Of a stretch of 64,000 nt of DNA, positions 1-64,000 are shown piece after piece; position 1 is the first letter of the stretch; each line of letters begins with the position of its first letter. Where the stretch lies: the NCBI RefSeq assembly GCF_027925145.1, contig NZ_AP027130.1, positions 248,001-312,000 of the forward strand, read 5' to 3'. Below the pieces are notes generated by a model. That model had not been told where the DNA came from and made no database searches. It saw only the letters and a program-made list of their open reading frames with translations. Position numbers and translations under genes: made by a program. Source of the DNA: Thermodesulfomicrobium sp. WS. GTDB taxonomy: Bacteria > Desulfobacterota > Desulfovibrionia > Desulfovibrionales > Desulfomicrobiaceae.

Positions 1-8
1 CCCAAACC

Positions 9-722
9 ATGTACTGGTTCGTGGAAGAAGACGAAAACGGGGTCATCTGGGTGCAGCCCCTCAACCCCAACTACGTGCCCTCCGGACCCAAGCAAGAGGT
101 GCCACGGGAAGAGTTTCTGGAGAACTACCGCCCGGAGCCGGAGTTTTATACCCACAAGGTCTATCCCAGTATCCGCAAACTCAACCAGACCATCGCCCGG
201 GCCGAACGCCACCGCGCCAATGGCGAGACCTATTCTGCGGAATACGAATTCACCAATGCCCTCAAGATCGACGAAGAAAACATCCGCGCCAACTTCGGCC
301 TGGGGCTGACCTATCTCGAACGCGGCGACACGGCTCGCGCCAACGATGTCTTCGAACGCCTGGTGAAGCTCGATGCGGCCTTCGAGGCGGAGCACAAACA
401 CCTCTTCAACGATTTCGGCATCAATCTGCGCAAAAACGAGATGTATGACCAGGCCATCCGCTACTACCAGCGTGCCTTGGAGCTCTCGCCCACGGACGAA
501 CACCTGCACTACAACATCGCCCGTGCCTATTTTGCCAAGGCGGACATTGCCAACACCGTGACCCATCTCCGCCAGGCCCTGAGCATCAACCCCGATTTCA
601 CCATTGCCAAAAAGTTTCTCGTGTACCTCAAGCAGCAGGGATTACTGCCGGCCTCGGCCATGCCGGCGGTGCCCGCCCCATCTTCCCCCAGCACCGAATC
701 CGACGCAGCCCCAACACAGTAA
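9..722 (+). CDS. TPR-repeat protein
   Basis: This 237-residue protein carries about three tetratricopeptide repeats between residues 75 and 205 (helical pairs with A/Y/F at TPR positions, for example 'YYQRALELSPTDEHLHYNIA'). Repeats of this kind usually scaffold protein-protein contacts. The N-terminal 60 residues are acidic and unlike a TPR, and the C-terminal tail is Pro/Ala/Ser-rich. No signal peptide is visible, so it is probably cytoplasmic. The frame is still open at the window edge, so the true start could lie upstream of the ATG at 9. The next gene follows after 9 bases and its ribosome site overlaps this stop codon, so the two are probably co-transcribed. The specific function is unknown. 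Confidence 0.75.
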   Translation: MYWFVEEDENGVIWVQPLNPNYVPSGPKQEVPREEFLENYRPEPEFYTHKVYPSIRKLNQTIARAERHRANGETYSAEYEFTNALKIDEENIRANFGLGLTYLERGDTARANDVFERLVKLDAAFEAEHKHLFNDFGINLRKNEMYDQAIRYYQRALELSPTDEHLHYNIARAYFAKADIANTVTHLRQALSINPDFTIAKKFLVYLKQQGLLPASAMPAVPAPSSPSTESDAAPTQ

Positions 723-731
723 GGAGTGTTC

Positions 732-1250
732 ATGCCGACATTGTCCGCCACCCGAGTCCAGGTGCAGCCGCAATTGGACCCGGAAACCTATCTGCTGCTC
801 TCGCAACGCAACTTTCTCGACGCCAAGGCCCTTATGGAGCTCACCGCCGCCTGGGAGCGCTGGATGCCTGCGGCGCACACCTGGCGCATCGGTGGCCGCA
901 AAGGCTACGTACTCGTTTTCCTGGCCCCCCACGTGGAAGAAGAAATCGAACCCCTCTGGGAGAAGGCGCCGGCTCAAGCCTTTGCCCGCGAGGCCATGGC
1001 CCAGGCCTTGGTGCTGGGATTCCTCACCGCCCTGCGCCCGGGAGTGCGGCGCAAAGGCTGCGCCCCGGTACCCACGCCCACCCCGGCCCTCGTCCAGGCC
1101 CTTGCCCCATTGGGGATCGAACTTCACGAAAGCGGGGCCTTGTCCCGCAAATATGCCACCCTCACCTACGCCTCTGGCGCCTTGGGATGTGAGAGCTGTC
1201 ACGTGGAAGCCGGCTGTCCCAAGCGCCTGGGACTGCAAATCAACCCCTAA
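732..1250 (+). CDS. Conserved hypothetical protein with C-terminal Cys motif
   Basis: I do not recognise this 172-residue protein. I chose the ATG at 732 because AAGGAG lies 5 bases before it; a GTG at 726 is in frame but sits inside that ribosome site. The C-terminus has three cysteines in 'CESCHVEAGCPKR', a spacing that could bind a metal or an iron-sulfur cluster, though this is inference. The body is hydrophilic, with no membrane segment or signal peptide. It lies between the TPR gene (9 bases) and opgG (13 bases) in the same orientation, suggesting one transcript. Confidence 0.7.
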   Translation: MPTLSATRVQVQPQLDPETYLLLSQRNFLDAKALMELTAAWERWMPAAHTWRIGGRKGYVLVFLAPHVEEEIEPLWEKAPAQAFAREAMAQALVLGFLTALRPGVRRKGCAPVPTPTPALVQALAPLGIELHESGALSRKYATLTYASGALGCESCHVEAGCPKRLGLQINP

Positions 1251-1263
1251 GGAGAACCCTCCC

Positions 1264-2868
1264 ATGCCTCGCATCGTACTGCTCTGCGCCCTTCTGTTGA
1301 CCTTTGGCAGCAGCGTCTTCGCGGCCACGGACCTCGTCATGCCGCAAGGAAACGCCACCTTCGACTACGCCTGGCTCAAAGGCCAGGCCCGCCACCTGGC
1401 CTCGCAGCCCTACGTGAACCACGCCGGCGAGCTGCCCGCAGCGCTCAAAAAACTCTCCTGGGATCAGTACATGCAGATGAGCTTCAACCCCGAGCACGCC
1501 CTCTGGCGCGACAATGCCACGAGCCTCTTTCGGGCCGAGCTCTTCCACTTGGGGCTCTTCTACCAGACGCCGGTGACCATCTACGAGCTCGTGGACGGCA
1601 AGCCTCGGGAGATCGACTACACCCCGGACCTCTTCCTCTACGGCAAGTCCGGAGTCCGCGGCAAAGATCTCCCCAAGGACTTAGGGTTTGCCGGCTTTCG
1701 CTTCCGCTACCACACCGATTGGAGCCGCGATCTGGTGGCCTTTCTGGGGGCGAGTTATTTTCGCGCCGTGGGCGGCGAGATGCAGTATGGCATGTCCGCC
1801 CGGGGCCTTGCCGTGGACACCGCCCTGCCCCGCGATGAAGAGTTCCCGATATTCACCCATTTTTGGCTGGAAAGGCCTGCGCCCCACAGCGATACCGCCA
1901 CGGTCTACGCCCTTTTGGACTCCCCCAGCGTCACCGGCGCCTACCGCTTCGACATCCGTCCCGGAGACACCCTCACCATGCGCGTGGACGCCGCCATCTA
2001 CCCTCGCAAGCCCATCGAGCGCCTCGGCATCGCCCCGCTTACCAGCATGTTCCTCACCGGAGAAAACGACCGCCGCATGAACCACGACTGGCGGCCGGAA
2101 ATCCACGACTCCGACGGGCTGCTCATGCACAACGGTAACGGCGAATGGCTCTGGCGGCCCCTCAATAACCCACCCTTTTTGCGCTACAATGCCTACATGG
2201 ACAACAATCCCAAAGGCTTCGGCCTGTTGCAGCGGGACCAGAACTTCGACCATTATCAAGACGATGGGGTCTTCTATGACAAGCGCCCCAGCGTCTGGGT
2301 AGAGCCCATTGGCAATTGGGGATCGGGGTATGTCGTCCTCGTGGAGATCGCCAACCTCGACGAGACCTTCGACAACATCGTCGCCTTCTGGAATCCCGCC
2401 AAGCCCGTGGAACCCGGCCAAGAGCTCCTCTACAGCTACAACCTCTATTGGGGCACCAAGCCGCCGGTGCACACTCGCTTGGCCCGGGTCAAAGATACCT
2501 TCACGGGCCTAGGCGGTGTGGTGGGCCTGCCGCGCAAATACTATAGCCAGCGGTTCGCCGTGGACTTCACCGGCGGCGACTTGGCCATGATCGGCACCAA
2601 CTCCACCATCCGGCCTGTGCTGGAGACCTCGGCCGGCCGCATCGAGATCACCTCCGTGCGCCCCCAGCACGCCATCCGCGGCTTCCGCTGCATGTTCGAC
2701 GTGGTGCCTCCTGACGAGACCCAAAACCCCATCAACCTGCGCCTCTACCTCGAGGCCGACGGCCGGCCCTTGACCGAAACCTGGATCTACCAATGGACCC
2801 CGCCGGCCCCTCAAGACCGCAAGCTCTACAACCCAGGACACCTAGAAAAACAACCTGGGGTGGAGTGA
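1264..2868 (+). CDS. opgG: Periplasmic glucan biosynthesis protein OpgG/MdoG
   Basis: OpgG-family proteins act in the periplasm in the synthesis of osmoregulated beta-glucans. This 534-residue protein starts with a clear Sec signal peptide ('RIVLLCALLLTFGSSVFAA', cleavage about residue 21). The family blocks follow: 'FDYAWLKGQARHLASQPY', 'YDKRPSVWVEPIGNWG' near the middle, and a C-terminal Ig-like part. Its length matches the family (about 500-550). The frame is open further upstream, but the start at 1264 has AAGGAG about 8 bases before it and places the signal peptide at the N-terminus. The usual partner glucosyltransferase OpgH is not in this window. Two strong hairpins follow the stop codon. 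Confidence 0.88.
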   Translation: MPRIVLLCALLLTFGSSVFAATDLVMPQGNATFDYAWLKGQARHLASQPYVNHAGELPAALKKLSWDQYMQMSFNPEHALWRDNATSLFRAELFHLGLFYQTPVTIYELVDGKPREIDYTPDLFLYGKSGVRGKDLPKDLGFAGFRFRYHTDWSRDLVAFLGASYFRAVGGEMQYGMSARGLAVDTALPRDEEFPIFTHFWLERPAPHSDTATVYALLDSPSVTGAYRFDIRPGDTLTMRVDAAIYPRKPIERLGIAPLTSMFLTGENDRRMNHDWRPEIHDSDGLLMHNGNGEWLWRPLNNPPFLRYNAYMDNNPKGFGLLQRDQNFDHYQDDGVFYDKRPSVWVEPIGNWGSGYVVLVEIANLDETFDNIVAFWNPAKPVEPGQELLYSYNLYWGTKPPVHTRLARVKDTFTGLGGVVGLPRKYYSQRFAVDFTGGDLAMIGTNSTIRPVLETSAGRIEITSVRPQHAIRGFRCMFDVVPPDETQNPINLRLYLEADGRPLTETWIYQWTPPAPQDRKLYNPGHLEKQPGVE

Positions 2869-2875
2869 TGTCGCC

Positions 2876-2946
2876 GCTGCCTGGCACGGACCGCCTGCCA
2901 GGCAGCCCCATCAGCACGACGCGCGTCCTGTCACGCGACAGGACGC
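2876..2946. terminator. Two tandem perfect hairpins between convergent genes
   Basis: The first hairpin has 11-bp perfect arms at 2876-2886 and 2896-2906 with a 9-base loop. The second has 10-bp perfect arms at 2923-2932 and 2937-2946 with the 4-base loop ACGC. Neither has a long T-run, so they may work as bidirectional RNA-end structures or as repetitive palindromes. They sit between convergent opgG and the AAA/PD-(D/E)XK gene, where a terminator is expected. Confidence 0.55.
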
Positions 2947-2981
2947 AAAGGTATGGCATTGAGGGCGATCCACCGGGACAC

Positions 2982-4565
2982 TCACGCCCCGTCGCCCCCT
3001 GCCACCTCCCAGCCCACGATCTGGCGCTTGGCCGTGCTGAATTCCACCCCCACTTCCACGACCCGCTCTACTCCGGCCTTACCCCGGTAGGCCGCGGCGT
3101 AGCCCTTTTCCTGGATCTGCCGCAGGGCCTCGCCCGTGGGGGTGTCGCCGTCGATGACCTTGAACTCGAAGATCCACACCACTGCCCCGGCGATCACCAC
3201 CAGGTCCAACCGCCCCGGGGTGCAGATGCGCTCCGGGATGGTCATCACCCCAAGGCCCGCCAGGTGGCTATAGAACACACTGGCAAAATAGCCTTCGTAC
3301 CGGGCCATGGGGTTTTTGCGGTACCAGTCTGCGGGAATACCGGCAAAGAGGCTGCGCATGTGCTCGCCCAGGCCGTGGGCGTCGCCCTCCTTGAGCATGG
3401 TGGTGAGGGCAAAGCTCGGGGCATGCGGGAGCTCGGGCACCAAGCCCCGCACCAGGGCGCGGTTGAGGGCCATGCGCACCTCGCGGTTGGGAAGACCCAG
3501 CTCGTACTCCACCCCGTCTTCGCTGCGGTGCACGCGGGTGATGGTGACGTAGCCCGTCTGCCAAAGCAGGGCCTCAGGAGCAATGGCCTCCACGTCAAAG
3601 GCCGAAAGCAGGGCGTCGTCGGCGTACAGGCGCTCGAGACGCGGGGTGAAGAACTGATGGCGCGTGAGCCACTCCACGAGAAACGTGGGGGTGGCGGTCT
3701 CGAACCACCAGGCGCGAAATTCCCGTTGGCGCAGGAGCAGCAGCACATCGAACGGGTTGTAGACACTCTCTTCGCTTCCCCAGCGGTAGCCGTTGTACCA
3801 GGCGCGCACGGCATCCCGGGAAAGGGGCTGGCCGTCTTGGGCGGCTGCGGCGAACTCCGGGGCAAAGACCGTGTCCAGGTCCGCTTCCGTATAGCCGCAG
3901 ATGGTGGCCACCGAGGCATCCAAGGTGAGATCATAGAGGTTGTTGAGCCCGGAAAAGAGACTCACCTTGCTGAACTTGGAGACCCCGGTGAGAAACACGA
4001 AGCGCAGGTCCGCATCCCGGCCCTTGAGCACGGAGTAGAGATTGCGCAGGCCCTCGCGCATGGCCCGCGCCGTGTCCGGATCGGTGAGGTTGTCGAGAAT
4101 GGGTTTGTCGTACTCGTCGATGAGCACCACGGTGCGCTCGCCCAAACGCTCGGCTGCGCCAGTGATGAGCTCGCCGAAGCTCCCCGGGATGTCCTCCGGG
4201 TCGCAAAGCGTCATGCCGAATCGCTGCGCATGTTCGTGCAGTTGGCGGCGGATGCTGCGATCAAGCTCTTCGCGGCGCTCAAGCCGCCCCTCGGCAAAGG
4301 AGAGCCGGATCACCGGATGGCGCTTCTCCCAATTCCAGTGATTTTCCAGATAGAGGCCGGAAAAAAGCGCGCGGTTGCCGGCAAAGGCTTCGGCCAAGGT
4401 GTCGAGGAACAGGGATTTGCCGAAGCGCCGCGGCCGGGAGAGAAAATAGTACTTCCCGCTTTCGGCAAGGCTCGCCACAAAGGGCGTCTTGTCCACGTAG
4501 TAATATCCTTCGCGCCGGATCTCGGCAAAGGTCTGGATGCCGATGGGTAGTTTCTTGCGCTCCAT
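2982..4565 (-). CDS. AAA-ATPase-like / PD-(D/E)XK nuclease-like protein (copy 1)
   Basis: This 527-residue protein matches the AAA-ATPase_like plus PDDEXK_9 architecture that is expanded in many anaerobes. The N-terminus has the family signature 'KLPIGIQTFAEIRREGYYYVDKT', the P-loop variant 'RPRRFGKSLFLDT' (about residue 45) and Walker B 'VVLIDEYDKPI' (about 145). The C-terminus has a nuclease-like core: 'GRLDLVV' then 'VWIFEFKV' (D...ExK). The role is unproven; mobile-element or conflict functions have been proposed for the family. Two further full copies lie at 49117 and 57627, and a remnant at 9078. The start has a good ribosome site (GGAGG). It stands alone, convergent with opgG. Confidence 0.85.
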   Translation of the reverse strand: MERKKLPIGIQTFAEIRREGYYYVDKTPFVASLAESGKYYFLSRPRRFGKSLFLDTLAEAFAGNRALFSGLYLENHWNWEKRHPVIRLSFAEGRLERREELDRSIRRQLHEHAQRFGMTLCDPEDIPGSFGELITGAAERLGERTVVLIDEYDKPILDNLTDPDTARAMREGLRNLYSVLKGRDADLRFVFLTGVSKFSKVSLFSGLNNLYDLTLDASVATICGYTEADLDTVFAPEFAAAAQDGQPLSRDAVRAWYNGYRWGSEESVYNPFDVLLLLRQREFRAWWFETATPTFLVEWLTRHQFFTPRLERLYADDALLSAFDVEAIAPEALLWQTGYVTITRVHRSEDGVEYELGLPNREVRMALNRALVRGLVPELPHAPSFALTTMLKEGDAHGLGEHMRSLFAGIPADWYRKNPMARYEGYFASVFYSHLAGLGVMTIPERICTPGRLDLVVIAGAVVWIFEFKVIDGDTPTGEALRQIQEKGYAAAYRGKAGVERVVEVGVEFSTAKRQIVGWEVAGGDGA

Positions 4566-4699
4566 GGAAAGCCCTCCTGGTGGTCAGGATGGAGCCCCAC
4601 TAGCGCGGGGCGCACGGAGAGTCAAAGCAACGCCTGCGCCGTCGGCAACGAGCACAGCAAAGGAGGTGCCCCAAAGTCCCTGCGCGCCACCCCCGAAGC

Positions 4700-7600
4700 T
4701 CAGGGATGGCGCGTGGCGCTCTCAAGAAAAAGCGGCAAAACCTCGGTGCTCTGCGGCCTGCGGACCCGTGCCAGAAGCATATAAATACACGGCACGAAGA
4801 AGAGCGAACAGATGGTACCGATAACCATACCGCCCACCAACACGATGCCGATGGAAAACCGCGCCGCAGCGCCGGCGCCGCTGGCCACCACCAAGGGCAA
4901 GAAGCCCGCCACCGTGGAGGCCGAAGTCATGACAATGGGCCGCAGACGGGTGCGCGCCGCCTCCAGGATGGCCTCCAGCTTGCCCTTGCCCTCGTCCTGG
5001 AGCTGGTTGGCGAACTCCACCAGGAGGATGCCGTTTTTGGCCACCAAGCCCACCAAGGTGACCAGGCCCACCTGGGAGTAGATGTTGAGGGTGGTGGTGA
5101 AATGATCGGTCCAGAAGGGGACCGACGGGTCCGGGATCTTGAGAAAGGTGAAGATCAAGGCGCCGAAAAGCCCGAGTGGCGCAGATCCCGCCAAAATGAT
5201 GAGCGGGTCCCGGAAACTTTCGTACTGCGCAGCCAGGACCAAAAAGGCGCAGATCACCGCCAAGGCCATGGCGGGCACGAAGCGGTTGCCTTCGGTGCGC
5301 AGCTGTCGGGAATCGCCCTTGTAGTCGATGACGTACCCTTTGGGCAGTATCTGCCCAGCCTCGTTCTCCAAGAACGTGAGGGCTTCGTCGAGCGGCCGCA
5401 TGGGGACGCCGCTGAGCTTGACCGCATTGAGCTGCTGGAAGCGGTTGAGGGAGCGCGGCCCGGCGCTATATTCCACATGCGCCACGGCAGACAGCGGCAC
5501 GAGCCCCTGCGGGGTGCGCAGATGGATGCGGCCCAGCTGCTCCGGGGTCAGGCGATCCACCCGCTGCACCTGGGGGATGACCTTGTAGCTGCGGCCCTGC
5601 ATGCTGAAGCGGTTGACGTAGTTGCCGCCGGTCATGACCGCCACGTCTGAGGCCACCTGGGCCAAAGAGAGGCCAAGGGCGGCGATTTTGTCCCGGTCGA
5701 GGACCAACCGGGCCGTGGGCTGATCCATCTTGACGTCGATGAGCGGCGGAAAGGCAAAAAGCCCACTGGCGGTCGCCCGCTGCTGGAGCTCGGTCGCCAG
5801 CTCCAGCACCCGGTCCTGCTCCTCGGTGGACGCGATGATGAATTCCACCGGGAAGTCTCCGCCGCCCGGAAGCGGCGGCGGCGAGACCGCAAACATCTGG
5901 ATGCCCGGGATGGCAGAAAGTCCCTGCTGCACCTGGGGCAGGATCTCGAACACCGTACGCTGCCGCTCCTCCCACGGCCGCAGCACCAAACCACTGAAGC
6001 CGCTGCTGGGGAAAGTCACCTGAAAGGTGAACTGCGCCTCGGGCACGGAGAAAAACACCTCGTTCACTGCCTGGGCAAAACGGCTGGTTTGATCCAGCGA
6101 GGCATCCGCCGGGGCATCGAGGATGCCAAAGATCACCCCCTGGTCTTCGGCCGGGGCCAATTCCTTGGGCGCCAGCACAAAGAGGGGCACACACGCCACG
6201 GAAAGGGCCAGCCACAGCACATACATGCCGGCCCGCCGCTCCACCACCCGGGAAAGGACCCGGGCGTAGGCGGCCTCGAAGCGGGCAAACCCTTGCGAGA
6301 TGCGCCGGGAAAAGGGCCGGTCCAAATGACCGCCGGAAAGCAGCCAGGAACTCATCACCGGAGACAAGGTGATGGCCGTCACCGTAGACACGCACACCGC
6401 GCCGCTCAAGGTCAAGGCAAACTCACGAAACAGCGATCCTGTAAGTCCTCCCTGCAGGCCGATAGGTGCGTACACCGCCACCAGAACCACCGTAGTGGCC
6501 ACCAAGGCTACGGCCAGCTCCCGGCCTGCCGTCAACGCCGCCTCCTGCGGAGATTTTCCCAGACGCACGTGGCGCTCCACATCCTCCACCACCACGATGG
6601 CGTCGTCCACCACCAAGCCCACACAGAGTACCAAGGCGAGCAAGGTCAACAGGTTGATGGTAAAGCCCATGAGGCTCATCAAAAATACCGCACCCACCAG
6701 GGAAAGGGGAATGGTCACGGCCGGCACCAAGGCGGAACGCAACCGGCCCAAGAAGAGATACACGACCACCACCACGATACCCAGGGTTTGGCCCAAGGCC
6801 ACCAGGACCTCATGAATGGCGGTGCGGATGTAGTCCGTGGCGTCGTAGGCGATGCGAGCGCTCATGCCCTGGGGCAGCGACTTCTCGATATCGGCCATTT
6901 CCCGGCGCACGCCGTCGATGACGTCCAAGGAATTGGCCGTAGGCAAGGGCCAGATGCCCATGAACACCGCCTCCTGGCCGGAAAAGCGCACCTCGGCGTC
7001 GTAGTCCTCGGCACCCAGGACCACCTGGGCGATGTCCCGCAACCGCACCAAACGGTCGCCCGCGTCGCGTACCACCAATTCCTCGAACTCGCGCACACTC
7101 TGCAGATCCGTGGTGGCGGCGAGATTGACCTGTACCAGATTGCCCTTGGTCTGTCCCACGGCCGCCAGGGCGTTGCGGGTTTCTAGGGCGGCGCGCACGT
7201 CCGTGGGACTCACCCCCAGGGCCGTCATGCGATCAGGATCGAGCCAGATGCGCATGGCAAAGATGCGCGGACCCAAGATTTCCGCCCGCTGCACCCCAGG
7301 CAAGGCCGAGAGACGGGGCTGCACCACGCGCACCAAGTAGTCCGTCACCTGATTGCGCTCCAACGTGTCGGAGGTAAAACTCAAATAGGCGGAGGCAAAT
7401 TGGGTATCCGCGCTCTCCACGCTTAGGACCGGCACCTCGGCCTCGGGCGGGAGGTCGCCGCGGACCTGGTCCACCTTGGAGCTGATGTCCGAAAGGGCCT
7501 TGATGGGATCGTAGTTGAGCTTGAGGCGCGCCTGGATGAGGGAAAGATTCTGGCTGCTTTGGGACTCGATGTAGTCGATGCCGTCCGCTGCGGCGATGGC

Positions 7601-7807
7601 CCGCTCCAGTACCGTAGTGACGAATCCACGCACCAGCTCCGGGCTTGCGCCCACGTACACGGTACGCACCGTGACCACGGCGTTTTCGCTGCGGGGATAC
7701 TGGCGTACCGACAGGCCGCTTATCGCCTGAACCCCGGCGATGACAATGAGGATGTTCACCACCAGGGCAAGGACAGGTCGGTGAATGAAAATATCGGTGA
7801 TGCGCAT
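4700..7807 (-). CDS. RND (HAE1/AcrB-type) multidrug efflux transporter
   Basis: This 1035-residue inner-membrane pump has the AcrB layout: TM1 near residues 8-28, a large periplasmic loop, TM2-6, a second periplasmic loop, and TM7-12. The TM4 motif 'GLVVDDAIVVVEDVERH' contains the paired aspartates that relay protons. The start is the ATG at 7807, matching the family N-terminus 'MRITDIFIHRPVLALVVN'; a longer in-frame start lies inside the preceding gene. It follows the adaptor gene with a 4-base gap, so the two form an operon transcribed leftward. No TolC-like outer-membrane factor is nearby, so the pump must use one encoded elsewhere. The substrate cannot be told from sequence. Confidence 0.92.
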   Translation of the reverse strand: MRITDIFIHRPVLALVVNILIVIAGVQAISGLSVRQYPRSENAVVTVRTVYVGASPELVRGFVTTVLERAIAAADGIDYIESQSSQNLSLIQARLKLNYDPIKALSDISSKVDQVRGDLPPEAEVPVLSVESADTQFASAYLSFTSDTLERNQVTDYLVRVVQPRLSALPGVQRAEILGPRIFAMRIWLDPDRMTALGVSPTDVRAALETRNALAAVGQTKGNLVQVNLAATTDLQSVREFEELVVRDAGDRLVRLRDIAQVVLGAEDYDAEVRFSGQEAVFMGIWPLPTANSLDVIDGVRREMADIEKSLPQGMSARIAYDATDYIRTAIHEVLVALGQTLGIVVVVVYLFLGRLRSALVPAVTIPLSLVGAVFLMSLMGFTINLLTLLALVLCVGLVVDDAIVVVEDVERHVRLGKSPQEAALTAGRELAVALVATTVVLVAVYAPIGLQGGLTGSLFREFALTLSGAVCVSTVTAITLSPVMSSWLLSGGHLDRPFSRRISQGFARFEAAYARVLSRVVERRAGMYVLWLALSVACVPLFVLAPKELAPAEDQGVIFGILDAPADASLDQTSRFAQAVNEVFFSVPEAQFTFQVTFPSSGFSGLVLRPWEERQRTVFEILPQVQQGLSAIPGIQMFAVSPPPLPGGGDFPVEFIIASTEEQDRVLELATELQQRATASGLFAFPPLIDVKMDQPTARLVLDRDKIAALGLSLAQVASDVAVMTGGNYVNRFSMQGRSYKVIPQVQRVDRLTPEQLGRIHLRTPQGLVPLSAVAHVEYSAGPRSLNRFQQLNAVKLSGVPMRPLDEALTFLENEAGQILPKGYVIDYKGDSRQLRTEGNRFVPAMALAVICAFLVLAAQYESFRDPLIILAGSAPLGLFGALIFTFLKIPDPSVPFWTDHFTTTLNIYSQVGLVTLVGLVAKNGILLVEFANQLQDEGKGKLEAILEAARTRLRPIVMTSASTVAGFLPLVVASGAGAAARFSIGIVLVGGMVIGTICSLFFVPCIYMLLARVRRPQSTEVLPLFLESATRHP

Positions 7808-7811
7808 GGGC

Positions 7812-8921
7812 TTACTCGTTGGCCGGTTGGGGCTGGAGTTCGAAAGGAAGGCCAAAGGACGGAGTCACCACCACCGGCTGACCGGAGCGCAGACGAAACA
7901 CGCCACTCGACACCACGACGTCTCCTGCTTCAAGCCCCGAATGCACCGCCACAAAATCGCCCCGCCGCTCTCCCAAGCGCACGAACACCTGCCGGGCCAC
8001 CGCTTTTTGGGTGGCGTTGTCCACCACGAACACCGAATCGCCGTAGGGGGCGGTGAGCACCGCCGTGGCTGGGATGGCGAGGACCGTGCGGCTTTCCTCT
8101 TGGCGCACCGCCACGCGCACAAACATGCCTGGACGCAAAGCCCCGGCCACGCCATCCAGCCGGCCCAGAGCGCGCACCATGCGGGTGGCAGGATCGGCCT
8201 GGGGCTCAATGCTCTGCACCCGCCCCGTGCGGCGCTCGCCGCTGGCCTCCACCTCCACCGGCAGGCCCACGGAGAGCCTTGCTGCCTGCTCCTGCGGCAC
8301 GGAAAACTCCACCTGCACCGGCTCCAGCTGCTGGATGTCCACGATGGCATCCCCCGCAGCCAAGCTCTGGCCAAGGCTCACCCGCCGGATTCCAAGCACC
8401 CCGTCAAAGGGTGCCCGGATGGTCTTTTTGGCCACCAAGGCCGCCAAAGCCTCAGCCTGGGCCCGAGTTTGACGGGCCACCGCCTCCAAGCGGTCGAGCT
8501 CCGCCTGGGCGAGCACCGCTTCCGCCACCAGGCGACGGCCGCGGGCAAGCTCCAAGGCCGCCAAATCCGCCGCTGCCTGGGCTGCCTGGAGCTGCGCCCG
8601 TTCTTCGCGGGCGTCCTGCACCACGAGCACTTGACCAGCGCGCACCCGGTCGCCGGAATCAAACGCCAGGCGCTCCACCCGGCCAGGCACCTCGGCCCGC
8701 ACCGTCGTGCCCTGGAGGGCCGTCACCGTGCCCACGGCCTGCACCTCCTCAGGCCACGGCACCTCCTGGGCCAAGGCCACCGAAACCGAAGCCGGCGGCA
8801 TCTGCGCCTGCGCGCCTTGCTGCACCATGGCCTGAATTTGTGTCCATTTGACCCACGCCAAGGCGCCGAGCACCACAACGATGGCCGCCACAGCCCCGAC
8901 AATCGCTCTCCAATGCTGCAT
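7812..8921 (-). CDS. RND periplasmic adaptor (membrane fusion protein)
   Basis: This 369-residue adaptor links the RND pump to an outer-membrane channel. An N-terminal membrane anchor (about residues 7-25) is followed by a lipoyl half-motif ('VRAEVPGRVERLAFDSGDRV'), an Ala/Glu/Arg-rich coiled-coil hairpin (about 110-165), the second lipoyl half ('TIRAPFDGVLGIRRVSLGQ') and beta-barrel domains. The ATG at 8921 is preceded by GGGAGA at good spacing and places the hydrophobic anchor at the N-terminus; longer in-frame starts extend into non-conserved sequence. It is the first gene of the efflux operon. Upstream is a 508-base gap (8922-9429) holding a gene remnant and a dyad. Confidence 0.9.
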   Translation of the reverse strand: MQHWRAIVGAVAAIVVVLGALAWVKWTQIQAMVQQGAQAQMPPASVSVALAQEVPWPEEVQAVGTVTALQGTTVRAEVPGRVERLAFDSGDRVRAGQVLVVQDAREERAQLQAAQAAADLAALELARGRRLVAEAVLAQAELDRLEAVARQTRAQAEALAALVAKKTIRAPFDGVLGIRRVSLGQSLAAGDAIVDIQQLEPVQVEFSVPQEQAARLSVGLPVEVEASGERRTGRVQSIEPQADPATRMVRALGRLDGVAGALRPGMFVRVAVRQEESRTVLAIPATAVLTAPYGDSVFVVDNATQKAVARQVFVRLGERRGDFVAVHSGLEAGDVVVSSGVFRLRSGQPVVVTPSFGLPFELQPQPANE

Positions 8922-9077
8922 ATTCTCTCCCGAAAACGCGACCTGTCCGCGCGATGCGTCTCTCGTGCACTCCAGAAGCACTGCCTCCGCAGCCCCACTT
9001 CTTTGAAGGAGCATCGCCTTTCTGGCAAGTGCTCCAAGCAACCATCACCGGACAATGAAGCGCCAGTAGTTGGATTT

Positions 9078-9176
9078 CCCGTGCCCCGTGGGCACACGAA
9101 AAGCCCTTCCCCGTGGGGCTCCCGTGGAGTGCAAAAACTGCCCGCCGGCATCCAGTCCTTCGCCAAAGTCCACCGG
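9078..9176 (+). pseudogene. Eroded 5' remnant of an AAA/PD-(D/E)XK gene and its upstream region
   Basis: In the 508-base gap 8922-9429, bases 9078-9176 align with the start of copy 2 (about 49060-49170). The upstream match includes 'CCCGTGCCCCGTGGGCACAC' against 'CCCATGCCCCCGTGGGTACAC'. In the coding part one frame reads 'KLPAGIQSFAKVHR' against 'KLPIGIQTFAKIRQ' in copy 2. The start codon region is changed to GTGGAGTGC, a base is lost near the lysine run, and similarity fades after about 9176. No long open frame continues. It is best read as the stub of a fourth family member, decayed or mostly deleted. I see no other gene in the gap. Confidence 0.6.
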
Positions 9177-9352
9177 GGTTGGCACGGCGCTGTCCTTGTG
9201 CTTCGGACAACGACTTTCGCCTTGCCTCCCGAACCGTGAACCCTCCGGCCACTGCCTGCAGGGTCACAACAGTTCGCCGCGCTTCCTCTGCCTTCATGAA
9301 TACGTCACCCCGTGTCTGCATGGGATGCCCTTTCTCTTGTCCCAGCCAGGGT

Positions 9353-9367
9353 GACAATATCATTGTC
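9353..9367. promoter_or_regulatory. Perfect inverted repeat, possible operator
   Basis: GACAAT-ATC-ATTGTC is a perfect 6-bp dyad with a 3-base spacer in the non-coding gap between the divergent efflux operon and the receiver-GGDEF gene. Its size suits a small homodimeric repressor. No regulator gene is adjacent, so this is only a candidate. Confidence 0.25.
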
Positions 9368-9429
9368 CGGCAACACAATTCACGCAAAGTCCTTGGCAAA
9401 GACCGTCCCTTGAGCTAGGGGGCGATCGT

Positions 9430-10375
9430 ATGTTCCCGATCGTTACGCCGGTATCTTCGACGTCTCGGGTCGCCACGCTCCTGGTAGCCGACGACGAACC
9501 CGTCAACCTGCTCTTCATGCAGCAGATCTTTCAACGCGACTACCAGGTCCTCACCGCCACCACCGGCGAAGAGGCCCTGCGTCTCGCCGAGGAACACCTG
9601 CCGGAGCTCATCATCCTCGACGTACTCATGCCGGGGCTTTCCGGATATTGAAGTGTGCAAGCGTCTCAAGGCCAATCCCGCCACCCAGCATATTCCCATC
9701 ATCTTCGTCACGGCATTAGAAAGCGCGGAGGACGAAGAAACGGGTTTGGAACTCGGGGCCGTAGACTACCTCACCAAGCCGCTGCGGGCCGGAATCCTGC
9801 GGGCCCGGGTGCGCAACTTCCTCACTATGCTCCGGCAGCAGGAACTCTTGCAGGAGCTGGCCTTGCTCGATCCGCTCACGGAAATCCCCAACCGCCGCGC
9901 CCTGGACCGCACCCTGGAGCAGGAATGGGGGCGTTGCCAGCGCATCCACGAGCCCCTGTCGCTGGCCATGGTGGATATCGACCACTTCAAGTCCTTCAAC
10001 GACACCTACGGCCACGGCGCCGGCGACCGGGCCCTGCGTCAGGTGGCTCAAGCCTTGACCTCCGCCGCCAAGCGGCCGGGCGACCTCGTCGCCCGCTACG
10101 GCGGCGAGGAGTTCGTCATCCTGCTGCCGCACGCCTCCCGCAACGGGGCGCGCAAGCTCTGCCGCATGGTACGGCACCACATCGAAACCTTGGCCATCCC
10201 CCACCAAGGCTCCGACTTCGGCGTACTGACGGTCAGCATCGGCGGGGTGACCCTCTGGCCCCACCGCAACGGATCTCCTGCCGAAATCTTGCAGCGGGCC
10301 GACGCCCAGCTCTACCGGGCCAAAAACGCCGGCCGCAACCGTGTGTTTTGGGAAGAGGATACCGGCGAGCTCTAA
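9430..10375 (+). pseudogene. Response regulator-GGDEF diguanylate cyclase, frameshifted
   Basis: The first frame (9430-9651) encodes a receiver domain up to 'LIILDVLMPGLSGY' and then hits TGA. The rest (from 9650) continues in another frame as 'EVCKRLKANP', completing the receiver and running into a full GGDEF domain with the active motif 'RYGGEEFVILLP'. One extra T at 9648-9649 (GGATATTGAAG) explains the break: removing it gives the canonical 'GLSGYEVCKRL'. An intact protein would have about 314 residues and make cyclic di-GMP under phosphorylation control. Both parts look otherwise well conserved, so this is a recent lesion or a sequencing error. There is no slippery homopolymer to suggest programmed frameshifting. 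Confidence 0.8.
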
Positions 10376-10405
10376 ACCCGAGCGCCGCCTGGCCCAGAAA
10401 CACGA

Positions 10406-10425
10406 AAACCGCCTTGCGGCGGTTT
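10406..10425. terminator. Bidirectional intrinsic terminator
   Basis: AAACCGCC-TTGC-GGCGGTTT is a perfect 8-bp stem with a 4-base loop, flanked by A on one side and T on the other. It lies between the receiver-GGDEF gene (+) and the convergent tRNA-Ala (-) and can serve both. Confidence 0.7.
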
Positions 10426-10469
10426 GCGTGCGGCATTCAAGGGAGTTTTGAAAACGTCGCTGGTTTGGG

Positions 10470-10545
<76 letters not shown>

Positions 10546-10653
10546 ACGCGACGTGCGAAGGCGCTTTTGGAGAAAAGCACGCCCGTTGTCAACACCTAAT
10601 TTTCGCTTTTTCCCTGCTGGCGAGAACCCGGCGCCCCTGCTACACCGCCCGCC

Positions 10654-12138
10654 ATGCAACGACCACCGCTTTCCGTCCACCTCCGCCAGGCCCAGGTGCG
10701 CCTCGCTGGACGCACCGTCCTGCGATCCATCGACTTCGATCTCACTTCCCACGCCTTCATCCACGGGGAAAACGGGGCCGGCAAGACCACGCTCCTGCGT
10801 CTGCTTGCCGCAGAGATCTGGCCCCAGGACCTCCCCGGCAGGCCGCCTGCACGCCTCTATTCCATCCACGGCCAGCGCTCGACATCTCCCCTGGCCGCCC
10901 GGCCCTGGATCCGTCTCATCACGCCACATCAGGCCGCCTGGTTCCAGGAACACCACCCACGCCTTCCCGTCCACGACCTTCTCGCCGCCGGGGCCATGGG
11001 AACACCGCTCCTCTACGGCCCTGTGCCGGAGGGCGTCCATGCAGACGTCGGTGTGGTGGCGGAAAAGCTTGCCCTCGCCCCGCTGCTCTCCCGGCCCATC
11101 CACACCCTCTCCAGCGGTGAGATGCAGCGCGCCCTCCTGGCCCGGGCCATCCTGGGCCGGCCGTCCCTCCTGTTGGTGGACGAATGGCAACTGGCCTTGG
11201 ACCCTCCAGGGATGCGCCTGGTTCGCCGCATCCTGGAAGCAGAAGCCGCCCAGGGCGCCTGTGTGGTCCTCACCTCCCACGCCGAGGACACACTCCCGGA
11301 CATCCCCATGCAGCATTGCACCATATGCCGCGGCGAGCTGCGGCCAACTCCGGCGGCCCCATTCCGTCCCCAACGGGGCCATCTGCCTGCACGGCCAACA
11401 CCTCCCCCAGGGCCGGTGCGCATCGCCATGCGCCAGGCTGCCGTCACGGCCGGGGGAAGCACCCTGCTTGAGCCCCTCTCCTGGCAGGGCAACGCCGGAG
11501 AGACCTGGGTGGTGGCGGGGAAAAACGGCGCCGGCAAGTCCACCTTTTTGCAGCTCGTCTCCGGTTGGCGGCATCCGGCGCCGGGCGGCGAAGTCCTGCG
11601 TCTGGAGCCGGCCCTGAGCGTGCTTCTGGCCAAAGAACGCATGGGCGTCCTGGCCCCCTGGCTCACCGGTGCCATGGAGCCCACGACCACCGTGCTTGAA
11701 GCCATCCTCTCCGGCTTTTCCGGATCCCTGGGCCGCCCGCGGCCCCTGCCCCCGGGGGCCCCTGCCGCGGCCCACACCCTGGCGCAGGCCTTCGGCATCG
11801 AGGCGTGGCTGCCGCTGCCGGTGGGGAGTCTCTCCCTGGGGCAGATGCGCCTGGTGCACCTGGCGCGCGCCGTAGTGCATCAGCCCTTGGTGCTGGTGCT
11901 CGACGAGCCCTTCGCGGGCCTGGACGCCCCCTGGCAGCACCGCCTGGCAGCGCTCCTTGCCACCCTGGCCACGGACGAGCGCCTCGTGGTGGTGGCCACC
12001 CACCACCCCCGCCACGTGGCGGCCATCGCCACCCATGCCATGGTGCTCGATGGCGGCCGCGTCTCGGCCATGGGCCCTTGGGTCGAAGTGACCAAGGGCC
12101 CCTCGTGGCGCCACCTCATGGGAGACGACCGCACATGA
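10654..12138 (+). CDS. Tandem ABC ATPase (ModF/PhrA-like)
   Basis: This 494-residue protein contains two ABC nucleotide-binding domains and no membrane segment. Domain 1 has Walker A 'GENGAGKTT' (about residue 38), signature 'LSSGEMQRA' and a Walker B ending in 'LLVDEW'. Domain 2 has 'GKNGAGKST' (about 290), 'LSLGQMRL' and 'LVLDEPFAGLD'. The split layout resembles ModF/photorepair-type tandem ATPases, whose roles are poorly defined. A linker of about 40 Pro/Arg-rich residues separates the domains. The stop overlaps the start of the next gene (ATGA), so they are translationally coupled. Confidence 0.8.
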   Translation: MQRPPLSVHLRQAQVRLAGRTVLRSIDFDLTSHAFIHGENGAGKTTLLRLLAAEIWPQDLPGRPPARLYSIHGQRSTSPLAARPWIRLITPHQAAWFQEHHPRLPVHDLLAAGAMGTPLLYGPVPEGVHADVGVVAEKLALAPLLSRPIHTLSSGEMQRALLARAILGRPSLLLVDEWQLALDPPGMRLVRRILEAEAAQGACVVLTSHAEDTLPDIPMQHCTICRGELRPTPAAPFRPQRGHLPARPTPPPGPVRIAMRQAAVTAGGSTLLEPLSWQGNAGETWVVAGKNGAGKSTFLQLVSGWRHPAPGGEVLRLEPALSVLLAKERMGVLAPWLTGAMEPTTTVLEAILSGFSGSLGRPRPLPPGAPAAAHTLAQAFGIEAWLPLPVGSLSLGQMRLVHLARAVVHQPLVLVLDEPFAGLDAPWQHRLAALLATLATDERLVVVATHHPRHVAAIATHAMVLDGGRVSAMGPWVEVTKGPSWRHLMGDDRT

Positions 12139-13754
12139 AAATCGCCGCCATCGACCTTGGTCTGAGCGAGGCCCTCTCCCATCTCGGCCATGAAGTGCTC
12201 CCCCTGCACCCTCCCGACGGGGTCAGCTGCCTTGCCCCGCTTTTGGGCGGCTTTGCGCCGGACCTCATCATCCAGCAGGAGCGCCTGGGCCCCCGCGCCT
12301 TTTTGGCGGATCTCTCCCGTTTTTCCTGCCCCAAGGTCTTCTGGTCCATCGATACCCACTTGAACGCCTTTTGGCACACCACCTACGGCCGCCTCTTCGA
12401 TGCCATCCTGACGACGCAAAAGGGCTGGGTCGAGCACCTCCAGCGCGCACACCCCCACGTGCGCTGGCTCCCCTGGCCCGGCACCCCGCGGCCCTACGTG
12501 GCATGGGAAAAACGCACGACTCCCGCCCTGTTCGTGGGCCGCGTGGGCCCCAGCCGGCCGGTGCGCGGATGGTTTGTGGAGCTTTGTACGCGCATTCCCG
12601 GCTTTCGCCTGGAAACCGACCTCCCCTTCGAGGCCATGCTCGACGCCTATGCCCACGCCTGCATCGCCCCCAACGAGGCCATCCTCGGCGAGATCAACTT
12701 CCGCCTGCTGGAGGCCGCCTCCTGCGGCTGCGCCGTGCTCACCCCCCGCGTGCCCGGGGTGGAAGAGCTCTTCGTCCCAGGCGAAGAAGTCCTGCTCTAC
12801 GAACATGGCGGCGATTTTCTAGAAATGCTGCGCGACCTTGCCGCCTCGCCCGCCAAGGCCCGCCTTTTCGGCATCCGGGCCTATGCCCGAGTACAGGCCG
12901 AGCACCTGCCCGAACACCGGGCGCGCCAGCTCCTGGACTGCCTGCCAGGCCAGTCCCACGCCGCCCAAGGCGCCGAGGCCGACGCCGCCTTCTGGTGCAC
13001 CATCGCCGTGCTCCGGGAGGCCGAACGCCTGGAGATCCCTCCGGAGCGCCTGCGCCGCCAGCTCTTGCCTTATGCTAAGCAGCCGGAGGCCGCCGCGGCC
13101 CTCCTTCGCCTAGAAGTGGAGACCGCCCCAGACGCCGCCCGGGCCACAGTGGAGCGCCTGGCCCTCACCCCACCCCAAGACCCCGTCCTCTGCGGTCTCG
13201 CCGCCCTGGCAGCCCTGCGCCTTAAGCAATGGGAGGCCGCCGCCAAGCTGCACGCCGCAGCGCACGTGCCGGCGCCGTCCCAGCCCATCGACGCCGCGGC
13301 CCTGCTCACCTGGGCGACGTACTGGGAGGCGCACGGAATCCCCTGCCGGCCGGGGTTCGTCTTTTCCCCCACGCGCCACCTGCCGGCCTCGGCCCTGGAG
13401 GCCATCATCCTCGCCCACGAACTCTTTCCCGAAGACCCCGAGCCTCCCCGGCGCTTGGCCGAGCTTCTCGCCCCATGGCGCGGCTACGAGGCCCTGCGTC
13501 TGGGCGCCCTTTCCTTCCTGAGCCTGCGCGCCCCCGACGACTGGCGCCTGGCCCTCGACATCGCCGGTACCAATGCCCGCGCCTTCCGCCTGCAGGAGGC
13601 CGCGGAAGAGCTCGCCCTGGCCGCGGACGCCGCCCGCCGGCACGGTGCGCTGGGGGACTTCACGCACGCGCTCAACGCCGCCGACCCATCCGGCGCCCTG
13701 GCCCGCCTCCTTCCCTGTACAAAAGAGGCGGCTATGGCTACAGAGCCGGCCTAG
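12135..13754 (+). CDS. Glycosyltransferase-like (CgeB-type) protein with helical C-terminal half
   Basis: The N-terminal ~290 residues look like a GT-B glycosyltransferase of the CgeB/spore-maturation type: 'FWSIDTHLNAFWHTTYGRLFDAI' and the C-terminal Rossmann motif 'NFRLLEAASCGCAVLTPRVPG' with 'ELFVPGEEVLLYE'. The remaining ~240 residues are Ala/Leu-rich and probably an alpha-helical repeat. Donor and acceptor are unknown. The ATG at 12135 overlaps the stop of the ABC gene; longer in-frame starts would lie inside that gene. recN follows after 9 bases. Length is 539 residues. Confidence 0.7.
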   Translation: MKIAAIDLGLSEALSHLGHEVLPLHPPDGVSCLAPLLGGFAPDLIIQQERLGPRAFLADLSRFSCPKVFWSIDTHLNAFWHTTYGRLFDAILTTQKGWVEHLQRAHPHVRWLPWPGTPRPYVAWEKRTTPALFVGRVGPSRPVRGWFVELCTRIPGFRLETDLPFEAMLDAYAHACIAPNEAILGEINFRLLEAASCGCAVLTPRVPGVEELFVPGEEVLLYEHGGDFLEMLRDLAASPAKARLFGIRAYARVQAEHLPEHRARQLLDCLPGQSHAAQGAEADAAFWCTIAVLREAERLEIPPERLRRQLLPYAKQPEAAAALLRLEVETAPDAARATVERLALTPPQDPVLCGLAALAALRLKQWEAAAKLHAAAHVPAPSQPIDAAALLTWATYWEAHGIPCRPGFVFSPTRHLPASALEAIILAHELFPEDPEPPRRLAELLAPWRGYEALRLGALSFLSLRAPDDWRLALDIAGTNARAFRLQEAAEELALAADAARRHGALGDFTHALNAADPSGALARLLPCTKEAAMATEPA

Positions 13755-13763
13755 GAAATACCC

Positions 13764-15332
13764 ATGCTCGAGCTGCTGACCATCCGCAATCTTGCCCTCA
13801 TCGAACACGCCACCCTGGAGTTCGCTCCGGGTATCAATGTCTTCACCGGCGAATCCGGGGCGGGAAAGTCGCTGGTCTTGCGCGCCCTCGGCCTCATCCT
13901 CGGCGGCCGCGGCGGGGCGGAGCTCGTGCGCCCCGGAGCGGACCGCGCCGTGGTGGAGGCCCTGTTCGTGGCCGAGGACGGCAGCGAGACCATCCTGCGC
14001 CGGGAGATCACCGCCGCCGGCCGCAGCCGCTTTCAGGTCAACGGCCAGCTCACCCCGCAGGCGGAAGTGACGGCCCTGGCCCAAGACCTGATGCTCATCA
14101 CCGGCCAGCACGGCCAACAGCGCCTGCTCGCCCCCCAGGAGCACGTGCGTCTCGTGGACGCCTTTCTGGACGACCCGGCAGTCCTCAACCAGCAGCACGC
14201 CGCCCTGGAGGCCCTGCGTCAGGCGGAGGCCGCCCTGGCCGAGGTGGACGCCCGCGTGGCCGACCTCCAAGGGCGGCGGGACTTTTTGGAATACCAGCTG
14301 GGGGAGATCCGCAAGGTGGCCCCCCGGGCAGGCGAAGAGGAAGAACTTTTGGCACTGCGGGAAAGCGCCCGCTCCACGGCCAAGCTGCGGGACCTCTCCG
14401 GCGAGGCGCACGAGCTCCTGCGCAGCGAAAGCGGCCTCTTGGCGCAAATGGGGGCCCTGGAACGGGTGCTCCATGGTATCGAGGCCATACGCCCCCAGCT
14501 GCCCGCCATCGAAGAGAGCTTGAGCGGCCTTGCCGCGATGCGCGAGCACCTGACGCAGCTCGAGCGCGCCCTTGGGCAGATGCTGCGCGACGCGGACAGC
14601 GTGGATTTGGATCAGGTGGAGCGCCGCCTCTTCGAACTCCAATCCCTCTCCCGCCGTCTGCGCCGCCCCATCGAGGAACTGGTGCGCCTGGAAGAAGAGA
14701 TCAGCGCCAACCTCTCGTACCTGGATGCCGCAGACCTCGAACGCCGGCGCCTGGTCCGGGAAAAAGCGGCCGCCCAAGAAGCCGCCCGCCGCGCAACCCA
14801 GGCCCTCGACGAGGCGCGCGCCCATGCGGCAGACCGCCTCACCCGCGCCCTGGTGGAAGAGCTCACCTCCCTGGGCTTCCCGGAGCAGGTGGCCGTGTTC
14901 GCGGAGTTTTCGCCGGTGCGCGTCGCCGACGGGGTGCAGGAGCTGCGGCCGCGCTTTCTGTGGGCCCCCAACCCGGGACTGCCGCCCCAGCCACTCGACC
15001 GCATCGCCTCCGGCGGCGAGCTTTCCCGCTTTCTCTTGGCCGTCACCGGGCTTTTGGCCGCCCACAAGCTCCCCACCCTCGTGTTCGACGAGATCGATGC
15101 CGGCATCGGCGGCACCACCCTCCTGCAGGTGGCTGCACGCATCCGCCGCCTGGCCGAGCGCCAGCAGATCCTCCTGGTCACCCATTGGCCGCAGCTGGCC
15201 CAGCACGCCACCCGCCATTTTTCCATCCAGAAGATCGTGGAAAACGGCGTCACCCAAAGCATCTGCCGCCTTCTGGACGACGCCCAGCGCCGTGCGGAGC
15301 TCGCCCGCATGGCCGGAGAGGAGCCGCTATGA
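13764..15332 (+). CDS. recN: DNA repair protein RecN
   Basis: RecN is an SMC-like ATPase that helps double-strand break repair. This 522-residue protein is slightly shorter than usual (about 550). Walker A 'GESGAGKS' is at residues 29-36, and long coiled-coil-forming stretches follow (about 150-370). The C-terminal lobe holds signature 'SGGELSRFLLAV' and Walker B/D-loop 'VFDEIDAGIGG'. It overlaps pyrK by ATGA. The pairing with pyrimidine genes is probably packaging into one transcript rather than function. Confidence 0.93.
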   Translation: MLELLTIRNLALIEHATLEFAPGINVFTGESGAGKSLVLRALGLILGGRGGAELVRPGADRAVVEALFVAEDGSETILRREITAAGRSRFQVNGQLTPQAEVTALAQDLMLITGQHGQQRLLAPQEHVRLVDAFLDDPAVLNQQHAALEALRQAEAALAEVDARVADLQGRRDFLEYQLGEIRKVAPRAGEEEELLALRESARSTAKLRDLSGEAHELLRSESGLLAQMGALERVLHGIEAIRPQLPAIEESLSGLAAMREHLTQLERALGQMLRDADSVDLDQVERRLFELQSLSRRLRRPIEELVRLEEEISANLSYLDAADLERRRLVREKAAAQEAARRATQALDEARAHAADRLTRALVEELTSLGFPEQVAVFAEFSPVRVADGVQELRPRFLWAPNPGLPPQPLDRIASGGELSRFLLAVTGLLAAHKLPTLVFDEIDAGIGGTTLLQVAARIRRLAERQQILLVTHWPQLAQHATRHFSIQKIVENGVTQSICRLLDDAQRRAELARMAGEEPL

Positions 15333-16093
15333 ATACCACCCAGCTCACGGTCCAGGCCGTCACCCCTGGGCCCGACCCCAGTATCGTGGACCTCACCCTC
15401 GCGCCGGTGCCCTGGAAACCCAAACCCGGCCAGTTCGTCATGCTCCGGCCCGCGAATTTCGGCCAGGAACTCACCTGGGGCCGGCCCTTTTCCATCTACC
15501 GCTGCGATGAGGCCGGTCTGCGGGTGGTGTTCCAGGTCATCGGTCGCGGGACCGAGCGCCTGGCAGCCCTGCGGCCCGGCGACGCAGTCACCGTCTGGGG
15601 ACCGCTAGGACGGGGGTTTTCGACCAAACCCGAGACCCCGACCCTGTTTCTGGCCGGAGGCATCGGACTCGCCGCCTTTGGACTGTTTGCCGAAGACCCG
15701 TTTCGTCTCCCCCAGGCCCAGCTCCTCTTCGGCCACCGCCTGCCGCTGACTGCCTACCCCATCTACCACGAGATGGCCCAGCGCATCCCCAGCGAGGCCA
15801 TGCGCCAGACCTCCGGCGCGGACATCGAGGCCTTTTCGGAAGAGCTCTCCCGCCGCATCAAGGCCCTGGGCCCCCAAGGTCTGGTGCTGTGCTGCGGTCC
15901 CACCCCCATGCTGCGGGCCGTGGCCCGGCTGTGCCTGGAGCATGGGGTGCCCGGCCAGGTGTCCCTGGAAAACCGCATGGGCTGCGGGGTCGGGGCGTGC
16001 CTGGGCTGTGTGGCGACCACGGCCTCGGGCGAGCGCGTCCAAACCTGCGTGCACGGACCGGTGTTCGACGTGCGCGCCCTCACCTGGGACTAA
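15329..16093 (+). CDS. pyrK: Dihydroorotate dehydrogenase B, electron transfer subunit
   Basis: PyrK passes electrons from PyrD to NAD+ through FAD and a [2Fe-2S] cluster in UMP synthesis. This 254-residue protein has the FAD-binding motif 'RPFSIYR' (about residue 52), an NAD-binding region 'LFLAGGIGLA' and the C-terminal cluster ligands 'GCGVGACLGC' plus 'TCVHGPVF'. The start overlaps the recN stop (ATGA), and pyrD follows after 12 bases with a good ribosome site. Confidence 0.93.
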   Translation: MNTTQLTVQAVTPGPDPSIVDLTLAPVPWKPKPGQFVMLRPANFGQELTWGRPFSIYRCDEAGLRVVFQVIGRGTERLAALRPGDAVTVWGPLGRGFSTKPETPTLFLAGGIGLAAFGLFAEDPFRLPQAQLLFGHRLPLTAYPIYHEMAQRIPSEAMRQTSGADIEAFSEELSRRIKALGPQGLVLCCGPTPMLRAVARLCLEHGVPGQVSLENRMGCGVGACLGCVATTASGERVQTCVHGPVFDVRALTWD

Positions 16094-16105
16094 CGGGAGG
16101 CCCCT

Positions 16106-17023
16106 ATGGATACCACCGTCCATCTGCCAGGACTCACCCTCAAAAACCCCATCATCCCGGCATCGGGCACCTTCGGCTACGGCCTGGAGTTCGCCCGCTA
16201 CGGCGATTTGCGCCGCCTGGGGGCCATCTGCGTCAAGGGGCTCTCCCTGAAGCCCCGGGAAGGCAACCCTATGCCGCGCATCGCCGAGACCCCCTGCGGC
16301 ATGCTCAACAGCATCGGCCTGCAAAACGTGGGGGTGGAAGTCTTTTTGCAGCAAAAACTCCCCTTCCTGCCGCCGGAAGTGCCCATCATCGCCAACCTCT
16401 ACGCCCAAAGCCCGGAGGAATTCGCCGAACTCGCCGGCGTCCTGGGGGCGGAGGAACGCATCGCCGCCCTGGAAGTCAACGTCTCCTGCCCCAACGTACG
16501 CCGGGGCGGCGTGCAGTTCGGCCAAGACCCCGAGGCCCTGCAAACCGTGACCCGCGCCGTGGTGGCCGCGGCCCAGGGCAAGCCCGTCATCGTCAAGCTG
16601 AGCCCCAATGTGACGGACATCACGGCCATGGCCCGGGCCGCCGAGGCCGCAGGCGCCACCATGCTCTCGCTCATCAACACCCTCACCGGCATGGCCGTGG
16701 ACATCCGCACCCGCGCCCCGCGCCTGGCCACCGGTACCGGCGGCCTGTCCGGCCCGGCCATCAAGCCCGTGGCCCTGCGCATGGTCCACGCCGTCTGCCG
16801 GGCGGTCGATATCCCGGTCATCGGCATGGGCGGCATCGTGAGCGCCGAGGACGTGCTCGAGTTCATCCTGGTGGGCGCCAGCGCCGTGCAGGTGGGCACG
16901 GCATCGTTCATGCGCCCGGACCGGGTGTTCACCTTGGTGGACGAGGTCCAGGCCCTGGCGGAGACCCTGGGCATCGGCGCGTGGGAAGAATTCCGCGGCT
17001 GCCTCAAGGAGGTATCCCGATGA
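16106..17023 (+). CDS. pyrD: Dihydroorotate dehydrogenase B, catalytic subunit
   Basis: This 305-residue FMN enzyme oxidises dihydroorotate to orotate. The class 1B catalytic cysteine lies in 'NVSCPNVRRGG'. The FMN-binding features 'VKLSPNVTDI', 'GLSGPAIKPVALRMV' and 'IGMGGI' appear in order. Together with PyrK it makes the NAD-dependent form. Its stop overlaps the start of the small CxxC gene (ATGA), tying that gene to this operon. Confidence 0.95.
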   Translation: MDTTVHLPGLTLKNPIIPASGTFGYGLEFARYGDLRRLGAICVKGLSLKPREGNPMPRIAETPCGMLNSIGLQNVGVEVFLQQKLPFLPPEVPIIANLYAQSPEEFAELAGVLGAEERIAALEVNVSCPNVRRGGVQFGQDPEALQTVTRAVVAAAQGKPVIVKLSPNVTDITAMARAAEAAGATMLSLINTLTGMAVDIRTRAPRLATGTGGLSGPAIKPVALRMVHAVCRAVDIPVIGMGGIVSAEDVLEFILVGASAVQVGTASFMRPDRVFTLVDEVQALAETLGIGAWEEFRGCLKEVSR

Positions 17024-17246
17024 TCCGTCGCTTTTGCGATATCTGCGGAGTGGAGATCCAGGGGCTCACGGACGGCATCTTCGAGGAGCGCTACACCCTC
17101 ACCATCGCCGACCCCACCAACCTCGCCCGCCTCGGCGGCCAGAAGGGGGAACTGGCCCCAGCCTTGGAGATGCGCCTCACCGGGGTCCACAACACCGATA
17201 TCTGCCGCCGCTGCCTGAAAGACATCCTGATGCGCGAGTTCGAAAC
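17018..17246 (+). repeat. 229-bp direct repeat, left copy
   Basis: This stretch, from two bases before the ATG to 'GAGTTCGAAAC' near the 3' end of the CxxC gene, recurs at 20594-20822. I count two differences (CGT/CGC in the third codon, and G/T in 'AAGGGGGAA'/'AAGGGTGAA'), about 99% identity. Outside these limits both flanks diverge sharply. The copies are 3,576 bp apart in direct orientation. Confidence 0.95.
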
Positions 17247-17268
17247 ACGCGCCAAGGAGAAGACCTAA
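17020..17268 (+). CDS. Small CxxC...CxxC protein, copy A
   Basis: This 82-residue protein has the paired motifs 'CDIC' (residues 6-9) and 'CRRC' near residue 66, typical of a small zinc ribbon; the function is unknown. AAGGAGG sits upstream and the start overlaps the pyrD stop, so this copy is in the native operon setting. Bases 17018-17246 are repeated with two mismatches at 20594-20822. The two copies differ only at the C-terminus ('TRAKEKT' here). Confidence 0.8.
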   Translation: MIRRFCDICGVEIQGLTDGIFEERYTLTIADPTNLARLGGQKGELAPALEMRLTGVHNTDICRRCLKDILMREFETRAKEKT

Positions 17269-17395
17269 ACAGAGGCAACGTCGCAGCACGCAAGGTTCTC
17301 AACGACGAAGGGTTCGGCGTACCGAGGGGCATGCTGTTCTAGAGCTGGAGATGCAATTGGAATATTTTGGAGTATGGGACGTGCAAAGAGGAACT

Positions 17396-17812
17396 ATGCA
17401 GACGGATTATCTGGATGCACACGAGCGGCACAGGGAAGATGCCGAACTACTTTTTCAGACCCAACACTGGGCCAATGCCGACCATCTATACGGCATTGCG
17501 GCCGAATGCGGACTGAAGCGGTTAATGCTCGCCTTCGGTATGCCTTACGACACGTCGAATGACCGCCCCGCCATTGGATCAGATCGCAAACACGCTGATA
17601 TCCTCTGGGCGCGCTACGAAAGCTATCGCTGTGGCCATCACCTGGGGGCCGGTTATGCGCTGACCACACCCAATCCCTTTGACGATTGGGATGTGGGTCA
17701 ACGTTACGCCCATCGATCCAATTTCAATCGGGACCGTGTCGAAGCGCACCGATCGGGGGCAGAAGCAGTCGGTCAGTTGATCCAGAAAGCGCGCTGGGAG
17801 GGACTGATATAA
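17396..17812 (+). CDS. Predicted HEPN-like protein (island gene 1)
   Basis: This 138-residue protein is mostly helical. The N-terminal helices 'HREDAELLFQTQHWANADHL' and 'YGIAAECGLKRLM' resemble HEPN-fold proteins. Near the C-terminus 'RDRVEAH' fits the R-x(4-6)-H signature of HEPN ribonucleases (here R-x5-H). The start at 17396 has AGAGGA 5 bases upstream; an in-frame ATG at 17351 would add 15 residues but has a poorly spaced ribosome site. The ATG of gene 2 follows its TAA with no gap. It could act as a toxin-like RNase released by its ATPase partners, but that is inference from architecture. The fold call needs a profile search. Confidence 0.6.
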   Translation: MQTDYLDAHERHREDAELLFQTQHWANADHLYGIAAECGLKRLMLAFGMPYDTSNDRPAIGSDRKHADILWARYESYRCGHHLGAGYALTTPNPFDDWDVGQRYAHRSNFNRDRVEAHRSGAEAVGQLIQKARWEGLI

Positions 17813-19099
17813 ATGACGACCTTTGACCAAATTCTACCTGGTGCAGTAGAGGTCCTCAAAGCGCACCGCCAATCCATAGCGCACTTGGGATGGCTGGCCA
17901 TCAACCGTGACCTCAACGGGCGGGTGCGGTTGATCGCGCCGGAAGAGGCCGAACGCAACGAAGCAACGCGTCAAACGCTCGAAACGCTCTATCGCGCCCT
18001 TGCCGAGCGCATCGCCCCGCATGCCTATCCCGTTGCCTCGGGCATCTTGTTCGAGGCGAACCGCGAAGCGGTGTGCATGGGGACAAGCCATTTTGAGATG
18101 GAAGGCCTTAATCATATTTGGGTGATCGATCGTCTGGCCACAGAAGGCAATTGGGCAAAGATCGCCCCTGAATCCCCAGGTGCGCCGCGCGTCGTCTTCT
18201 TCTCCATCAAGGGTGGGGTGGGTCGCTCGACGGCGCTCGCGGCGATTGCCTGGAGCCTGGCACAACAAGACCGCACGGTACTCGTGATCGATATAGATCT
18301 CGAATCACCCGGGCTGTCGAATGCGGTGTTGACCCCTGATCGGCTGCCGCCCTTTGGCGTCACCGACTGGCTGGTAGAGGATCTTGTCGACAACGGTGAA
18401 ACGGTTCTCCCTGATCTCTATGCAGAGGCGGGTTTCAATACCCCTGCGCCGCTTTTCGTCGTCCCTGCACACGGCGCGAACCCCGGCGAATACATCGCCA
18501 AACTCGGCCGGGTCTGGATGCCGAAGATCGGCAAGGCAGGCGCGCACGAACCTTGGTCAGCACGGCTATGCCGCCTTTTGGACGCGCTTGAAAACACGTT
18601 ACGACCCGATGTGATCCTGATCGACTCGCGTGCTGGGATTGACGAGGTAGCCTCGGCGTGCGTCACCGATCTGGGCGCGGCGGCGGTTTTGCTGTTTGCG
18701 ATTGCTGGGCGACAAACGTGGTCCGGATACCGCGTCCTGTTCGACCATTGGCAACGTTGGGGGAGCGTTCACGACATTCGCCAACGGCTGCAATTGGTCG
18801 CGGGGCTCGTGCCCGACGATGCGGGGCGGGCCGCCTATCTGGAGCAACTCAGGGAGGATGCCTGGGAGCTCTTTTCCGCCATCTACGACGAAGTCGGCCC
18901 GGATGATTCCGAGGGCTGGAACTTCGCACCGGAAAACGAGACGGCGCCGCACTATCCGCTCGCCATTCGGTGGAATCGCGGCTGGTTTGGATTACCGAGC
19001 CTCCACCAGCGTCGTGGCGATGCCGATGATGTTCGTGCCGTGTTTGGTCCGCTGTTGGACCATATCGAACGCCTCCTCGTTCGGGAGACTATGGCATGA
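17813..19099 (+). CDS. KGGVGR-type ParA/MinD-like ATPase (island gene 2)
   Basis: This 428-residue protein has an N-terminal domain of about 125 residues that I cannot assign, followed by a deviant-Walker ATPase. It has 'FFSIKGGVGRSTALAAIAW' (about residues 128-146), then 'VLVIDIDLESPGLS' (switch I-like) and 'DVILIDSRAGIDEVA'. Arg replaces the usual Lys-Thr context of ParA 'KGGVGKTT', the variant I recall being named KGGVGR-motif ATPase in protein family databases. The C-terminal 100 residues are specific to this type. It abuts gene 1 and overlaps gene 3 (ATGA), so the three are stoichiometrically linked. Most likely a regulatory or sensor ATPase in a conflict system. Confidence 0.75.
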   Translation: MTTFDQILPGAVEVLKAHRQSIAHLGWLAINRDLNGRVRLIAPEEAERNEATRQTLETLYRALAERIAPHAYPVASGILFEANREAVCMGTSHFEMEGLNHIWVIDRLATEGNWAKIAPESPGAPRVVFFSIKGGVGRSTALAAIAWSLAQQDRTVLVIDIDLESPGLSNAVLTPDRLPPFGVTDWLVEDLVDNGETVLPDLYAEAGFNTPAPLFVVPAHGANPGEYIAKLGRVWMPKIGKAGAHEPWSARLCRLLDALENTLRPDVILIDSRAGIDEVASACVTDLGAAAVLLFAIAGRQTWSGYRVLFDHWQRWGSVHDIRQRLQLVAGLVPDDAGRAAYLEQLREDAWELFSAIYDEVGPDDSEGWNFAPENETAPHYPLAIRWNRGWFGLPSLHQRRGDADDVRAVFGPLLDHIERLLVRETMA

Positions 19100-20529
19100 C
19101 GATATCCGTTCACGAGATCAGAGCAGCGATCAGCGCTGTGCCGTTCGAAAACGATCAGCGTGAGGCCCCGCGCGCCGAGATCCTGTACCTCCCTCGGGCA
19201 CATCGCAAGGCACTCGGCAGAGAATCAGTCCTGGTCGTCGGCGCGCGGGGGGTTGGCAAGTCCTTTTGGACCGCCGCACTGCGAGATGAACAACTCCGGT
19301 CATTGATCGGAAGACAGGAGCCTGCTCTGGCGCAAACCAGAATCGCTGTCGGCTATGCAGCGACCCCAAACAACAAGGATTTCCCAGACAAAGACATACT
19401 CGCCAGCCTTCTCGACAAAGGTTTCAAGCCGTATGCGATCTGGCGTGCCGTCATCTTTTGTCATCTGGCGCGCTGGCTTGGCGAAAATGCGATTCCTGAA
19501 ACCTGGGTTGAGCGGGTGCGGTACGTCGTCGATGACCCTGAAGGGGTTGCCTGCGTTGCGGAAGCGGCAGACCGTCAATTTCTGGAAAACGGGCAGTATG
19601 GACTGATCCTCTTCGATGCGCTTGACCGTGTTTCGGACGACTGGCAAAGCATGGATCAGATCGTTTCGGCGCTCCTGCGTGCCTCCTTGTGGGTGCGTGG
19701 ATTCAAGCGTCTGCGCACCAAGGTTTTTGTCCGTCCCGACCAAATCGAGCGTGAGGTAACGGCTTTTCCTGACGCGTCGAAGCTGCTCGCCACCCGGGTC
19801 GAGCTTACCTGGGAGCGGCACGATCTGCATGCGATGCTCTGGCAAAGATTGATCAATGTACCGGGGGAGGATGGGGAGGCATTGCGTGCCATCGTGCGGA
19901 CCTTGCTCCCTAATGGCTTAAATTTCCATGCAGAAAATGGCGTCTGGCGATTGCCCGTCGAGTTGCAGAGCGAAACCGCTTTGCGCCGGCTTTTCGAAAA
20001 GCTGGCGGGTGACAAGATGGGCAAAGACGCCCGTCGCGGCGTTCCTTATGTCTGGAGTGTGAGCCACCTGGCCGACGGGCATGGCCAAACCTCCCCCCGC
20101 TCGTTCCTCGCCGCCATCAAAAGTGCGGCGGACGATAGTCTTGCCCGTTATCCCGACCACCCTCTCGCGCTTCATTACGAAAGCATCAAACGTGGCATCC
20201 AATCGGCCTCCCGCATCCGGGTCGATGAGATTGCCGAGGATTACCCGTGGATCCGGGATGTGCTCGCCCCGCTGAGAGGGCAGAGTGTGCCTTGTGAATT
20301 CGCAAACATACTCAATCTTTGGTCCGAGCGTTATCCTGATGGGCCCGGAATGCTGAGCGGCCAGGGTATGTTGCCTGCGCATGCCGAACAAGGTTGGGAG
20401 GGCGTGCGGGAAGACTTGCAGCGGATCGGCGTCTTCACCATGCGTCAAGATGGGCGGATTGATATGCCGGACCTGTATCGGGTCGGATTTGGGCTTGGAC
20501 GCCGTGGAGGTGTCAAACCGAATCGTTGA
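19096..20529 (+). CDS. P-loop (AAA/STAND-like) ATPase (island gene 3)
   Basis: This 477-residue protein has Walker A 'VVGARGVGKSFWTAAL' (about residues 50-65) and a Walker B-like strand 'GLILFDALDRV' (about 172). The downstream motifs 'RTKVFVRPDQIE' and 'FPDASKLLATRVELTW' suit a STAND/KAP-like sensor ATPase. The C-terminus (about 390-470) looks like a winged-helix module ending in 'GRIDMPDLYRVGFGLGRRGG'. It overlaps gene 2 by ATGA. After its stop there are only 66 bases to the second CxxC copy. No nuclease, protease or TIR domain is visible, so the effector is more likely gene 1. Confidence 0.7.
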   Translation: MTISVHEIRAAISAVPFENDQREAPRAEILYLPRAHRKALGRESVLVVGARGVGKSFWTAALRDEQLRSLIGRQEPALAQTRIAVGYAATPNNKDFPDKDILASLLDKGFKPYAIWRAVIFCHLARWLGENAIPETWVERVRYVVDDPEGVACVAEAADRQFLENGQYGLILFDALDRVSDDWQSMDQIVSALLRASLWVRGFKRLRTKVFVRPDQIEREVTAFPDASKLLATRVELTWERHDLHAMLWQRLINVPGEDGEALRAIVRTLLPNGLNFHAENGVWRLPVELQSETALRRLFEKLAGDKMGKDARRGVPYVWSVSHLADGHGQTSPRSFLAAIKSAADDSLARYPDHPLALHYESIKRGIQSASRIRVDEIAEDYPWIRDVLAPLRGQSVPCEFANILNLWSERYPDGPGMLSGQGMLPAHAEQGWEGVREDLQRIGVFTMRQDGRIDMPDLYRVGFGLGRRGGVKPNR

Positions 20530-20593
20530 GCCACAACGAGAAGCATGCACCGGCTCTCACCGAAAAGTTGATAGCAGCTTTTTGTTGATCCCT

Positions 20594-20822
20594 CGATGAT
20601 CCGCCGCTTTTGCGATATCTGCGGAGTGGAGATCCAGGGGCTCACGGACGGCATCTTCGAGGAGCGCTACACCCTCACCATCGCCGACCCCACCAACCTC
20701 GCCCGCCTCGGCGGCCAGAAGGGTGAACTGGCCCCAGCCTTGGAGATGCGCCTCACCGGGGTCCACAACACCGATATCTGCCGCCGCTGCCTGAAAGACA
20801 TCCTGATGCGCGAGTTCGAAAC
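20594..20822 (+). repeat. 229-bp direct repeat, right copy
   Basis: Right-hand copy of the repeat at 17018-17246, with two mismatches. It begins two bases before the ATG of CxxC copy B and ends 28 bases before its stop. The sequence before it (20530-20593) is unlike the pyrD tail that precedes the left copy, apart from a short ATCCC. Confidence 0.95.
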
Positions 20823-20850
20823 GCAGAGCCCGAAGACCAGTTCAGACTAA
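20596..20850 (+). CDS. Small CxxC...CxxC protein, copy B
   Basis: This 84-residue protein is identical to copy A through residue 76 and then ends 'QSPKTSSD'. Both CxxC pairs are intact. Unlike copy A it has no clear ribosome site (upstream TTTTTGTTGATCCCTCG), so it may be silent or read through from the island operon 66 bases upstream. The very low divergence, with one of the two differences synonymous in the third codon, indicates a recent duplication or ongoing gene conversion. Confidence 0.6.
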   Translation: MIRRFCDICGVEIQGLTDGIFEERYTLTIADPTNLARLGGQKGELAPALEMRLTGVHNTDICRRCLKDILMREFETQSPKTSSD

Positions 20851-20942
20851 ATAAAGCGCCACGCGTCCTATCGGCCACGGCTCGATGCTGGGCCATTGGG
20901 ACCTACGCCAGAAGACCAGTTCAGACTCAAACGCCACGCGTC
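20832..20942 (+). repeat. Paired short direct repeats beside copy B
   Basis: GAAGACCAGTTCAGACT occurs at 20832-20848, spanning the 3' end of copy B, and again at 20911-20927. Each is followed within a few bases by CGCCACGCGTC (20857-20867 and 20932-20942). The composite unit is about 32-36 bp, repeated 79 bp apart with a small indel. It lies exactly at the island's right edge and may be a scar of insertion or of an earlier duplication. Confidence 0.7.
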
Positions 20943-21345
20943 TCCCAGACCATGGGAGCGCGCATTTTTGAATTTTACCTTGAAAAAACTGCTATTTTTC
21001 AAAAATGTACTCTCAATCCCAGTCTTCTGGCAAAAAATGCGAAATCCTCCCCTTCATTATGGGGTAGTTTTTTTCAAAAAAGTAATATCGAGCTGTTGAG
21101 AGACTTTTCAACGACCGGGCAAACCAGCCTATGGGGGGGGTGCACAAAAACCAATCATTCCGGGTGATTGACGCGACCGCCGCGAACAGGTGCCGCGACG
21201 AGGTGCCTTGCCACGAGGCAAAACGCCTTGGCACCACATCCGGATCAATGAGGATCTGCCGGGCGCCCGCGGCATGGTGCGGACGTCTGGCCTGCTTTTT
21301 GCCAAGGCCCATGGGAACATCTCGAATCTTCAAAGGAGGAATCCC
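20851..21345. other. Intergenic region between the island and amtB
   Basis: This 495-base stretch has no convincing gene. It holds the second short repeat, an AT-rich section (20965-21100) with the inverted repeat TTGAAAAA/TTTTTCAA (20980-20987 and 20995-21002), a weak CCCC/GGGG stem followed by seven T (21049-21074) that may end the island transcript, and a candidate sigma-54 promoter for amtB at 21288. Confidence 0.5.
21288..21303 (+). promoter_or_regulatory. Candidate sigma-54 promoter for amtB-PII-glnD
   Basis: TGGCCTGCTTTTTGCC has the invariant GG and GC exactly 10 bases apart and a T-rich -12 half (TTTTTGC). The -24 half TGGCCT differs from TGGCAC at two positions. Transcription would start near 21314, leaving a leader of about 30 bases before the amtB ATG. 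Nitrogen-controlled promoters of amt-PII operons are commonly of this type. Confidence 0.45.
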
Positions 21346-25347
<4,002 letters not shown>

Positions 25348-25358
25348 GCGTCCCAAAG

Positions 25359-25399
25359 CACCGGCGCCGGCCACCCTGTGCGGACAGCCGGCGCCAGTG
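25359..25399. terminator. Hairpin between convergent glnD and TauE operons
   Basis: Arms CACCGGCGCCGGC (25359-25371) and GCCGGCGCCAGTG (25387-25399) pair at 12 of 13 positions around a 15-base loop. There is no clear T-run. Its position between two convergent stop codons supports a bidirectional terminator. Confidence 0.5.
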
Positions 25400-25420
25400 T
25401 ATCGTGTTCTTGAAGGATAC

Positions 25421-26476
25421 TCAGGATGCGACCAGCGCAGTCTTTTCCGCCCGCCGGGCAAACCAGATGGCGCCCAGGATGATGCCTGCCCCCACGAGCA
25501 GCGCCAGGCACATGAAGCCGTAGCTCACATGGCCCAAGAGCGTGACCACGGAGTCGGACATTTCCAGCAGATTCAGTTGCACCAGATACTTGGGAATGGC
25601 CAGGCAGCGGCTGACCGCAACAATGAGCATGATAGTGGCCATGACGCCCTTGACCATATAATCCCGGACATACGTGGTCCCGATGGCGCCCAACTGGACC
25701 CCCAAAAGCGAGCCGGACAGGATGATCAGGACGAGACGGATATCCACCATCCCATGCAAAGCCCAATTGATGGAGCCGCCCAGGCCCATGACAAAGGCGA
25801 TCACCAGCTCCGTGGCCGAAGCCACCAAACCGGAGACCCCAAGGACGTAGATCATGCCGGGCACCCCGATAAAACCGCCCACCGCAATGGTGGCCGCCAG
25901 CATGCCGGTGGCCAGACCCACGGGGAGGGTCACCCACAGGGAAACCCGAACGCCGGCGGTCTTGAAGGTGATCATGGGCCACAGCTCAATGCGCTGGATG
26001 CGCTTGGCGAGCGCGCCGACCGTCTCCACGCCGCCGCAGCGCACGCAGGAGATGGCGTCCCGGGCCACATAGCTCCCCACGGAGACCAGCACGAGCACGA
26101 AGGCCAGGCTCACGTACAGATTGGAGCCCGCCTGCCCCCAACGCTCCAGGATATAGTGCTGGATCATGATACCGAGCTGCACGCCCACGCCCGCGGACGC
26201 CGCCATGATCAGGCCGAGCTTGATGTCCACCTGGCCGTAGCGAAAACGCTTGATGGCGCCCACCAGGGCCTTGGGGAATTTGTGGCACATATTGCTCGCC
26301 ACCGCCACCGTCCCGGGAACACCGAGGCTCATCATGCCCGGAGTCAGCACGAAAGCGCCGCCAGAGCCAATGAACCCGCTCACCAGTCCGCCCACAAATC
26401 CGACAATGAACAGAAACGAAATGGCCTGGAAGCTCAACTCAATAAACTTCGAGGTATCCAACGCAAGCATATCCAT
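25421..26476 (-). CDS. TauE/SafE-family sulfite/sulfonate permease-like protein
   Basis: This 351-residue membrane protein has about eight or nine hydrophobic segments. The family repeat 'GFVGGLVSGFIGSGGAFVLTPGM' at the N-terminus is mirrored by 'GFIGVPGMIYVLGVSG' in the second half. TauE/SafE proteins move anions such as sulfite, sulfoacetate or thiosulfate; the substrate here is unknown. The central loop contains 'CVRCGG'. It is the last gene of a four-gene leftward operon, 14 bases after the small membrane gene, with AAGGAG before its ATG. Confidence 0.85.
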   Translation of the reverse strand: MDMLALDTSKFIELSFQAISFLFIVGFVGGLVSGFIGSGGAFVLTPGMMSLGVPGTVAVASNMCHKFPKALVGAIKRFRYGQVDIKLGLIMAASAGVGVQLGIMIQHYILERWGQAGSNLYVSLAFVLVLVSVGSYVARDAISCVRCGGVETVGALAKRIQRIELWPMITFKTAGVRVSLWVTLPVGLATGMLAATIAVGGFIGVPGMIYVLGVSGLVASATELVIAFVMGLGGSINWALHGMVDIRLVLIILSGSLLGVQLGAIGTTYVRDYMVKGVMATIMLIVAVSRCLAIPKYLVQLNLLEMSDSVVTLLGHVSYGFMCLALLVGAGIILGAIWFARRAEKTALVAS

Positions 26477-26490
26477 GATAGTCCAGCTCC

Positions 26491-26784
26491 TTACTCGGCA
26501 TGGAGTGTCGCACGCATCTGGGGACGCACTTCGGCGGGCTTTTCCACGCGCTTGTGCACCCGCTTGGCCTCAACCCCAAGGCATGTCCACAGGTTCGAGG
26601 TAAAGTTTCCGTAAAGATAGGAAACAATGAACACCGTTGCGATGGGACCTGCCGCCCACCACGAGCCCTGGGAAAAATACGCGGCAATCAAATCTGCGTA
26701 CGCAAATACCGCTGCATAGAACGCAGCCGAAAGTACGCCGAAGAGCAGCGTTTTCCCTATGGGCTTCTTCGTTCCACTCTGCAT
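26491..26784 (-). CDS. Small membrane protein of the TauE operon
   Basis: This 97-residue protein has two or three hydrophobic segments (about residues 12-35 and 42-62) and a basic C-terminal tail. I do not recognise it outside this gene order. AAGGAGGAG lies 5-6 bases before the ATG. Its place between the stress-protein gene and the permease gene suggests an accessory subunit of the permease. Confidence 0.7.
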   Translation of the reverse strand: MQSGTKKPIGKTLLFGVLSAAFYAAVFAYADLIAAYFSQGSWWAAGPIATVFIVSYLYGNFTSNLWTCLGVEAKRVHKRVEKPAEVRPQMRATLHAE

Positions 26785-26796
26785 AGCTCCTCCTTG

Positions 26797-27348
26797 TTAT
26801 TCCACTGTGAACAGTGGAGATGATACATGACCTTCCAAACACATGGACTCGTCCGGCCCACTCAACACCAGTTCCACGCGGCCCAGCTCATGACAGATGG
26901 ACTCCACCTGCGCGGTCACACATCCGCTGCGCACCACATGGCGGGCGACCACCCCCATCTGCCGGGCGCGCTCCAGCCACGGCTGTACCGATTGCTCGGC
27001 CTGGGCCGTAAAAGTTTCTTCCAGATGCTGGCGCATGGCGGCCGTGCCCCCGCCACCGGCGTCCCGCACGTTGCAAAAGACGACTTCGTAATCCATGCGC
27101 TGCGCCAGTCCCAATGCATACTCCGCCAGCACCGATGGGAAGCCCGCCCCGTGCCCCAAGACGAGGATGCGACGCCCTTGGGAAGAACCGCGCCGCAGCA
27201 CCTCCTGCGCGAGCAGTTGCTCGCCGGCCTCGGCCAGGGCAAAAGCCTCGCCAAATTCCTCCCAGACATCCCGCAACCGCCCCCGCTGGCGCATACGCAC
27301 CCCCGCAGGAACGCGAGAGCGGCTGCCGTGCGATCTCCCCTTTCCCAT
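26797..27348 (-). CDS. Universal stress protein-like (UspA fold) protein
   Basis: This 183-residue protein has a basic N-terminal extension of about 50 residues followed by an alpha/beta core beginning 'RRILVLGHGAGFPSVLAEYALGLAQ', typical of UspA-like folds. The ATP-binding G-x2-G-x9-G-S/T motif is not evident, so ATP binding is doubtful. The start at 27348 has GGAG upstream; a longer frame would run through the neighbouring small gene. It lies 4 bases after that gene and 12 before the membrane gene. Confidence 0.6.
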   Translation of the reverse strand: MGKGRSHGSRSRVPAGVRMRQRGRLRDVWEEFGEAFALAEAGEQLLAQEVLRRGSSQGRRILVLGHGAGFPSVLAEYALGLAQRMDYEVVFCNVRDAGGGGTAAMRQHLEETFTAQAEQSVQPWLERARQMGVVARHVVRSGCVTAQVESICHELGRVELVLSGPDESMCLEGHVSSPLFTVE

Positions 27349-27352
27349 GTGT

Positions 27353-27526
27353 CTACTCCGCCCGCATAGTGGGACGAGGGCGCTGTGTTGCCGGCTGCTG
27401 TTGCTCCCGCTGCACCGTCCGCTTGTCCTCACCGCGCAAAAGCCACCGGGCCTCTTCCACGCGTCCACGTTCGGCAAAGGCCACCGCCGCGAACGACCGT
27501 TCGATTTCTTCCCGAAGCGCTGTCAT
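27353..27526 (-). CDS. Small (57-residue) conserved protein heading the TauE operon
   Basis: A short frame reads 'MTALREEIERSFAAVAFAER' and continues 'GRVEEARWLLRGEDK' to a stop at 27353. It is charged and helical, with no membrane segment. GGAGG lies about 7 bases before the ATG, which is strong for a random frame, and its stop sits 4 bases before the next start. From memory, similar small proteins precede TauE-type operons in Desulfovibrio; I could not check this. The function is unknown. Confidence 0.65.
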   Translation of the reverse strand: MTALREEIERSFAAVAFAERGRVEEARWLLRGEDKRTVQREQQQPATQRPRPTMRAE

Positions 27527-27563
27527 ACTGATCCTCCAGGTTTGATTGTTGCATCTTCACCTA

Positions 27564-27580
27564 ACCAAGGATCATGCCAG
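27564..27580 (-). promoter_or_regulatory. Possible sigma-54-like promoter of the TauE operon
   Basis: On the minus strand CTGGCATGATCCTTGGT has a strong -24 half (CTGGCA) and a -12 half CTTGG in which the usual GC is GG. The spacing is the required 10 bases. It lies about 40 bases before the first start codon. The matching dyads at 27657 and 27721 would sit roughly 90 and 160 bases upstream, as for enhancer sites. The -12 mismatch keeps confidence low. Confidence 0.25.
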
Positions 27581-27656
27581 GCACGGCCTTCAAAAAAAAT
27601 CCTTGAAATACAAAGGTTTTCTTGGGGTGCACAAAAATACGCCCCATAGACCCTTG

Positions 27657-27739
27657 TTGCAGAATGCAATAAAAAACAAAGGCAAAAATGGAACTATTTG
27701 TTTTTCAAACAACTTTTTAAATGTTGCCAAATGCAACAT
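27657..27739. promoter_or_regulatory. Two matching TTGC-N5-GCAA dyads in a divergent promoter region
   Basis: TTGCAGAATGCAA (27657-27669) and ATGTTGCCAAATGCAACAT (27721-27739, perfect 7-bp arms) share the core TGTTGC-N5-GCAA. Their centres are about 67 bp apart. They lie in the AT-rich 243-base gap between the TauE operon (-) and the receiver-Lon operon (+). They are plausible binding sites for one dimeric regulator, perhaps the NtrC-family protein encoded at 31194. Confidence 0.5.
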
Positions 27740-27769
27740 GATGATGCACCCCAACGCACGGAGGCCGAC

Positions 27770-29785
27770 ATGCGTTTTTTCTGGAAGCCTGAACCAGAAC
27801 CCGCCCCCAGCACGAACACGACCGACACCCCGGAAGCACTGCGCCTCGCGGCCGCGCGCCTGCCCCAAGGCCCCCGCCAGGCCGTGGAGGCGGAAGTGGA
27901 GCGCCTGGAGCACACGGACCCCAGTGCGGCCGAGTACGCCATCAGCCTCAACTATATCCGCACATTGCTGGATCTGCCCTGGGAGACGGAGACCACCGAC
28001 AATTTCGACCTGCGTCAGGCGGAAGCGATCCTGGACGCAAGCCACGCCGGCATCGGGCACATCAAAGAGTTGGTGCTGGAGCACCTGGCGCAGCACACGC
28101 TCCTGTCCCAGAAGAAGGCGTCACTGCTCATCGTGGACGATGAAACCGTGGCCAGAAACAACCTGCGCTATACCCTGGCCAAAGAAGGCTACCACATCGA
28201 GGTGGCCGGCGACGGCATGGAGGCCATTGAAAAGGTGCGCCAGTGGGAGTTCGATCTCATCATCACCGACCTGAAGATGGAGCGCATGGACGGCATGAGG
28301 CTCCTGGAGGAAGCCAAGAAGATCTCCCCCAACACCCAGGTGATCATCGTCACCGGGTACGCCACGGTGGACACCGCGGTCCAGGCCATGAAGACCGGCG
28401 CCGTCCATTACCTCTCCAAACCCATCGACATCCAGGAGCTGCGCGAAACCGTCTCCTCCATCCTGAGGGCCTCCCAGCGCAGCTACACGCCCCGCTCGCC
28501 GATCCTCTGCTTCGTGGGGCCTCCAGGGGTCGGCAAAACCTCGGTGGGCATGGCCATCGCCGAAGCCCTGGGCCGCAAGTTCTGCCGCCTTTCCTTGGCG
28601 GACCTGCGCGACGAGAGCGAACTTCGGGGCCACCGGCGCACCTACGTCGGCGCCCTGCCGGGCCGCATCATCCAGGCCATCCGCAGCGTGGGAGTGAAGA
28701 ACCCAGTGTTCATGCTCGACGAGATGGACAAGATCGCCCAGGACGCCAAAGGAGACCCGGCCTCGGTCCTGCTGGAGATCCTCGATCCGCAGCAGAACCA
28801 CCAATTCCTCGACCGCTATGTGGACATCCCCTTCGACCTCTCCAAAGTGCTCTTCATCGCCACGGCCAACACCACCGCCCGCCTCGCCGGCCCGGTGCTG
28901 GACCGCATGGAGGTCGTCCCCTTCAGCGGGTATTCGGAGACCGAAAAGCTCGAGATCGCCCAACGCTTCCTCATCCCCCGCCAGCTTCGGGAGCACGGCC
29001 TCACCCGACCCCGACCCACGTTCACCGACGAGGCCGTCATCCTCCTGGTGCGCGCCTACACCAACGAGGCCGGGGTGCGGGGCCTGGACCGGGAAATCGG
29101 ACGCATCTGCCGCAAATTGGCGCGCGCCTACCTTGAACACGAGACCATGCCGCAGCAGGTGGACGCGCAGACCATTACGCTCCTGCTCGGGCCTCCCCGC
29201 TTCGTGCACACCATCTCCTGCCAGGAGCAGCGCGTGGGCGCGGCCACGGGGCTGGTATGGTCCGAAACCGGCGGCGAGCTCATCACCGTGGAGGCCACCC
29301 GCATGCCCGGCACCGGCCAGCTCCTCCTCACCGGTTCCTTGGGCGAAGTGCTCAAGGAATCGGCGCAGATCGCCCTCAGCTACATCCGCAGCAACGCCCA
29401 GCGCCTGCGCGTGCCTGCGGACTTCTTCGCCACCGAAGACATCCACATCCACATCCCGGCAGGCGGCATCAGCAAAGACGGCCCCTCCGCAGGCCTCACC
29501 ATCGCCGTGGCCCTGGTGTCGCTTCTGGCGTGCCGTCCGGTGCGGCCCGAGATCGCCATGTCCGGGGAGATCTCCCTCACCGGCCGCGTGCTGCGGGTGG
29601 CGGGCATCCGGGAAAAGCTTTTGGCGGCCCGGCGCGGCGGAGCCCAGCTGGTCATCCTGCCTGCGGAAAACGCCCCGGATGTGGAAGCCCTCGCCGTATC
29701 CGGGACGGAATACCCCCAGGTCCTCTTCACCAATGACATCGACACCGCCCTGCGCACGGCCTTGGTACGCGAGGAAACCGCATGA
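27770..29785 (+). CDS. Response-regulator receiver domain inserted into a Lon-type protease
   Basis: This 671-residue protein starts with a helical segment like the one before the Lon ATPase ('YIRTLLDLPWETET', 'HIKELVLEHLAQH'; residues 30-110). A complete receiver domain follows (about 118-235: 'LLIVDDE', phospho-acceptor Asp167 in 'LIITDLKMERMDG', conserved Lys in 'YLSKPI'). Then come the Lon AAA+ module (Walker A 'GPPGVGKT' about 250, Walker B 'VFMLDEMDKI' about 313) and the peptidase domain with Ser573 ('DGPSAG') and Lys616, the 43-residue spacing of the Lon dyad. The usual N-terminal LAN substrate domain is missing. GGAGG lies 6 bases before the ATG. It is predicted to be a phosphorylation-controlled protease. 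The stop overlaps the kinase gene. Confidence 0.9.
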   Translation: MRFFWKPEPEPAPSTNTTDTPEALRLAAARLPQGPRQAVEAEVERLEHTDPSAAEYAISLNYIRTLLDLPWETETTDNFDLRQAEAILDASHAGIGHIKELVLEHLAQHTLLSQKKASLLIVDDETVARNNLRYTLAKEGYHIEVAGDGMEAIEKVRQWEFDLIITDLKMERMDGMRLLEEAKKISPNTQVIIVTGYATVDTAVQAMKTGAVHYLSKPIDIQELRETVSSILRASQRSYTPRSPILCFVGPPGVGKTSVGMAIAEALGRKFCRLSLADLRDESELRGHRRTYVGALPGRIIQAIRSVGVKNPVFMLDEMDKIAQDAKGDPASVLLEILDPQQNHQFLDRYVDIPFDLSKVLFIATANTTARLAGPVLDRMEVVPFSGYSETEKLEIAQRFLIPRQLREHGLTRPRPTFTDEAVILLVRAYTNEAGVRGLDREIGRICRKLARAYLEHETMPQQVDAQTITLLLGPPRFVHTISCQEQRVGAATGLVWSETGGELITVEATRMPGTGQLLLTGSLGEVLKESAQIALSYIRSNAQRLRVPADFFATEDIHIHIPAGGISKDGPSAGLTIAVALVSLLACRPVRPEIAMSGEISLTGRVLRVAGIREKLLAARRGGAQLVILPAENAPDVEALAVSGTEYPQVLFTNDIDTALRTALVREETA

Positions 29786-31197
29786 GAATCGCCACCATCA
29801 CCATCCGCCACAAAGTGCTCCTGGGGAGCATGATCGCCGTGGTCGGCGCGCTGCTGCTCGGCGTCATCTCCTTCCGGTATCTGGTACAGATCGAAAACGC
29901 CCTGCACCAGGAGGAGTTCGTCAACGACCTCGGCAACGAAATCCTGGAAATCCGACGCTACGAGAAAAACTACCTCCTCTACCGCTCCCCTGAAGACCTC
30001 TCCGAGGCGCGGCGCTATCTCCAGCAAAGCTTCTCCCACCTGGAGCATCTGGCCCAAACCGAGCCCATGCCGATCCCGGCGCAGGACATCCAGGAACTCG
30101 AAAGGCATCTCCAACGCTACGGCGAACTCCTCGACCAGATCCCGCACACGCTGTCTGCCCCTGCCCTGCTCGAAAACCTCCGCAACCAAGGGCACATGCT
30201 GGTGGAAACCTCCCAACACTTCCTTGCCAACCACCGGCATCACATCCTCACCATCGTGGACACCCTCAAACGGCAGCTCATCTTTTCCATCATCGCCGCC
30301 CTGGCCATCGGCCTGCCCCTGGCCTGGTTCATGACCCGCAGCATCATCGACGCCCTGCACCTCATCACCCTCTCCACCGCCCAGATCGCGCAGGGAGACT
30401 TCCGGCCGCTGCCGCCCAACAAACGCGGCGACGAGACTCAGATGGTCATCGAGGCCATCAATACCATGATTTCGGAACTCGAGAAACGACAGCAGCAGCT
30501 CCTGCAAGAAAAAAAGCTGGCCTCCCTGGGTGTGCTCACCGCAGGCATCGCCCACCAGCTCAACAATCCCCTCAACAACATCTCCACCTCCTGCCAGATC
30601 CTGCGTGAAGAAGAAGACATCATGCGCCATGAGCTTGCCCGGGAGCTCCTTTCCGCCATCTATCAGGAGGTGCTGCGGGCCCGTGACATCGTGAAAGGAC
30701 TCTTGGAATTCTCCCGCGCCACCGAGTTTTCCCGCAAACCGACCCCGCTTGCCGCCATTGTGCAACGGGCGGTGCAATTGGTGGACAGCCACCGGCCGGC
30801 AGGCATCCTCATCGACACCCGCATCCCCGACACCCTCATCCTCCCCATCGACGCCCAGCGCATGCAGGAGGTCTTTCTCAACCTGCTCATCAATGCCATT
30901 CAGGCCATGGGGGAAGCCGGCCGTATCACCATCGAGGCCACTGCGGATCCGGCCTCCGGCACGGCCATCGTTCAGGTGGCGGACACCGGCCCCGGCATCC
31001 CCGCCGAGTACCTCGGCCGCGTCTTCGACCCCTTCTTCACCCTCAAAGAAAACGGCAAAGGCACGGGCCTGGGGCTGTCCATCGTCTTTGGCATCATCAA
31101 GAAACACGGCGGCACCATCAGCGCAGAAAACCGCCCAGACGGCCCCGGCGCCCGGTTCACCATCCGCCTTCCCCTGCACCAGCCGGAGGACGCATGA
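29782..31197 (+). CDS. Membrane sensor histidine kinase
   Basis: This 471-residue kinase has TM1 (about residues 10-32), a periplasmic sensor of about 135 residues, TM2 (about 168-188), a HAMP linker, the phospho-accepting box 'GVLTAGIAHQLNNPLNNI' (His about 256) and an ATPase domain with 'NLLINAIQAM', 'VADTGPGIP' and 'GTGLGLSIV'. The His box is of the NtrB-like type that pairs with sigma-54 regulators. It overlaps the receiver-Lon gene before it and the regulator gene after it (ATGA both times), so it probably phosphorylates both receivers. The ligand is unknown. Confidence 0.92.
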   Translation: MRIATITIRHKVLLGSMIAVVGALLLGVISFRYLVQIENALHQEEFVNDLGNEILEIRRYEKNYLLYRSPEDLSEARRYLQQSFSHLEHLAQTEPMPIPAQDIQELERHLQRYGELLDQIPHTLSAPALLENLRNQGHMLVETSQHFLANHRHHILTIVDTLKRQLIFSIIAALAIGLPLAWFMTRSIIDALHLITLSTAQIAQGDFRPLPPNKRGDETQMVIEAINTMISELEKRQQQLLQEKKLASLGVLTAGIAHQLNNPLNNISTSCQILREEEDIMRHELARELLSAIYQEVLRARDIVKGLLEFSRATEFSRKPTPLAAIVQRAVQLVDSHRPAGILIDTRIPDTLILPIDAQRMQEVFLNLLINAIQAMGEAGRITIEATADPASGTAIVQVADTGPGIPAEYLGRVFDPFFTLKENGKGTGLGLSIVFGIIKKHGGTISAENRPDGPGARFTIRLPLHQPEDA

Positions 31198-32588
31198 GCA
31201 CCGCCCTAAAGCCAACGGCCCTGGTCGTGGACGACGAGGCCATTGCCCGCAAAAACCTCGCCCTGGTGCTCACGCGCCAAGGGCTCACGGTGGAGCAGGC
31301 GGCAAACGGCGCTGAAGCCCTGGCCGCCTTGGAGCACAACGAATTCGATCTGGTGATCACCGATCTCATGATGACGGGGGTCAGCGGCATGGACGTGCTC
31401 CAGCGCACCAAGGAGCTCTGGCCCGCCACGGAAGTCCTCATGGTCACCGGCTACCCCACCATCGAGACTGCGGTGGAGGCCATGCGCCGCGGGGCGTACC
31501 ACTACCTGGTCAAGCCCTATCAGATCGACGAAGTGCGCGCCCTGGTGGACAAGGCCCTGGAAAAGCGCCGCCTCCGCCAGGAGGTCCAGGAGCTCCGCCA
31601 GCGGCTCCGCCAGGCCAACGAAATCCCCTTTCTGGGCGAGGCCCCGTCCATCCGCCAGCTCAAGCGCACCCTGGAACACGTGGCCCCCACGGACTCCACG
31701 GTGCTCATCCTCGGTGAGACCGGCACGGGCAAGGAACTCGTCGCCCGCACCATCCACCTGCTGAGCCGCCGCGCACAGCAGCGCTTCCTGGCCATCAATT
31801 GCGGGGCCTTCACGGAAGATCTCCTGGAAAACGAACTCTTCGGCCACGAGGCCGGGGCCTACTCCGGCGCCCAGCGCCCCCACAAAGGGCTCTTCGAAGC
31901 CGCACACGGGGGGACGCTTTTTCTCGATGAAGTGGGAGAAATGTCCCCGTCCATGCAGGTCAAGCTCCTGCGTGCGCTGCAAGAGCGCACCATCCGCCGG
32001 GTGGGCGGCACCGACGACATCCCCGTAGATGTGCGCATCATCGCCGCCACCAACCGCGACCTGCAGCGGGAAGTGGCCCACGGGACCTTCCGCCAGGACC
32101 TCTACTTCCGGCTCAACGTCATCACCCTTGAGGTCCCCCCCCTTTCCGAACGGCGCGAAGACATCCCGCTGCTCAGCCACTTCTTTCTCGCCAAGGCCGC
32201 ACGCCGGCTCGGAAAAGAGGGACTTTGCCTCGCGCCGGAGACCCTCGAGATACTGCACCGCTACCCTTTTCCCGGCAACGTGCGGGAACTCGAAAACATC
32301 ATGGAACGGGCCGCGGTGCTGGCGGAAGGCACCACCATACTCCCGCGCCACCTGCCCCCGGACCTCTCCGCGGTCCAGGGACACGTGCAGCGCCCCTGCC
32401 ACCAGCAACTCATCACCCTGGAAGAAAACGAACGGCTCCATATCGCCTGGGTCCTGCGCCATTGCCAGGGCAACCGCACCCAAGCCGCCAAGATCCTGGG
32501 CATCGACCGGGCCTCCCTCTGGCGCAAGCTCAAACGCTACGCCATGGCCGACGCCCTGGACGACAAGGACAGTTCCGCAGACGCATAG
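31194..32588 (+). CDS. NtrC-family sigma-54-dependent response regulator
   Basis: This 464-residue activator has a receiver domain (Asp about 56 in '[10 protein letters not shown]'), a AAA+ domain with Walker A 'GETGTGKE' at 174-181, and a Fis-type helix-turn-helix at the C-terminus ('[20 protein letters not shown]'). The sigma-54-contact loop reads GAYSGA (221-226) rather than the consensus GAFTGA. It is the third gene of the receiver-Lon/kinase operon and the likely reader of the dyads at 27657-27739. Confidence 0.92.
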
Positions 32589-32724
32589 CCTGCCCCGAGC
32601 CCCTCAAGGGCCATGGGCAGCCCCAAGGGCCCGTATCGCCACCCGGTCGCCACAGCACCGCCGCCGGATTGTCACCATGCGGTCCTAGGGAATGGGGACC
32701 CATATCGTCCGTGGAGGGAGACCT

Positions 32725-33198
32725 ATGCGCCGCATCCTCATCATCTGCGTCCACAACAGCGCCCGCAGCCAGATGTTCGAAACCTATCTGCGGCATTTCG
32801 GCGACCCGGATTGGGTGGTGGAAAGCGCCGGCTTCGAACCCACCCGCATCAACCCTCTCGTGGTGCAGGTCATGGCCGAAGACGGCTTCGATCTTGCAGG
32901 CAAAGGGACCCAATCGGCCTTTGCGCTCTTCCGTGCCGGCCGCATGTTCGACGTCGTCGTCACAGTCTGCGGCGAGAGCGAAGACCGCTGCCCCATCTAC
33001 CCAGGCATGACCCACCGCCTCCACCTGCCTTTTCCGGATCCCAGCACCCTTACCGGCACGCCCGAGGAGCAGCTCCAACAACTGCGCTCCATTCGCGACG
33101 CCATCAAGACCGCTGCCCGCGAGCTGGCAGACTGGCTCCGATCCAAGGGCCCCCTTGGCTCCCGCTGGACCCTCGTCTCCCGTTCGCCCCACGCCTAA
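32725..33198 (+). CDS. Low-molecular-weight phosphatase / ArsC-like protein
   Basis: This 157-residue protein has the phosphate-binding loop C-x5-R at Cys8-Arg14 ('CVHNSARSQM') and the C-terminal Asp in 'LPFPDPS'. The same fold serves thioredoxin-coupled arsenate reductases and protein-tyrosine phosphatases. The N-S-A-R-S-Q loop is closest to ArsC, but the resolving cysteine pair of Gram-positive ArsC is not clear, although Cys is present in 'VTVCGES'. GGAGGGAGA precedes the ATG. It stands alone and its stop overlaps that of convergent gspE. Confidence 0.75.
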   Translation: MRRILIICVHNSARSQMFETYLRHFGDPDWVVESAGFEPTRINPLVVQVMAEDGFDLAGKGTQSAFALFRAGRMFDVVVTVCGESEDRCPIYPGMTHRLHLPFPDPSTLTGTPEEQLQQLRSIRDAIKTAARELADWLRSKGPLGSRWTLVSRSPHA

Positions 33199-34973
33199 TC
33201 TTCGGCGCTGCCTGCCACCCGCAGCACTTCGTCCACGGTGGTGACGCCCGCCACCACCCGGGCCATGCCGTCCTCCAAAAGCGACGGAATGCCTTGGGCC
33301 CGCACCATGGCGCGCAACTCGGCCAAATCCACACCCCGACGCACAGCGTCCTTGAGCGGTGTATCCAAGGGCAGCACTTCGAAGATCCCCTGCCGCCCCA
33401 AAAACCCGGTGCCGCGGCAGGCCTCGCACCCACGGCCGCGCCACACCAGGGTGGTGTCCGCAAAAAAGCGCTCCAGCCCCAAAACCCGCATCTGCGCCAG
33501 GTCCACGGGCACGGATTCCTTGCAATACGGACAGATGACCCGCACGAGACGCTGGGCGATGATGCCGATGACCGCGGCGTTGATGAGATAGGCCGCAAGC
33601 CCCAAATCCAAGAGCCGGGTCAGGGCCGAGGCGGCGTCGTTGGTGTGCAGGGTCGAGAAGACCAGATGCCCGGTGAGCGCTGCCTGCACCGCCTGCTCGG
33701 CGGTCTCCAGGTCGCGCATCTCGCCCACCATGATGATGTCCGGGTCCTGGCGCAGCAAATGCCGCAGCATCCCACCGAAGGTGACGCCGATACGCGTCTG
33801 GATGCCCACCTGGTTGAACTCGTCCACCACCATCTCGATGGGGTCCTCCAAGGTGACGATGTTCACCTGCGGCGAGGCCAGGGTCTTGAGGGTGGAATAG
33901 AGGGTGGTGGATTTGCCGCTCCCCGTGGGACCGGTGACGAGGATAAGGCCATGGGTGCTGCGCACAAAACGGGTAAAGAGCGCAAGCTGCTCGGGGGTCA
34001 TACCCAATTCCTCGGGGCTCTTGAGGGTGGTGTGGCTGGAGAGCAGGCGCAGCACCATCTTTTCGCCAAAGGCCACCGGGATGGTGGACACGCGCACGTC
34101 CGTGGGCGTGCCTGCCAGCATGAGCTGCACGCGGCCGTCCTGAGGGCGGCGTTTCTCGGAGATGTCCAGACGGCTCATGCCCTTCAAGCGGTTCATCATG
34201 GCCGCGTACACCGTGGCCGGGATGCGGTGCACGTCATGGAGGATGCCGTCGATGCGAAACCGGATGCGGCCGCCTTCCCGCTTGGGTTCCAAGTGGATGT
34301 CACTTGCCCGCTCCCGCAGGGCGGAACGCAAGAGGTAGTCCACCGCCTTGATGACGTGCTGCTCGGAGTCGGCGTCCACCTTTTCCGCCACCTGCACCCG
34401 GGCCTCCAGGTTCCCCAGATCCGTGCCCGCAGAAAACTGTGCCTCCGCAGCAGTAAGGGCGGCGCGAAAGCCGTAAAAGTCGTCGATGAGGCGCTCGATG
34501 TCCGAACGCACGCCCAGGGCGATGCGATACGGCGGCGGGGAGACGCGCTCCATGTCCGACCAGAGCTCCGGCCGGAAAGGGTTGTGCACCAACAGCTCCA
34601 ATTGGCCATCCTGAAAGCCCAGGGGCACAAGGAGATTCGAGCGGGCAAAGCTCTCGGACACGGCTCGGGCCTTGGGATCGAACTCCACATCCAAGGGGCT
34701 CACCCGCCGCACTTCCACCCCCTCACGCAGACCCACGGCCCGCAATACCTGTTCCTCGGTGAGCCGCATGCCCTCGCCGCCGCGACTGCGCAGCCGAATG
34801 CCTAAGCCCAAAAGGAAATCCAAACCGCCGTCCGCCGCCGGGTCCACCCCCAAGGCCACGGCCCGCTCCAGCACCTTGCGCCGGGACTCGGCATCGAAGA
34901 GGCCCGCATCCACCAAGGCATCGAGCAAGTACCCAAGGCTATAGACCACCCGCCGACCTGTAACCCCCGTCAT
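33195..34973 (-). CDS. Type II secretion/type IV pilus assembly ATPase (GspE/PilB)
   Basis: This 592-residue ATPase drives pseudopilus or pilus assembly at the inner membrane. An N-terminal GspE-N-like region precedes '[17 protein letters not shown]', Walker A 'GPTGSGKST' (about residue 347), the Asp box 'VTLEDPIE', Walker B '[14 protein letters not shown]' and the His box '[13 protein letters not shown]'. A four-cysteine zinc motif follows ('CPYC' about 480 and 'CEAC' about 514). No other secretion gene is nearby. Its start overlaps the stop of the heptose adenylyltransferase gene. Confidence 0.88.
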
Positions 34974-35437
34974 GCGTCCGCCCCCCGCAATTGGTAGCGA
35001 TCCAGAATACGAGCGATGATCTCCGTGGTCCCCTGGCCAGGCACAAGGGGGATGGTGCGCACCTCACCGCCGCGGGCAAGCACCGTCTCCCGGCCCACGA
35101 TGCGCTCCACCGGCCAATCCCCGCCCTTGACGAGCACGTCCGGGGCCACCTCGGCGATGAGCCGCGCCGGGGTGTCCTCGGCGAACACGATCACCGCATC
35201 CACACACGCCAAGGCCGCCAGCACCCGGGCGCGGCAGGCCACCTCATTGATGGGGCGCTGCGGCCCCTTGAGGCGGCCGATGGAGGCATCGTCGTTGAGG
35301 CCCACCACCAAATGGTCTCCCAAGGCACGGGCGGCCTCCAAATAGGCCACGTGCCCGGCGTGGAGGATGTCGAAACACCCGTTGGTGAACACCACCCGCC
35401 GCGGCCGGGGCAAGGCCTGCCACGCCGCTACGCTCAT
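34970..35437 (-). CDS. rfaE2: D-beta-D-heptose 1-phosphate adenylyltransferase (HldE domain II)
   Basis: This 155-residue enzyme transfers AMP to heptose 1-phosphate in LPS core heptose synthesis. The nucleotidyltransferase signature is '[19 protein letters not shown]' with '[17 protein letters not shown]' and 'DVLVKGGDW'. In many bacteria it is fused to the kinase domain; here the kinase is a separate gene at 42131. I chose ATG 35437 (GGAGG upstream); an in-frame ATG at 35464 would add 9 residues but has its ribosome site too close. Confidence 0.9.
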
Positions 35438-35488
35438 GATTTTTCCCTCCGAGCCGTTGACCATATCCTCCTCCCGGCGTAGGGTGTC

Positions 35489-35522
35489 GCCGCCGCATTT
35501 CTTGGAAATACGGCGGCTTTTT
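35489..35522 (+). terminator. Intrinsic terminator-like hairpin in the leader of the 35551 gene
   Basis: GCCGCCGCATTTC (35489-35501) pairs with GAAATACGGCGGC (35505-35517) at 12 of 13 positions around a 3-base loop, followed by TTTTT. It terminates + strand transcripts. The gene on its left runs the other way, so there is no upstream + gene for it to serve; it lies only 28 bases before the ATG of the next gene. An attenuator is possible. Confidence 0.6.
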
Positions 35523-35550
35523 CGTCATTCGCTTCAGTCATGGAGGCCCC

Positions 35551-36333
35551 ATGGCCAAACCCTGGGTCATCGCCAAGCGCCCGCTCTTCGTGCGCGACGT
35601 GGTGCGGGACTTTTGCCTCGCCGCCGCGCGCCTGGAAAGCCATTTTCACGACTATGACCGCACCGGCGCGGTGAGCTTTTCCTTTTTCGACGACATCCTT
35701 GGCCGGCAGAACAGTAAAGGGCTCCTGTGGCGTCTCAAGGACAGCGCCCACCTGCTCTTTCGCGACGAAGGAAGCGAGGTCCTGGGGGAATACCTCGATT
35801 GGGCCTTAGGGTATATCTTCCACGAGTGCATCAAACTCAAGGAAGATGCCTACCAACAGATGAATTACAAACCGAGATTCGAAAATTTGCAACAGCGGCA
35901 GGATCTGTCCCCCGAAGAGCAGCACCTAGGCGGCGAGCTCTTTGCCGTCATCAGCCAGACTTCCGAGAGTATCCGCCGGGAAGTGCAGCGGGTGCGTTTC
36001 ATCCTTTTCCATTGCAAACGCATGTTCATCCGCTATCTGCCCCGGCACGCGGACAACCCCTTGCTCGCCCGTCTCTTCTACCTCCAATGGCAGCTCCTGG
36101 AACAGGCCTTTCGGAGCTACACCGAGGAACTCCTTCAGGCCATGTACGGAAGCGACCTTTCGAGGCTCTATCTCCTGGCCGCCGAGTCCCTGGAGGCCGG
36201 CGGATGGGAGCAGGAGGCCGCCGCGGCCCGGATGGATGCCGCCCACCCCCAATGGCCGCCGCGCCATACTCTTGACGAAGGCCGGGCCTTGGCCGCACAA
36301 AGACGGGAGCAACCTTCGAACCCCATAACCTAA
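35551..36333 (+). CDS. Conserved protein of unknown function
   Basis: I do not recognise this 260-residue protein. It is mostly helical, rich in aromatic and charged residues, with no signal peptide or clear membrane segment ('FHDYDRTGAVSFSFFDDILG', 'HECIKLKEDAYQQMNYKP'). It begins a four-gene run with a lipoprotein gene (10 bases), coaBC (overlap) and a Pro-rich protein (overlap). The ATG has GGAGG upstream. An intrinsic-terminator-like hairpin lies in its leader. Confidence 0.7.
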   Translation: MAKPWVIAKRPLFVRDVVRDFCLAAARLESHFHDYDRTGAVSFSFFDDILGRQNSKGLLWRLKDSAHLLFRDEGSEVLGEYLDWALGYIFHECIKLKEDAYQQMNYKPRFENLQQRQDLSPEEQHLGGELFAVISQTSESIRREVQRVRFILFHCKRMFIRYLPRHADNPLLARLFYLQWQLLEQAFRSYTEELLQAMYGSDLSRLYLLAAESLEAGGWEQEAAAARMDAAHPQWPPRHTLDEGRALAAQRREQPSNPIT

Positions 36334-36343
36334 GGATCGCGCC

Positions 36344-36868
36344 ATGCCTCGTGTACTTTTCACCCTTGTGCTGCTCGCCCTTGCCGGCTGCTCCACCATG
36401 TGGCCCGGCAGCCGTTCCGAGGAGCCGCCCACGGCCACGGAAACCCAAGCATTCACCTACGACTTCCGTGATGTCCGCATCCCCCAAGACATGGAAATCC
36501 AAATGGACAAGTCCAACATCACCCCCGTGGGTGGAGAGCACTATGGCGTGCTCAAGTTCAAGGGTCGGGTGGAGCCCATCTCCCTGTTCGACTACTTCGC
36601 CAACTCCATGCCCAAGGACGGCTGGACGCTCATCGCCTACCAGAAGTACCAGCGCTTCCTCATGGTCTTCACCAAAGAAAACCGCGTGGCGGTGCTCACC
36701 ATCGAAGAAGACCCCATCTACTACACCTGGCTCGAAGTATGGGTCTCGCCGCGGCAAAACGGCTACGGCGCCGCCCCCATGAGTGCACCGCAATCCTTCC
36801 CGGCGGCAGCGCCGGCAGGGGGCGGCTTTCCCAAACCCGTGGAAATGGAACGCACCCTGACCCAATGA
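36344..36868 (+). CDS. Lipoprotein of unknown function
   Basis: This 174-residue protein has a signal peptide with lipobox 'LALAGC' (Cys about 16), so it should be lipid-anchored. The mature part has a conserved-looking core, 'YGVLKFKGRVEPISLFDYF' followed by 'MPKDGWTLIAYQKYQRFLMV', and a Pro/Ala-rich tail. No enzyme motif is visible. Its stop overlaps the coaBC start (ATGA). Confidence 0.8.
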   Translation: MPRVLFTLVLLALAGCSTMWPGSRSEEPPTATETQAFTYDFRDVRIPQDMEIQMDKSNITPVGGEHYGVLKFKGRVEPISLFDYFANSMPKDGWTLIAYQKYQRFLMVFTKENRVAVLTIEEDPIYYTWLEVWVSPRQNGYGAAPMSAPQSFPAAAPAGGGFPKPVEMERTLTQ

Positions 36869-38070
36869 TCCCTCGCCACTACCTTTTCGATACCTTCCGC
36901 GGCGAGCGCGTGCATCTTGGGGTGTGTGGCTCGGTGGCGGCGTACAAGGCCCTGGAACTCACCAGGGCCTTGGTCCATTTGGAGATGCCGGTGGAAGTCA
37001 CCCTCACCACGGCGGCCACCCAATTCGTCACGCCCATGGCCTTTCGCGCCGTTGGCGCCGCAGCGGTACACACCGCGCCCTTCCATCTGGAAGACCCCTT
37101 CCAGCACCTCCAGCCCGGGGAGCTCGCCCGGGCCGTGGCCGTGGTGCCCGCCACGGCCAACATCCTGGCCAAGATGGCCCACGGCCTGGCCGACGACCTC
37201 CTCTCCACCCAGCTTCTGGCCTGCCCCGGCCCGGTCCTCGTGGCCCCGGCCATGAATCCGCGCATGTGGCTGGCTTCGGCCACCCAGGCCAATGTCCAAG
37301 TGCTGCGCCAACGCGGGGTGCGCTTCGTCGGGCCGGACAGCGGGGCCGTGGCCTGCGGCGACATGGGCACCGGCCGCCTGGCACCGGTGGAAGAAATCTT
37401 CGTGGAGATCTTGCGCCTCATCACCCCCCAAGACCTGGCCGGTATGCGCATACTCGTGACCTTGGGCCCCACCCGGGAATACTTCGACCCGGCCCGCTTC
37501 TGGTCCAATCCATCCACCGGCACCATGGGCGCCAGTCTGGCGGTGGCCGCGGCCCTGCGCGGTGCGGAAGTCACGGCGGTGTGCGGCCCGGTGGATATCG
37601 CCCTGCCGCGCTCGGTGCGGCGCATCGACGTAATCTCGGCGCAGGAGATGTTCACCGCGGCCATGGACCTCTTCCCCTCGGTAGATATGGCGCTGTGTAC
37701 CGCAGCGGTGGCCGACTTCCGCCCCCCCCGCCAGGAAACCAAATACAAGAAAGATGGCCAGTCCCTGGCGCTCACCTTTGCCCCCAACCCGGACATCCTC
37801 GCCGCCATGGGCAAAACCAAGGCCCCACACCAACGCCTGCTCGGCTTCGCGGCGGAAACTGGAGATCTCGCGGCCGCGGCTGCCGCCAAGTTGGAGCGCA
37901 AAAACGCCGACCTCATGGCCGCCAACCCCATCGGCCAGGCCGAAGCAGGCTTTGCCAGCCCCACCAACCGCATGGTGGTGGTGGATCGCAGCGGCCGCAC
38001 CGAGTCCTGGCCCGTACTCCCCAAAACCGAAGTAGCCTGGAGGCTGCTCTCATGGCTGGCCAGCCTGTAG
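36865..38070 (+). CDS. coaBC: Bifunctional phosphopantothenoylcysteine decarboxylase/synthetase CoaBC
   Basis: CoaBC makes 4'-phosphopantetheine from phosphopantothenate and cysteine in CoA synthesis. The N-terminal flavoprotein part has 'HLGVCGSVAAYKALEL', 'PATANILAKMAHGLADDLLS' and 'APAMNPRMW'. The C-terminal synthetase part has 'ILVTLGPTREYFDPARF', 'SNPSTGTMGASLA' and 'AAVADFRP'. Length 401 is normal. The ATG at 36865 overlaps the lipoprotein stop; a longer frame exists but lies inside that gene. Confidence 0.95.
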   Translation: MIPRHYLFDTFRGERVHLGVCGSVAAYKALELTRALVHLEMPVEVTLTTAATQFVTPMAFRAVGAAAVHTAPFHLEDPFQHLQPGELARAVAVVPATANILAKMAHGLADDLLSTQLLACPGPVLVAPAMNPRMWLASATQANVQVLRQRGVRFVGPDSGAVACGDMGTGRLAPVEEIFVEILRLITPQDLAGMRILVTLGPTREYFDPARFWSNPSTGTMGASLAVAAALRGAEVTAVCGPVDIALPRSVRRIDVISAQEMFTAAMDLFPSVDMALCTAAVADFRPPRQETKYKKDGQSLALTFAPNPDILAAMGKTKAPHQRLLGFAAETGDLAAAAAAKLERKNADLMAANPIGQAEAGFASPTNRMVVVDRSGRTESWPVLPKTEVAWRLLSWLASL

Positions 38071-38714
38071 GGGAACGGGCGCGGCTTCTGCGCGCCATGG
38101 GCGTTGCCTGGATCATCGCCCCGAGGCGGCCAGCCCCTGTCCGCCCCCAGGCCCAAGCACCCCAACTTCCCAAGTCACGCCGCCCCCAACACCCGCCCCA
38201 GCGCCCCACGCCAGAGGCGCCGCCACGCACCACAAACCCGGCGCCCCCGGCCGCAGCGGCAGCGCGTGCGCCTTTTCCGGGGGTCCTGCGGACCCTCTTG
38301 CACGGAAAAGCACAACCGGTGCACACCCTGTGGACCTACGCCGAACTCTGGGAGGACCTCCACGCCCCACGCCCGCCCCGTCTGGAGCTCATCAAAAAGA
38401 TCCAAGCCGCCTGCGCCGAACGTCTGGGCTGGGAGGCCGCCCGCATGGCCCTGTGGCCCTGCCGCTGCCCGACGCCCGAGACCTGGGAACACGGCCTTGC
38501 CCAATGGCAGCCCCGATGCCTCCTCGTCTTTGGCCAAGCAGCCATCCGCCACATCCTGCCCGAAATCCAGGCCCCATCTGTCCCTTTTCCCTGGGGCGAC
38601 ATGCTCGTAGTGCCCCTTCCTGACCTCGACGCCATGCTTGCCGGCGACGCCGAAGCAAAGGCCCTTGCCTGGCAGATACTCCAAGGCGTGCCCTCCTTGC
38701 CCGCGCGCACATAA
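38052..38714 (+). CDS. Pro/Ala-rich hypothetical protein
   Basis: This 220-residue protein starts inside the end of coaBC (19-base overlap). After a short N-terminal part comes a disordered Pro/Ala/Arg stretch (about residues 25-75), then a folded-looking domain with 'LLVFGQAAIRHILPEIQ' and 'LVVPLPDLDAMLAGD'. I do not recognise the domain. Codon use matches its neighbours and the frame is long, so it is probably real. Confidence 0.6.
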   Translation: MAGQPVGERARLLRAMGVAWIIAPRRPAPVRPQAQAPQLPKSRRPQHPPQRPTPEAPPRTTNPAPPAAAAARAPFPGVLRTLLHGKAQPVHTLWTYAELWEDLHAPRPPRLELIKKIQAACAERLGWEAARMALWPCRCPTPETWEHGLAQWQPRCLLVFGQAAIRHILPEIQAPSVPFPWGDMLVVPLPDLDAMLAGDAEAKALAWQILQGVPSLPART

Positions 38715-38832
38715 GGAGGGGGGATATCCGGCCGCACGTCCCTGGTGGACGCCTGCGAAAAACCCCGCCGGACTCTCCTTCCAATGTCCGCGGCGGTCTT
38801 CGCCATCCTGCCGAAGGCCGCCGCATCTTCCC

Positions 38833-38852
38833 ATTGTTTCACGTGAAACAAT
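38833..38852. promoter_or_regulatory. parS centromere site
   Basis: The 16-bp palindrome TGTTTCACGTGAAACA (38835-38850) is a perfect match to the bacterial parS consensus and extends to 20 bp as ATTGTTTCACGTGAAACAAT. It lies in the 270-base gap 38715-38984, 1.2 kb before parA and 2.4 kb before parB. ParB is expected to load here and spread. I see nothing else clear in the gap. Confidence 0.95.
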
Positions 38853-38984
38853 TCTCCGGTGCTTGAGGGCCATACGGCATGGGCATCGGCCCCGAAGCCG
38901 CGCTTTGCGCGCCGCGCCCATCTCTAGACGGCCCCGGCGCCTTGGGCTACAGGACGCCATCCCATTTTTCTTCAAGGAGTTGAC

Positions 38985-39989
38985 ATGCGCGTTCTCGTGA
39001 CTGGCGCGGCTGGTTTCATCGGCTTTCATCTCAGCCGCCGCCTGCTGGCCGAAGGGGCCGAGGTGGTAGGGCTCGACAATCTCAACGACTACTACAGCGT
39101 GGATCTCAAAAAGGCTCGCTTGGCCCAGTTGGTAGGCTCGGGCTTTCGCTTCGTGCAGGCGGATCTGGCGGACAAGGCGGCCCTGCGGGCGCTCTTTGCC
39201 GAAGCAGGCTTCACCCACGTGGTCAACCTGGCGGCTCAGGCCGGGGTCCGCTACTCCCTCACCAACCCCGAGGCCTACGTGGAGACCAACCTGGTGGGCT
39301 TTGCCCATCTGCTCGAATGCTGCCGCCACTTTCCGGTGAAACATTTGGTGTATGCCTCGTCGAGCTCGGTCTACGGCCTCAACACCGCCATGCCCTTTTC
39401 CGTACACCACAACGTCGACCATCCCGTGAGCCTCTACGCGGCCACCAAAAAGGCCGGAGAGCTCATGGCCCACACCTACAGCCACCTCTACCGCATCCCC
39501 AGCACCGGCCTGCGGTTCTTTACGGTGTACGGCCCCTGGGGCCGACCGGACATGGCCCTGTTCCTCTTCACCAAGGCCATTTTGAACGGCGAGCCCATCA
39601 CGGTCTTCAACCACGGCAAGATGCGCCGGGACTTCACCTACATCGACGACATCATCGAAGGGGTGTGGCGGGTCATGCAGCGCATTCCCGAACCCAATCC
39701 CCAGTGGGATGGTGCCCATCCGGACCCCAGCTCTTCGCTGGCCCCGTACCGGCTCTACAACATCGGCAACAACAGCAGCGTGGAGTTGGAATACTTCATC
39801 CAGGTGCTCGAAGAGACTCTGGGCAAAAAGGCCATCCGCAACTCCGTGGACATCCAGCCCGGGGACGTGCCTGCCACCTCCGCCGACGTGGATGACCTGA
39901 TGCGCGATACCGGGTTTCGGCCCTCCACCCCCATTGAAGTGGGGATCCAGCGCTTTGTGGAGTGGTACCGGAGCTACCACAACGTCTAA
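38985..39989 (+). CDS. NAD-dependent nucleotide-sugar epimerase (UDP-glucuronate 4-epimerase type)
   Basis: This 334-residue short-chain dehydrogenase-type epimerase has the NAD-binding 'GAAGFIGFHLSRRLLAEG', catalytic 'YAATKKAGE' (Tyr-x3-Lys) and 'SSSVYG'. The line 'LDNLNDYYSVDLKKARL' and the C-terminal 'QPGDVPATSADV' are typical of UDP-glucuronate 4-epimerases of polysaccharide synthesis. The start has AAGGAG upstream. It sits between parS and parA but is probably unrelated to segregation. Confidence 0.87.
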   Translation: MRVLVTGAAGFIGFHLSRRLLAEGAEVVGLDNLNDYYSVDLKKARLAQLVGSGFRFVQADLADKAALRALFAEAGFTHVVNLAAQAGVRYSLTNPEAYVETNLVGFAHLLECCRHFPVKHLVYASSSSVYGLNTAMPFSVHHNVDHPVSLYAATKKAGELMAHTYSHLYRIPSTGLRFFTVYGPWGRPDMALFLFTKAILNGEPITVFNHGKMRRDFTYIDDIIEGVWRVMQRIPEPNPQWDGAHPDPSSSLAPYRLYNIGNNSSVELEYFIQVLEETLGKKAIRNSVDIQPGDVPATSADVDDLMRDTGFRPSTPIEVGIQRFVEWYRSYHNV

Positions 39990-40003
39990 GCCCAGGAGGG
40001 GAC

Positions 40004-40798
40004 ATGGCGCACGTCATTGCCGTTGCCAATCAAAAAGGCGGGGTGGGCAAAACCACCACCGCCGTCAACCTTGCGGCCTCCTTTGCGGCCATGGAGCGGC
40101 GCACGCTCCTCATCGACTGCGATCCCCAAGGCAACGCCACCAGCGGTGTGGGGCTCGACCCGCGGCAATGCCGCACCAATCTCTACACCGTCCTGGGGGC
40201 GCCCCAGAGCGCCGCAGCGGCCATCCGCACCACGGCAATGGACTACCTCCACGTGCTCCCGGCCACGCCGGATCTGGCTGGGGCAGAGATCGAACTCATC
40301 GACATGGAGCGCCGCGAGAGCGTCCTCGCCCAAGTGGTGGAGGCCGTGCAGCAGGACTACGCCTTTGTGCTCCTGGACTGCCCGCCGTCCCTGGGGCTCC
40401 TCACCCTCAATGCCCTGTGTGCGGCCCGCTGGATCCTCATCCCACTGCAGACCGAGTACTATGCCCTGGAAGGCATGGCGCGGCTCCTTGCCACGGTGGA
40501 GCGGGTGCGCGGCCGGCTCAACCCGCAGCTGGAGATCCTTGGCATCGTGCTCACCATGTTCGACAAGCGCAACAAGCTCTCGTTTCACGTGGAACATGAA
40601 GTGCGGGGGCATTTCCGGGACCTCACCCTGGCCACCACCATCCCCCGCAACGTGCGCCTCTCCGAGGCCCCAAGCCACGGGCAGCCGGCGCTCCTCTACG
40701 ACATCCGCTCCCTGGGCACCCAAGCCTATCTCCAGCTCGCCCAGGAGATCCTGGACCTGCCGCGCCTCAGCGCTCCGGGCACGGCGGCGTGCAGGTGA
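40004..40798 (+). CDS. parA: Chromosome partitioning ATPase ParA
   Basis: This 264-residue ATPase has the deviant Walker A 'QKGGVGKTTTAVNLAA' (residues 9-24), 'LLIDCDPQGNATSGVG' and 'FVLLDCPPSLG', all standard for ParA/Soj, and no N-terminal DNA-binding extension. It forms ATP-dependent dimers on DNA and moves ParB-parS. The ATG at 40004 has GGAGGGG upstream. The coding region contains a near-consensus parS at 40581, encoding 'SFHVEHEV'. Confidence 0.95.
   Translation: MAHVIAVANQKGGVGKTTTAVNLAASFAAMERRTLLIDCDPQGNATSGVGLDPRQCRTNLYTVLGAPQSAAAAIRTTAMDYLHVLPATPDLAGAEIELIDMERRESVLAQVVEAVQQDYAFVLLDCPPSLGLLTLNALCAARWILIPLQTEYYALEGMARLLATVERVRGRLNPQLEILGIVLTMFDKRNKLSFHVEHEVRGHFRDLTLATTIPRNVRLSEAPSHGQPALLYDIRSLGTQAYLQLAQEILDLPRLSAPGTAACR
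40581..40596. promoter_or_regulatory. Near-consensus parS inside parA
   Basis: CGTTTCACGTGGAACA matches parS at 14 of 16 positions with the central TTTCACGTG intact. It lies in codons of parA. Cluster parS sites inside par genes are known in other bacteria, so ParB may bind here weakly. Confidence 0.55.
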
Positions 40799-41171
40799 TG
40801 GAGACCTTGTCCTTGAAATGGCGGCGCGTGATGCGGCTCTTGCACGCCAGGCATTGGTAGGCCACCAGTCCGCCCAGGTTGGCGGCGCGCAGCATGAACT
40901 TGCGCGGCTCGTCCCGGCGCCAGTTTTCCGTCGCGGCGCCGCAGGTGGCGCACTCCACAGCCTCACAGAAGGGGTAGCGAAAGTCCCAATTTTTCTGCAA
41001 AAGCTCGTAGTCCGCCAAAGGTTCCGGGATGACCCGTTCCTGCGGACACAACCGCTCCAGGGCCGCCAGCACGGCGCGCTCCACATATGGCCACAAGGCC
41101 TCGTCGATGAGCACTCCCTGACGGTTGCCCTGAGCGTCCACAAGATACCGAATGGCATTGGCTCGATCCAT
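40767..41171 (-). CDS. Small cysteine-rich hypothetical protein
   Basis: This 134-residue protein has two Cys pairs, 'CATC' (about residue 72) and 'CLAC' (about 104), that could bind zinc, and a conserved-looking 'FCEAVECATCGAATENW'. The start at 41171 has GAGGGA upstream. Its 3' end overlaps the parA 3' end by 32 bases in convergent orientation. No function can be given. The gap to parB (41172-41279) holds the promoters of both genes; I see no clear site. Confidence 0.65.
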   Translation of the reverse strand: MDRANAIRYLVDAQGNRQGVLIDEALWPYVERAVLAALERLCPQERVIPEPLADYELLQKNWDFRYPFCEAVECATCGAATENWRRDEPRKFMLRAANLGGLVAYQCLACKSRITRRHFKDKVSITCTPPCPER

Positions 41172-41279
41172 GTTTCCCTCGCATTGTTGTCCGTACGGAG
41201 GAGGCATCCTCCAAAAAACACTTCATAATATCCGCTTGCCACAATGCAAGCCCAGCACTTCTTCTGGAGGAAAGACCCC

Positions 41280-42134
41280 ATGACTGGAAGCACACGCGGC
41301 CTTGGCCGCGGCCTCGACGCCCTTTTGGGCAGCACGTCCAGCGAGCCTCAGGAAGGCTTGCAGGAAATCCCCCTCAGCCAGCTTCGGCCCAGCCCCTATC
41401 AGCCGCGGCAGCACTTCGACCCCGTTGGCCTGGAAGAGCTGGCGGCGTCCATCGCAGCCCAAGGCGTCATTCAGCCGCTCACCGTGCGGCCCATGGACAA
41501 CGGCAACTACGAAATCGTGGCCGGAGAGCGCCGTTTCCGCGCCTGTCAAATGGCCGGCCTGTACACCGCCCCCTGCCTGGTGCGGAAGATGAGCGACACC
41601 GAAGCCATGGCCGTGGCCTTGGTGGAAAACCTGCAGCGGGAAGACCTCTCGCCCATGGAAGAAGCCCGCGCCCTGGAGGCCCTGCGCGTCACCCTGAACC
41701 TCACCCAGGAAGACTTGGCGGACCAGGTGGGCAAGAGCCGCTCCGCAGTGGCCAACGCCCTGCGCTTGCTCAAGCTCCCTACCTCGGTCCAGGACATGGT
41801 GGAGGACGGCCGGCTCTCCGCAGGCCATGCCCGCGCCCTCCTCGCCCTGGAGACCGAAGAGCTCATCAGCGCCGCGGCCCAGGAAGTGGTGCGGCGGGGG
41901 CTTACGGTGCGGCAGACCGAGGCCCTGGTCAAGCGCTTCCCCCCCACGCCGCCTCAGCCCAAAACCCTGCCCGCGGACATGGCGGCCTGGCACCAGCGCA
42001 TGTCCGCGCGTATCCCCTGCCCCATCCAGGTACGCGGCGATGAAAAGCGCGGCCAAGTGGTCTTCTCCTACCGCAATCCCCGGGAGCGGGCCCTGCTTTT
42101 GGCCTTGATGGAAGGATTGGAGATGCCCCAATGA
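41280..42134 (+). CDS. parB: Chromosome partitioning protein ParB
   Basis: This 284-residue CTPase and DNA-binding protein has the N-terminal 'GRGLDALLG', the ParB/Srx motif 'GERRFRACQMAG' with 'ENLQREDLSPMEEA', the helix-turn-helix 'LTQEDLADQVGKSRSAVANALRLL' and a C-terminal dimer region. It binds parS (38833). The ATG at 41280 follows TGGAGGAAAG; a longer in-frame start lacks a site. Its stop overlaps the heptose kinase start. Confidence 0.95.
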   Translation: MTGSTRGLGRGLDALLGSTSSEPQEGLQEIPLSQLRPSPYQPRQHFDPVGLEELAASIAAQGVIQPLTVRPMDNGNYEIVAGERRFRACQMAGLYTAPCLVRKMSDTEAMAVALVENLQREDLSPMEEARALEALRVTLNLTQEDLADQVGKSRSAVANALRLLKLPTSVQDMVEDGRLSAGHARALLALETEELISAAAQEVVRRGLTVRQTEALVKRFPPTPPQPKTLPADMAAWHQRMSARIPCPIQVRGDEKRGQVVFSYRNPRERALLLALMEGLEMPQ

Positions 42135-43123
42135 AGGAACTCATCGCACGCCTTGGCGGCACGCGGGTGCTCGTGGTGGGGGACGCCATGCTCGACCACT
42201 ACGAGTGGGGCGAGGTGCACCGCATCTCACCGGAAGCGCCGGTGCCCATCGTTCAGGTTACCCGGCAGGAGTGGAAGCTCGGCGGGGCAGGCAACGTCGC
42301 GGCCAATGTGGCCGCCTTGGGCGGAGCCCCCACCCTGGTGGCCATCCGCGGTACCGACGAGGCCGGAGAGCGCCTGGAGGCCCTGTGTACCCGCGCCGGA
42401 TTTGCCGTCAGTCTCGTGGACTGCCCGGCGCGGGAGACCACCCGCAAGACCCGGGTCATGGCCGGCCATCAGCAGATGCTGCGCATCGACCACGAAAGCA
42501 CGGGACCGCTGCCTGCGGCAAGCGCCCTGCTCCTGCGGGAGACCGCGAAAAGGCACCTGGATGCCGCCGCCGTGGTGGTCTCGGACTACGGCAAGGGGGC
42601 AGTGCACGCGGAGCTCCTCCAGGACCTGGCCGCCCACCCACGGGTGTTCCTGGATCCCAAGACCTGCAACTACCCCCTCTACCGTCAGGCGTATTGCATG
42701 ACCCCCAACACCAAGGAGGGCAGTGAGGGCTCCGGCATCACCATCACCGATCCCGCCTCGGCTATCGCTGCAGGCCGGGTGCTTTTGCAGCGCTACGGTC
42801 TTGCCACCCTGGTGCTCACCTTGGGGGCTGACGGCATGGCCGTGTTCGTGCCCGGCGAAGGGGTCTTCCACGTACCCACCATGGCCCAGCAGGTATTCGA
42901 TGTCACCGGCGCCGGGGATACGGTCATCGCCACCTTGGCCCTGAGCGTGGGCGCCGGCGCGGATCTTCTCACCGCCGCCATGCTGGCCAACCTGGCCGCT
43001 GGCATCGTGGTGGGCAAGATCGGCACCGCGGCGCCCAGTGTGGAAGAACTTACCGGCGCCCTGGAGGCCCACGCCGGACTGCGGCCGGAGAAATGGGCGG
43101 AACTGCCCAAGAATCTGGGCTAG
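42131..43123 (+). CDS. rfaE1: D-beta-D-heptose 7-phosphate kinase (HldE domain I)
   Basis: This 330-residue PfkB-family kinase makes heptose 1,7-bisphosphate for LPS core. It has 'VLVVGDAMLDHYEWGEV', 'KLGGAGNVAANVAALGG', 'VSDYGKGAV' and the catalytic 'DVTGAGDTVIATLA'. The adenylyltransferase half is a separate gene at 34970, so the bifunctional HldE of many bacteria is split here. It overlaps parB by ATGA. Its TAG shares the CTAG palindrome with the convergent gene's stop. Confidence 0.92.
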   Translation: MKELIARLGGTRVLVVGDAMLDHYEWGEVHRISPEAPVPIVQVTRQEWKLGGAGNVAANVAALGGAPTLVAIRGTDEAGERLEALCTRAGFAVSLVDCPARETTRKTRVMAGHQQMLRIDHESTGPLPAASALLLRETAKRHLDAAAVVVSDYGKGAVHAELLQDLAAHPRVFLDPKTCNYPLYRQAYCMTPNTKEGSEGSGITITDPASAIAAGRVLLQRYGLATLVLTLGADGMAVFVPGEGVFHVPTMAQQVFDVTGAGDTVIATLALSVGAGADLLTAAMLANLAAGIVVGKIGTAAPSVEELTGALEAHAGLRPEKWAELPKNLG

Positions 43124-43683
43124 GACGGGGTTCCCGTCAGCTCGCAGGCCCCGCCGCAGCACGCCCCGCCCAAGGCCGTGTAGGCCGCCAGGATACGGCT
43201 TTCCTTTTCCAGGCGCTCCGGGGCCAGGGGCGGACAGGGATGGGCAGCCGCAAGGCCCGGCAGCTCCTCCCAACGGGGCACGGCGTACCAGCCTTCTCCC
43301 AGGGTGCTGCCGTCCTGGGCGGCCACGAGCAAGATGCGCTTGGAGTCCGTGACCAGCACCACGGGAAAGGGTTGGGGCTGGTGCACCCGCGCCGCGGCAA
43401 CACTTTCGCGCACGAAGGTGCCCACCTCGCCGGGACAGAAGAACAGGGCAAGAAGCGGGGTTCCGTCTTCGGCAAAGGCGGCGATATCCACCGAGAACCG
43501 CTCCTCACGGCCGTCCACCTGGGCGCGCACGGCGTACTTGGGCCGCAAGAGGTGGCGCGGGTAGCCCTTTTCCTCCACGAGCATGCGTGCCAGGCCCTGG
43601 CGCAAATCTTCGTAGGTGGAGTCCTGGATGCTCGCACCAGTCAAATAATCCGTAATCACCCGTTCAAAAAAGACTTCGTGCAT
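43120..43683 (-). CDS. Orphan type I restriction HsdR N-terminal domain protein
   Basis: This 187-residue protein matches the HsdR N-terminal nuclease fold: 'DLRQGLARMLVEEKGYP' precedes 'FSVDIAAF', then 'TPLLALFFCPGE', where the PD-(D/E)XK core normally has an E-x-K; here the region is F-F-C, so catalysis is doubtful. The C-terminus has a 'CCGGAC' cluster. No HsdM, HsdS or helicase is near. GAGGAGG precedes the ATG at 43683. It is convergent with rfaE1, their stops sharing CTAG. Confidence 0.7.
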   Translation of the reverse strand: MHEVFFERVITDYLTGASIQDSTYEDLRQGLARMLVEEKGYPRHLLRPKYAVRAQVDGREERFSVDIAAFAEDGTPLLALFFCPGEVGTFVRESVAAARVHQPQPFPVVLVTDSKRILLVAAQDGSTLGEGWYAVPRWEELPGLAAAHPCPPLAPERLEKESRILAAYTALGGACCGGACELTGTPS

Positions 43684-43841
43684 ACAGACCTCCTCACTGC
43701 TCGCGTCCACTGGGCATGAAGAAAAAAGACGCTCTCGCCCCTTGCCCTGAGAAATCGAAAAAGCATACTCTGTTTGGAGCAACGCCCCGGAAAAACGGGG
43801 CCATGGAACCCATACGCCTATTGCGTCTGTCGAGGCCACTC

Positions 43842-45257
43842 ATGAGCACCCCCCTGCTTTTTCGCAAAACCCTCTTCCACATCTGCGACGGCCTCGGCGC
43901 CGGGCTCTCCCGCTTCTCGGGCCCCAGCCGCGTGGCCGTGGTGTACGCCCTTGAGGACACCGGGCCGGTGTTCATCCACGACCCCCAAGATCTGCTGCGG
44001 GAGCACGAACCCAAGATCCGCGAAATCTTCTCCCGCTTTCCGCCGCCCCTGTGCCCTGCGGGTCCTGCCTACGACGGATTCATCCCCTGCGCGGACGTCC
44101 AGCTCTCGGGCATCATCTCTTTCGGCGCCCGCTCGGCGCCTCTGCCCCTGCAGATGTGGTTCACGGACCATCACCCGGACATCTGCTCCGTGCTCCCCAC
44201 CCAGCGCTGGCTGGAACAGGCCTGCCGCCTCATGGTGCAGAGCATGGAAAGCCGGGCCTGCACCGTGGAGAACGCGGGGTTCATCCTCCATGACTTTGCC
44301 CTGCACGCGGTGCGGGACGCCATCGTGGATGAACGCAGCCGCAGCATCATGGATTCTCGCCTGCGGGTGTACACGGTGCTCGCAGCCATCCTCGACCTGT
44401 CCAAGGCCCGAGAGGAAGGCCGCCTGCCCGTGGGTGAGATGGCCTTCGTGGAGCCCGACCTGGTGGACACCATCCACTATATGGCCAAGCTCGATCCGCA
44501 CGAGCGGCCCCTGCTCCAGGACACCAAACACGTGCGCAAACTCCTTCAGGCCGTGGAAGGCACCCGCCACCGGCTGGTGTGCGACGGCACCCACATCATC
44601 GGCATCGGCGCAGGCAGGCTGCCCGACTATTCCATTGGCGCCGAGTTTCTCGGCAGCTACGGGTTCATCAGCCTGCAGGAGGAAAAGATCTGCAGCTTCG
44701 CCGATGGGAGTCTCCACTCCTCCACCCGCGAGCCCATCCTCGTGGCCCTGGAAGAAACCCTGGTGGAGATGCGCTGGCCCGCGCACCACATCTACGGCAT
44801 CATGCACATGGTGCTCGAGATCGTCAAAAGCGCCCAGGAGCGGCGGCATGGCTGCGCCCTCATCCTGGATTACGGCACGCCGCTTGCCCACACCTCCGGC
44901 CAGCGCCTCACCTCCGCCCTCAATCTCCGGCGGCTGGCGGAGCTGGATCTGGCCAAGACCCTGGCCCGGGTGGACGGCGCCCTGCACATCGATATCCGCA
45001 CCCTGCGTCTCGTGGCCTTCGCCACCCTCATGGACGGCAAGGCCGTACCCGGCGAGAGTCGAGCGCGCGGGGCCCGCTACAACTCCGCCCTGCGGTTTTC
45101 CGCCGAACACCCGGACCTCTTCGTGGTGGTGGTGAGCGCCGACCGCCCCATCTCCATCATCCAGCACGGGGCCGAACTCTCCACCCGCTGCGAATGGCAG
45201 CCCCAAGGGCGGGACGTGGGCAGTCCGCTCCCCCTGGAGCAGTGGGCGTCGCCCTAG
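43842..45257 (+). CDS. Protein with divergent diadenylate cyclase (DAC/DisA-N) domain
   Basis: This protein of about 471 residues ends in a DAC-like domain (about 370-455): 'VDGALHIDIRTL' supplies the DGA motif, and 'RGARYNSALRFS' stands where active enzymes have G-x-R-H-R, so His and the second Arg are replaced by Tyr and Asn. 'VVVVSADRPISII' follows. The first ~350 residues are an uncharacterised region. Activity in making cyclic di-AMP is uncertain. I prefer ATG 43842 (GAGG, 6-base spacing); in-frame ATGs at 43803 and 43716 are less well placed. A GCCCCG/CGGGGC hairpin lies at 43784-43801. Confidence 0.75.
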   Translation: MSTPLLFRKTLFHICDGLGAGLSRFSGPSRVAVVYALEDTGPVFIHDPQDLLREHEPKIREIFSRFPPPLCPAGPAYDGFIPCADVQLSGIISFGARSAPLPLQMWFTDHHPDICSVLPTQRWLEQACRLMVQSMESRACTVENAGFILHDFALHAVRDAIVDERSRSIMDSRLRVYTVLAAILDLSKAREEGRLPVGEMAFVEPDLVDTIHYMAKLDPHERPLLQDTKHVRKLLQAVEGTRHRLVCDGTHIIGIGAGRLPDYSIGAEFLGSYGFISLQEEKICSFADGSLHSSTREPILVALEETLVEMRWPAHHIYGIMHMVLEIVKSAQERRHGCALILDYGTPLAHTSGQRLTSALNLRRLAELDLAKTLARVDGALHIDIRTLRLVAFATLMDGKAVPGESRARGARYNSALRFSAEHPDLFVVVVSADRPISIIQHGAELSTRCEWQPQGRDVGSPLPLEQWASP

Positions 45258-47596
45258 CCGCGCCTGAGGCGCAGCACCCCGTCGCTTGCCCGCAAGTGGA
45301 TGTCCATCTGCGGGAAGGCGATCTCGATGCCCGCCTCGCGGAACTTCTGGTCAATGGCCTCGCGCAGCTCCGATGGGGCGCTTACGGAGAAATCCACGTG
45401 CCGCAGCCAGACCCGCAGGATGAAGTCCAGCGAGCTGGCGCCAAAGTTGGCGAAGATTACCTGCGGCGCTGGTGCGGACAAGACCGCGGGATGCTCGACC
45501 GCGGCTTCCAGCAATAGGGCTTTGACGCGGGCGATGTCCGATCCGTAGGCCACGCCCACGGCGATATCGCGCCGGATGCGCGGGTCGTTTTTGTGCGTCC
45601 AGTTGGTGAGGCGGCCGGAGATGAGCTCGGAATTGGGGATGAGGATGGTGGCGTTGTCGAAAGTCTGTACCTCGGTGTTGCGGATGTTGACATTGCGCAC
45701 CACGGCCCAGAGGCCGTCGAGTTCGATGATGTCTCCAGGCCGCAGCGAGCGGTCGAAGAGCAGAATCATGCCGCTCACGAAGTTGTTGATGAGGGTCTGC
45801 AGGCCAAAACCGATGCCCACGGACAGACCGCCGGCGATGACCGCCAGGTTGGTGAGGCTGACACCCAAGAGGTGCATGGCCACCAGGCCAAAGCAGAGCC
45901 ACAGACAGTAGATGCCCACCCGGGCGAGCGATGCCTTGCCGCCCCGGTCGAGCCCCGCCACCACGGTCTCGTTCTCCAGCATACTCCGCCAGGCCGCAGC
46001 CAGGGAGCGCACCACCTGAAAGAGCAGAAACACCATGACCACACGCAGGAAATTGAAGGAAAATTCCCCCCAATTGAACTGCAAGGTGGAGAGACGCTCG
46101 AAGACCATGTTGGAGCCCAGCTGCACCGCCAGCCAGCCAAGCACCGAGAAAATCATGCCCGTCCACACCACAAGGGAGGCGAGACTGGTCAGAAGCTCCA
46201 CCGCCAAGGCGCGCCACCCCTCACGCTTGTTCATGGCTGCGGACGAATGGGCCAAGGCCACGACCCCCAAGGCCAACTGCCCGGCCACGGCCCCCACGCA
46301 CCACAGCTCACCTCCCAAAAGCGCCAACCGTGCCCGACCGGAAAAGGCCACGAGCACCAAGAAAAACATCACCCACGGGTTCAGGCGTCGGATCCAGATC
46401 TCATAGAGGAAGGCTGGCTGCAGCATGCCCATGCCCAGGGAGGTGCACACCACCAGGGCAAGCCATACGCCATGGAAGAGCCACAGCGGCAACCGCAGCA
46501 GCTCCAGGACGATGGAGCAGCCAAAAAAGGCCACTAAAGGAAGAAGGGGCTGCCACGTCCACGTCTTGGGGTGGGCAAGGAGACGGAGCCGCCACCCCAA
46601 GGACTGGGCCCCACCGACGATCAGCGCGTGCGTGGCCACGAGCAGCACCGAAGTTTGGCTCACCCGGCCGGAAAAAAACGCGGCCAAGAGCGAAACCCCC
46701 AGAGAAAGGGAAAGAATGGCTGTGGCCGTGGCCACATGCCGCCCCGAAGAGCGCGGAGGGAAAAGCGGCGCCAGACGGCGATACACGATGAGCCCCAACG
46801 CGGAAAAGGGGAGCCAGAACAGCACGAGCACACCGAGGAGCCCCTGGTCTTCGCGAACGATGGAGGCCCATTGGGAGCCTAAGAGTAGGCGCATGTTGAC
46901 GCCCCACTCCGCCAAGTCCTGCAGCGCCTCCGCCCATCCCAAGGGCCACAGGCGAAAGGGCTTGGGCTCAAGGAACTCGGACTCCCAGATCTGCGGGAGC
47001 TTTTCCTGGAATTGCGCCACCAAAGCCGCTGCCCGCTGCTGGGCCGTCGTGTATTGGCCAAAAAGCTTGTCGATGCGGTTACTGAGCGCGCCCAGGACCT
47101 GCACCAATTTGCTTCCCCGCGTGCGGATGTCCACGAGCCCGGCACGCACATCCTTATCCAGGGTCGCGGCCCACTTGCGTTCCAACTCTTCCGCCAGGGC
47201 GGCGGCGGCGCTGTTTTTGAGATTCAAATCCCGGGCGAGGTTTTCCAGGGGGGCGCGCTCTTTCTCCAAATTGCGGGCCACGAACTGGGCCTCGGCCAGG
47301 GCGGCGCGCATGTCGTAGGGATTGGAGAGCATGAGCCGCGCCACCACCTCCAAGGCCTGAAGCCGTTCCCCCATGCGATCCAAAATCTGGGCATGCGTGG
47401 TCTCGGCATCCCCTACCGCGCTCTGTGCGGCATCCACCTCGCGAGCCAGACGATCGAGCTCCAGGTTTTTGAACTGCAAAAACGACTCCAAGACCTGGTC
47501 CGCGGCCGCAGGCTGCGTATCCGCCCAGGCCGAGGGCAGGACACAAAAGCCCGCGCACAGCACCCAAAAAACCCAGAGCAGCCATCTAGCGAACAT
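45254..47596 (-). CDS. Large MscS-family mechanosensitive channel
   Basis: This 780-residue protein has a signal peptide (about residues 1-24), a periplasmic coiled-coil region (about 25-270), multiple TM segments, and the MscS pore and beta domain near the C-terminus ('NLAVIAGGLSVGIGFGLQTL', then 'SGMILLFDRSLRPGDIIEL'). This is the KefA/MscK-like large layout. It should protect cells on osmotic downshock. The ATG at 47596 has GGAG upstream and overlaps the end of the peptidase gene by a few bases. Longer in-frame starts would lie inside that gene. Its stop shares CTAG with the convergent DAC gene. Confidence 0.9.
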   Translation of the reverse strand: MFARWLLWVFWVLCAGFCVLPSAWADTQPAAADQVLESFLQFKNLELDRLAREVDAAQSAVGDAETTHAQILDRMGERLQALEVVARLMLSNPYDMRAALAEAQFVARNLEKERAPLENLARDLNLKNSAAAALAEELERKWAATLDKDVRAGLVDIRTRGSKLVQVLGALSNRIDKLFGQYTTAQQRAAALVAQFQEKLPQIWESEFLEPKPFRLWPLGWAEALQDLAEWGVNMRLLLGSQWASIVREDQGLLGVLVLFWLPFSALGLIVYRRLAPLFPPRSSGRHVATATAILSLSLGVSLLAAFFSGRVSQTSVLLVATHALIVGGAQSLGWRLRLLAHPKTWTWQPLLPLVAFFGCSIVLELLRLPLWLFHGVWLALVVCTSLGMGMLQPAFLYEIWIRRLNPWVMFFLVLVAFSGRARLALLGGELWCVGAVAGQLALGVVALAHSSAAMNKREGWRALAVELLTSLASLVVWTGMIFSVLGWLAVQLGSNMVFERLSTLQFNWGEFSFNFLRVVMVFLLFQVVRSLAAAWRSMLENETVVAGLDRGGKASLARVGIYCLWLCFGLVAMHLLGVSLTNLAVIAGGLSVGIGFGLQTLINNFVSGMILLFDRSLRPGDIIELDGLWAVVRNVNIRNTEVQTFDNATILIPNSELISGRLTNWTHKNDPRIRRDIAVGVAYGSDIARVKALLLEAAVEHPAVLSAPAPQVIFANFGASSLDFILRVWLRHVDFSVSAPSELREAIDQKFREAGIEIAFPQMDIHLRASDGVLRLRRG

Positions 47597-48890
47597 ATTT
47601 CCACTCCCGAAGGCGCCGCAGGGCATACTGGGCCTGAGGCCCAGAGCGCACCTGGACAAGATAGCGGCGATAGTCCTCAGCCGCGGCCTGCCGATCGCCC
47701 ATGGCATCCAAGGCGTAGCCGCGCCAGAAAATCGAGGTGGGGTTTTCCGGCAACAGGCGCAGCGCCTCCGAAAAATCCTGCACCGCCTCGGCAAAACGGC
47801 GCAGCCGCACTGCAGCCAAGCCATGGACGATGGCCCCTTGCGCCTCCGTGGGATTCACGGCGCGGGCGCGCTGGGCGCTCTGCAACGCCGCCTGTGCCAT
47901 GTCCGCGGCAAGCTCGGCCCGCGCCAAAAGCACCAAGGCCGCGTAGTCATCGGGCAGAAAGGAAAGGACCTGCTGGCACAGGGCCCTCGCCTGGGCGGGC
48001 TGCTTGTTCCCCAAGGCGCGCTGGGCCGCCTCAAGGCGCTCCAAGGCCGGGAGTTGGGCACGCAGCCGCGCCGTGGCCGCCGCAAAGCGCTCGCGGCGCC
48101 GGGGCCGGGAGAGGGCCGCGGCGTAGCGCTGGCGGGCCAGGGACTGGGCCTGGGTAAAACGCTCGTCACTCATGGGGTGGGTGGCAAAGAGAACCTCCAC
48201 CAGGCCCGGCTCGCGCGTGGAGAGCCCGCGCAGCATGGCCATGAGGTCCACCATGCCTTGGGGCGAGTACCCCGCAGCCACCATGTACGCCATGCCCAGG
48301 CTGTCGGCCTCGCGCTCGTCGTCGCGGCTGTATTGGGCAAGGAGCATCCCCGCCCCCAAGCTGGCCACATCGCCTGCCACATCCTGCAGGCCCGGTTTGG
48401 CCGCACCCAGGGCCGCCACGGCGCCGCCCAAGACCACGGAAAGGACCGTACCGCTGGAGAGGCGCGCCGCGGTATGTCGGGCGCTCACGTGGCCGATCTC
48501 GTGCCCCACAAGGGCGGCAAGCTCATCTTCGCTTTCCAGGCGCGCCAAAATCCCCCGGGTCACGGCGATGCTGCCGCCGGGAAAGGCGTAGGCATTGGCA
48601 TACGGCGCGTTCACCACCCGAAAGGAGTACGGCATCTGCGGTCGGTGGCTCTGACGGGCCACAGCCAGCCCCACTTCAGTCACGTAGGCGTTCAGGGCCG
48701 CGTCCTGCATTGGCCCGAAATCCGCCGAAAACTGCTGGGGGGACTGACGCCGATCCATGGCGATCTCATCGTCCTCGCCCACGAGCATGAGTTGATTGCG
48801 GCCGGTGACGGGATTGACGGCGCACCCGGAGAGCACCGGGGCCGCGGCCGAGGCCGCGAGAAAGGCAAGAAAACGGCGGCGGGAAAGCAT
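47586..48890 (-). CDS. M48-family metallopeptidase with TPR tail (BepA-like), lipoprotein
   Basis: This 434-residue periplasmic peptidase has a signal with twin Arg 'SRRRFLAFLAASAAAPVLSGC', suggesting Tat export and lipidation at Cys. The zinc motif is 'HEIGH' in 'LVGHEIGHVSARHTAARL', with the downstream Glu in 'DEREADSLGMAYM'. The C-terminal part is TPR-like ('AIVHGLAAVRLRRFAEAVQD'). BepA-type proteins survey outer-membrane assembly. The ATG at 48890 has AGGAGG upstream. It precedes the channel gene with overlap, giving a two-gene envelope operon. Confidence 0.88.
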   Translation of the reverse strand: MLSRRRFLAFLAASAAAPVLSGCAVNPVTGRNQLMLVGEDDEIAMDRRQSPQQFSADFGPMQDAALNAYVTEVGLAVARQSHRPQMPYSFRVVNAPYANAYAFPGGSIAVTRGILARLESEDELAALVGHEIGHVSARHTAARLSSGTVLSVVLGGAVAALGAAKPGLQDVAGDVASLGAGMLLAQYSRDDEREADSLGMAYMVAAGYSPQGMVDLMAMLRGLSTREPGLVEVLFATHPMSDERFTQAQSLARQRYAAALSRPRRRERFAAATARLRAQLPALERLEAAQRALGNKQPAQARALCQQVLSFLPDDYAALVLLARAELAADMAQAALQSAQRARAVNPTEAQGAIVHGLAAVRLRRFAEAVQDFSEALRLLPENPTSIFWRGYALDAMGDRQAAAEDYRRYLVQVRSGPQAQYALRRLREWKYVR

Positions 48891-49116
48891 GGGGCGTCCT
48901 CCTCGCCCTCCCCCTATCGTCAGCGCCGCCGTCAGGGCAAGGGCACATCCCACGATGTTCAGCGCCCCCTCCGCTTCTTCCCGGCATTTTGGCCCTGCGG
49001 CGTGTGCAAGCCCCCAGGAGAGCTCGCATTGACGCCATGGGAATTTCGCTCCTTTTGACTTCCCATGCCCCCGTGGGTACACAACAAACGTCTCCTTTTC
49101 CGGCATGGAGGTTTCC

Positions 49117-50682
49117 ATGGAACGCAAGAAACTGCCCATCGGCATCCAGACCTTTGCCAAAATCCGCCAGGAAAACTGCTATTACGTGGACAAAACGCCG
49201 TTCGTGGCGCACCTGGCCGAAAACGGCGGCTACTATTTCCTCTCCCGGCCGCGGCGCTTCGGTAAATCCCTCTTCCTCGATACCCTGGCCGAGGCCTTTG
49301 CGGCAAACCGTGCGCTCTTTTCCGGCCTCTACTTGGAAAATCACTGGGACTGGGAAAGGCGCCATCCGGTGATCCGGCTCTCTTTTGCCGAGGGACGGCT
49401 GCAGCAGGCCGATCAGTTGGAAGAACATATCCACGAGATCCTGACGGAAAATGCGGAGCGCCTCGGGGTGTCCATCGATCCTGCGCCCAAAGATGTCCAC
49501 CTGCGCTTCGGTCAGCTCATCAGCCGCGCGGCAGAACAGCATGGGCGCCAGGCCGTGGTGCTCATCGACGAGTACGACAAACCCATTCTCGACAATCTCA
49601 CCGATCCGGACACGGCGCGGGCCATGCGCGAGGGCCTGCGCAACCTCTACTCCGTGCTCAAGGGGCGGGATGCGGACCTGCGCTTCGTCTTCCTCACCGG
49701 GGTCTCCAAGTTCAGCAAGGTGAGCCTCTTTTCCGGGCTCAACAACCTCAACGACATCACCGTGGATGAGCGCTATGCCACCATCTGCGGCTACACGGAA
49801 GCGGACCTGGATGCGGTCTTTGCCCCGGAGTTTACCGCCGCTGCCCAGGATGGTCGTCCATTTGACCGGGACGTGGTGCGCGCCTGGTACAACGGCTACC
49901 GCTGGGGTACAGAAGAGAGCGTGTACAACCCCTTCGACGTACTGCTCCTTTTCGACAAACGCCAGTTCCGCTCCTGGTGGTTCGAGACCGCCACCCCCAC
50001 CTTTCTCGTGGAGTGGCTCATGCGCCATCAGTTCTTCACCCCGCGTCTCGAGCGCCTCTATGCCAGCGAGGCCCTGCTCTCCGCCTTCGATGTGGATGGT
50101 ATCGAACCTGAGGCGCTTTTGTGGCAGACCGGGTATCTCACCATCGGCGAGGTGCTGCGCGAAGGCGATCTCCTCCTCTATGGGCTCACCCTCCCCAACC
50201 GCGAGGTGCGCATGGCCCTCAATACGGCCCTGACCCGCGCCTTGGTGCCCGGTTTTCGCGACGAAGCATCGCTTTTCGTGCTGCGCATCCTGCGAAGCGG
50301 CGACGCCCATGCCCTCAAAGAGCACATGATGCGCCTTTTTGCGGGCATCCCCGCAGACTGGTACCGCAAAAACCCCATGGCCCGGTACGAAGGCTATTTT
50401 GCCAGCGTGTTCTATAGTCACCTGGCAGCAGTGGGGGTCACCATCATCCCCGAGGACGTGAGCCACCTGGGCCGCTGCGACCTCACCGTGCGGGCAGGAG
50501 ACGTCGCCTGGGTCCTGGAATTCAAATTGGTGGACGGCGAAGCGCCCACCGGTGCGGCCCTTACCCAGCTCCAAGCCAAAAACTACGCCGCCAAATACCG
50601 CGCCCCGGGGGTCACGGTCATCGAAGTCGGCGTGGAGTTCAGCACGGCCAAGCGCCAGATCGTAGGCTGGGAGGTGGCATAA
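49117..50682 (+). CDS. AAA-ATPase-like / PD-(D/E)XK nuclease-like protein (copy 2)
   Basis: This 521-residue paralogue of the 2982 gene has 'KLPIGIQTFAKIRQENCYYV', P-loop 'RPRRFGKSLFLDT', Walker B 'VVLIDEYDKPI' and a C-terminal nuclease-like core 'GRCDLTV...WVLEFKL'. A middle stretch (about 49555-49748) is almost identical at DNA level to copy 1, while flanking parts are much more diverged, as expected from patchy gene conversion. GGAGG lies 6 bases before the ATG. Its upstream region (49060-49116) matches the remnant at 9078. It is divergent from the M48 gene. Confidence 0.85.
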   Translation: MERKKLPIGIQTFAKIRQENCYYVDKTPFVAHLAENGGYYFLSRPRRFGKSLFLDTLAEAFAANRALFSGLYLENHWDWERRHPVIRLSFAEGRLQQADQLEEHIHEILTENAERLGVSIDPAPKDVHLRFGQLISRAAEQHGRQAVVLIDEYDKPILDNLTDPDTARAMREGLRNLYSVLKGRDADLRFVFLTGVSKFSKVSLFSGLNNLNDITVDERYATICGYTEADLDAVFAPEFTAAAQDGRPFDRDVVRAWYNGYRWGTEESVYNPFDVLLLFDKRQFRSWWFETATPTFLVEWLMRHQFFTPRLERLYASEALLSAFDVDGIEPEALLWQTGYLTIGEVLREGDLLLYGLTLPNREVRMALNTALTRALVPGFRDEASLFVLRILRSGDAHALKEHMMRLFAGIPADWYRKNPMARYEGYFASVFYSHLAAVGVTIIPEDVSHLGRCDLTVRAGDVAWVLEFKLVDGEAPTGAALTQLQAKNYAAKYRAPGVTVIEVGVEFSTAKRQIVGWEVA

Positions 50683-50921
50683 CGCGAGTCCCCCCAAACC
50701 GGCCTTGAAGTGCTTCTATCGCCGCCCCCGGCATTTCCTCCCAAGCCCGCTCCCAAACAACACCAGCCAGGAAACTCCCGGCCTGGCGCGCTCCGAAGAG
50801 GTGGCCCGCATGGTGTGCGACCTCAAAAATCTCATGGCACGCTTCCAGGTCTAGAGGACCGCGGGGCAGGGACTGGCCTCCCTTGCCCCGTCTGCCCCCC
50901 TTTGCTAGGGAGCATTCCCAC

Positions 50922-50944
50922 GGCGGAGCCTTCCGCCTTTTTTT
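50922..50944 (+). terminator. Intrinsic terminator just before ychF
   Basis: GGCGGA-GCCT-TCCGCC followed by seven T is a clear rho-independent structure on the + strand. It could end the copy 2 transcript (stop at 50682), but it is only 19 bases from the ychF ATG, leaving no room for a ychF promoter between them. A leader attenuator is therefore possible. Confidence 0.75.
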
Positions 50945-50963
50945 GCGCCGCAAGGAGAAGAAC

Positions 50964-52058
50964 ATGGCCCTCAGCATCGGTATCGTCGGTCTGCCCAATG
51001 TGGGCAAATCCACCCTGTTCAACGCCCTCACCCGTGCCCAGAACGCGGCCAGCGCCAACTACCCCTTTTGCACCATCGAGCCCAACAAGGCAGTGGTGCC
51101 GGTGCCGGACTCCCGGCTCGCTGTCCTGGCAGAGCTCGTCCAGCCCCAGCAGGTGGTGCCGGCCACCGTGGATTTCGTGGACATCGCCGGCTTGGTGCGC
51201 GGCGCCAGCCAGGGCGAAGGCCTGGGCAACCAATTTCTTGCCAATATCCGCGACTGCCAGGCCATCGTGCACGTGCTGCGCTGTTTCGATGACCCGGATA
51301 TCGTGCACGTGGACGGCACGGTGGATCCGGTGCGCGACGCCGAAACCATCGAGACCGAGCTCCTCCTGGCCGACCTTGCGGCCATGGAGCGCCGCGCCGA
51401 GCGCCTGGCCAAGCAGGCCAAGGGGGACAAAAAGGCCGCCGCCCAGTTGGAGACCGCCCGCCGCGTCATCCAGGCCCTGGCAGAAGGCATCCCTGCCGCC
51501 GCACTCCTTGACGACACCGCAGTGGCGCAGCTCCTGCGCGAGACCCCGCTCATCACCGCCAAGCCGGTCATCTTTGTGCTCAATGTGGATGAAGCCGGCC
51601 TGACCACGGAAACAGAGCATCAGCGCCGGGCCCGGGATTTGGCCGCCCGCCGGGGGGCTCAGGCCATTACGGTATGTGCCCGTATGGAAGAAGAGCTCGC
51701 CGGCTTGTCGCCCGAAGAGGCGGCCGAGTTTCTCGCCAGCTACGGGATCACCGAGCCCGGCCTCCACCAGGTCATCCGCGCCGGATACGCGACCCTGGGG
51801 CTCATCTCCTTTTTCACCGCCGGTCCCAAAGAGGTCCGGGCCTGGACCATACGCGAGGGCACCAAGGCCCCCCAGGCGGCAGGGGTCATCCATTCGGATT
51901 TCGAACGCGGCTTCATCCGCGCCGAGGTCATCGCCTTTGCGGACTACGTGCATCACGGCTCCGAGGCCAAATGCCGCGCCGCCGGGGTGCTCCGGGTGGA
52001 AGGCAAAGAGTACGTGGTGCGTGACGGCGACGTCATGCACTTCCTCTTCAACGTCTAA
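50964..52058 (+). CDS. ychF: Redox-regulated ATPase YchF
   Basis: This 364-residue Obg-family protein has P-loop 'GLPNVGKSTLFNAL', switch 'DIAGLVRGASQGEGLGNQFL' and a base-recognition motif 'LNVDEAG', the N-x-x-E form that gives YchF its ATP preference over GTP. The C-terminal TGS domain ends in 'RDGDVMHFLFNV'. It interacts with ribosomes and redox control in other bacteria. AAGGAGAAG precedes the ATG. trmJ follows after 8 bases. Confidence 0.95.
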   Translation: MALSIGIVGLPNVGKSTLFNALTRAQNAASANYPFCTIEPNKAVVPVPDSRLAVLAELVQPQQVVPATVDFVDIAGLVRGASQGEGLGNQFLANIRDCQAIVHVLRCFDDPDIVHVDGTVDPVRDAETIETELLLADLAAMERRAERLAKQAKGDKKAAAQLETARRVIQALAEGIPAAALLDDTAVAQLLRETPLITAKPVIFVLNVDEAGLTTETEHQRRARDLAARRGAQAITVCARMEEELAGLSPEEAAEFLASYGITEPGLHQVIRAGYATLGLISFFTAGPKEVRAWTIREGTKAPQAAGVIHSDFERGFIRAEVIAFADYVHHGSEAKCRAAGVLRVEGKEYVVRDGDVMHFLFNV

Positions 52059-52066
52059 GGTGTCCC

Positions 52067-52822
52067 ATGGAACCGCAACGCCTGGACGACATCGCCGTCA
52101 TCCTGTTTCGGCCCAAGTTCTCGGAAAACGTGGGCTCCGTGGCCCGGGCCTGCGCCAACATGGGCTGCTCGCGCATCATCCTCGTGGATCCGTGGCAATG
52201 GGACCTGGAGCGCGCCCTGCCGCTGGCCACCCACCACGCCCGGCACCTGCTCGAGAGCCTGACCATCGTGCCCACGCTGCGCGAGGCGCTCATGCCCTTT
52301 TCCTTCTCCTACGCCACCACGGCCCGTCTGGGCGGCTGGCGCAAGGCCATCCTCACCCCTCGGGAGGCGGCGCCGCGCATCGTCGAAGAGCGCCGCCACG
52401 GCGGCGTGGCCCTGGTGTTCGGCCCGGAAGACCGCGGGCTCACCAACGAAGAGATCGAGATCTGCAACGCCCTGGTGACCATCCCCACGAGCACCGAGCT
52501 CACTTCCCTCAACCTGGCCCAGGCGGTGCTCGTGCTTCTCTATGAGTGTTTCCTCGCGGCCCAAGAGCGGCCCCTGCACCTTTCCCGCTATCCCAAGGAC
52601 CGGGTCATCAACCACGAAGAGCAGGAGATCCTCTTTGCCACCCTGCGCGCAACCCTCATGGAGATCGACTACATCAAGCCCGACAACCCAGACTACTTCA
52701 TGCTCTCCATCAAACGCTTCGTGCACCGGCTCGCCCCCCGGCGCCACGAGTTCAACCAGATCATGGGGCTGTGCCGCCAAATTCGACGGCTGGCGCGACT
52801 CACCCGCACGCAGAACGATTGA
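52067..52822 (+). CDS. trmJ: tRNA (cytidine/uridine-2'-O-)-methyltransferase TrmJ
   Basis: This 251-residue SPOUT enzyme methylates the 2'-O of residue 32 in tRNA. The family blocks are 'NVGSVARACANMGCSRIILV', 'ALVFGPEDRGLTNEE' and the knot motif 'IPTSTELTSLNLAQAVLV'. A C-terminal extension of about 85 residues ('SIKRFVHRLAPRRHEFNQ') is usual in TrmJ. It follows ychF by 8 bases, probably in one operon. Confidence 0.9.
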   Translation: MEPQRLDDIAVILFRPKFSENVGSVARACANMGCSRIILVDPWQWDLERALPLATHHARHLLESLTIVPTLREALMPFSFSYATTARLGGWRKAILTPREAAPRIVEERRHGGVALVFGPEDRGLTNEEIEICNALVTIPTSTELTSLNLAQAVLVLLYECFLAAQERPLHLSRYPKDRVINHEEQEILFATLRATLMEIDYIKPDNPDYFMLSIKRFVHRLAPRRHEFNQIMGLCRQIRRLARLTRTQND

Positions 52823-52879
52823 CCCCGGGGCCTGTGGTCCCCTAACAGGGGGCCATCCTCTCTTCCCAAGGAGCCCCCC

Positions 52880-53341
52880 ATGAACCCAGAATTCGCCAAA
52901 CCCTTCATCAAGGCCACCAAGACCGTGCTCGCCTCCATGGCCGCCCTGGAGGTGGCCGCCGAGGCCCCGTACGTCAAAAAAGACAATATCGCCCGCGGCG
53001 ATATCTCTGCAGTCATCGGCATTACCGGGGACCTGCGTGGCACCTTTTCCATCTCCTTCGACAAACCCACGGCCGTGCACGTGGTGAAGCAGATGCTCGG
53101 CGACGCCATCGAAAACATCCTCCAGGACGTGCAGGACGCGGTGGGCGAGATCTCCAACATGATCTCCGGCCAAGCCCGGGTGGGGCTGGCGGAAATGGGC
53201 GTCAAACTCCAGGGGTCCACGCCCACGGTGATCATGGGCGATGGCCACACCATTGCCCACATGAGCTCGACCAAGCCCATCGCCATCCCCTTCACCACCC
53301 AGGCAGGTACCTTTACGGTGGAGTTCTGCCTCGAGGAGTAG
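52880..53341 (+). CDS. cheX: CheX-like chemotaxis phosphatase
   Basis: This 153-residue protein matches the CheX/CheC fold that dephosphorylates CheY. The E-x2-N motif appears as 'AVGEISNMISGQAR' (Glu/Asn about residues 90-93), and the dimer-forming strand 'FSISFDKPTAVHVVKQML' precedes it. No chemotaxis gene is adjacent, so it serves a system elsewhere. AAGGAG lies before the ATG. The next gene starts 1 base after its stop. Confidence 0.85.
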   Translation: MNPEFAKPFIKATKTVLASMAALEVAAEAPYVKKDNIARGDISAVIGITGDLRGTFSISFDKPTAVHVVKQMLGDAIENILQDVQDAVGEISNMISGQARVGLAEMGVKLQGSTPTVIMGDGHTIAHMSSTKPIAIPFTTQAGTFTVEFCLEE

Positions 53342-53342
53342 C

Positions 53343-54152
53343 ATGCCTGCGGCCATCAACGACCTCGTCACCCGCCTGCTGGAAGCCGCCAGTGTCGCCC
53401 CCTCGCCGGGGACGCCGCCGGAATTCGACATCCTGGAAATGCCTCTGGAAGGGGTGGCCGCCTTTTGGCTCTCCGTGAAAAAGACCCTGGAGAGCAAGCG
53501 GCGGGAGGGGTTCCTGGCCGAGGAGGCCCGGCATACCAAGGAGCCGTACATCCGCTACCTGCTGGAGTTGGCGGCCTCGTCCTTTTCCCCGGCCGAGGCC
53601 AAAGAGCTGGCAGGCATCCGCGCCGCCACCATCCTCGAAGACCTGGGGCGCAAGTATACGCTCATGAGTATCGCCCTGTTGGGCATGGTGGCCAACGAAA
53701 ACCCGCAAAAGGTCATGGTGCGGTTTTTGTCCAAGTTCCACATGCCACCCATCTTCGAGCGCCAGGTGTTCGAGGTGGCGGACCTCATGCTCCAGCACCT
53801 GGGAGACCCAGGATTCAACAAAAAAAAGTTCCTGCGCATCGACCACAAACAAAAGATCGAATCCCTCATCATCAACCTCATCTTCTACTGTAAGCTCGCG
53901 CGCAAAAGCGGAGTGGCGGCGGTACTCGAACAGCGCGAGTACCTGGCCTCTCCCTACTTCAAAGACGGCCTGGAGCTGGTGGCTGACGGCTTTGACGCGG
54001 ATTTTATCAAATATCGTCTGAACCTCGTGAAGCGGGAAATCCTCGCGGCCACGGAGCGCAAAATGGCCCTGTCCGCAGCCATGATGGCCGCCATCAAGGC
54101 CGGCGTGCCCTATGCCGACCTCTACCTGCTGGCCAAGGCGTACTTGGGATAG
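53343..54152 (+). CDS. Conserved helical protein of unknown function
   Basis: I do not recognise this 269-residue protein. It is largely helical and charged, with 'VKKTLESKRREGFLAEEARH' near residue 45 and a C-terminal Ala-rich helix 'ERKMALSAAMMAAIKAG'. No membrane segment or catalytic motif is clear. It starts 1 base after cheX, so a link to chemotaxis or motility is possible but not shown. Confidence 0.65.
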   Translation: MPAAINDLVTRLLEAASVAPSPGTPPEFDILEMPLEGVAAFWLSVKKTLESKRREGFLAEEARHTKEPYIRYLLELAASSFSPAEAKELAGIRAATILEDLGRKYTLMSIALLGMVANENPQKVMVRFLSKFHMPPIFERQVFEVADLMLQHLGDPGFNKKKFLRIDHKQKIESLIINLIFYCKLARKSGVAAVLEQREYLASPYFKDGLELVADGFDADFIKYRLNLVKREILAATERKMALSAAMMAAIKAGVPYADLYLLAKAYLG

Positions 54153-54177
54153 AATATACCTCATTGATATAAAAATG

Positions 54178-54244
54178 TTTTTACAAAAAAATAAAAATAC
54201 ACTTTGATTCTCGCTATAACAATCAAGCTTTTTTTACAAAAAAA
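54178..54244. repeat. Repeated A/T tracts upstream of amt 2
   Basis: TTTTTACAAAAAAA occurs at 54178-54191 and 54231-54244, 53 bp apart (about five helical turns), inside a very AT-rich 208-base gap. Phased tracts like these bend DNA or bind IHF-like proteins, which would suit an enhancer-dependent promoter. Confidence 0.5.
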
Positions 54245-54300
54245 GAACAAATGCTTTGACTGCTGTCTTTTTATCAAAATATTTCAAAGATTTTTCTCTT

Positions 54301-54316
54301 CGGTACAGCCTCTGCA
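54301..54316 (+). promoter_or_regulatory. Candidate sigma-54 promoter of amt 2
   Basis: CGGTACAGCCTCTGCA has GG and GC exactly 10 bases apart; the -24 half CGGTAC differs from TGGCAC at two positions and the -12 half CTGCA at one. It lies about 45 bases before the ATG, after the AT-rich bend-prone stretch. Confidence 0.4.
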
Positions 54317-54360
54317 TCTTGCCCCACGTACCGTAACCTGCAACGTGTGGAGGCTTGTGT

Positions 54361-55728
54361 ATGTTCGCATATTCCATCTGTTGGCCGCGGCGGGCCATGC
54401 TCGCCGGCCTTGTGGTCCTGGGGACCCCGGCTTTGGCCCTGGCGGAAGCGCCAGAATTTTTCACCCAATCCAGCGCCAACCTGCTGTGGACCTTGATCGC
54501 CGCCATCCTGGTCATGTTCATGCAGGCCGGGTTCGCCATGGTGGAGGCGGGCTTTACCCGCGCCAAGAACGCCGGCAATATCATCATGAAGAACCTCCTG
54601 GACTTTGCCGCCGGCTCGCCGGCCTATTTTCTCGTGGGCTTTGCCTTGATGTTCGGCGCCGACGCCGCAGGCGTCTTCGGTACGTCCGGCTTTGCCCTGG
54701 CAGGCCTTGATACCACCACGCCGGAGGGCCAATGGGGGCTGACCTTCTGGTTCTTCCAATCGGTATTTGCCGCCACCAGCGCCACCATCGTCTCCGGCGC
54801 CCTGGCCGAGCGCACCCAGTTTCGCACCTATATTGTCTCCAGTCTCGTCATCTCGGCCCTCATCTATCCCATCTCCGGGCATTGGGCCTGGGGCAATCTC
54901 TGGCTTGGGGACGAAGGTGCGGGCTGGCTCGCCCAAATGGGGTTCATCGATTTTGCTGGTTCTTCCGTGGTACACTCACTGGGCGGCTGGATCGCCCTGG
55001 CCGGTGCCCTCGTCCTGGGCCCGCGCATCGGCAAATACGGCCCGGACGGTAAGGCGCGGGCCATTCCCGGGCATAGCATCCCCTTGGCAGGGCTTGGGGT
55101 CTTCATCCTCTGGTTCGGCTGGTTCGGGTTCAATCCCGGCAGCACCACCGCGGCCACGGGCGACATCGGCTTCATCGCCGTCACCACGAGCCTGGCAGCC
55201 TGCGCCGGCACCCTGGGCGCCATGATCATGGCCTGGATGCGCTTCGGCAAGCCTGATACCTCCATGACCCTCAACGGCACCCTGGCGGGGCTGGTGGCCA
55301 TCACCGCCGGCTGCGCCGAGGTCTCGCCCATGGGCGCCCTTGCCATCGGCGCCATTGCGGGACTGGTGGTGGTGCCCAGCATCGAGTTTATCGACAAGAC
55401 CCTGAAGATCGACGACCCGGTGGGCGCATCCTCAGTACACGGCCTGTGCGGCACGCTCGGGACCATCCTCGTGGGCTTCTTTGCCGCCCCGGGATTCGGT
55501 TCGAACACGGGACTACTCTACGGCGGCGGTGCAGGACTCCTGCTCACCCAAATCACCGGCGCCCTGGCCATTGCGGCCTGGGGCTTTGGCTGCGGCTTTA
55601 TCCTCTTCAAGGTCCTGGACGCCCTCATGGGCCTGCGGGTCAGCGCGGAAGAGGAACTCAAAGGTCTCGATATCACCGAGCACGGCATGGAAGGCTACAA
55701 CGGCTTCCAAATCTTCGCCAACGAATAG
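54361..55728 (+). CDS. amt: Ammonium transporter (Amt 2) with signal peptide
   Basis: This 455-residue transporter begins with a cleavable signal (to about residue 25, 'GTPALALAEA') and has about 11 TM segments with 'AGFAMVEAGFTRAKNAGNI', 'GHWAWG' and 'SVHGLCGTLGTILVG'. It differs clearly from Amt 1 (21346) in N-terminus and sequence, so it is not a recent duplicate. The C-terminus 'ELKGLDITEHGMEGY' is the PII-contact tail. GGAGG lies 7 bases before the ATG at 54361; a GTG 6 bases earlier is in frame. PII 2 follows after 9 bases. Confidence 0.94.
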   Translation: MFAYSICWPRRAMLAGLVVLGTPALALAEAPEFFTQSSANLLWTLIAAILVMFMQAGFAMVEAGFTRAKNAGNIIMKNLLDFAAGSPAYFLVGFALMFGADAAGVFGTSGFALAGLDTTTPEGQWGLTFWFFQSVFAATSATIVSGALAERTQFRTYIVSSLVISALIYPISGHWAWGNLWLGDEGAGWLAQMGFIDFAGSSVVHSLGGWIALAGALVLGPRIGKYGPDGKARAIPGHSIPLAGLGVFILWFGWFGFNPGSTTAATGDIGFIAVTTSLAACAGTLGAMIMAWMRFGKPDTSMTLNGTLAGLVAITAGCAEVSPMGALAIGAIAGLVVVPSIEFIDKTLKIDDPVGASSVHGLCGTLGTILVGFFAAPGFGSNTGLLYGGGAGLLLTQITGALAIAAWGFGCGFILFKVLDALMGLRVSAEEELKGLDITEHGMEGYNGFQIFANE

Positions 55729-55737
55729 GAGGGCCCC

Positions 55738-56079
55738 ATGAAACTGGTCATCGCCTACATCCGCCCGGAATGCTTGAACGCCGTGAAACAAGAGCTCTAT
55801 AGCCGCAAGATCTACAACATGTCCGTGACCAACGTGCTCGGCAGCGGCCGGCAAAAGGGCTTCACCGAGACCTATCGCGGCGTGGTCATGGAAGTGAATC
55901 TGCTCAAAAAGGTGCGCCTCGAGATCGGCGTCAACGACGAGTTCGTGGAAGCCGCGGTGGAAGGCATCAGCGCCGGCGCCCGCACCGGCAAAGAAGGGGA
56001 CGGCGTCATCTTCGTCGTGGAATGCGCCGCCGCCATCCGCATCCGTACCCAGGAAACCGGGCCGGCCGCCATGGGCTAG
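55738..56079 (+). CDS. glnK2: PII signal protein lacking Tyr51
   Basis: This 113-residue PII protein is intact in the T-loop base, B-loop and C-loop ('RTGKEGDGVIFV', 'AIRIRTQETGPAAMG'). In the T-loop, position 51 is Met ('YRGVVMEVNLL'), so it cannot be uridylylated there. It probably responds to ATP/ADP and 2-oxoglutarate directly and gates Amt 2. AGGAGGG precedes the ATG. A strong terminator follows. Confidence 0.92.
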   Translation: MKLVIAYIRPECLNAVKQELYSRKIYNMSVTNVLGSGRQKGFTETYRGVVMEVNLLKKVRLEIGVNDEFVEAAVEGISAGARTGKEGDGVIFVVECAAAIRIRTQETGPAAMG

Positions 56080-56110
56080 CTTGGGCACCGTCCCTCGCCA
56101 TTCATTCAAT

Positions 56111-56141
56111 CGCCCCGGTCCCCAGCGGCCGGGGCGTTTTT
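56111..56141 (+). terminator. Intrinsic terminator of the amt 2-PII operon
   Basis: CGCCCCGG (56111-56118) and CCGGGGCG (56129-56136) form a perfect 8-bp stem with a 10-base loop, followed by TTTTT. It lies 31 bases after the PII stop. Confidence 0.85.
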
Positions 56142-56230
56142 ATGACCGCCTGGCTGTGGGCCGCGTGCGGCCTTGCGCTTCCGGGTTTCTGCCGGTATGG
56201 TTGCTCCGTCTCTCATTGCATGGAGGAGCG

Positions 56231-57205
56231 ATGCGCATCACCTGTCCCAATTGTGGCTTTTCCCGCCATATGCCGCCGGAAAAACTCCCCAAGCGTCCGG
56301 TACGAGCCACCTGTCCCCAGTGCAGCCACAAATTCCCCTTTACCCCGCCCATGGCCACGGACTCCGCCCCCCAAGCGCCGGCGCCGCAAGAACCGGTGCC
56401 TCCCATGGCCGCAGAAAAGCCACCAATCCGGGAAGACCGCGCAGCCCCCCCAACCCCTCCTGCGGACGAGAGTACTCCGGATACCGACCTCTGGGAGGCC
56501 CTGCACGCCCTGCGCCCCGACGAACCCACCAAGCCCCAGACCGCCAGAGATCCCGAAGACCATCTGGGGGAGGAACCGGAAGGCGAATCAGAACTCCTGC
56601 CACCCGAAGTCCCCGAGCCTCTGCCGCCGGCCTGGGAGACCGCAACCACTGCGCCGTTTGCCGCCTACCTGTCCACCCTTTGGGCGATCCTTGTCTCGCC
56701 GGTGCGCTTCTTCCGTACCCTACCGGTGGGAGCCGGCTACATCAAGCCGCTGCTCTTCTTCCTCATCCTCGCTGAGGCCGTGGCCATCGCCCAGGCCCTG
56801 TGGCAGCTTTTGGGCATCCTGCCGCCAGCGCCGCTCACCGAAGGGCTTGGCCATACCGCCCAGGCCACCGTGGCCTTGCTGCTCTATCCGCTCCAGATCA
56901 GCTTCTTCCTCTTCATGGACACGGTGGTCAACCACTTCTTCCTCCAGCTTTTCCGCGGCGCCCACAAAGGCTTGGAAGGCACCTTCCGCGCCCAGGCGTA
57001 CAGCGCCGCGCCCATGCTCCTGCTGGTGGTGCCGTATTTGGGCCTGCCCATGGCCATCGTGGCCACCACGGTGTACAAATTCCTCGCCCTGCGCCATGTG
57101 CACGGCGCCCGTCCGTCCCAGGTGCTCGGCGCCCTGGTGGTCCCCATGGTGCTCATGTTCGCCGTGGCCATTGGGCTCACCTGGGTCATGGGGACTGCGG
57201 TATGA
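56231..57205 (+). CDS. MJ0042-type zinc-ribbon protein with Yip1-like membrane domain
   Basis: This 324-residue protein starts with a zinc-finger motif 'CPNCGFSRHMPPEKLPKRPVR' followed by 'CPQCSHKF', the MJ0042 pattern. A Pro/Glu-rich disordered linker (about residues 40-150) leads to a membrane domain of about five TM segments (about 160-322), including a Yip1-like 'SPVRFFRTLP' entry. The role is unknown. GGAGGAG precedes the ATG at 56231. It overlaps the next gene by ATGA. Confidence 0.75.
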   Translation: MRITCPNCGFSRHMPPEKLPKRPVRATCPQCSHKFPFTPPMATDSAPQAPAPQEPVPPMAAEKPPIREDRAAPPTPPADESTPDTDLWEALHALRPDEPTKPQTARDPEDHLGEEPEGESELLPPEVPEPLPPAWETATTAPFAAYLSTLWAILVSPVRFFRTLPVGAGYIKPLLFFLILAEAVAIAQALWQLLGILPPAPLTEGLGHTAQATVALLLYPLQISFFLFMDTVVNHFFLQLFRGAHKGLEGTFRAQAYSAAPMLLLVVPYLGLPMAIVATTVYKFLALRHVHGARPSQVLGALVVPMVLMFAVAIGLTWVMGTAV

Positions 57206-57468
57206 GCTGGAAGACCTTCCTTGCCCGTTTGTTTGGCGGCCGCAGTACGCCCCCCGCGCCAGCCACGCCGCCGTCGCTGCCGGCCCTGCTCCATGAAATC
57301 GGCCAGGTGCTCGACAACCTGGCGCGCATGCCCCACCCAGACCCATCGGTGCCGCGCCGCCTCAAGCGTATCCGCCAAGAACTCGCCGACCTGGAAGCAG
57401 GCTGCCGGGCCCCGGCCCAACCACTGGACGCCGTGCCCGCCCCCCCGCCCACGCACCGGCTGCAGTAA
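57202..57468 (+). CDS. Small hypothetical protein
   Basis: This 88-residue protein has a short amphipathic N-terminus ('SWKTFLARLFGGR'), a helical core 'LLHEIGQVLDNLARMPHP' and a Pro-rich tail. It overlaps the zinc-ribbon gene (ATGA), which supports translation. The function is unknown. A CCCTGCC/GGCAGGG stem lies 4-32 bases downstream but has no T-run. Confidence 0.55.
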   Translation: MSWKTFLARLFGGRSTPPAPATPPSLPALLHEIGQVLDNLARMPHPDPSVPRRLKRIRQELADLEAGCRAPAQPLDAVPAPPPTHRLQ

Positions 57469-57626
57469 CGCCCCTGCCCACCAAGGCCCAAGAGGCAGGG
57501 CCCGAGCTTCACCAACGCAGCGGCTCTTAGAGAGGCGTGCGGGAAGTTTTCTGTTGCAAGCGCTCCATCAGGCATGACAGGCAGTCACCGGACATGGATG
57601 AAGATAGTTCTCAAAGGGAACCGCGC

Positions 57627-59219
57627 ATGCGTCACAAACTCCCCATCGGCATTCAAAGTTTTGCCCAAATTCGTCATGAAGGGTTCTACTACGTCGACAA
57701 AACGCCCTTTATTGCGCAGCTGGCCACAGGAAAATTTTACTTCCTTTCCCGGCCACGACGCTTTGGCAAATCGCTGCTCCTCGACACCATTGCCGAAGCC
57801 TTCGCAGGAAACCGCACGCTCTTCACTGCAGATACAAATCACCACAGACCGGCCCTTTATCTTGCGGACCATTGGGATTGGGAGAGACGCTTTGCGGTGA
57901 TTCGACTCTCCTTTGCCATCGGACCGCTCGCCACACAGAGCGAGCTCGAAGAATACATCCACTACCAACTGACCACCAATGCCGCCCGCCTCAAGGTGGA
58001 GATCGACCCGCCCGCGGCTCTCTCCCTCGATCTCCGCCTGGCCCAGCTCATTACCCGCGCCGCCGAGATATATGCAATGCCTGCGGTGGTCCTGGTGGAC
58101 GAGTACGACAAGCCTATCCTCGACCACATCACCAACATTGAACTCGCCTCCGAAATGCGGGAGACGCTCAAAAGGCTCTATAGCGTACTCAAAGATACGA
58201 GCGCTGCTCTGCGCTTCGTCCTGCTTACTGGGGTAAGCAAATTCAGCCAGGTTTCCATATTTTCCGGACTCAACAACCTGCGCGATATCACCATTTCCGA
58301 AGAATTCGGAGCCATCTGCGGCTATAGCGACGCTGATCTCGACACTATCTTTGCCCCAGAATTCGAAGCAGCCGCAGCCGCGGGCCGACCCTTGGACCGA
58401 GATCTCGTGCGCCAATGGTACAACGGCTATTGGTGGGGCGGACCGCAACGAATGTACAACCCCTACGACGTGCTTTTGATGTTCGCGGAGCGCCAATTCC
58501 GCCCCTGGTGGTTTGAGACCTCGACGCCGACTTTCCTCATCGAACTCCTCAAGACGCGGCGTTTTTTCACCCCCAAGCTGGCCCAAATGCGGGTCACGCC
58601 CACCGTTTTGGGGAGCTTCGACGTGGATCATATTCGGCCTGAAGCCCTCCTCTGGCAAACAGGCTACCTCACCATCAAAGGAGTCCAACGCCAAGGGGCC
58701 CTGCCTTTTTTCGAACTCGGGGTGCCGAATCTGGAAGTCAGCGCCGCATTGAATGACTCGCTCCTAGAAGTCCTGGTACCCCATCGCGACACCGAAGCCA
58801 CCATCGCCCTCGTGCATGCCCTCGCTGCCGGGGATGCCGACGCAGTCCATGCTGAATTGGTGCGCCTCTTCGAGCGCATCCCCTACGACTGGCCCCTGGC
58901 CGCCGGCGACTACGAAGGCTACTACGCCAGCGTCTTTTTCAGCTTTTTGGCCAGTACCGGCGCAGAGCTCACGCCGGAGTCCCATAGCCGGGAAGGACGT
59001 GTCGATCTCGTGGCCAAGATGCAACACACCGTGTGGATTTTCGAATTCAAAGTGATCTCCGGGGAGAGCCCCACTGGCGAGGCACTGCGCCAAATCCAAC
59101 AACGCCACTATGCCGCCCCGTACCGCAATGCACCCGGCGTGCATCGGGTCATCGAAGTGGGCGTGGAGTTCAGCAAAACCAAACACCAGATCATCGGCTG
59201 GGAGGTGGCCGCAGCGTAA
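57627..59219 (+). CDS. AAA-ATPase-like / PD-(D/E)XK nuclease-like protein (copy 3)
   Basis: This 530-residue member of the family is more diverged than copies 1 and 2. It has 'KLPIGIQSFAQIRHEGFYYV', P-loop 'RPRRFGKSLLLDT', an extra insertion 'ADTNHHRPALYLADHWDWER' near residue 70, Walker B 'VVLVDEYDKPI' and nuclease-like 'GRVDLVA...VWIFEFKV'. I chose ATG 57627 because it aligns with copies 1 and 2; an ATG at 57594 is in frame with no good site. Copies 1 and 2 match each other far better than this one. Confidence 0.83.
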   Translation: MRHKLPIGIQSFAQIRHEGFYYVDKTPFIAQLATGKFYFLSRPRRFGKSLLLDTIAEAFAGNRTLFTADTNHHRPALYLADHWDWERRFAVIRLSFAIGPLATQSELEEYIHYQLTTNAARLKVEIDPPAALSLDLRLAQLITRAAEIYAMPAVVLVDEYDKPILDHITNIELASEMRETLKRLYSVLKDTSAALRFVLLTGVSKFSQVSIFSGLNNLRDITISEEFGAICGYSDADLDTIFAPEFEAAAAAGRPLDRDLVRQWYNGYWWGGPQRMYNPYDVLLMFAERQFRPWWFETSTPTFLIELLKTRRFFTPKLAQMRVTPTVLGSFDVDHIRPEALLWQTGYLTIKGVQRQGALPFFELGVPNLEVSAALNDSLLEVLVPHRDTEATIALVHALAAGDADAVHAELVRLFERIPYDWPLAAGDYEGYYASVFFSFLASTGAELTPESHSREGRVDLVAKMQHTVWIFEFKVISGESPTGEALRQIQQRHYAAPYRNAPGVHRVIEVGVEFSKTKHQIIGWEVAAA

Positions 59220-59252
59220 CTCATGGCGCGGCAAGCGCCCTCAGACAAGGCC

Positions 59253-59291
59253 AAAAAACGCGGCGCTTCACCCAAGTGGGAAAAGCGCCGC
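59253..59291 (-). terminator. Intrinsic terminator of the metG operon
   Basis: On the minus strand, GCGGCGCTT and AAGCGCCGC (59260-59268 and 59283-59291) form a perfect 9-bp stem with a further CCCA/TGGG pairing in the loop, followed by six T (59253-59258). It lies 24 bases past the metG stop. Confidence 0.85.
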
Positions 59292-59314
59292 AACTACTCT
59301 GTGTGGTTTGGCGG

Positions 59315-61216
59315 TTACGACACCACGCTTCCCGGCGGCACCGGACTTGTGGGGGAAAGCAGGGCAAGGCCGTCTTTGGTCTTCACCGCCAAGATCATCC
59401 CTTGGGACACTTGCCCGCGCAGCTTGCGCGGCTTGAGGTTGGCCACGAACACCACCTGGCGGCCGAGCAAATCGGCGGGTTTCCAGCTCTCGGCAATGCC
59501 GGCCACCACCTGCCGGGGCTCGGTGCCGCCGTCGTCCAGGCGCACCAAGAGCAGACGGTCCGCCTGAGGATGGGGCAGGGCCTCCACCACGGTGCCCACA
59601 CGCAGGTCCAATTGGCTGAAGACCTCGAAGTCCACGGCTTCCTTGGTGGGGGCTGCGGTCTTGGGCTCAGGCTTGGGCGCTGCAACCACCTCCTTGCGCG
59701 GGAAGAGGTTGGAGCTCGCCGCCACCGGGGTGCCGGGCTGCAGCCCAAACCACGACGAAGTCTCGCCTTCCAGGTCCACGGCGGCAAGATCCCATTTCCA
59801 TCCCAGCTGCTCCAGCATGGCCTCGGAGAGCGACGGCATCACCGGCCACAGGTGCAAGGCCACCTTCCGCATCCCCTCCAGCACCACATAGAGCACAGTA
59901 TTCAATCGGATGGTTTCACCCGCCTTGAACAGGGCCCAGGGCGCGCTTTTGTCGATGTATTTGTTGAGGTGCCGCACCAGCTCCCACAAGGAGGCCACGG
60001 CCCGAGAAAAATGGAAGTGCTGGAACTGGCCCTGGAAGTTGGCCAGGGCATTATGACCGATGCTCAGCACCTCGCGGTCCAGTTCGGTGAGTTCCCCACA
60101 CTCGGGCACCCGGCCCCCACAGTACTTGTGGGTCATGGTCAGGGTGCGGGAAAAAAGATTCCCGAGGTCATTGGCCAGGTCGGCGTTGAAGCGCTGCACC
60201 AGCGCCTCCTCGGTGAACGAAGCGTCCTGGCCGAAACTCATCTCCGCCAAAAGGAAGTAGCGGAAGGCCGCCACCCCATAGCGCTGGGCCATATCCAAGG
60301 GCGCCACCACGTTGCCAAGGCTCTTGGACATCTTGGTCTCGCCCACGGTCCAGTAGCCATGCACCCGCAAGCCTTTGTAGAGCGGCAGGCCCGCAGCCAT
60401 CAGCATGGTCGGCCAGAAGATGGCGTGCGGTTTGAGGATGTCCTTGGCCACGATATGGTGGGCGCCGGACCAGAACTTCCGGAAACGATCGTCCCCGGGA
60501 TACCCCAGGGCGGAGATGTAGTTGATGAGGGCATCAAACCACACGTAGGTGACAAAGTCCGTGTCAAAGGGGAGATCGATCCCCCAAGTGAGCCGCGTCT
60601 TGGGGCGGGAGATGCACAAATCACCGAGATCCTCGCGCAGCATGGCAAGGACTTCGTTGCGATAGCGCTCAGGCTGGATGAATTCGGGATGCTCTTCGAT
60701 ATGGCGCCGGAGCGCATCGAGATACCGTGACATGCGGAAAAAGTAGTTTTTTTCCTTGATGCGTGTGGGCTCTACCTGGTGGTCGGGGCATTTGCCATCC
60801 ACCAGCTCCTTTTCGGTATAGAAGCGCTCACAGCCATAGCAATACAGGCCTTCATACTCCGCAAAATAGATGTCACCACTGTCGTACACCTTTTGGAGCA
60901 CATACTGCACACACGCTTTGTGGCGTTCCATGGTGGTGCGGATGAAGTCGTCGTTCTCGATTTCGAGATGCGGCCATAACTCCTGAAAACTACTACTAAT
61001 ATCATCCACATAGCGCTGCACGTCCATCTGGGCCTTTTGGGCCGCCTGGACGATCTTGTCGCCATGCTCATCGGTGCCGGTGAGGAAAAACACGGTATCG
61101 CCGGCCAGCTTATGGAAGCGGGCGATGCTGTCGGCCACAATGGTCGAGTAGGCATGCCCCAAATGGGGCCGGGCGTTGACGTAGTAAATGGGAGTGGAGA
61201 CAAAGAAGTATTTCAC
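59315..61216 (-). CDS. metG: Methionyl-tRNA synthetase
   Basis: This 633-residue enzyme charges tRNA-Met. It has the HIGH-like 'HLGH' (about residue 18), zinc-binding 'CYGC...CPDH', 'KMSKS' (about 297), and a C-terminal EMAPII/Arc1p-type tRNA-binding domain (about 530-633, 'FEVFSQLDLRVGTVVEALPHP'). The start is GTG at 61216, overlapping the stop of the RicT-like gene; no ATG lies nearby. It is the last gene of a leftward operon ended by the hairpin at 59253. Confidence 0.95.
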   Translation of the reverse strand: MKYFFVSTPIYYVNARPHLGHAYSTIVADSIARFHKLAGDTVFFLTGTDEHGDKIVQAAQKAQMDVQRYVDDISSSFQELWPHLEIENDDFIRTTMERHKACVQYVLQKVYDSGDIYFAEYEGLYCYGCERFYTEKELVDGKCPDHQVEPTRIKEKNYFFRMSRYLDALRRHIEEHPEFIQPERYRNEVLAMLREDLGDLCISRPKTRLTWGIDLPFDTDFVTYVWFDALINYISALGYPGDDRFRKFWSGAHHIVAKDILKPHAIFWPTMLMAAGLPLYKGLRVHGYWTVGETKMSKSLGNVVAPLDMAQRYGVAAFRYFLLAEMSFGQDASFTEEALVQRFNADLANDLGNLFSRTLTMTHKYCGGRVPECGELTELDREVLSIGHNALANFQGQFQHFHFSRAVASLWELVRHLNKYIDKSAPWALFKAGETIRLNTVLYVVLEGMRKVALHLWPVMPSLSEAMLEQLGWKWDLAAVDLEGETSSWFGLQPGTPVAASSNLFPRKEVVAAPKPEPKTAAPTKEAVDFEVFSQLDLRVGTVVEALPHPQADRLLLVRLDDGGTEPRQVVAGIAESWKPADLLGRQVVFVANLKPRKLRGQVSQGMILAVKTKDGLALLSPTSPVPPGSVVS

Positions 61217-62205
61217 GATGCAACTCTCTTGGACTTGGGGGATTTCTTCGCAAGACGCTTTCCCTGGCGCGGAGAACGAGGCCCTGAAGGCACGGCGGCC
61301 GCAGACGGCTGGGAGTCCGACGCGCTCGGCTGCGACGGGGCAGCAGGACGCTCGCTTGCCCGCTCCCCATTTGCCCCACGCTCATCGGGCAATACCAGCG
61401 TCGGCCACTCTTCCAAGGGAATATCCAGTTCGTCGCCCTCGTCGGTCAGCACCGTTACCGTGTCCCGAAACATGTTGGCGCGCAGGGTCTTCACCAAACC
61501 ATGGATGGTATAGTAGCGACGGCCGATCTTGGGCAGTCGCCGTTGAAATTCGGCGTAGTTTTCCGTCTCATAGGCCAGGCAGCAGAGCAGACGGCCGCAG
61601 GCCCCGGAGATCTTGGCGGGGTTGAGGAACAAATTCTGATCCTTGGCCATCTTGATGGTCACCGGTTCAAAGCGGCGTAAAAACCGTCGGCAGCAGCACA
61701 CCATGCCGCAATTGCCCAGGGCGCCCAGCATCTGGGTCTCGTGGCGCACACCAATCTGCCGCAGTTCGATGCGGGTGCGGAAGGTACGCACCAGGTCCTT
61801 CACCAGCTCCCGGAAATCCACCCGGCCAGGGGCCGTGAAGTAAAAGAGCATCTTGCTGCGATCAAAGCTCACCTCCACATCCACCAGCTTCATCTCCAGC
61901 CCCAGGCGGGCGATGGCCTGCTGGCAGATGGCCTTGGCCTCCACCGCGTGCTGCTGGTTTTCGGCCACGGTCTGGAAGTCTTCCTGGGTGGCCGGCCGGT
62001 AGATGGGCTTCACCTGGGCAGGATCCAGGCCCGGCGGCAGTTCATCCTTGATGATGACGATCTGGCCAAAGCCGATGCCTTCCTCGGTCTTCACCAAGAC
62101 CCAGTCGTGCACCGCCAGCACAAAAGGGGCGGAGGAAAAATAATAGATCATGCCCCCACGCTTGAAGGCCACACCCAAGTACCGTCCCATGGTCTCTTCC
62201 GTCAT
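61213..62205 (-). CDS. PSP1/RicT-like regulator
   Basis: This 330-residue protein has the PSP1 domain with its cysteine-rich core 'NCGMVCCCRRFLRRFEPVTI' and 'ISGACGRLLCCLAYE' (about residues 165-212), as in RicT (YaaT), which with partners binds FAD and iron-sulfur clusters and affects RNA processing in Bacillus. The tail (about 275-330) is Ser/Pro/Lys-rich and poorly conserved. The ATG at 62205 overlaps the nfnB stop; longer in-frame starts lie inside that gene. Confidence 0.85.
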   Translation of the reverse strand: MTEETMGRYLGVAFKRGGMIYYFSSAPFVLAVHDWVLVKTEEGIGFGQIVIIKDELPPGLDPAQVKPIYRPATQEDFQTVAENQQHAVEAKAICQQAIARLGLEMKLVDVEVSFDRSKMLFYFTAPGRVDFRELVKDLVRTFRTRIELRQIGVRHETQMLGALGNCGMVCCCRRFLRRFEPVTIKMAKDQNLFLNPAKISGACGRLLCCLAYETENYAEFQRRLPKIGRRYYTIHGLVKTLRANMFRDTVTVLTDEGDELDIPLEEWPTLVLPDERGANGERASERPAAPSQPSASDSQPSAAAVPSGPRSPRQGKRLAKKSPKSKRVAS

Positions 62206-63614
62206 ACGAGCCCCAAACGCCGCGCGATTTCCTGCGCCGCCCGCCGCCCTGCGCCCATGGCCAAGACCACGGTGGCCGCACCGGTAACGATATCGCCGCC
62301 GGCAAAGACCATGGGGATGGAGGTCTCCCCGGTTTCGGGATCGGTCACGATGTATCCCCAACGGTTCCGCGCCAGTTCTGGCGTGGCGCGCAGCAGCACC
62401 GGATTGGGCCCGGTGCCGATGCCAATGATGCACAGGTCCGTGGGGAGGACTTCCGTGGTCCCGGTGGGGATGGGACGACGGCGCCCCGAGTCGTCCGGCT
62501 CACCCAAAACCATGTGCTCCACCCGCAGACCCGCAAGCCAGCCCTTGCCGTCGCCCTCGAAGGCTACCGGGGCCACGAGCTCGCGCACCCGCACCCCTTC
62601 TTCCACGGCATGTTCGAGCTCTTCCTGGCGGCAGGGCATCTCGGCCTGGGTACGGCGATAGACGATGGTGACCTCCAAGGCGCCCAGACGCAGGGCAGTG
62701 CGGGCCGCGTCCATGGCCACGTTGCCGCCGCCGATGACCGTCACCCGCCGCCCCTGGGGCAAAGGGGTATCGGCCCGGGGAAATTCGTAGGCGCGCATGA
62801 GATTGACCCGGGTCAGGTACTCGTTGGCGCTGTACACCCCAAGCAGGCTCTCCCCCGGGATTCCGGGAAATTGCGGCAGTCCCGCGCCGGTACCCACAAA
62901 AACCGCTTGGTAGCCCCTCTCCAAGAGGGCGCGCAAACCGATGGTCTGGCCCACCACCCAATTGGTGCGGAACTCCACACCCAGACGGCGCAAATGTTCC
63001 ACCTCCGTGGCCACGATACGCTTGGGCAGCCGAAACTCCGGGATCCCGTACACCAAGACCCCGCCGATCTCATGCAGTCCCTCGAACACCGTCACCTGCG
63101 CCCCCAGGGCGGCGAGCAGCCCAGCCGCCGTGAGACTGCTGGGCCCGGAGCCCACACACGCCACCCGGACATCCCTTTGGGGCATGCGGCAATGGCTCGC
63201 CGCGGCGATGGCCGAGGCGCAGGCATCCGAGGTATAGTAGGCGTCGGCCACAAAGCGCTCCAGCCGGCCAATGGCGATGGGCTCGCCCGTGGGGGCGAGT
63301 TTGCACGCCCGCTCGCATTGCTTCTCCTGCGGGCATACCCGGCCGCACACCGCAGGCAGGCTGTTGGTGTGCCGGATGACCGCAAAAGCGCCTTCCACGT
63401 CCCCTTGGGCAAGGTGGGCGATAAAGCCCTTGCAATCCACCTCCACCGGGCACCCCGACTGGCAGGTGGGCTTTGTGCACTGCAAACAGCGACTGGCCTC
63501 GGCCATGGCCTGTTCGCGGGTGTAGCCCAAGGCCACCTCGTGGAAATTGCCCCGCCGCACCAAAGGGTCCTGCATGGGCATGGGGACGCGCGGACGGATC
63601 TTCCCTCTAGCCAT
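62202..63614 (-). CDS. NADPH-dependent ferredoxin/glutamate synthase-type flavoprotein (NfnB-like)
   Basis: This 470-residue protein has two N-terminal cysteine sets for [4Fe-4S] clusters ('CLQC...CQSGCPVEVDC' and 'CGRVCPQEKQCERAC'), a FAD site 'VGSGPSSLTAAG' and a NADPH site 'VTVIGGGNVAMDAARTALR'. This is the NfnB/SudA architecture of electron-bifurcating transhydrogenases; the glutamate synthase small subunit is very similar. The NfnA-like neighbour makes NfnAB the better call. Its start and stop both overlap neighbours. Confidence 0.85.
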   Translation of the reverse strand: MARGKIRPRVPMPMQDPLVRRGNFHEVALGYTREQAMAEASRCLQCTKPTCQSGCPVEVDCKGFIAHLAQGDVEGAFAVIRHTNSLPAVCGRVCPQEKQCERACKLAPTGEPIAIGRLERFVADAYYTSDACASAIAAASHCRMPQRDVRVACVGSGPSSLTAAGLLAALGAQVTVFEGLHEIGGVLVYGIPEFRLPKRIVATEVEHLRRLGVEFRTNWVVGQTIGLRALLERGYQAVFVGTGAGLPQFPGIPGESLLGVYSANEYLTRVNLMRAYEFPRADTPLPQGRRVTVIGGGNVAMDAARTALRLGALEVTIVYRRTQAEMPCRQEELEHAVEEGVRVRELVAPVAFEGDGKGWLAGLRVEHMVLGEPDDSGRRRPIPTGTTEVLPTDLCIIGIGTGPNPVLLRATPELARNRWGYIVTDPETGETSIPMVFAGGDIVTGAATVVLAMGAGRRAAQEIARRLGLV

Positions 63615-64000
63615 GACAAACCCCCAAGCATCCGTAGCTTTGACGCTCCTGGGGAACGAAGGCCGTCAGCCGGGCCGCCAACTCGTCGAAGTCCACGGCA
63701 TGCCCATCGAACTCCGGCCCATCCACGCAGGCAAAGCGGATCTCGCCGCCCACCCGCACCCGGCAGGCCCCGCACATGCCCATGCCATCCACCATGATGG
63801 AATTGAGGCTGACCACGGTCTTGATGCCCAAGGGCCGGGTGAGTTCGGCCACGGCGCGCATCATGGGCACCGGGCCCACCGCCACCACCTCGGCCACATC
63901 GGGATGAATCGCGAGATGCCGCCGCAAGGCATCGGTCACCAGCCCCCGCACCCCGCGGGAGCCGTCGTTGGTGGCCACCAGCACCTCGTGGCAGAAGCGG
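63607..64000 (-). CDS. NfnA-like FAD/NAD-binding subunit (5' end outside window)
   Basis: The last 131 residues of a sulfide/dihydroorotate dehydrogenase-like FAD-NAD protein are visible. It has 'VVAVGPVPMMRAVAEL' (NAD-binding region) and [2Fe-2S] ligands 'GMGMCGACRVRV' with 'FACVDGPEFDGH'. The frame is open through the window end ('RFCHEVLVATNDGS'), so the start lies beyond 64000. With NfnB it would form a NADP/NAD/ferredoxin bifurcating enzyme. It overlaps the nfnB start by 8 bases. It heads the operon with metG. Confidence 0.85.
   Translation of the reverse strand, partial: RFCHEVLVATNDGSRGVRGLVTDALRRHLAIHPDVAEVVAVGPVPMMRAVAELTRPLGIKTVVSLNSIMVDGMGMCGACRVRVGGEIRFACVDGPEFDGHAVDFDELAARLTAFVPQERQSYGCLGVCHG

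What the first reader, a model, noticed from the sequence alone, without database searches (positions are those of the whole stretch)
17018..20850. Three-gene HEPN-like/KGGVGR ATPase/P-loop ATPase system in an island
Three coupled genes (stop-start abutment, then ATGA overlap) encode a small protein with an R-x5-H HEPN-like motif, a ParA/MinD-like ATPase with the KGGVGR variant and an unknown N-terminal domain, and a STAND/KAP-like ATPase with a C-terminal winged-helix-like part. The block is less GC-rich than the host and interrupts a housekeeping operon. The pattern (candidate RNase effector plus two NTPases, compact and transferred) is that of a conflict system. I know of KGGVGR ATPases as a named family but not of a characterised system with this trio.
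Basis: partly seen in the sequence, partly recalled or inferred. Interest (0 to 1): 0.9.

Follow-up and report, generated by a model that had tools for sequence, protein, structure and literature searches.

The report
Three-gene phage-defence candidate (PDC-M28)
This is a mobile three-gene cassette that bacteria very probably use against viruses; it is already listed in a defence database as an untested candidate (PDC-M28), and here its parts are resolved into a small AbiV-type HEPN protein run by two different ATPases, one of them built like the core ATPase of BREX immunity.

Summary
The three coupled genes are real (A 17396-17812, B 17813-19099, C 19096-20529) and match all three parts of PADLOC's candidate system PDC-M28 (E 3e-54, 1e-168, 9e-190). 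The trio is therefore not unknown, although no full text in the 5.39 million papers searched mentions PDC-M28. The conserved residues (E52, K56, H81, R118-Y119) match the AbiV/AF0298 variant of HEPN. B is a KGGVGR ATPase with an unassigned N-terminal domain. C is an ORC/Cdc6-type ATPase, closest by fold to archaeal ORC2 and to BrxC of BREX. A-B-C stay in this order in 31 loci across several phyla. B and C co-occur in 5 of 395 genomes (C alone once, B alone never) and are fused in two genomes. Five loci lie inside BREX-2 and two next to PLD-helicase systems; others stand alone or on plasmids beside integrases. The window's copy was acquired horizontally and sits between two 99%-identical copies of a small host gene. 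Most likely it is an abortive defence module with a HEPN effector gated by two NTPases; phage protection is untested.

The parts
17020..17268 (+). Left copy of the small host gene (82 aa, two CxxC motifs) downstream of and overlapping pyrD; left edge of the duplication
   Evidence: Direct repeat of 229 nt, 99% identical to the right copy; single copy in most family members
17247..20593 (.). Inserted segment between the repeats, GC 0.588
   Evidence: no integrase or transposase recognised among the ORFs inside (my reading)
17396..17812 (+). Gene A (138 aa): HEPN-fold protein of AbiV/HEPN-T type, PDC-M28A. Numbering used here is from the upstream ATG 17351 (P0001, 153 aa)
   Evidence: PADLOC PDLC04558 3.1e-54; homologues hit Pfam HEPN_AbiV and HEPN; AlphaFold2 pLDDT 88.5; Foldseek top hits are HEPN structures
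17813..19099 (+). Gene B (428 aa): unassigned N-terminal domain (about 1-115) plus KGGVGR variant MinD/ParA-type ATPase, PDC-M28B
   Evidence: NCBIfam NF047398 186.8 bits, cut-off 90; PADLOC PDLC04559 1.3e-168; invariant residues from alignment A4
19096..20529 (+). Gene C (477 aa): ORC/Cdc6-type AAA+ ATPase (Walker A GARGVGKS, Walker B LILFDALD) with a C-terminal part of winged-helix-like secondary structure, PDC-M28C
   Evidence: PADLOC PDLC04561 9.2e-190; NCBIfam NF047389 79.1 bits, cut-off 75; AlphaFold2 pLDDT 91.4; Foldseek ORC2 3.6e-6, BrxC 4.0e-6
20596..20850 (+). Right copy of the small host gene (84 aa)

Best explanation
The trio is a horizontally transferred anti-phage (abortive-infection type) system, a new instance of the catalogued candidate PDC-M28. 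Proposed mechanism: C, an ORC/Cdc6-like ATPase related in fold to BrxC, assembles on DNA (probably invading DNA) through its C-terminal part in an ATP-dependent way. B, a KGGVGR nucleotide switch, couples that state to A. A, an AbiV/HEPN-T-type HEPN protein, is the toxic output that cleaves or blocks RNA and stops translation, held inactive by B and C until infection. Shown here: the folds of A and C (predicted), the families of B and C, strict gene order and coupling, natural B-C fusions, co-occurrence, horizontal transfer, and location inside BREX-2 and beside PLD-helicase genes. Inferred: the direction of signalling, DNA sensing, toxicity, RNA as target, and phage protection.
For: All three proteins match PDC-M28 models. 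A-B-C order in 31 independent loci with gaps of 13 nt or less. Full-length B and C co-occur in 5 of 395 genomes, C alone 1, B alone 0, Fisher p 8e-11. B and C are fused in one 974-aa and one 922-aa protein. Trio inside BREX-2 in L071, L073, L077, L039 and L040 and beside a PLD helicase in L055 and L028, in L055 with the DUF1156 methylase on the other side. HEPN: homologues hit PF18728 and PF05168, and the top six Foldseek hits are HEPN-family structures. E52, H81 and R118 are conserved as described for AbiV and AF0298 in PMC3710099. C resembles ORC2 and BrxC. Transfer: C groups with gammaproteobacterial and Nitrospirota sequences at 100/100, apart from the same-family copy.
Against: No experiment shows defence. 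A lacks the canonical Rx4-6H, so RNase activity is doubtful. Foldseek E-values for A are weak (0.1-0.4), the HEPN call resting on match probabilities of 0.75-0.99 and on Pfam hits of relatives only; P0001 itself hits no Pfam model. No phage record carries B. Many copies, including the window's, stand next to housekeeping genes, not in defence islands. B's N-terminal domain has invariant polar residues and could be the true effector.
Confidence: 0.55

Rival explanations
1. A is a non-catalytic HEPN adaptor or RNA/DNA-binding subunit; the effector is B (its N-terminal domain with invariant N31-R32-D33, R37, R39, E81, D106-R107) or the B-C complex acting directly on DNA.
For: No Rx4-6H in A; the N-terminal domain of B is highly conserved with many invariant polar residues and no known family; B and C fuse to each other, A to neither in the loci examined.
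Against: A keeps the E, H and R set proposed as an alternative HEPN active site; HEPN proteins lacking the motif are still toxic according to PMC3710099.
Confidence: 0.25
2. A toxin-antitoxin type addiction or maintenance module of mobile DNA (HEPN toxin, ParA-like antitoxin, as proposed for the MAE_18760 HEPN-ParA dyad), with no dedicated phage sensing.
For: Precedent of a HEPN + ParA/Soj dyad predicted as a TA pair (PMC3710099); several copies on plasmids next to integrases.
Against: A third, ORC/BrxC-like ATPase is kept in nearly all loci; repeated nesting inside BREX-2 and next to PLD helicases; A lacks the conserved Rx4-6H of the MAE_18760 kind.
Confidence: 0.12
3. An accessory of BREX and related restriction systems that regulates or backs them up, with no defence of its own.
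For: Five loci inside BREX-2 and two beside a PLD helicase; C has a BrxC-like fold.
Against: Most copies, including the window's, are not in such systems; the window's trio sits alone between two copies of a host gene.
Confidence: 0.12
4. A housekeeping operon.
For: Sits next to pyrD and amt.
Against: Full-length C in 6 of 395 genomes of the phylum; absent from the congener G002; low GC; tree disagrees with taxonomy.
Confidence: 0.02

Closest known systems
PDC-M28 (PADLOC-DB phage defence candidate, multi-gene)
   Same: All three genes match its A, B and C models over nearly full length; same three-gene make-up
   Different: Nothing structural; this is a new instance. PADLOC lists it as a candidate only, and no paper text found names it
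MAE_18760 HEPN + ParA/Soj ATPase dyad (PMC3710099)
   Same: HEPN gene coupled to a ParA-type ATPase gene
   Different: Two genes only, HEPN of another family with canonical Rx4-6H, no ORC/Cdc6-type ATPase
AbiV (lactococcal abortive infection HEPN)
   Same: Same Pfam family hit by 10 of 26 homologues of A; same variant residues (R kept, motif H absent, second H between helices 2 and 3)
   Different: A is a 138-residue protein coupled to two ATPases; sequence similarity is weak (best E 4e-4)
BREX, BrxC ATPase
   Same: C shares the ORC/Cdc6-type ATPase fold and is sometimes encoded inside BREX-2
   Different: C is 477 aa against about 1200-1300 for BrxC; no PglZ or methyltransferase in the trio
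MNT-HEPN toxin-antitoxin systems
   Same: A small HEPN protein with a coupled nucleotide-binding partner
   Different: No MNT; two P-loop ATPases in its place

Membership tests
PDC-M28 (PADLOC) | A, B and C proteins matching PDLC04558/59/61 | tested here: met
   E 3.1e-54, 1.3e-168, 9.2e-190, near full-length
PDC-M28 (PADLOC) | Adjacent genes in the order A-B-C | tested here: met
   Window and 30 further loci
PDC-M28 (PADLOC) | Protection against phage | not testable with these tools
   Needs an experiment
HEPN superfamily | HEPN helical fold | tested here: met
   AlphaFold2 pLDDT 88.5, pTM 0.82; Foldseek ranks 1-6 are HEPN-family structures, probability 0.75-0.99, but E 0.1-0.4
HEPN superfamily | Sequence match to HEPN profiles | tested here: inconclusive
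   No hit for P0001 itself; homologues hit PF18728 in 10 and PF05168 in 5 of 26, best 4.9e-5
Canonical HEPN RNase | Conserved Rx4-6H motif | tested here: not met
   R127-x5-H133 in 2 of 26 homologues; some R-x4-6-H expected by chance in 91% of shuffles
AbiV / AF0298-type HEPN | R of the motif kept, motif H absent, second conserved H between helices 2 and 3, acidic residue in helix 2 | tested here: met
   R118 26/26, H81 25/26 just before helix 82-94, E52 26/26 in helix 40-61; definition from PMC3710099. Spatial closeness of the residues was not measured
KGGVGR-motif variant AAA ATPase (NF047398) | Score above curated cut-off and KGGVGR motif | tested here: met
   186.8 bits against 90; motif invariant in 21 of 21
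Sll1717 P-loop ATPase (NF047389) | Score above curated cut-off | tested here: met
   79.1 against 75, marginal; some relatives of C fall below
ORC/Cdc6-type AAA+ ATPase | Fold similarity | tested here: met
   ORC2 1w5s 3.6e-6, BrxC 9zdx 4.0e-6, Cdc6/Orc1 2qby 7e-5
BREX | PglZ and PglX/BrxX genes in the locus | tested here: not met
   Only three genes lie between the two copies of the host gene
MAE_18760 HEPN-ParA dyad | HEPN of the MAE_18760 family with Rx4-6H | tested here: not met
   Motif absent; Pfam hits are AbiV and PF05168

The most novel reading that the evidence does not exclude
A distinct immune architecture: an AbiV-type HEPN effector, using the alternative His-Arg-Glu site, governed by two unlike NTPases in series (a KGGVGR switch with a new sensor or effector domain, and a stripped-down BrxC/ORC-like DNA-bound ATPase). 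It would work alone and also serve as a plug-in second line inside BREX-2 and related systems.
Probability: 0.4. Interest if true: 0.65.

Novelty: new member of a known kind. Interest (0 to 1): 0.42.

Why it matters
PDC-M28 is a database entry for which I found no described mechanism. This work gives it a residue-level, testable model (A: E52, K56, H81, R118; B: K133, R138 and the NRD...R N-terminal set; C: K55, D174/D177). It links AbiV-type HEPN proteins to an ATPase of the BrxC kind, and points to stand-alone copies in which the trio can be tested without BREX. If A is active, it would test the 2013 prediction that HEPN proteins without Rx4-6H use an alternative histidine.

Tried and rejected
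Canonical HEPN RNase motif in A: rejected, not conserved. Housekeeping role: rejected, patchy distribution. Phage-borne copies of B: none in 50,697 phage records. DNA-level relatives in E. coli genomes: none. PDB sequence relatives of A by phmmer or profile: only chance hits. PDB sequence match for the B N-terminal domain: none. Integrase or transposase inside the insert: none recognised among its ORFs; the 229-nt repeats look too long for a site-specific attachment core, and the only tRNA in the window is at 10470, so tRNA/att integration was not supported. G002 as a clean empty site: rejected, its right flank differs. Literature for PDC-M28, KGGVGR, Sll1717: no paper text. Sigma-70 promoter scan: no + strand site upstream of A.
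Full report
1. What is there. Between the gene pyrD (16106-17023; named from my own reading of its sequence) and amt (ATG at 21346; likewise) lies a segment with three coupled genes, flanked on both sides by a copy of a small host gene. The ORFs are A 17396-17812, B 17813-19099 and C 19096-20529; A's stop abuts B's start, and B and C overlap by ATGA. I place A's start at 17396, not 17351. The extra 15 residues are disordered in the model, the PADLOC model and the sister-species gene begin at M16, and an AGAGGA precedes the ATG. Residue numbers for A below follow the longer form (P0001).

2. The flanking repeat. 229 nt around and including the small gene (82/84 aa, two CxxC pairs) occur at 17018-17246 and 20594-20822, with two mismatches over the 227 nt from the start codon. 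In the sister species G001 the trio (84% identical in B) is in the same place, again between two copies. The two G001 copies are 99.1% identical to each other but 94.2% to the window's right copy, so the repeats appear to be homogenised within each genome. The congener G002 has one copy and no trio, but its right flank differs, so it is not a perfect empty site. No integrase was recognised among the ORFs of the insert. How the duplication arose is not explained here; excision by recombination between the repeats is possible but not shown.

3. Acquisition. The insert has GC 0.588 against 0.643 for the window, and GC3 of 0.59-0.68 against 0.80-0.90 for three neighbouring genes. In a tree of C the window's protein groups at 100/100 with a Competibacteraceae and a Nitrospirota MAG, away from the same-family copy in G007 and the same-order copy in G347. 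This is best read as horizontal transfer.

4. Identity. PADLOC-DB models for PDC-M28A, B and C match the three proteins at 3.1e-54, 1.3e-168 and 9.2e-190. PDC stands for phage defence candidate (usage in PMC11514479). No text in the library names PDC-M28. The trio is thus a new instance of a catalogued candidate for which I found no description.

5. The trio stays together. In 31 independent loci (chromosomes, MAGs and plasmids of several proteobacterial lineages, Thermodesulfobacteriota, Nitrospirota, Chlorobiota, Actinomycetota and Cyanobacteriota) A, B and C follow one another with gaps of 13 nt or less, mostly 4-nt overlaps. In one sample of 395 genomes of the phylum, strong full-length matches (E below 1e-100) to B occur in 5 and to C in 6, with 5 shared (Fisher p 8e-11; the p-value ignores relatedness, but the genomes are of different families). 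The odd genome, G402, holds an in-frame fusion of a B remnant to C that looks like a deletion. Two genomes (L065, L068) fuse B and C in one protein, and L068 has an A-like gene upstream. Pseudomonas lopnurensis has two trios in opposite directions (L038). Exceptions: S. alboflavus has C only (L079), and L041 has a truncated B.

6. Context. Five copies lie inside BREX-2 loci: Sphaerotilus L071, Thiodictyon L073, Streptomyces L077, Rubrivivax L039 and a Burkholderiales MAG L040. In L055 the trio lies between a DUF1156 methylase and a PLD-domain helicase, with DarG further upstream, and in L028 it is followed by the same helicase. PMC12839542 describes related DUF499-centred systems with DUF1156-type methylases, and HKD-type helicases in one subtype. 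On plasmids it is found next to tyrosine recombinases or integrases in Enterobacter, Paraburkholderia and Agrobacterium, in Enterobacter also beside a TIR-domain gene. Other copies, like the window's, stand beside housekeeping genes.

7. Protein A. AlphaFold2 gives a confident helical model (pLDDT 88.5, pTM 0.82). The six best PDB matches are HEPN-family structures (2q00, 1ufb, 1wol, 2hsb, 4nqf, 1o3u; probability 0.75-0.99, E 0.1-0.4; for 1ufb the HEPN assignment is from my own knowledge, for 2q00 from PMC3710099). Homologues hit Pfam HEPN_AbiV (10 of 26) and HEPN (5 of 26), and the annotators of two records call A a HEPN protein, but the window's own protein hits no Pfam model. Invariant or nearly so are E52, C53, K56 (helix 2), H81, W113, R118 and Y119. 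PMC3710099 describes this pattern for AbiV and AF0298 (2hsb): the R is kept, the motif H is absent, a second H lies between helices 2 and 3, and an acidic residue is in helix 2; its authors propose an alternative active site and note that HEPN proteins without the motif are still toxic.

8. Protein B. The KGGVGR ATPase domain matches NF047398 well above cut-off. In KGGVGRST the signature lysine K133 is kept and the usual P-loop lysine is R138; DxDLESPG and LIDSRAGI are conserved (reading of the motifs from established knowledge of the MinD/ParA family). The first 115 residues form a conserved domain with invariant N31, R32, D33, R37, R39, E81, D106 and R107 (among 16 closer relatives) and no match in Pfam or PDB sequences.

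9. Protein C. A confident model (pLDDT 91.4) matches archaeal ORC2 (3.6e-6), BrxC of BREX (4.0e-6) and Cdc6/Orc1 (7e-5). Walker A (G49, G52, G54, K55) and Walker B (D174, D177) are invariant. By sequence it just passes NF047389 (Sll1717 family). Distant members of that family weakly match DS41_1, named 'anti-phage protein' in NCBIfam; DS-41 is one of the validated systems of the DefensePredictor paper (PMC13092281). That link is weak, and that the two names mean the same system is my inference.

10. Mechanism. Best reading: C senses or loads on DNA, B is a nucleotide switch, A is the toxic output. The predicted folds, the order, the B-C fusions and the defence context are shown; sensing, gating and toxicity are inferred. 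The main rival is that A is a binding subunit and B's N-terminal domain is the effector.

11. Verdict. It is a new member of a catalogued candidate whose mechanism is open.

Noticed in passing
window 17018-17246 and 20594-20822; L061, L062: The small CxxC gene is duplicated around the trio in two species, and the copies are more alike within each genome (99%) than between genomes (94%): gene conversion or repeated exchange across a 3.3-kb insert.
   Followed up: partly
L065:6792-9716, L068:6853-9621: KGGVGR ATPase and Sll1717-type ATPase fused in one protein (974 and 922 aa), the latter with an A-like gene upstream.
   Followed up: partly
L038:3556-6769 and 8268-11430: Pseudomonas lopnurensis carries two divergent PDC-M28 trios facing each other.
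   Followed up: no
L058:2452-3876: B remnant fused in frame to C, as if by deletion (or an assembly error); no A found.
   Followed up: no
L087, L089, L090 (G101, G264, G065): KGGVGR domains in larger open frames (589-1091 aa) with no strong C match in the same genomes; unexamined.
   Followed up: no
window 17813-18157: N-terminal domain of B: no known family, many invariant polar residues.
   Followed up: partly
window 54001-55000 and 60001-61000: GC dips to 0.557 and 0.574, other possible foreign segments.
   Followed up: no
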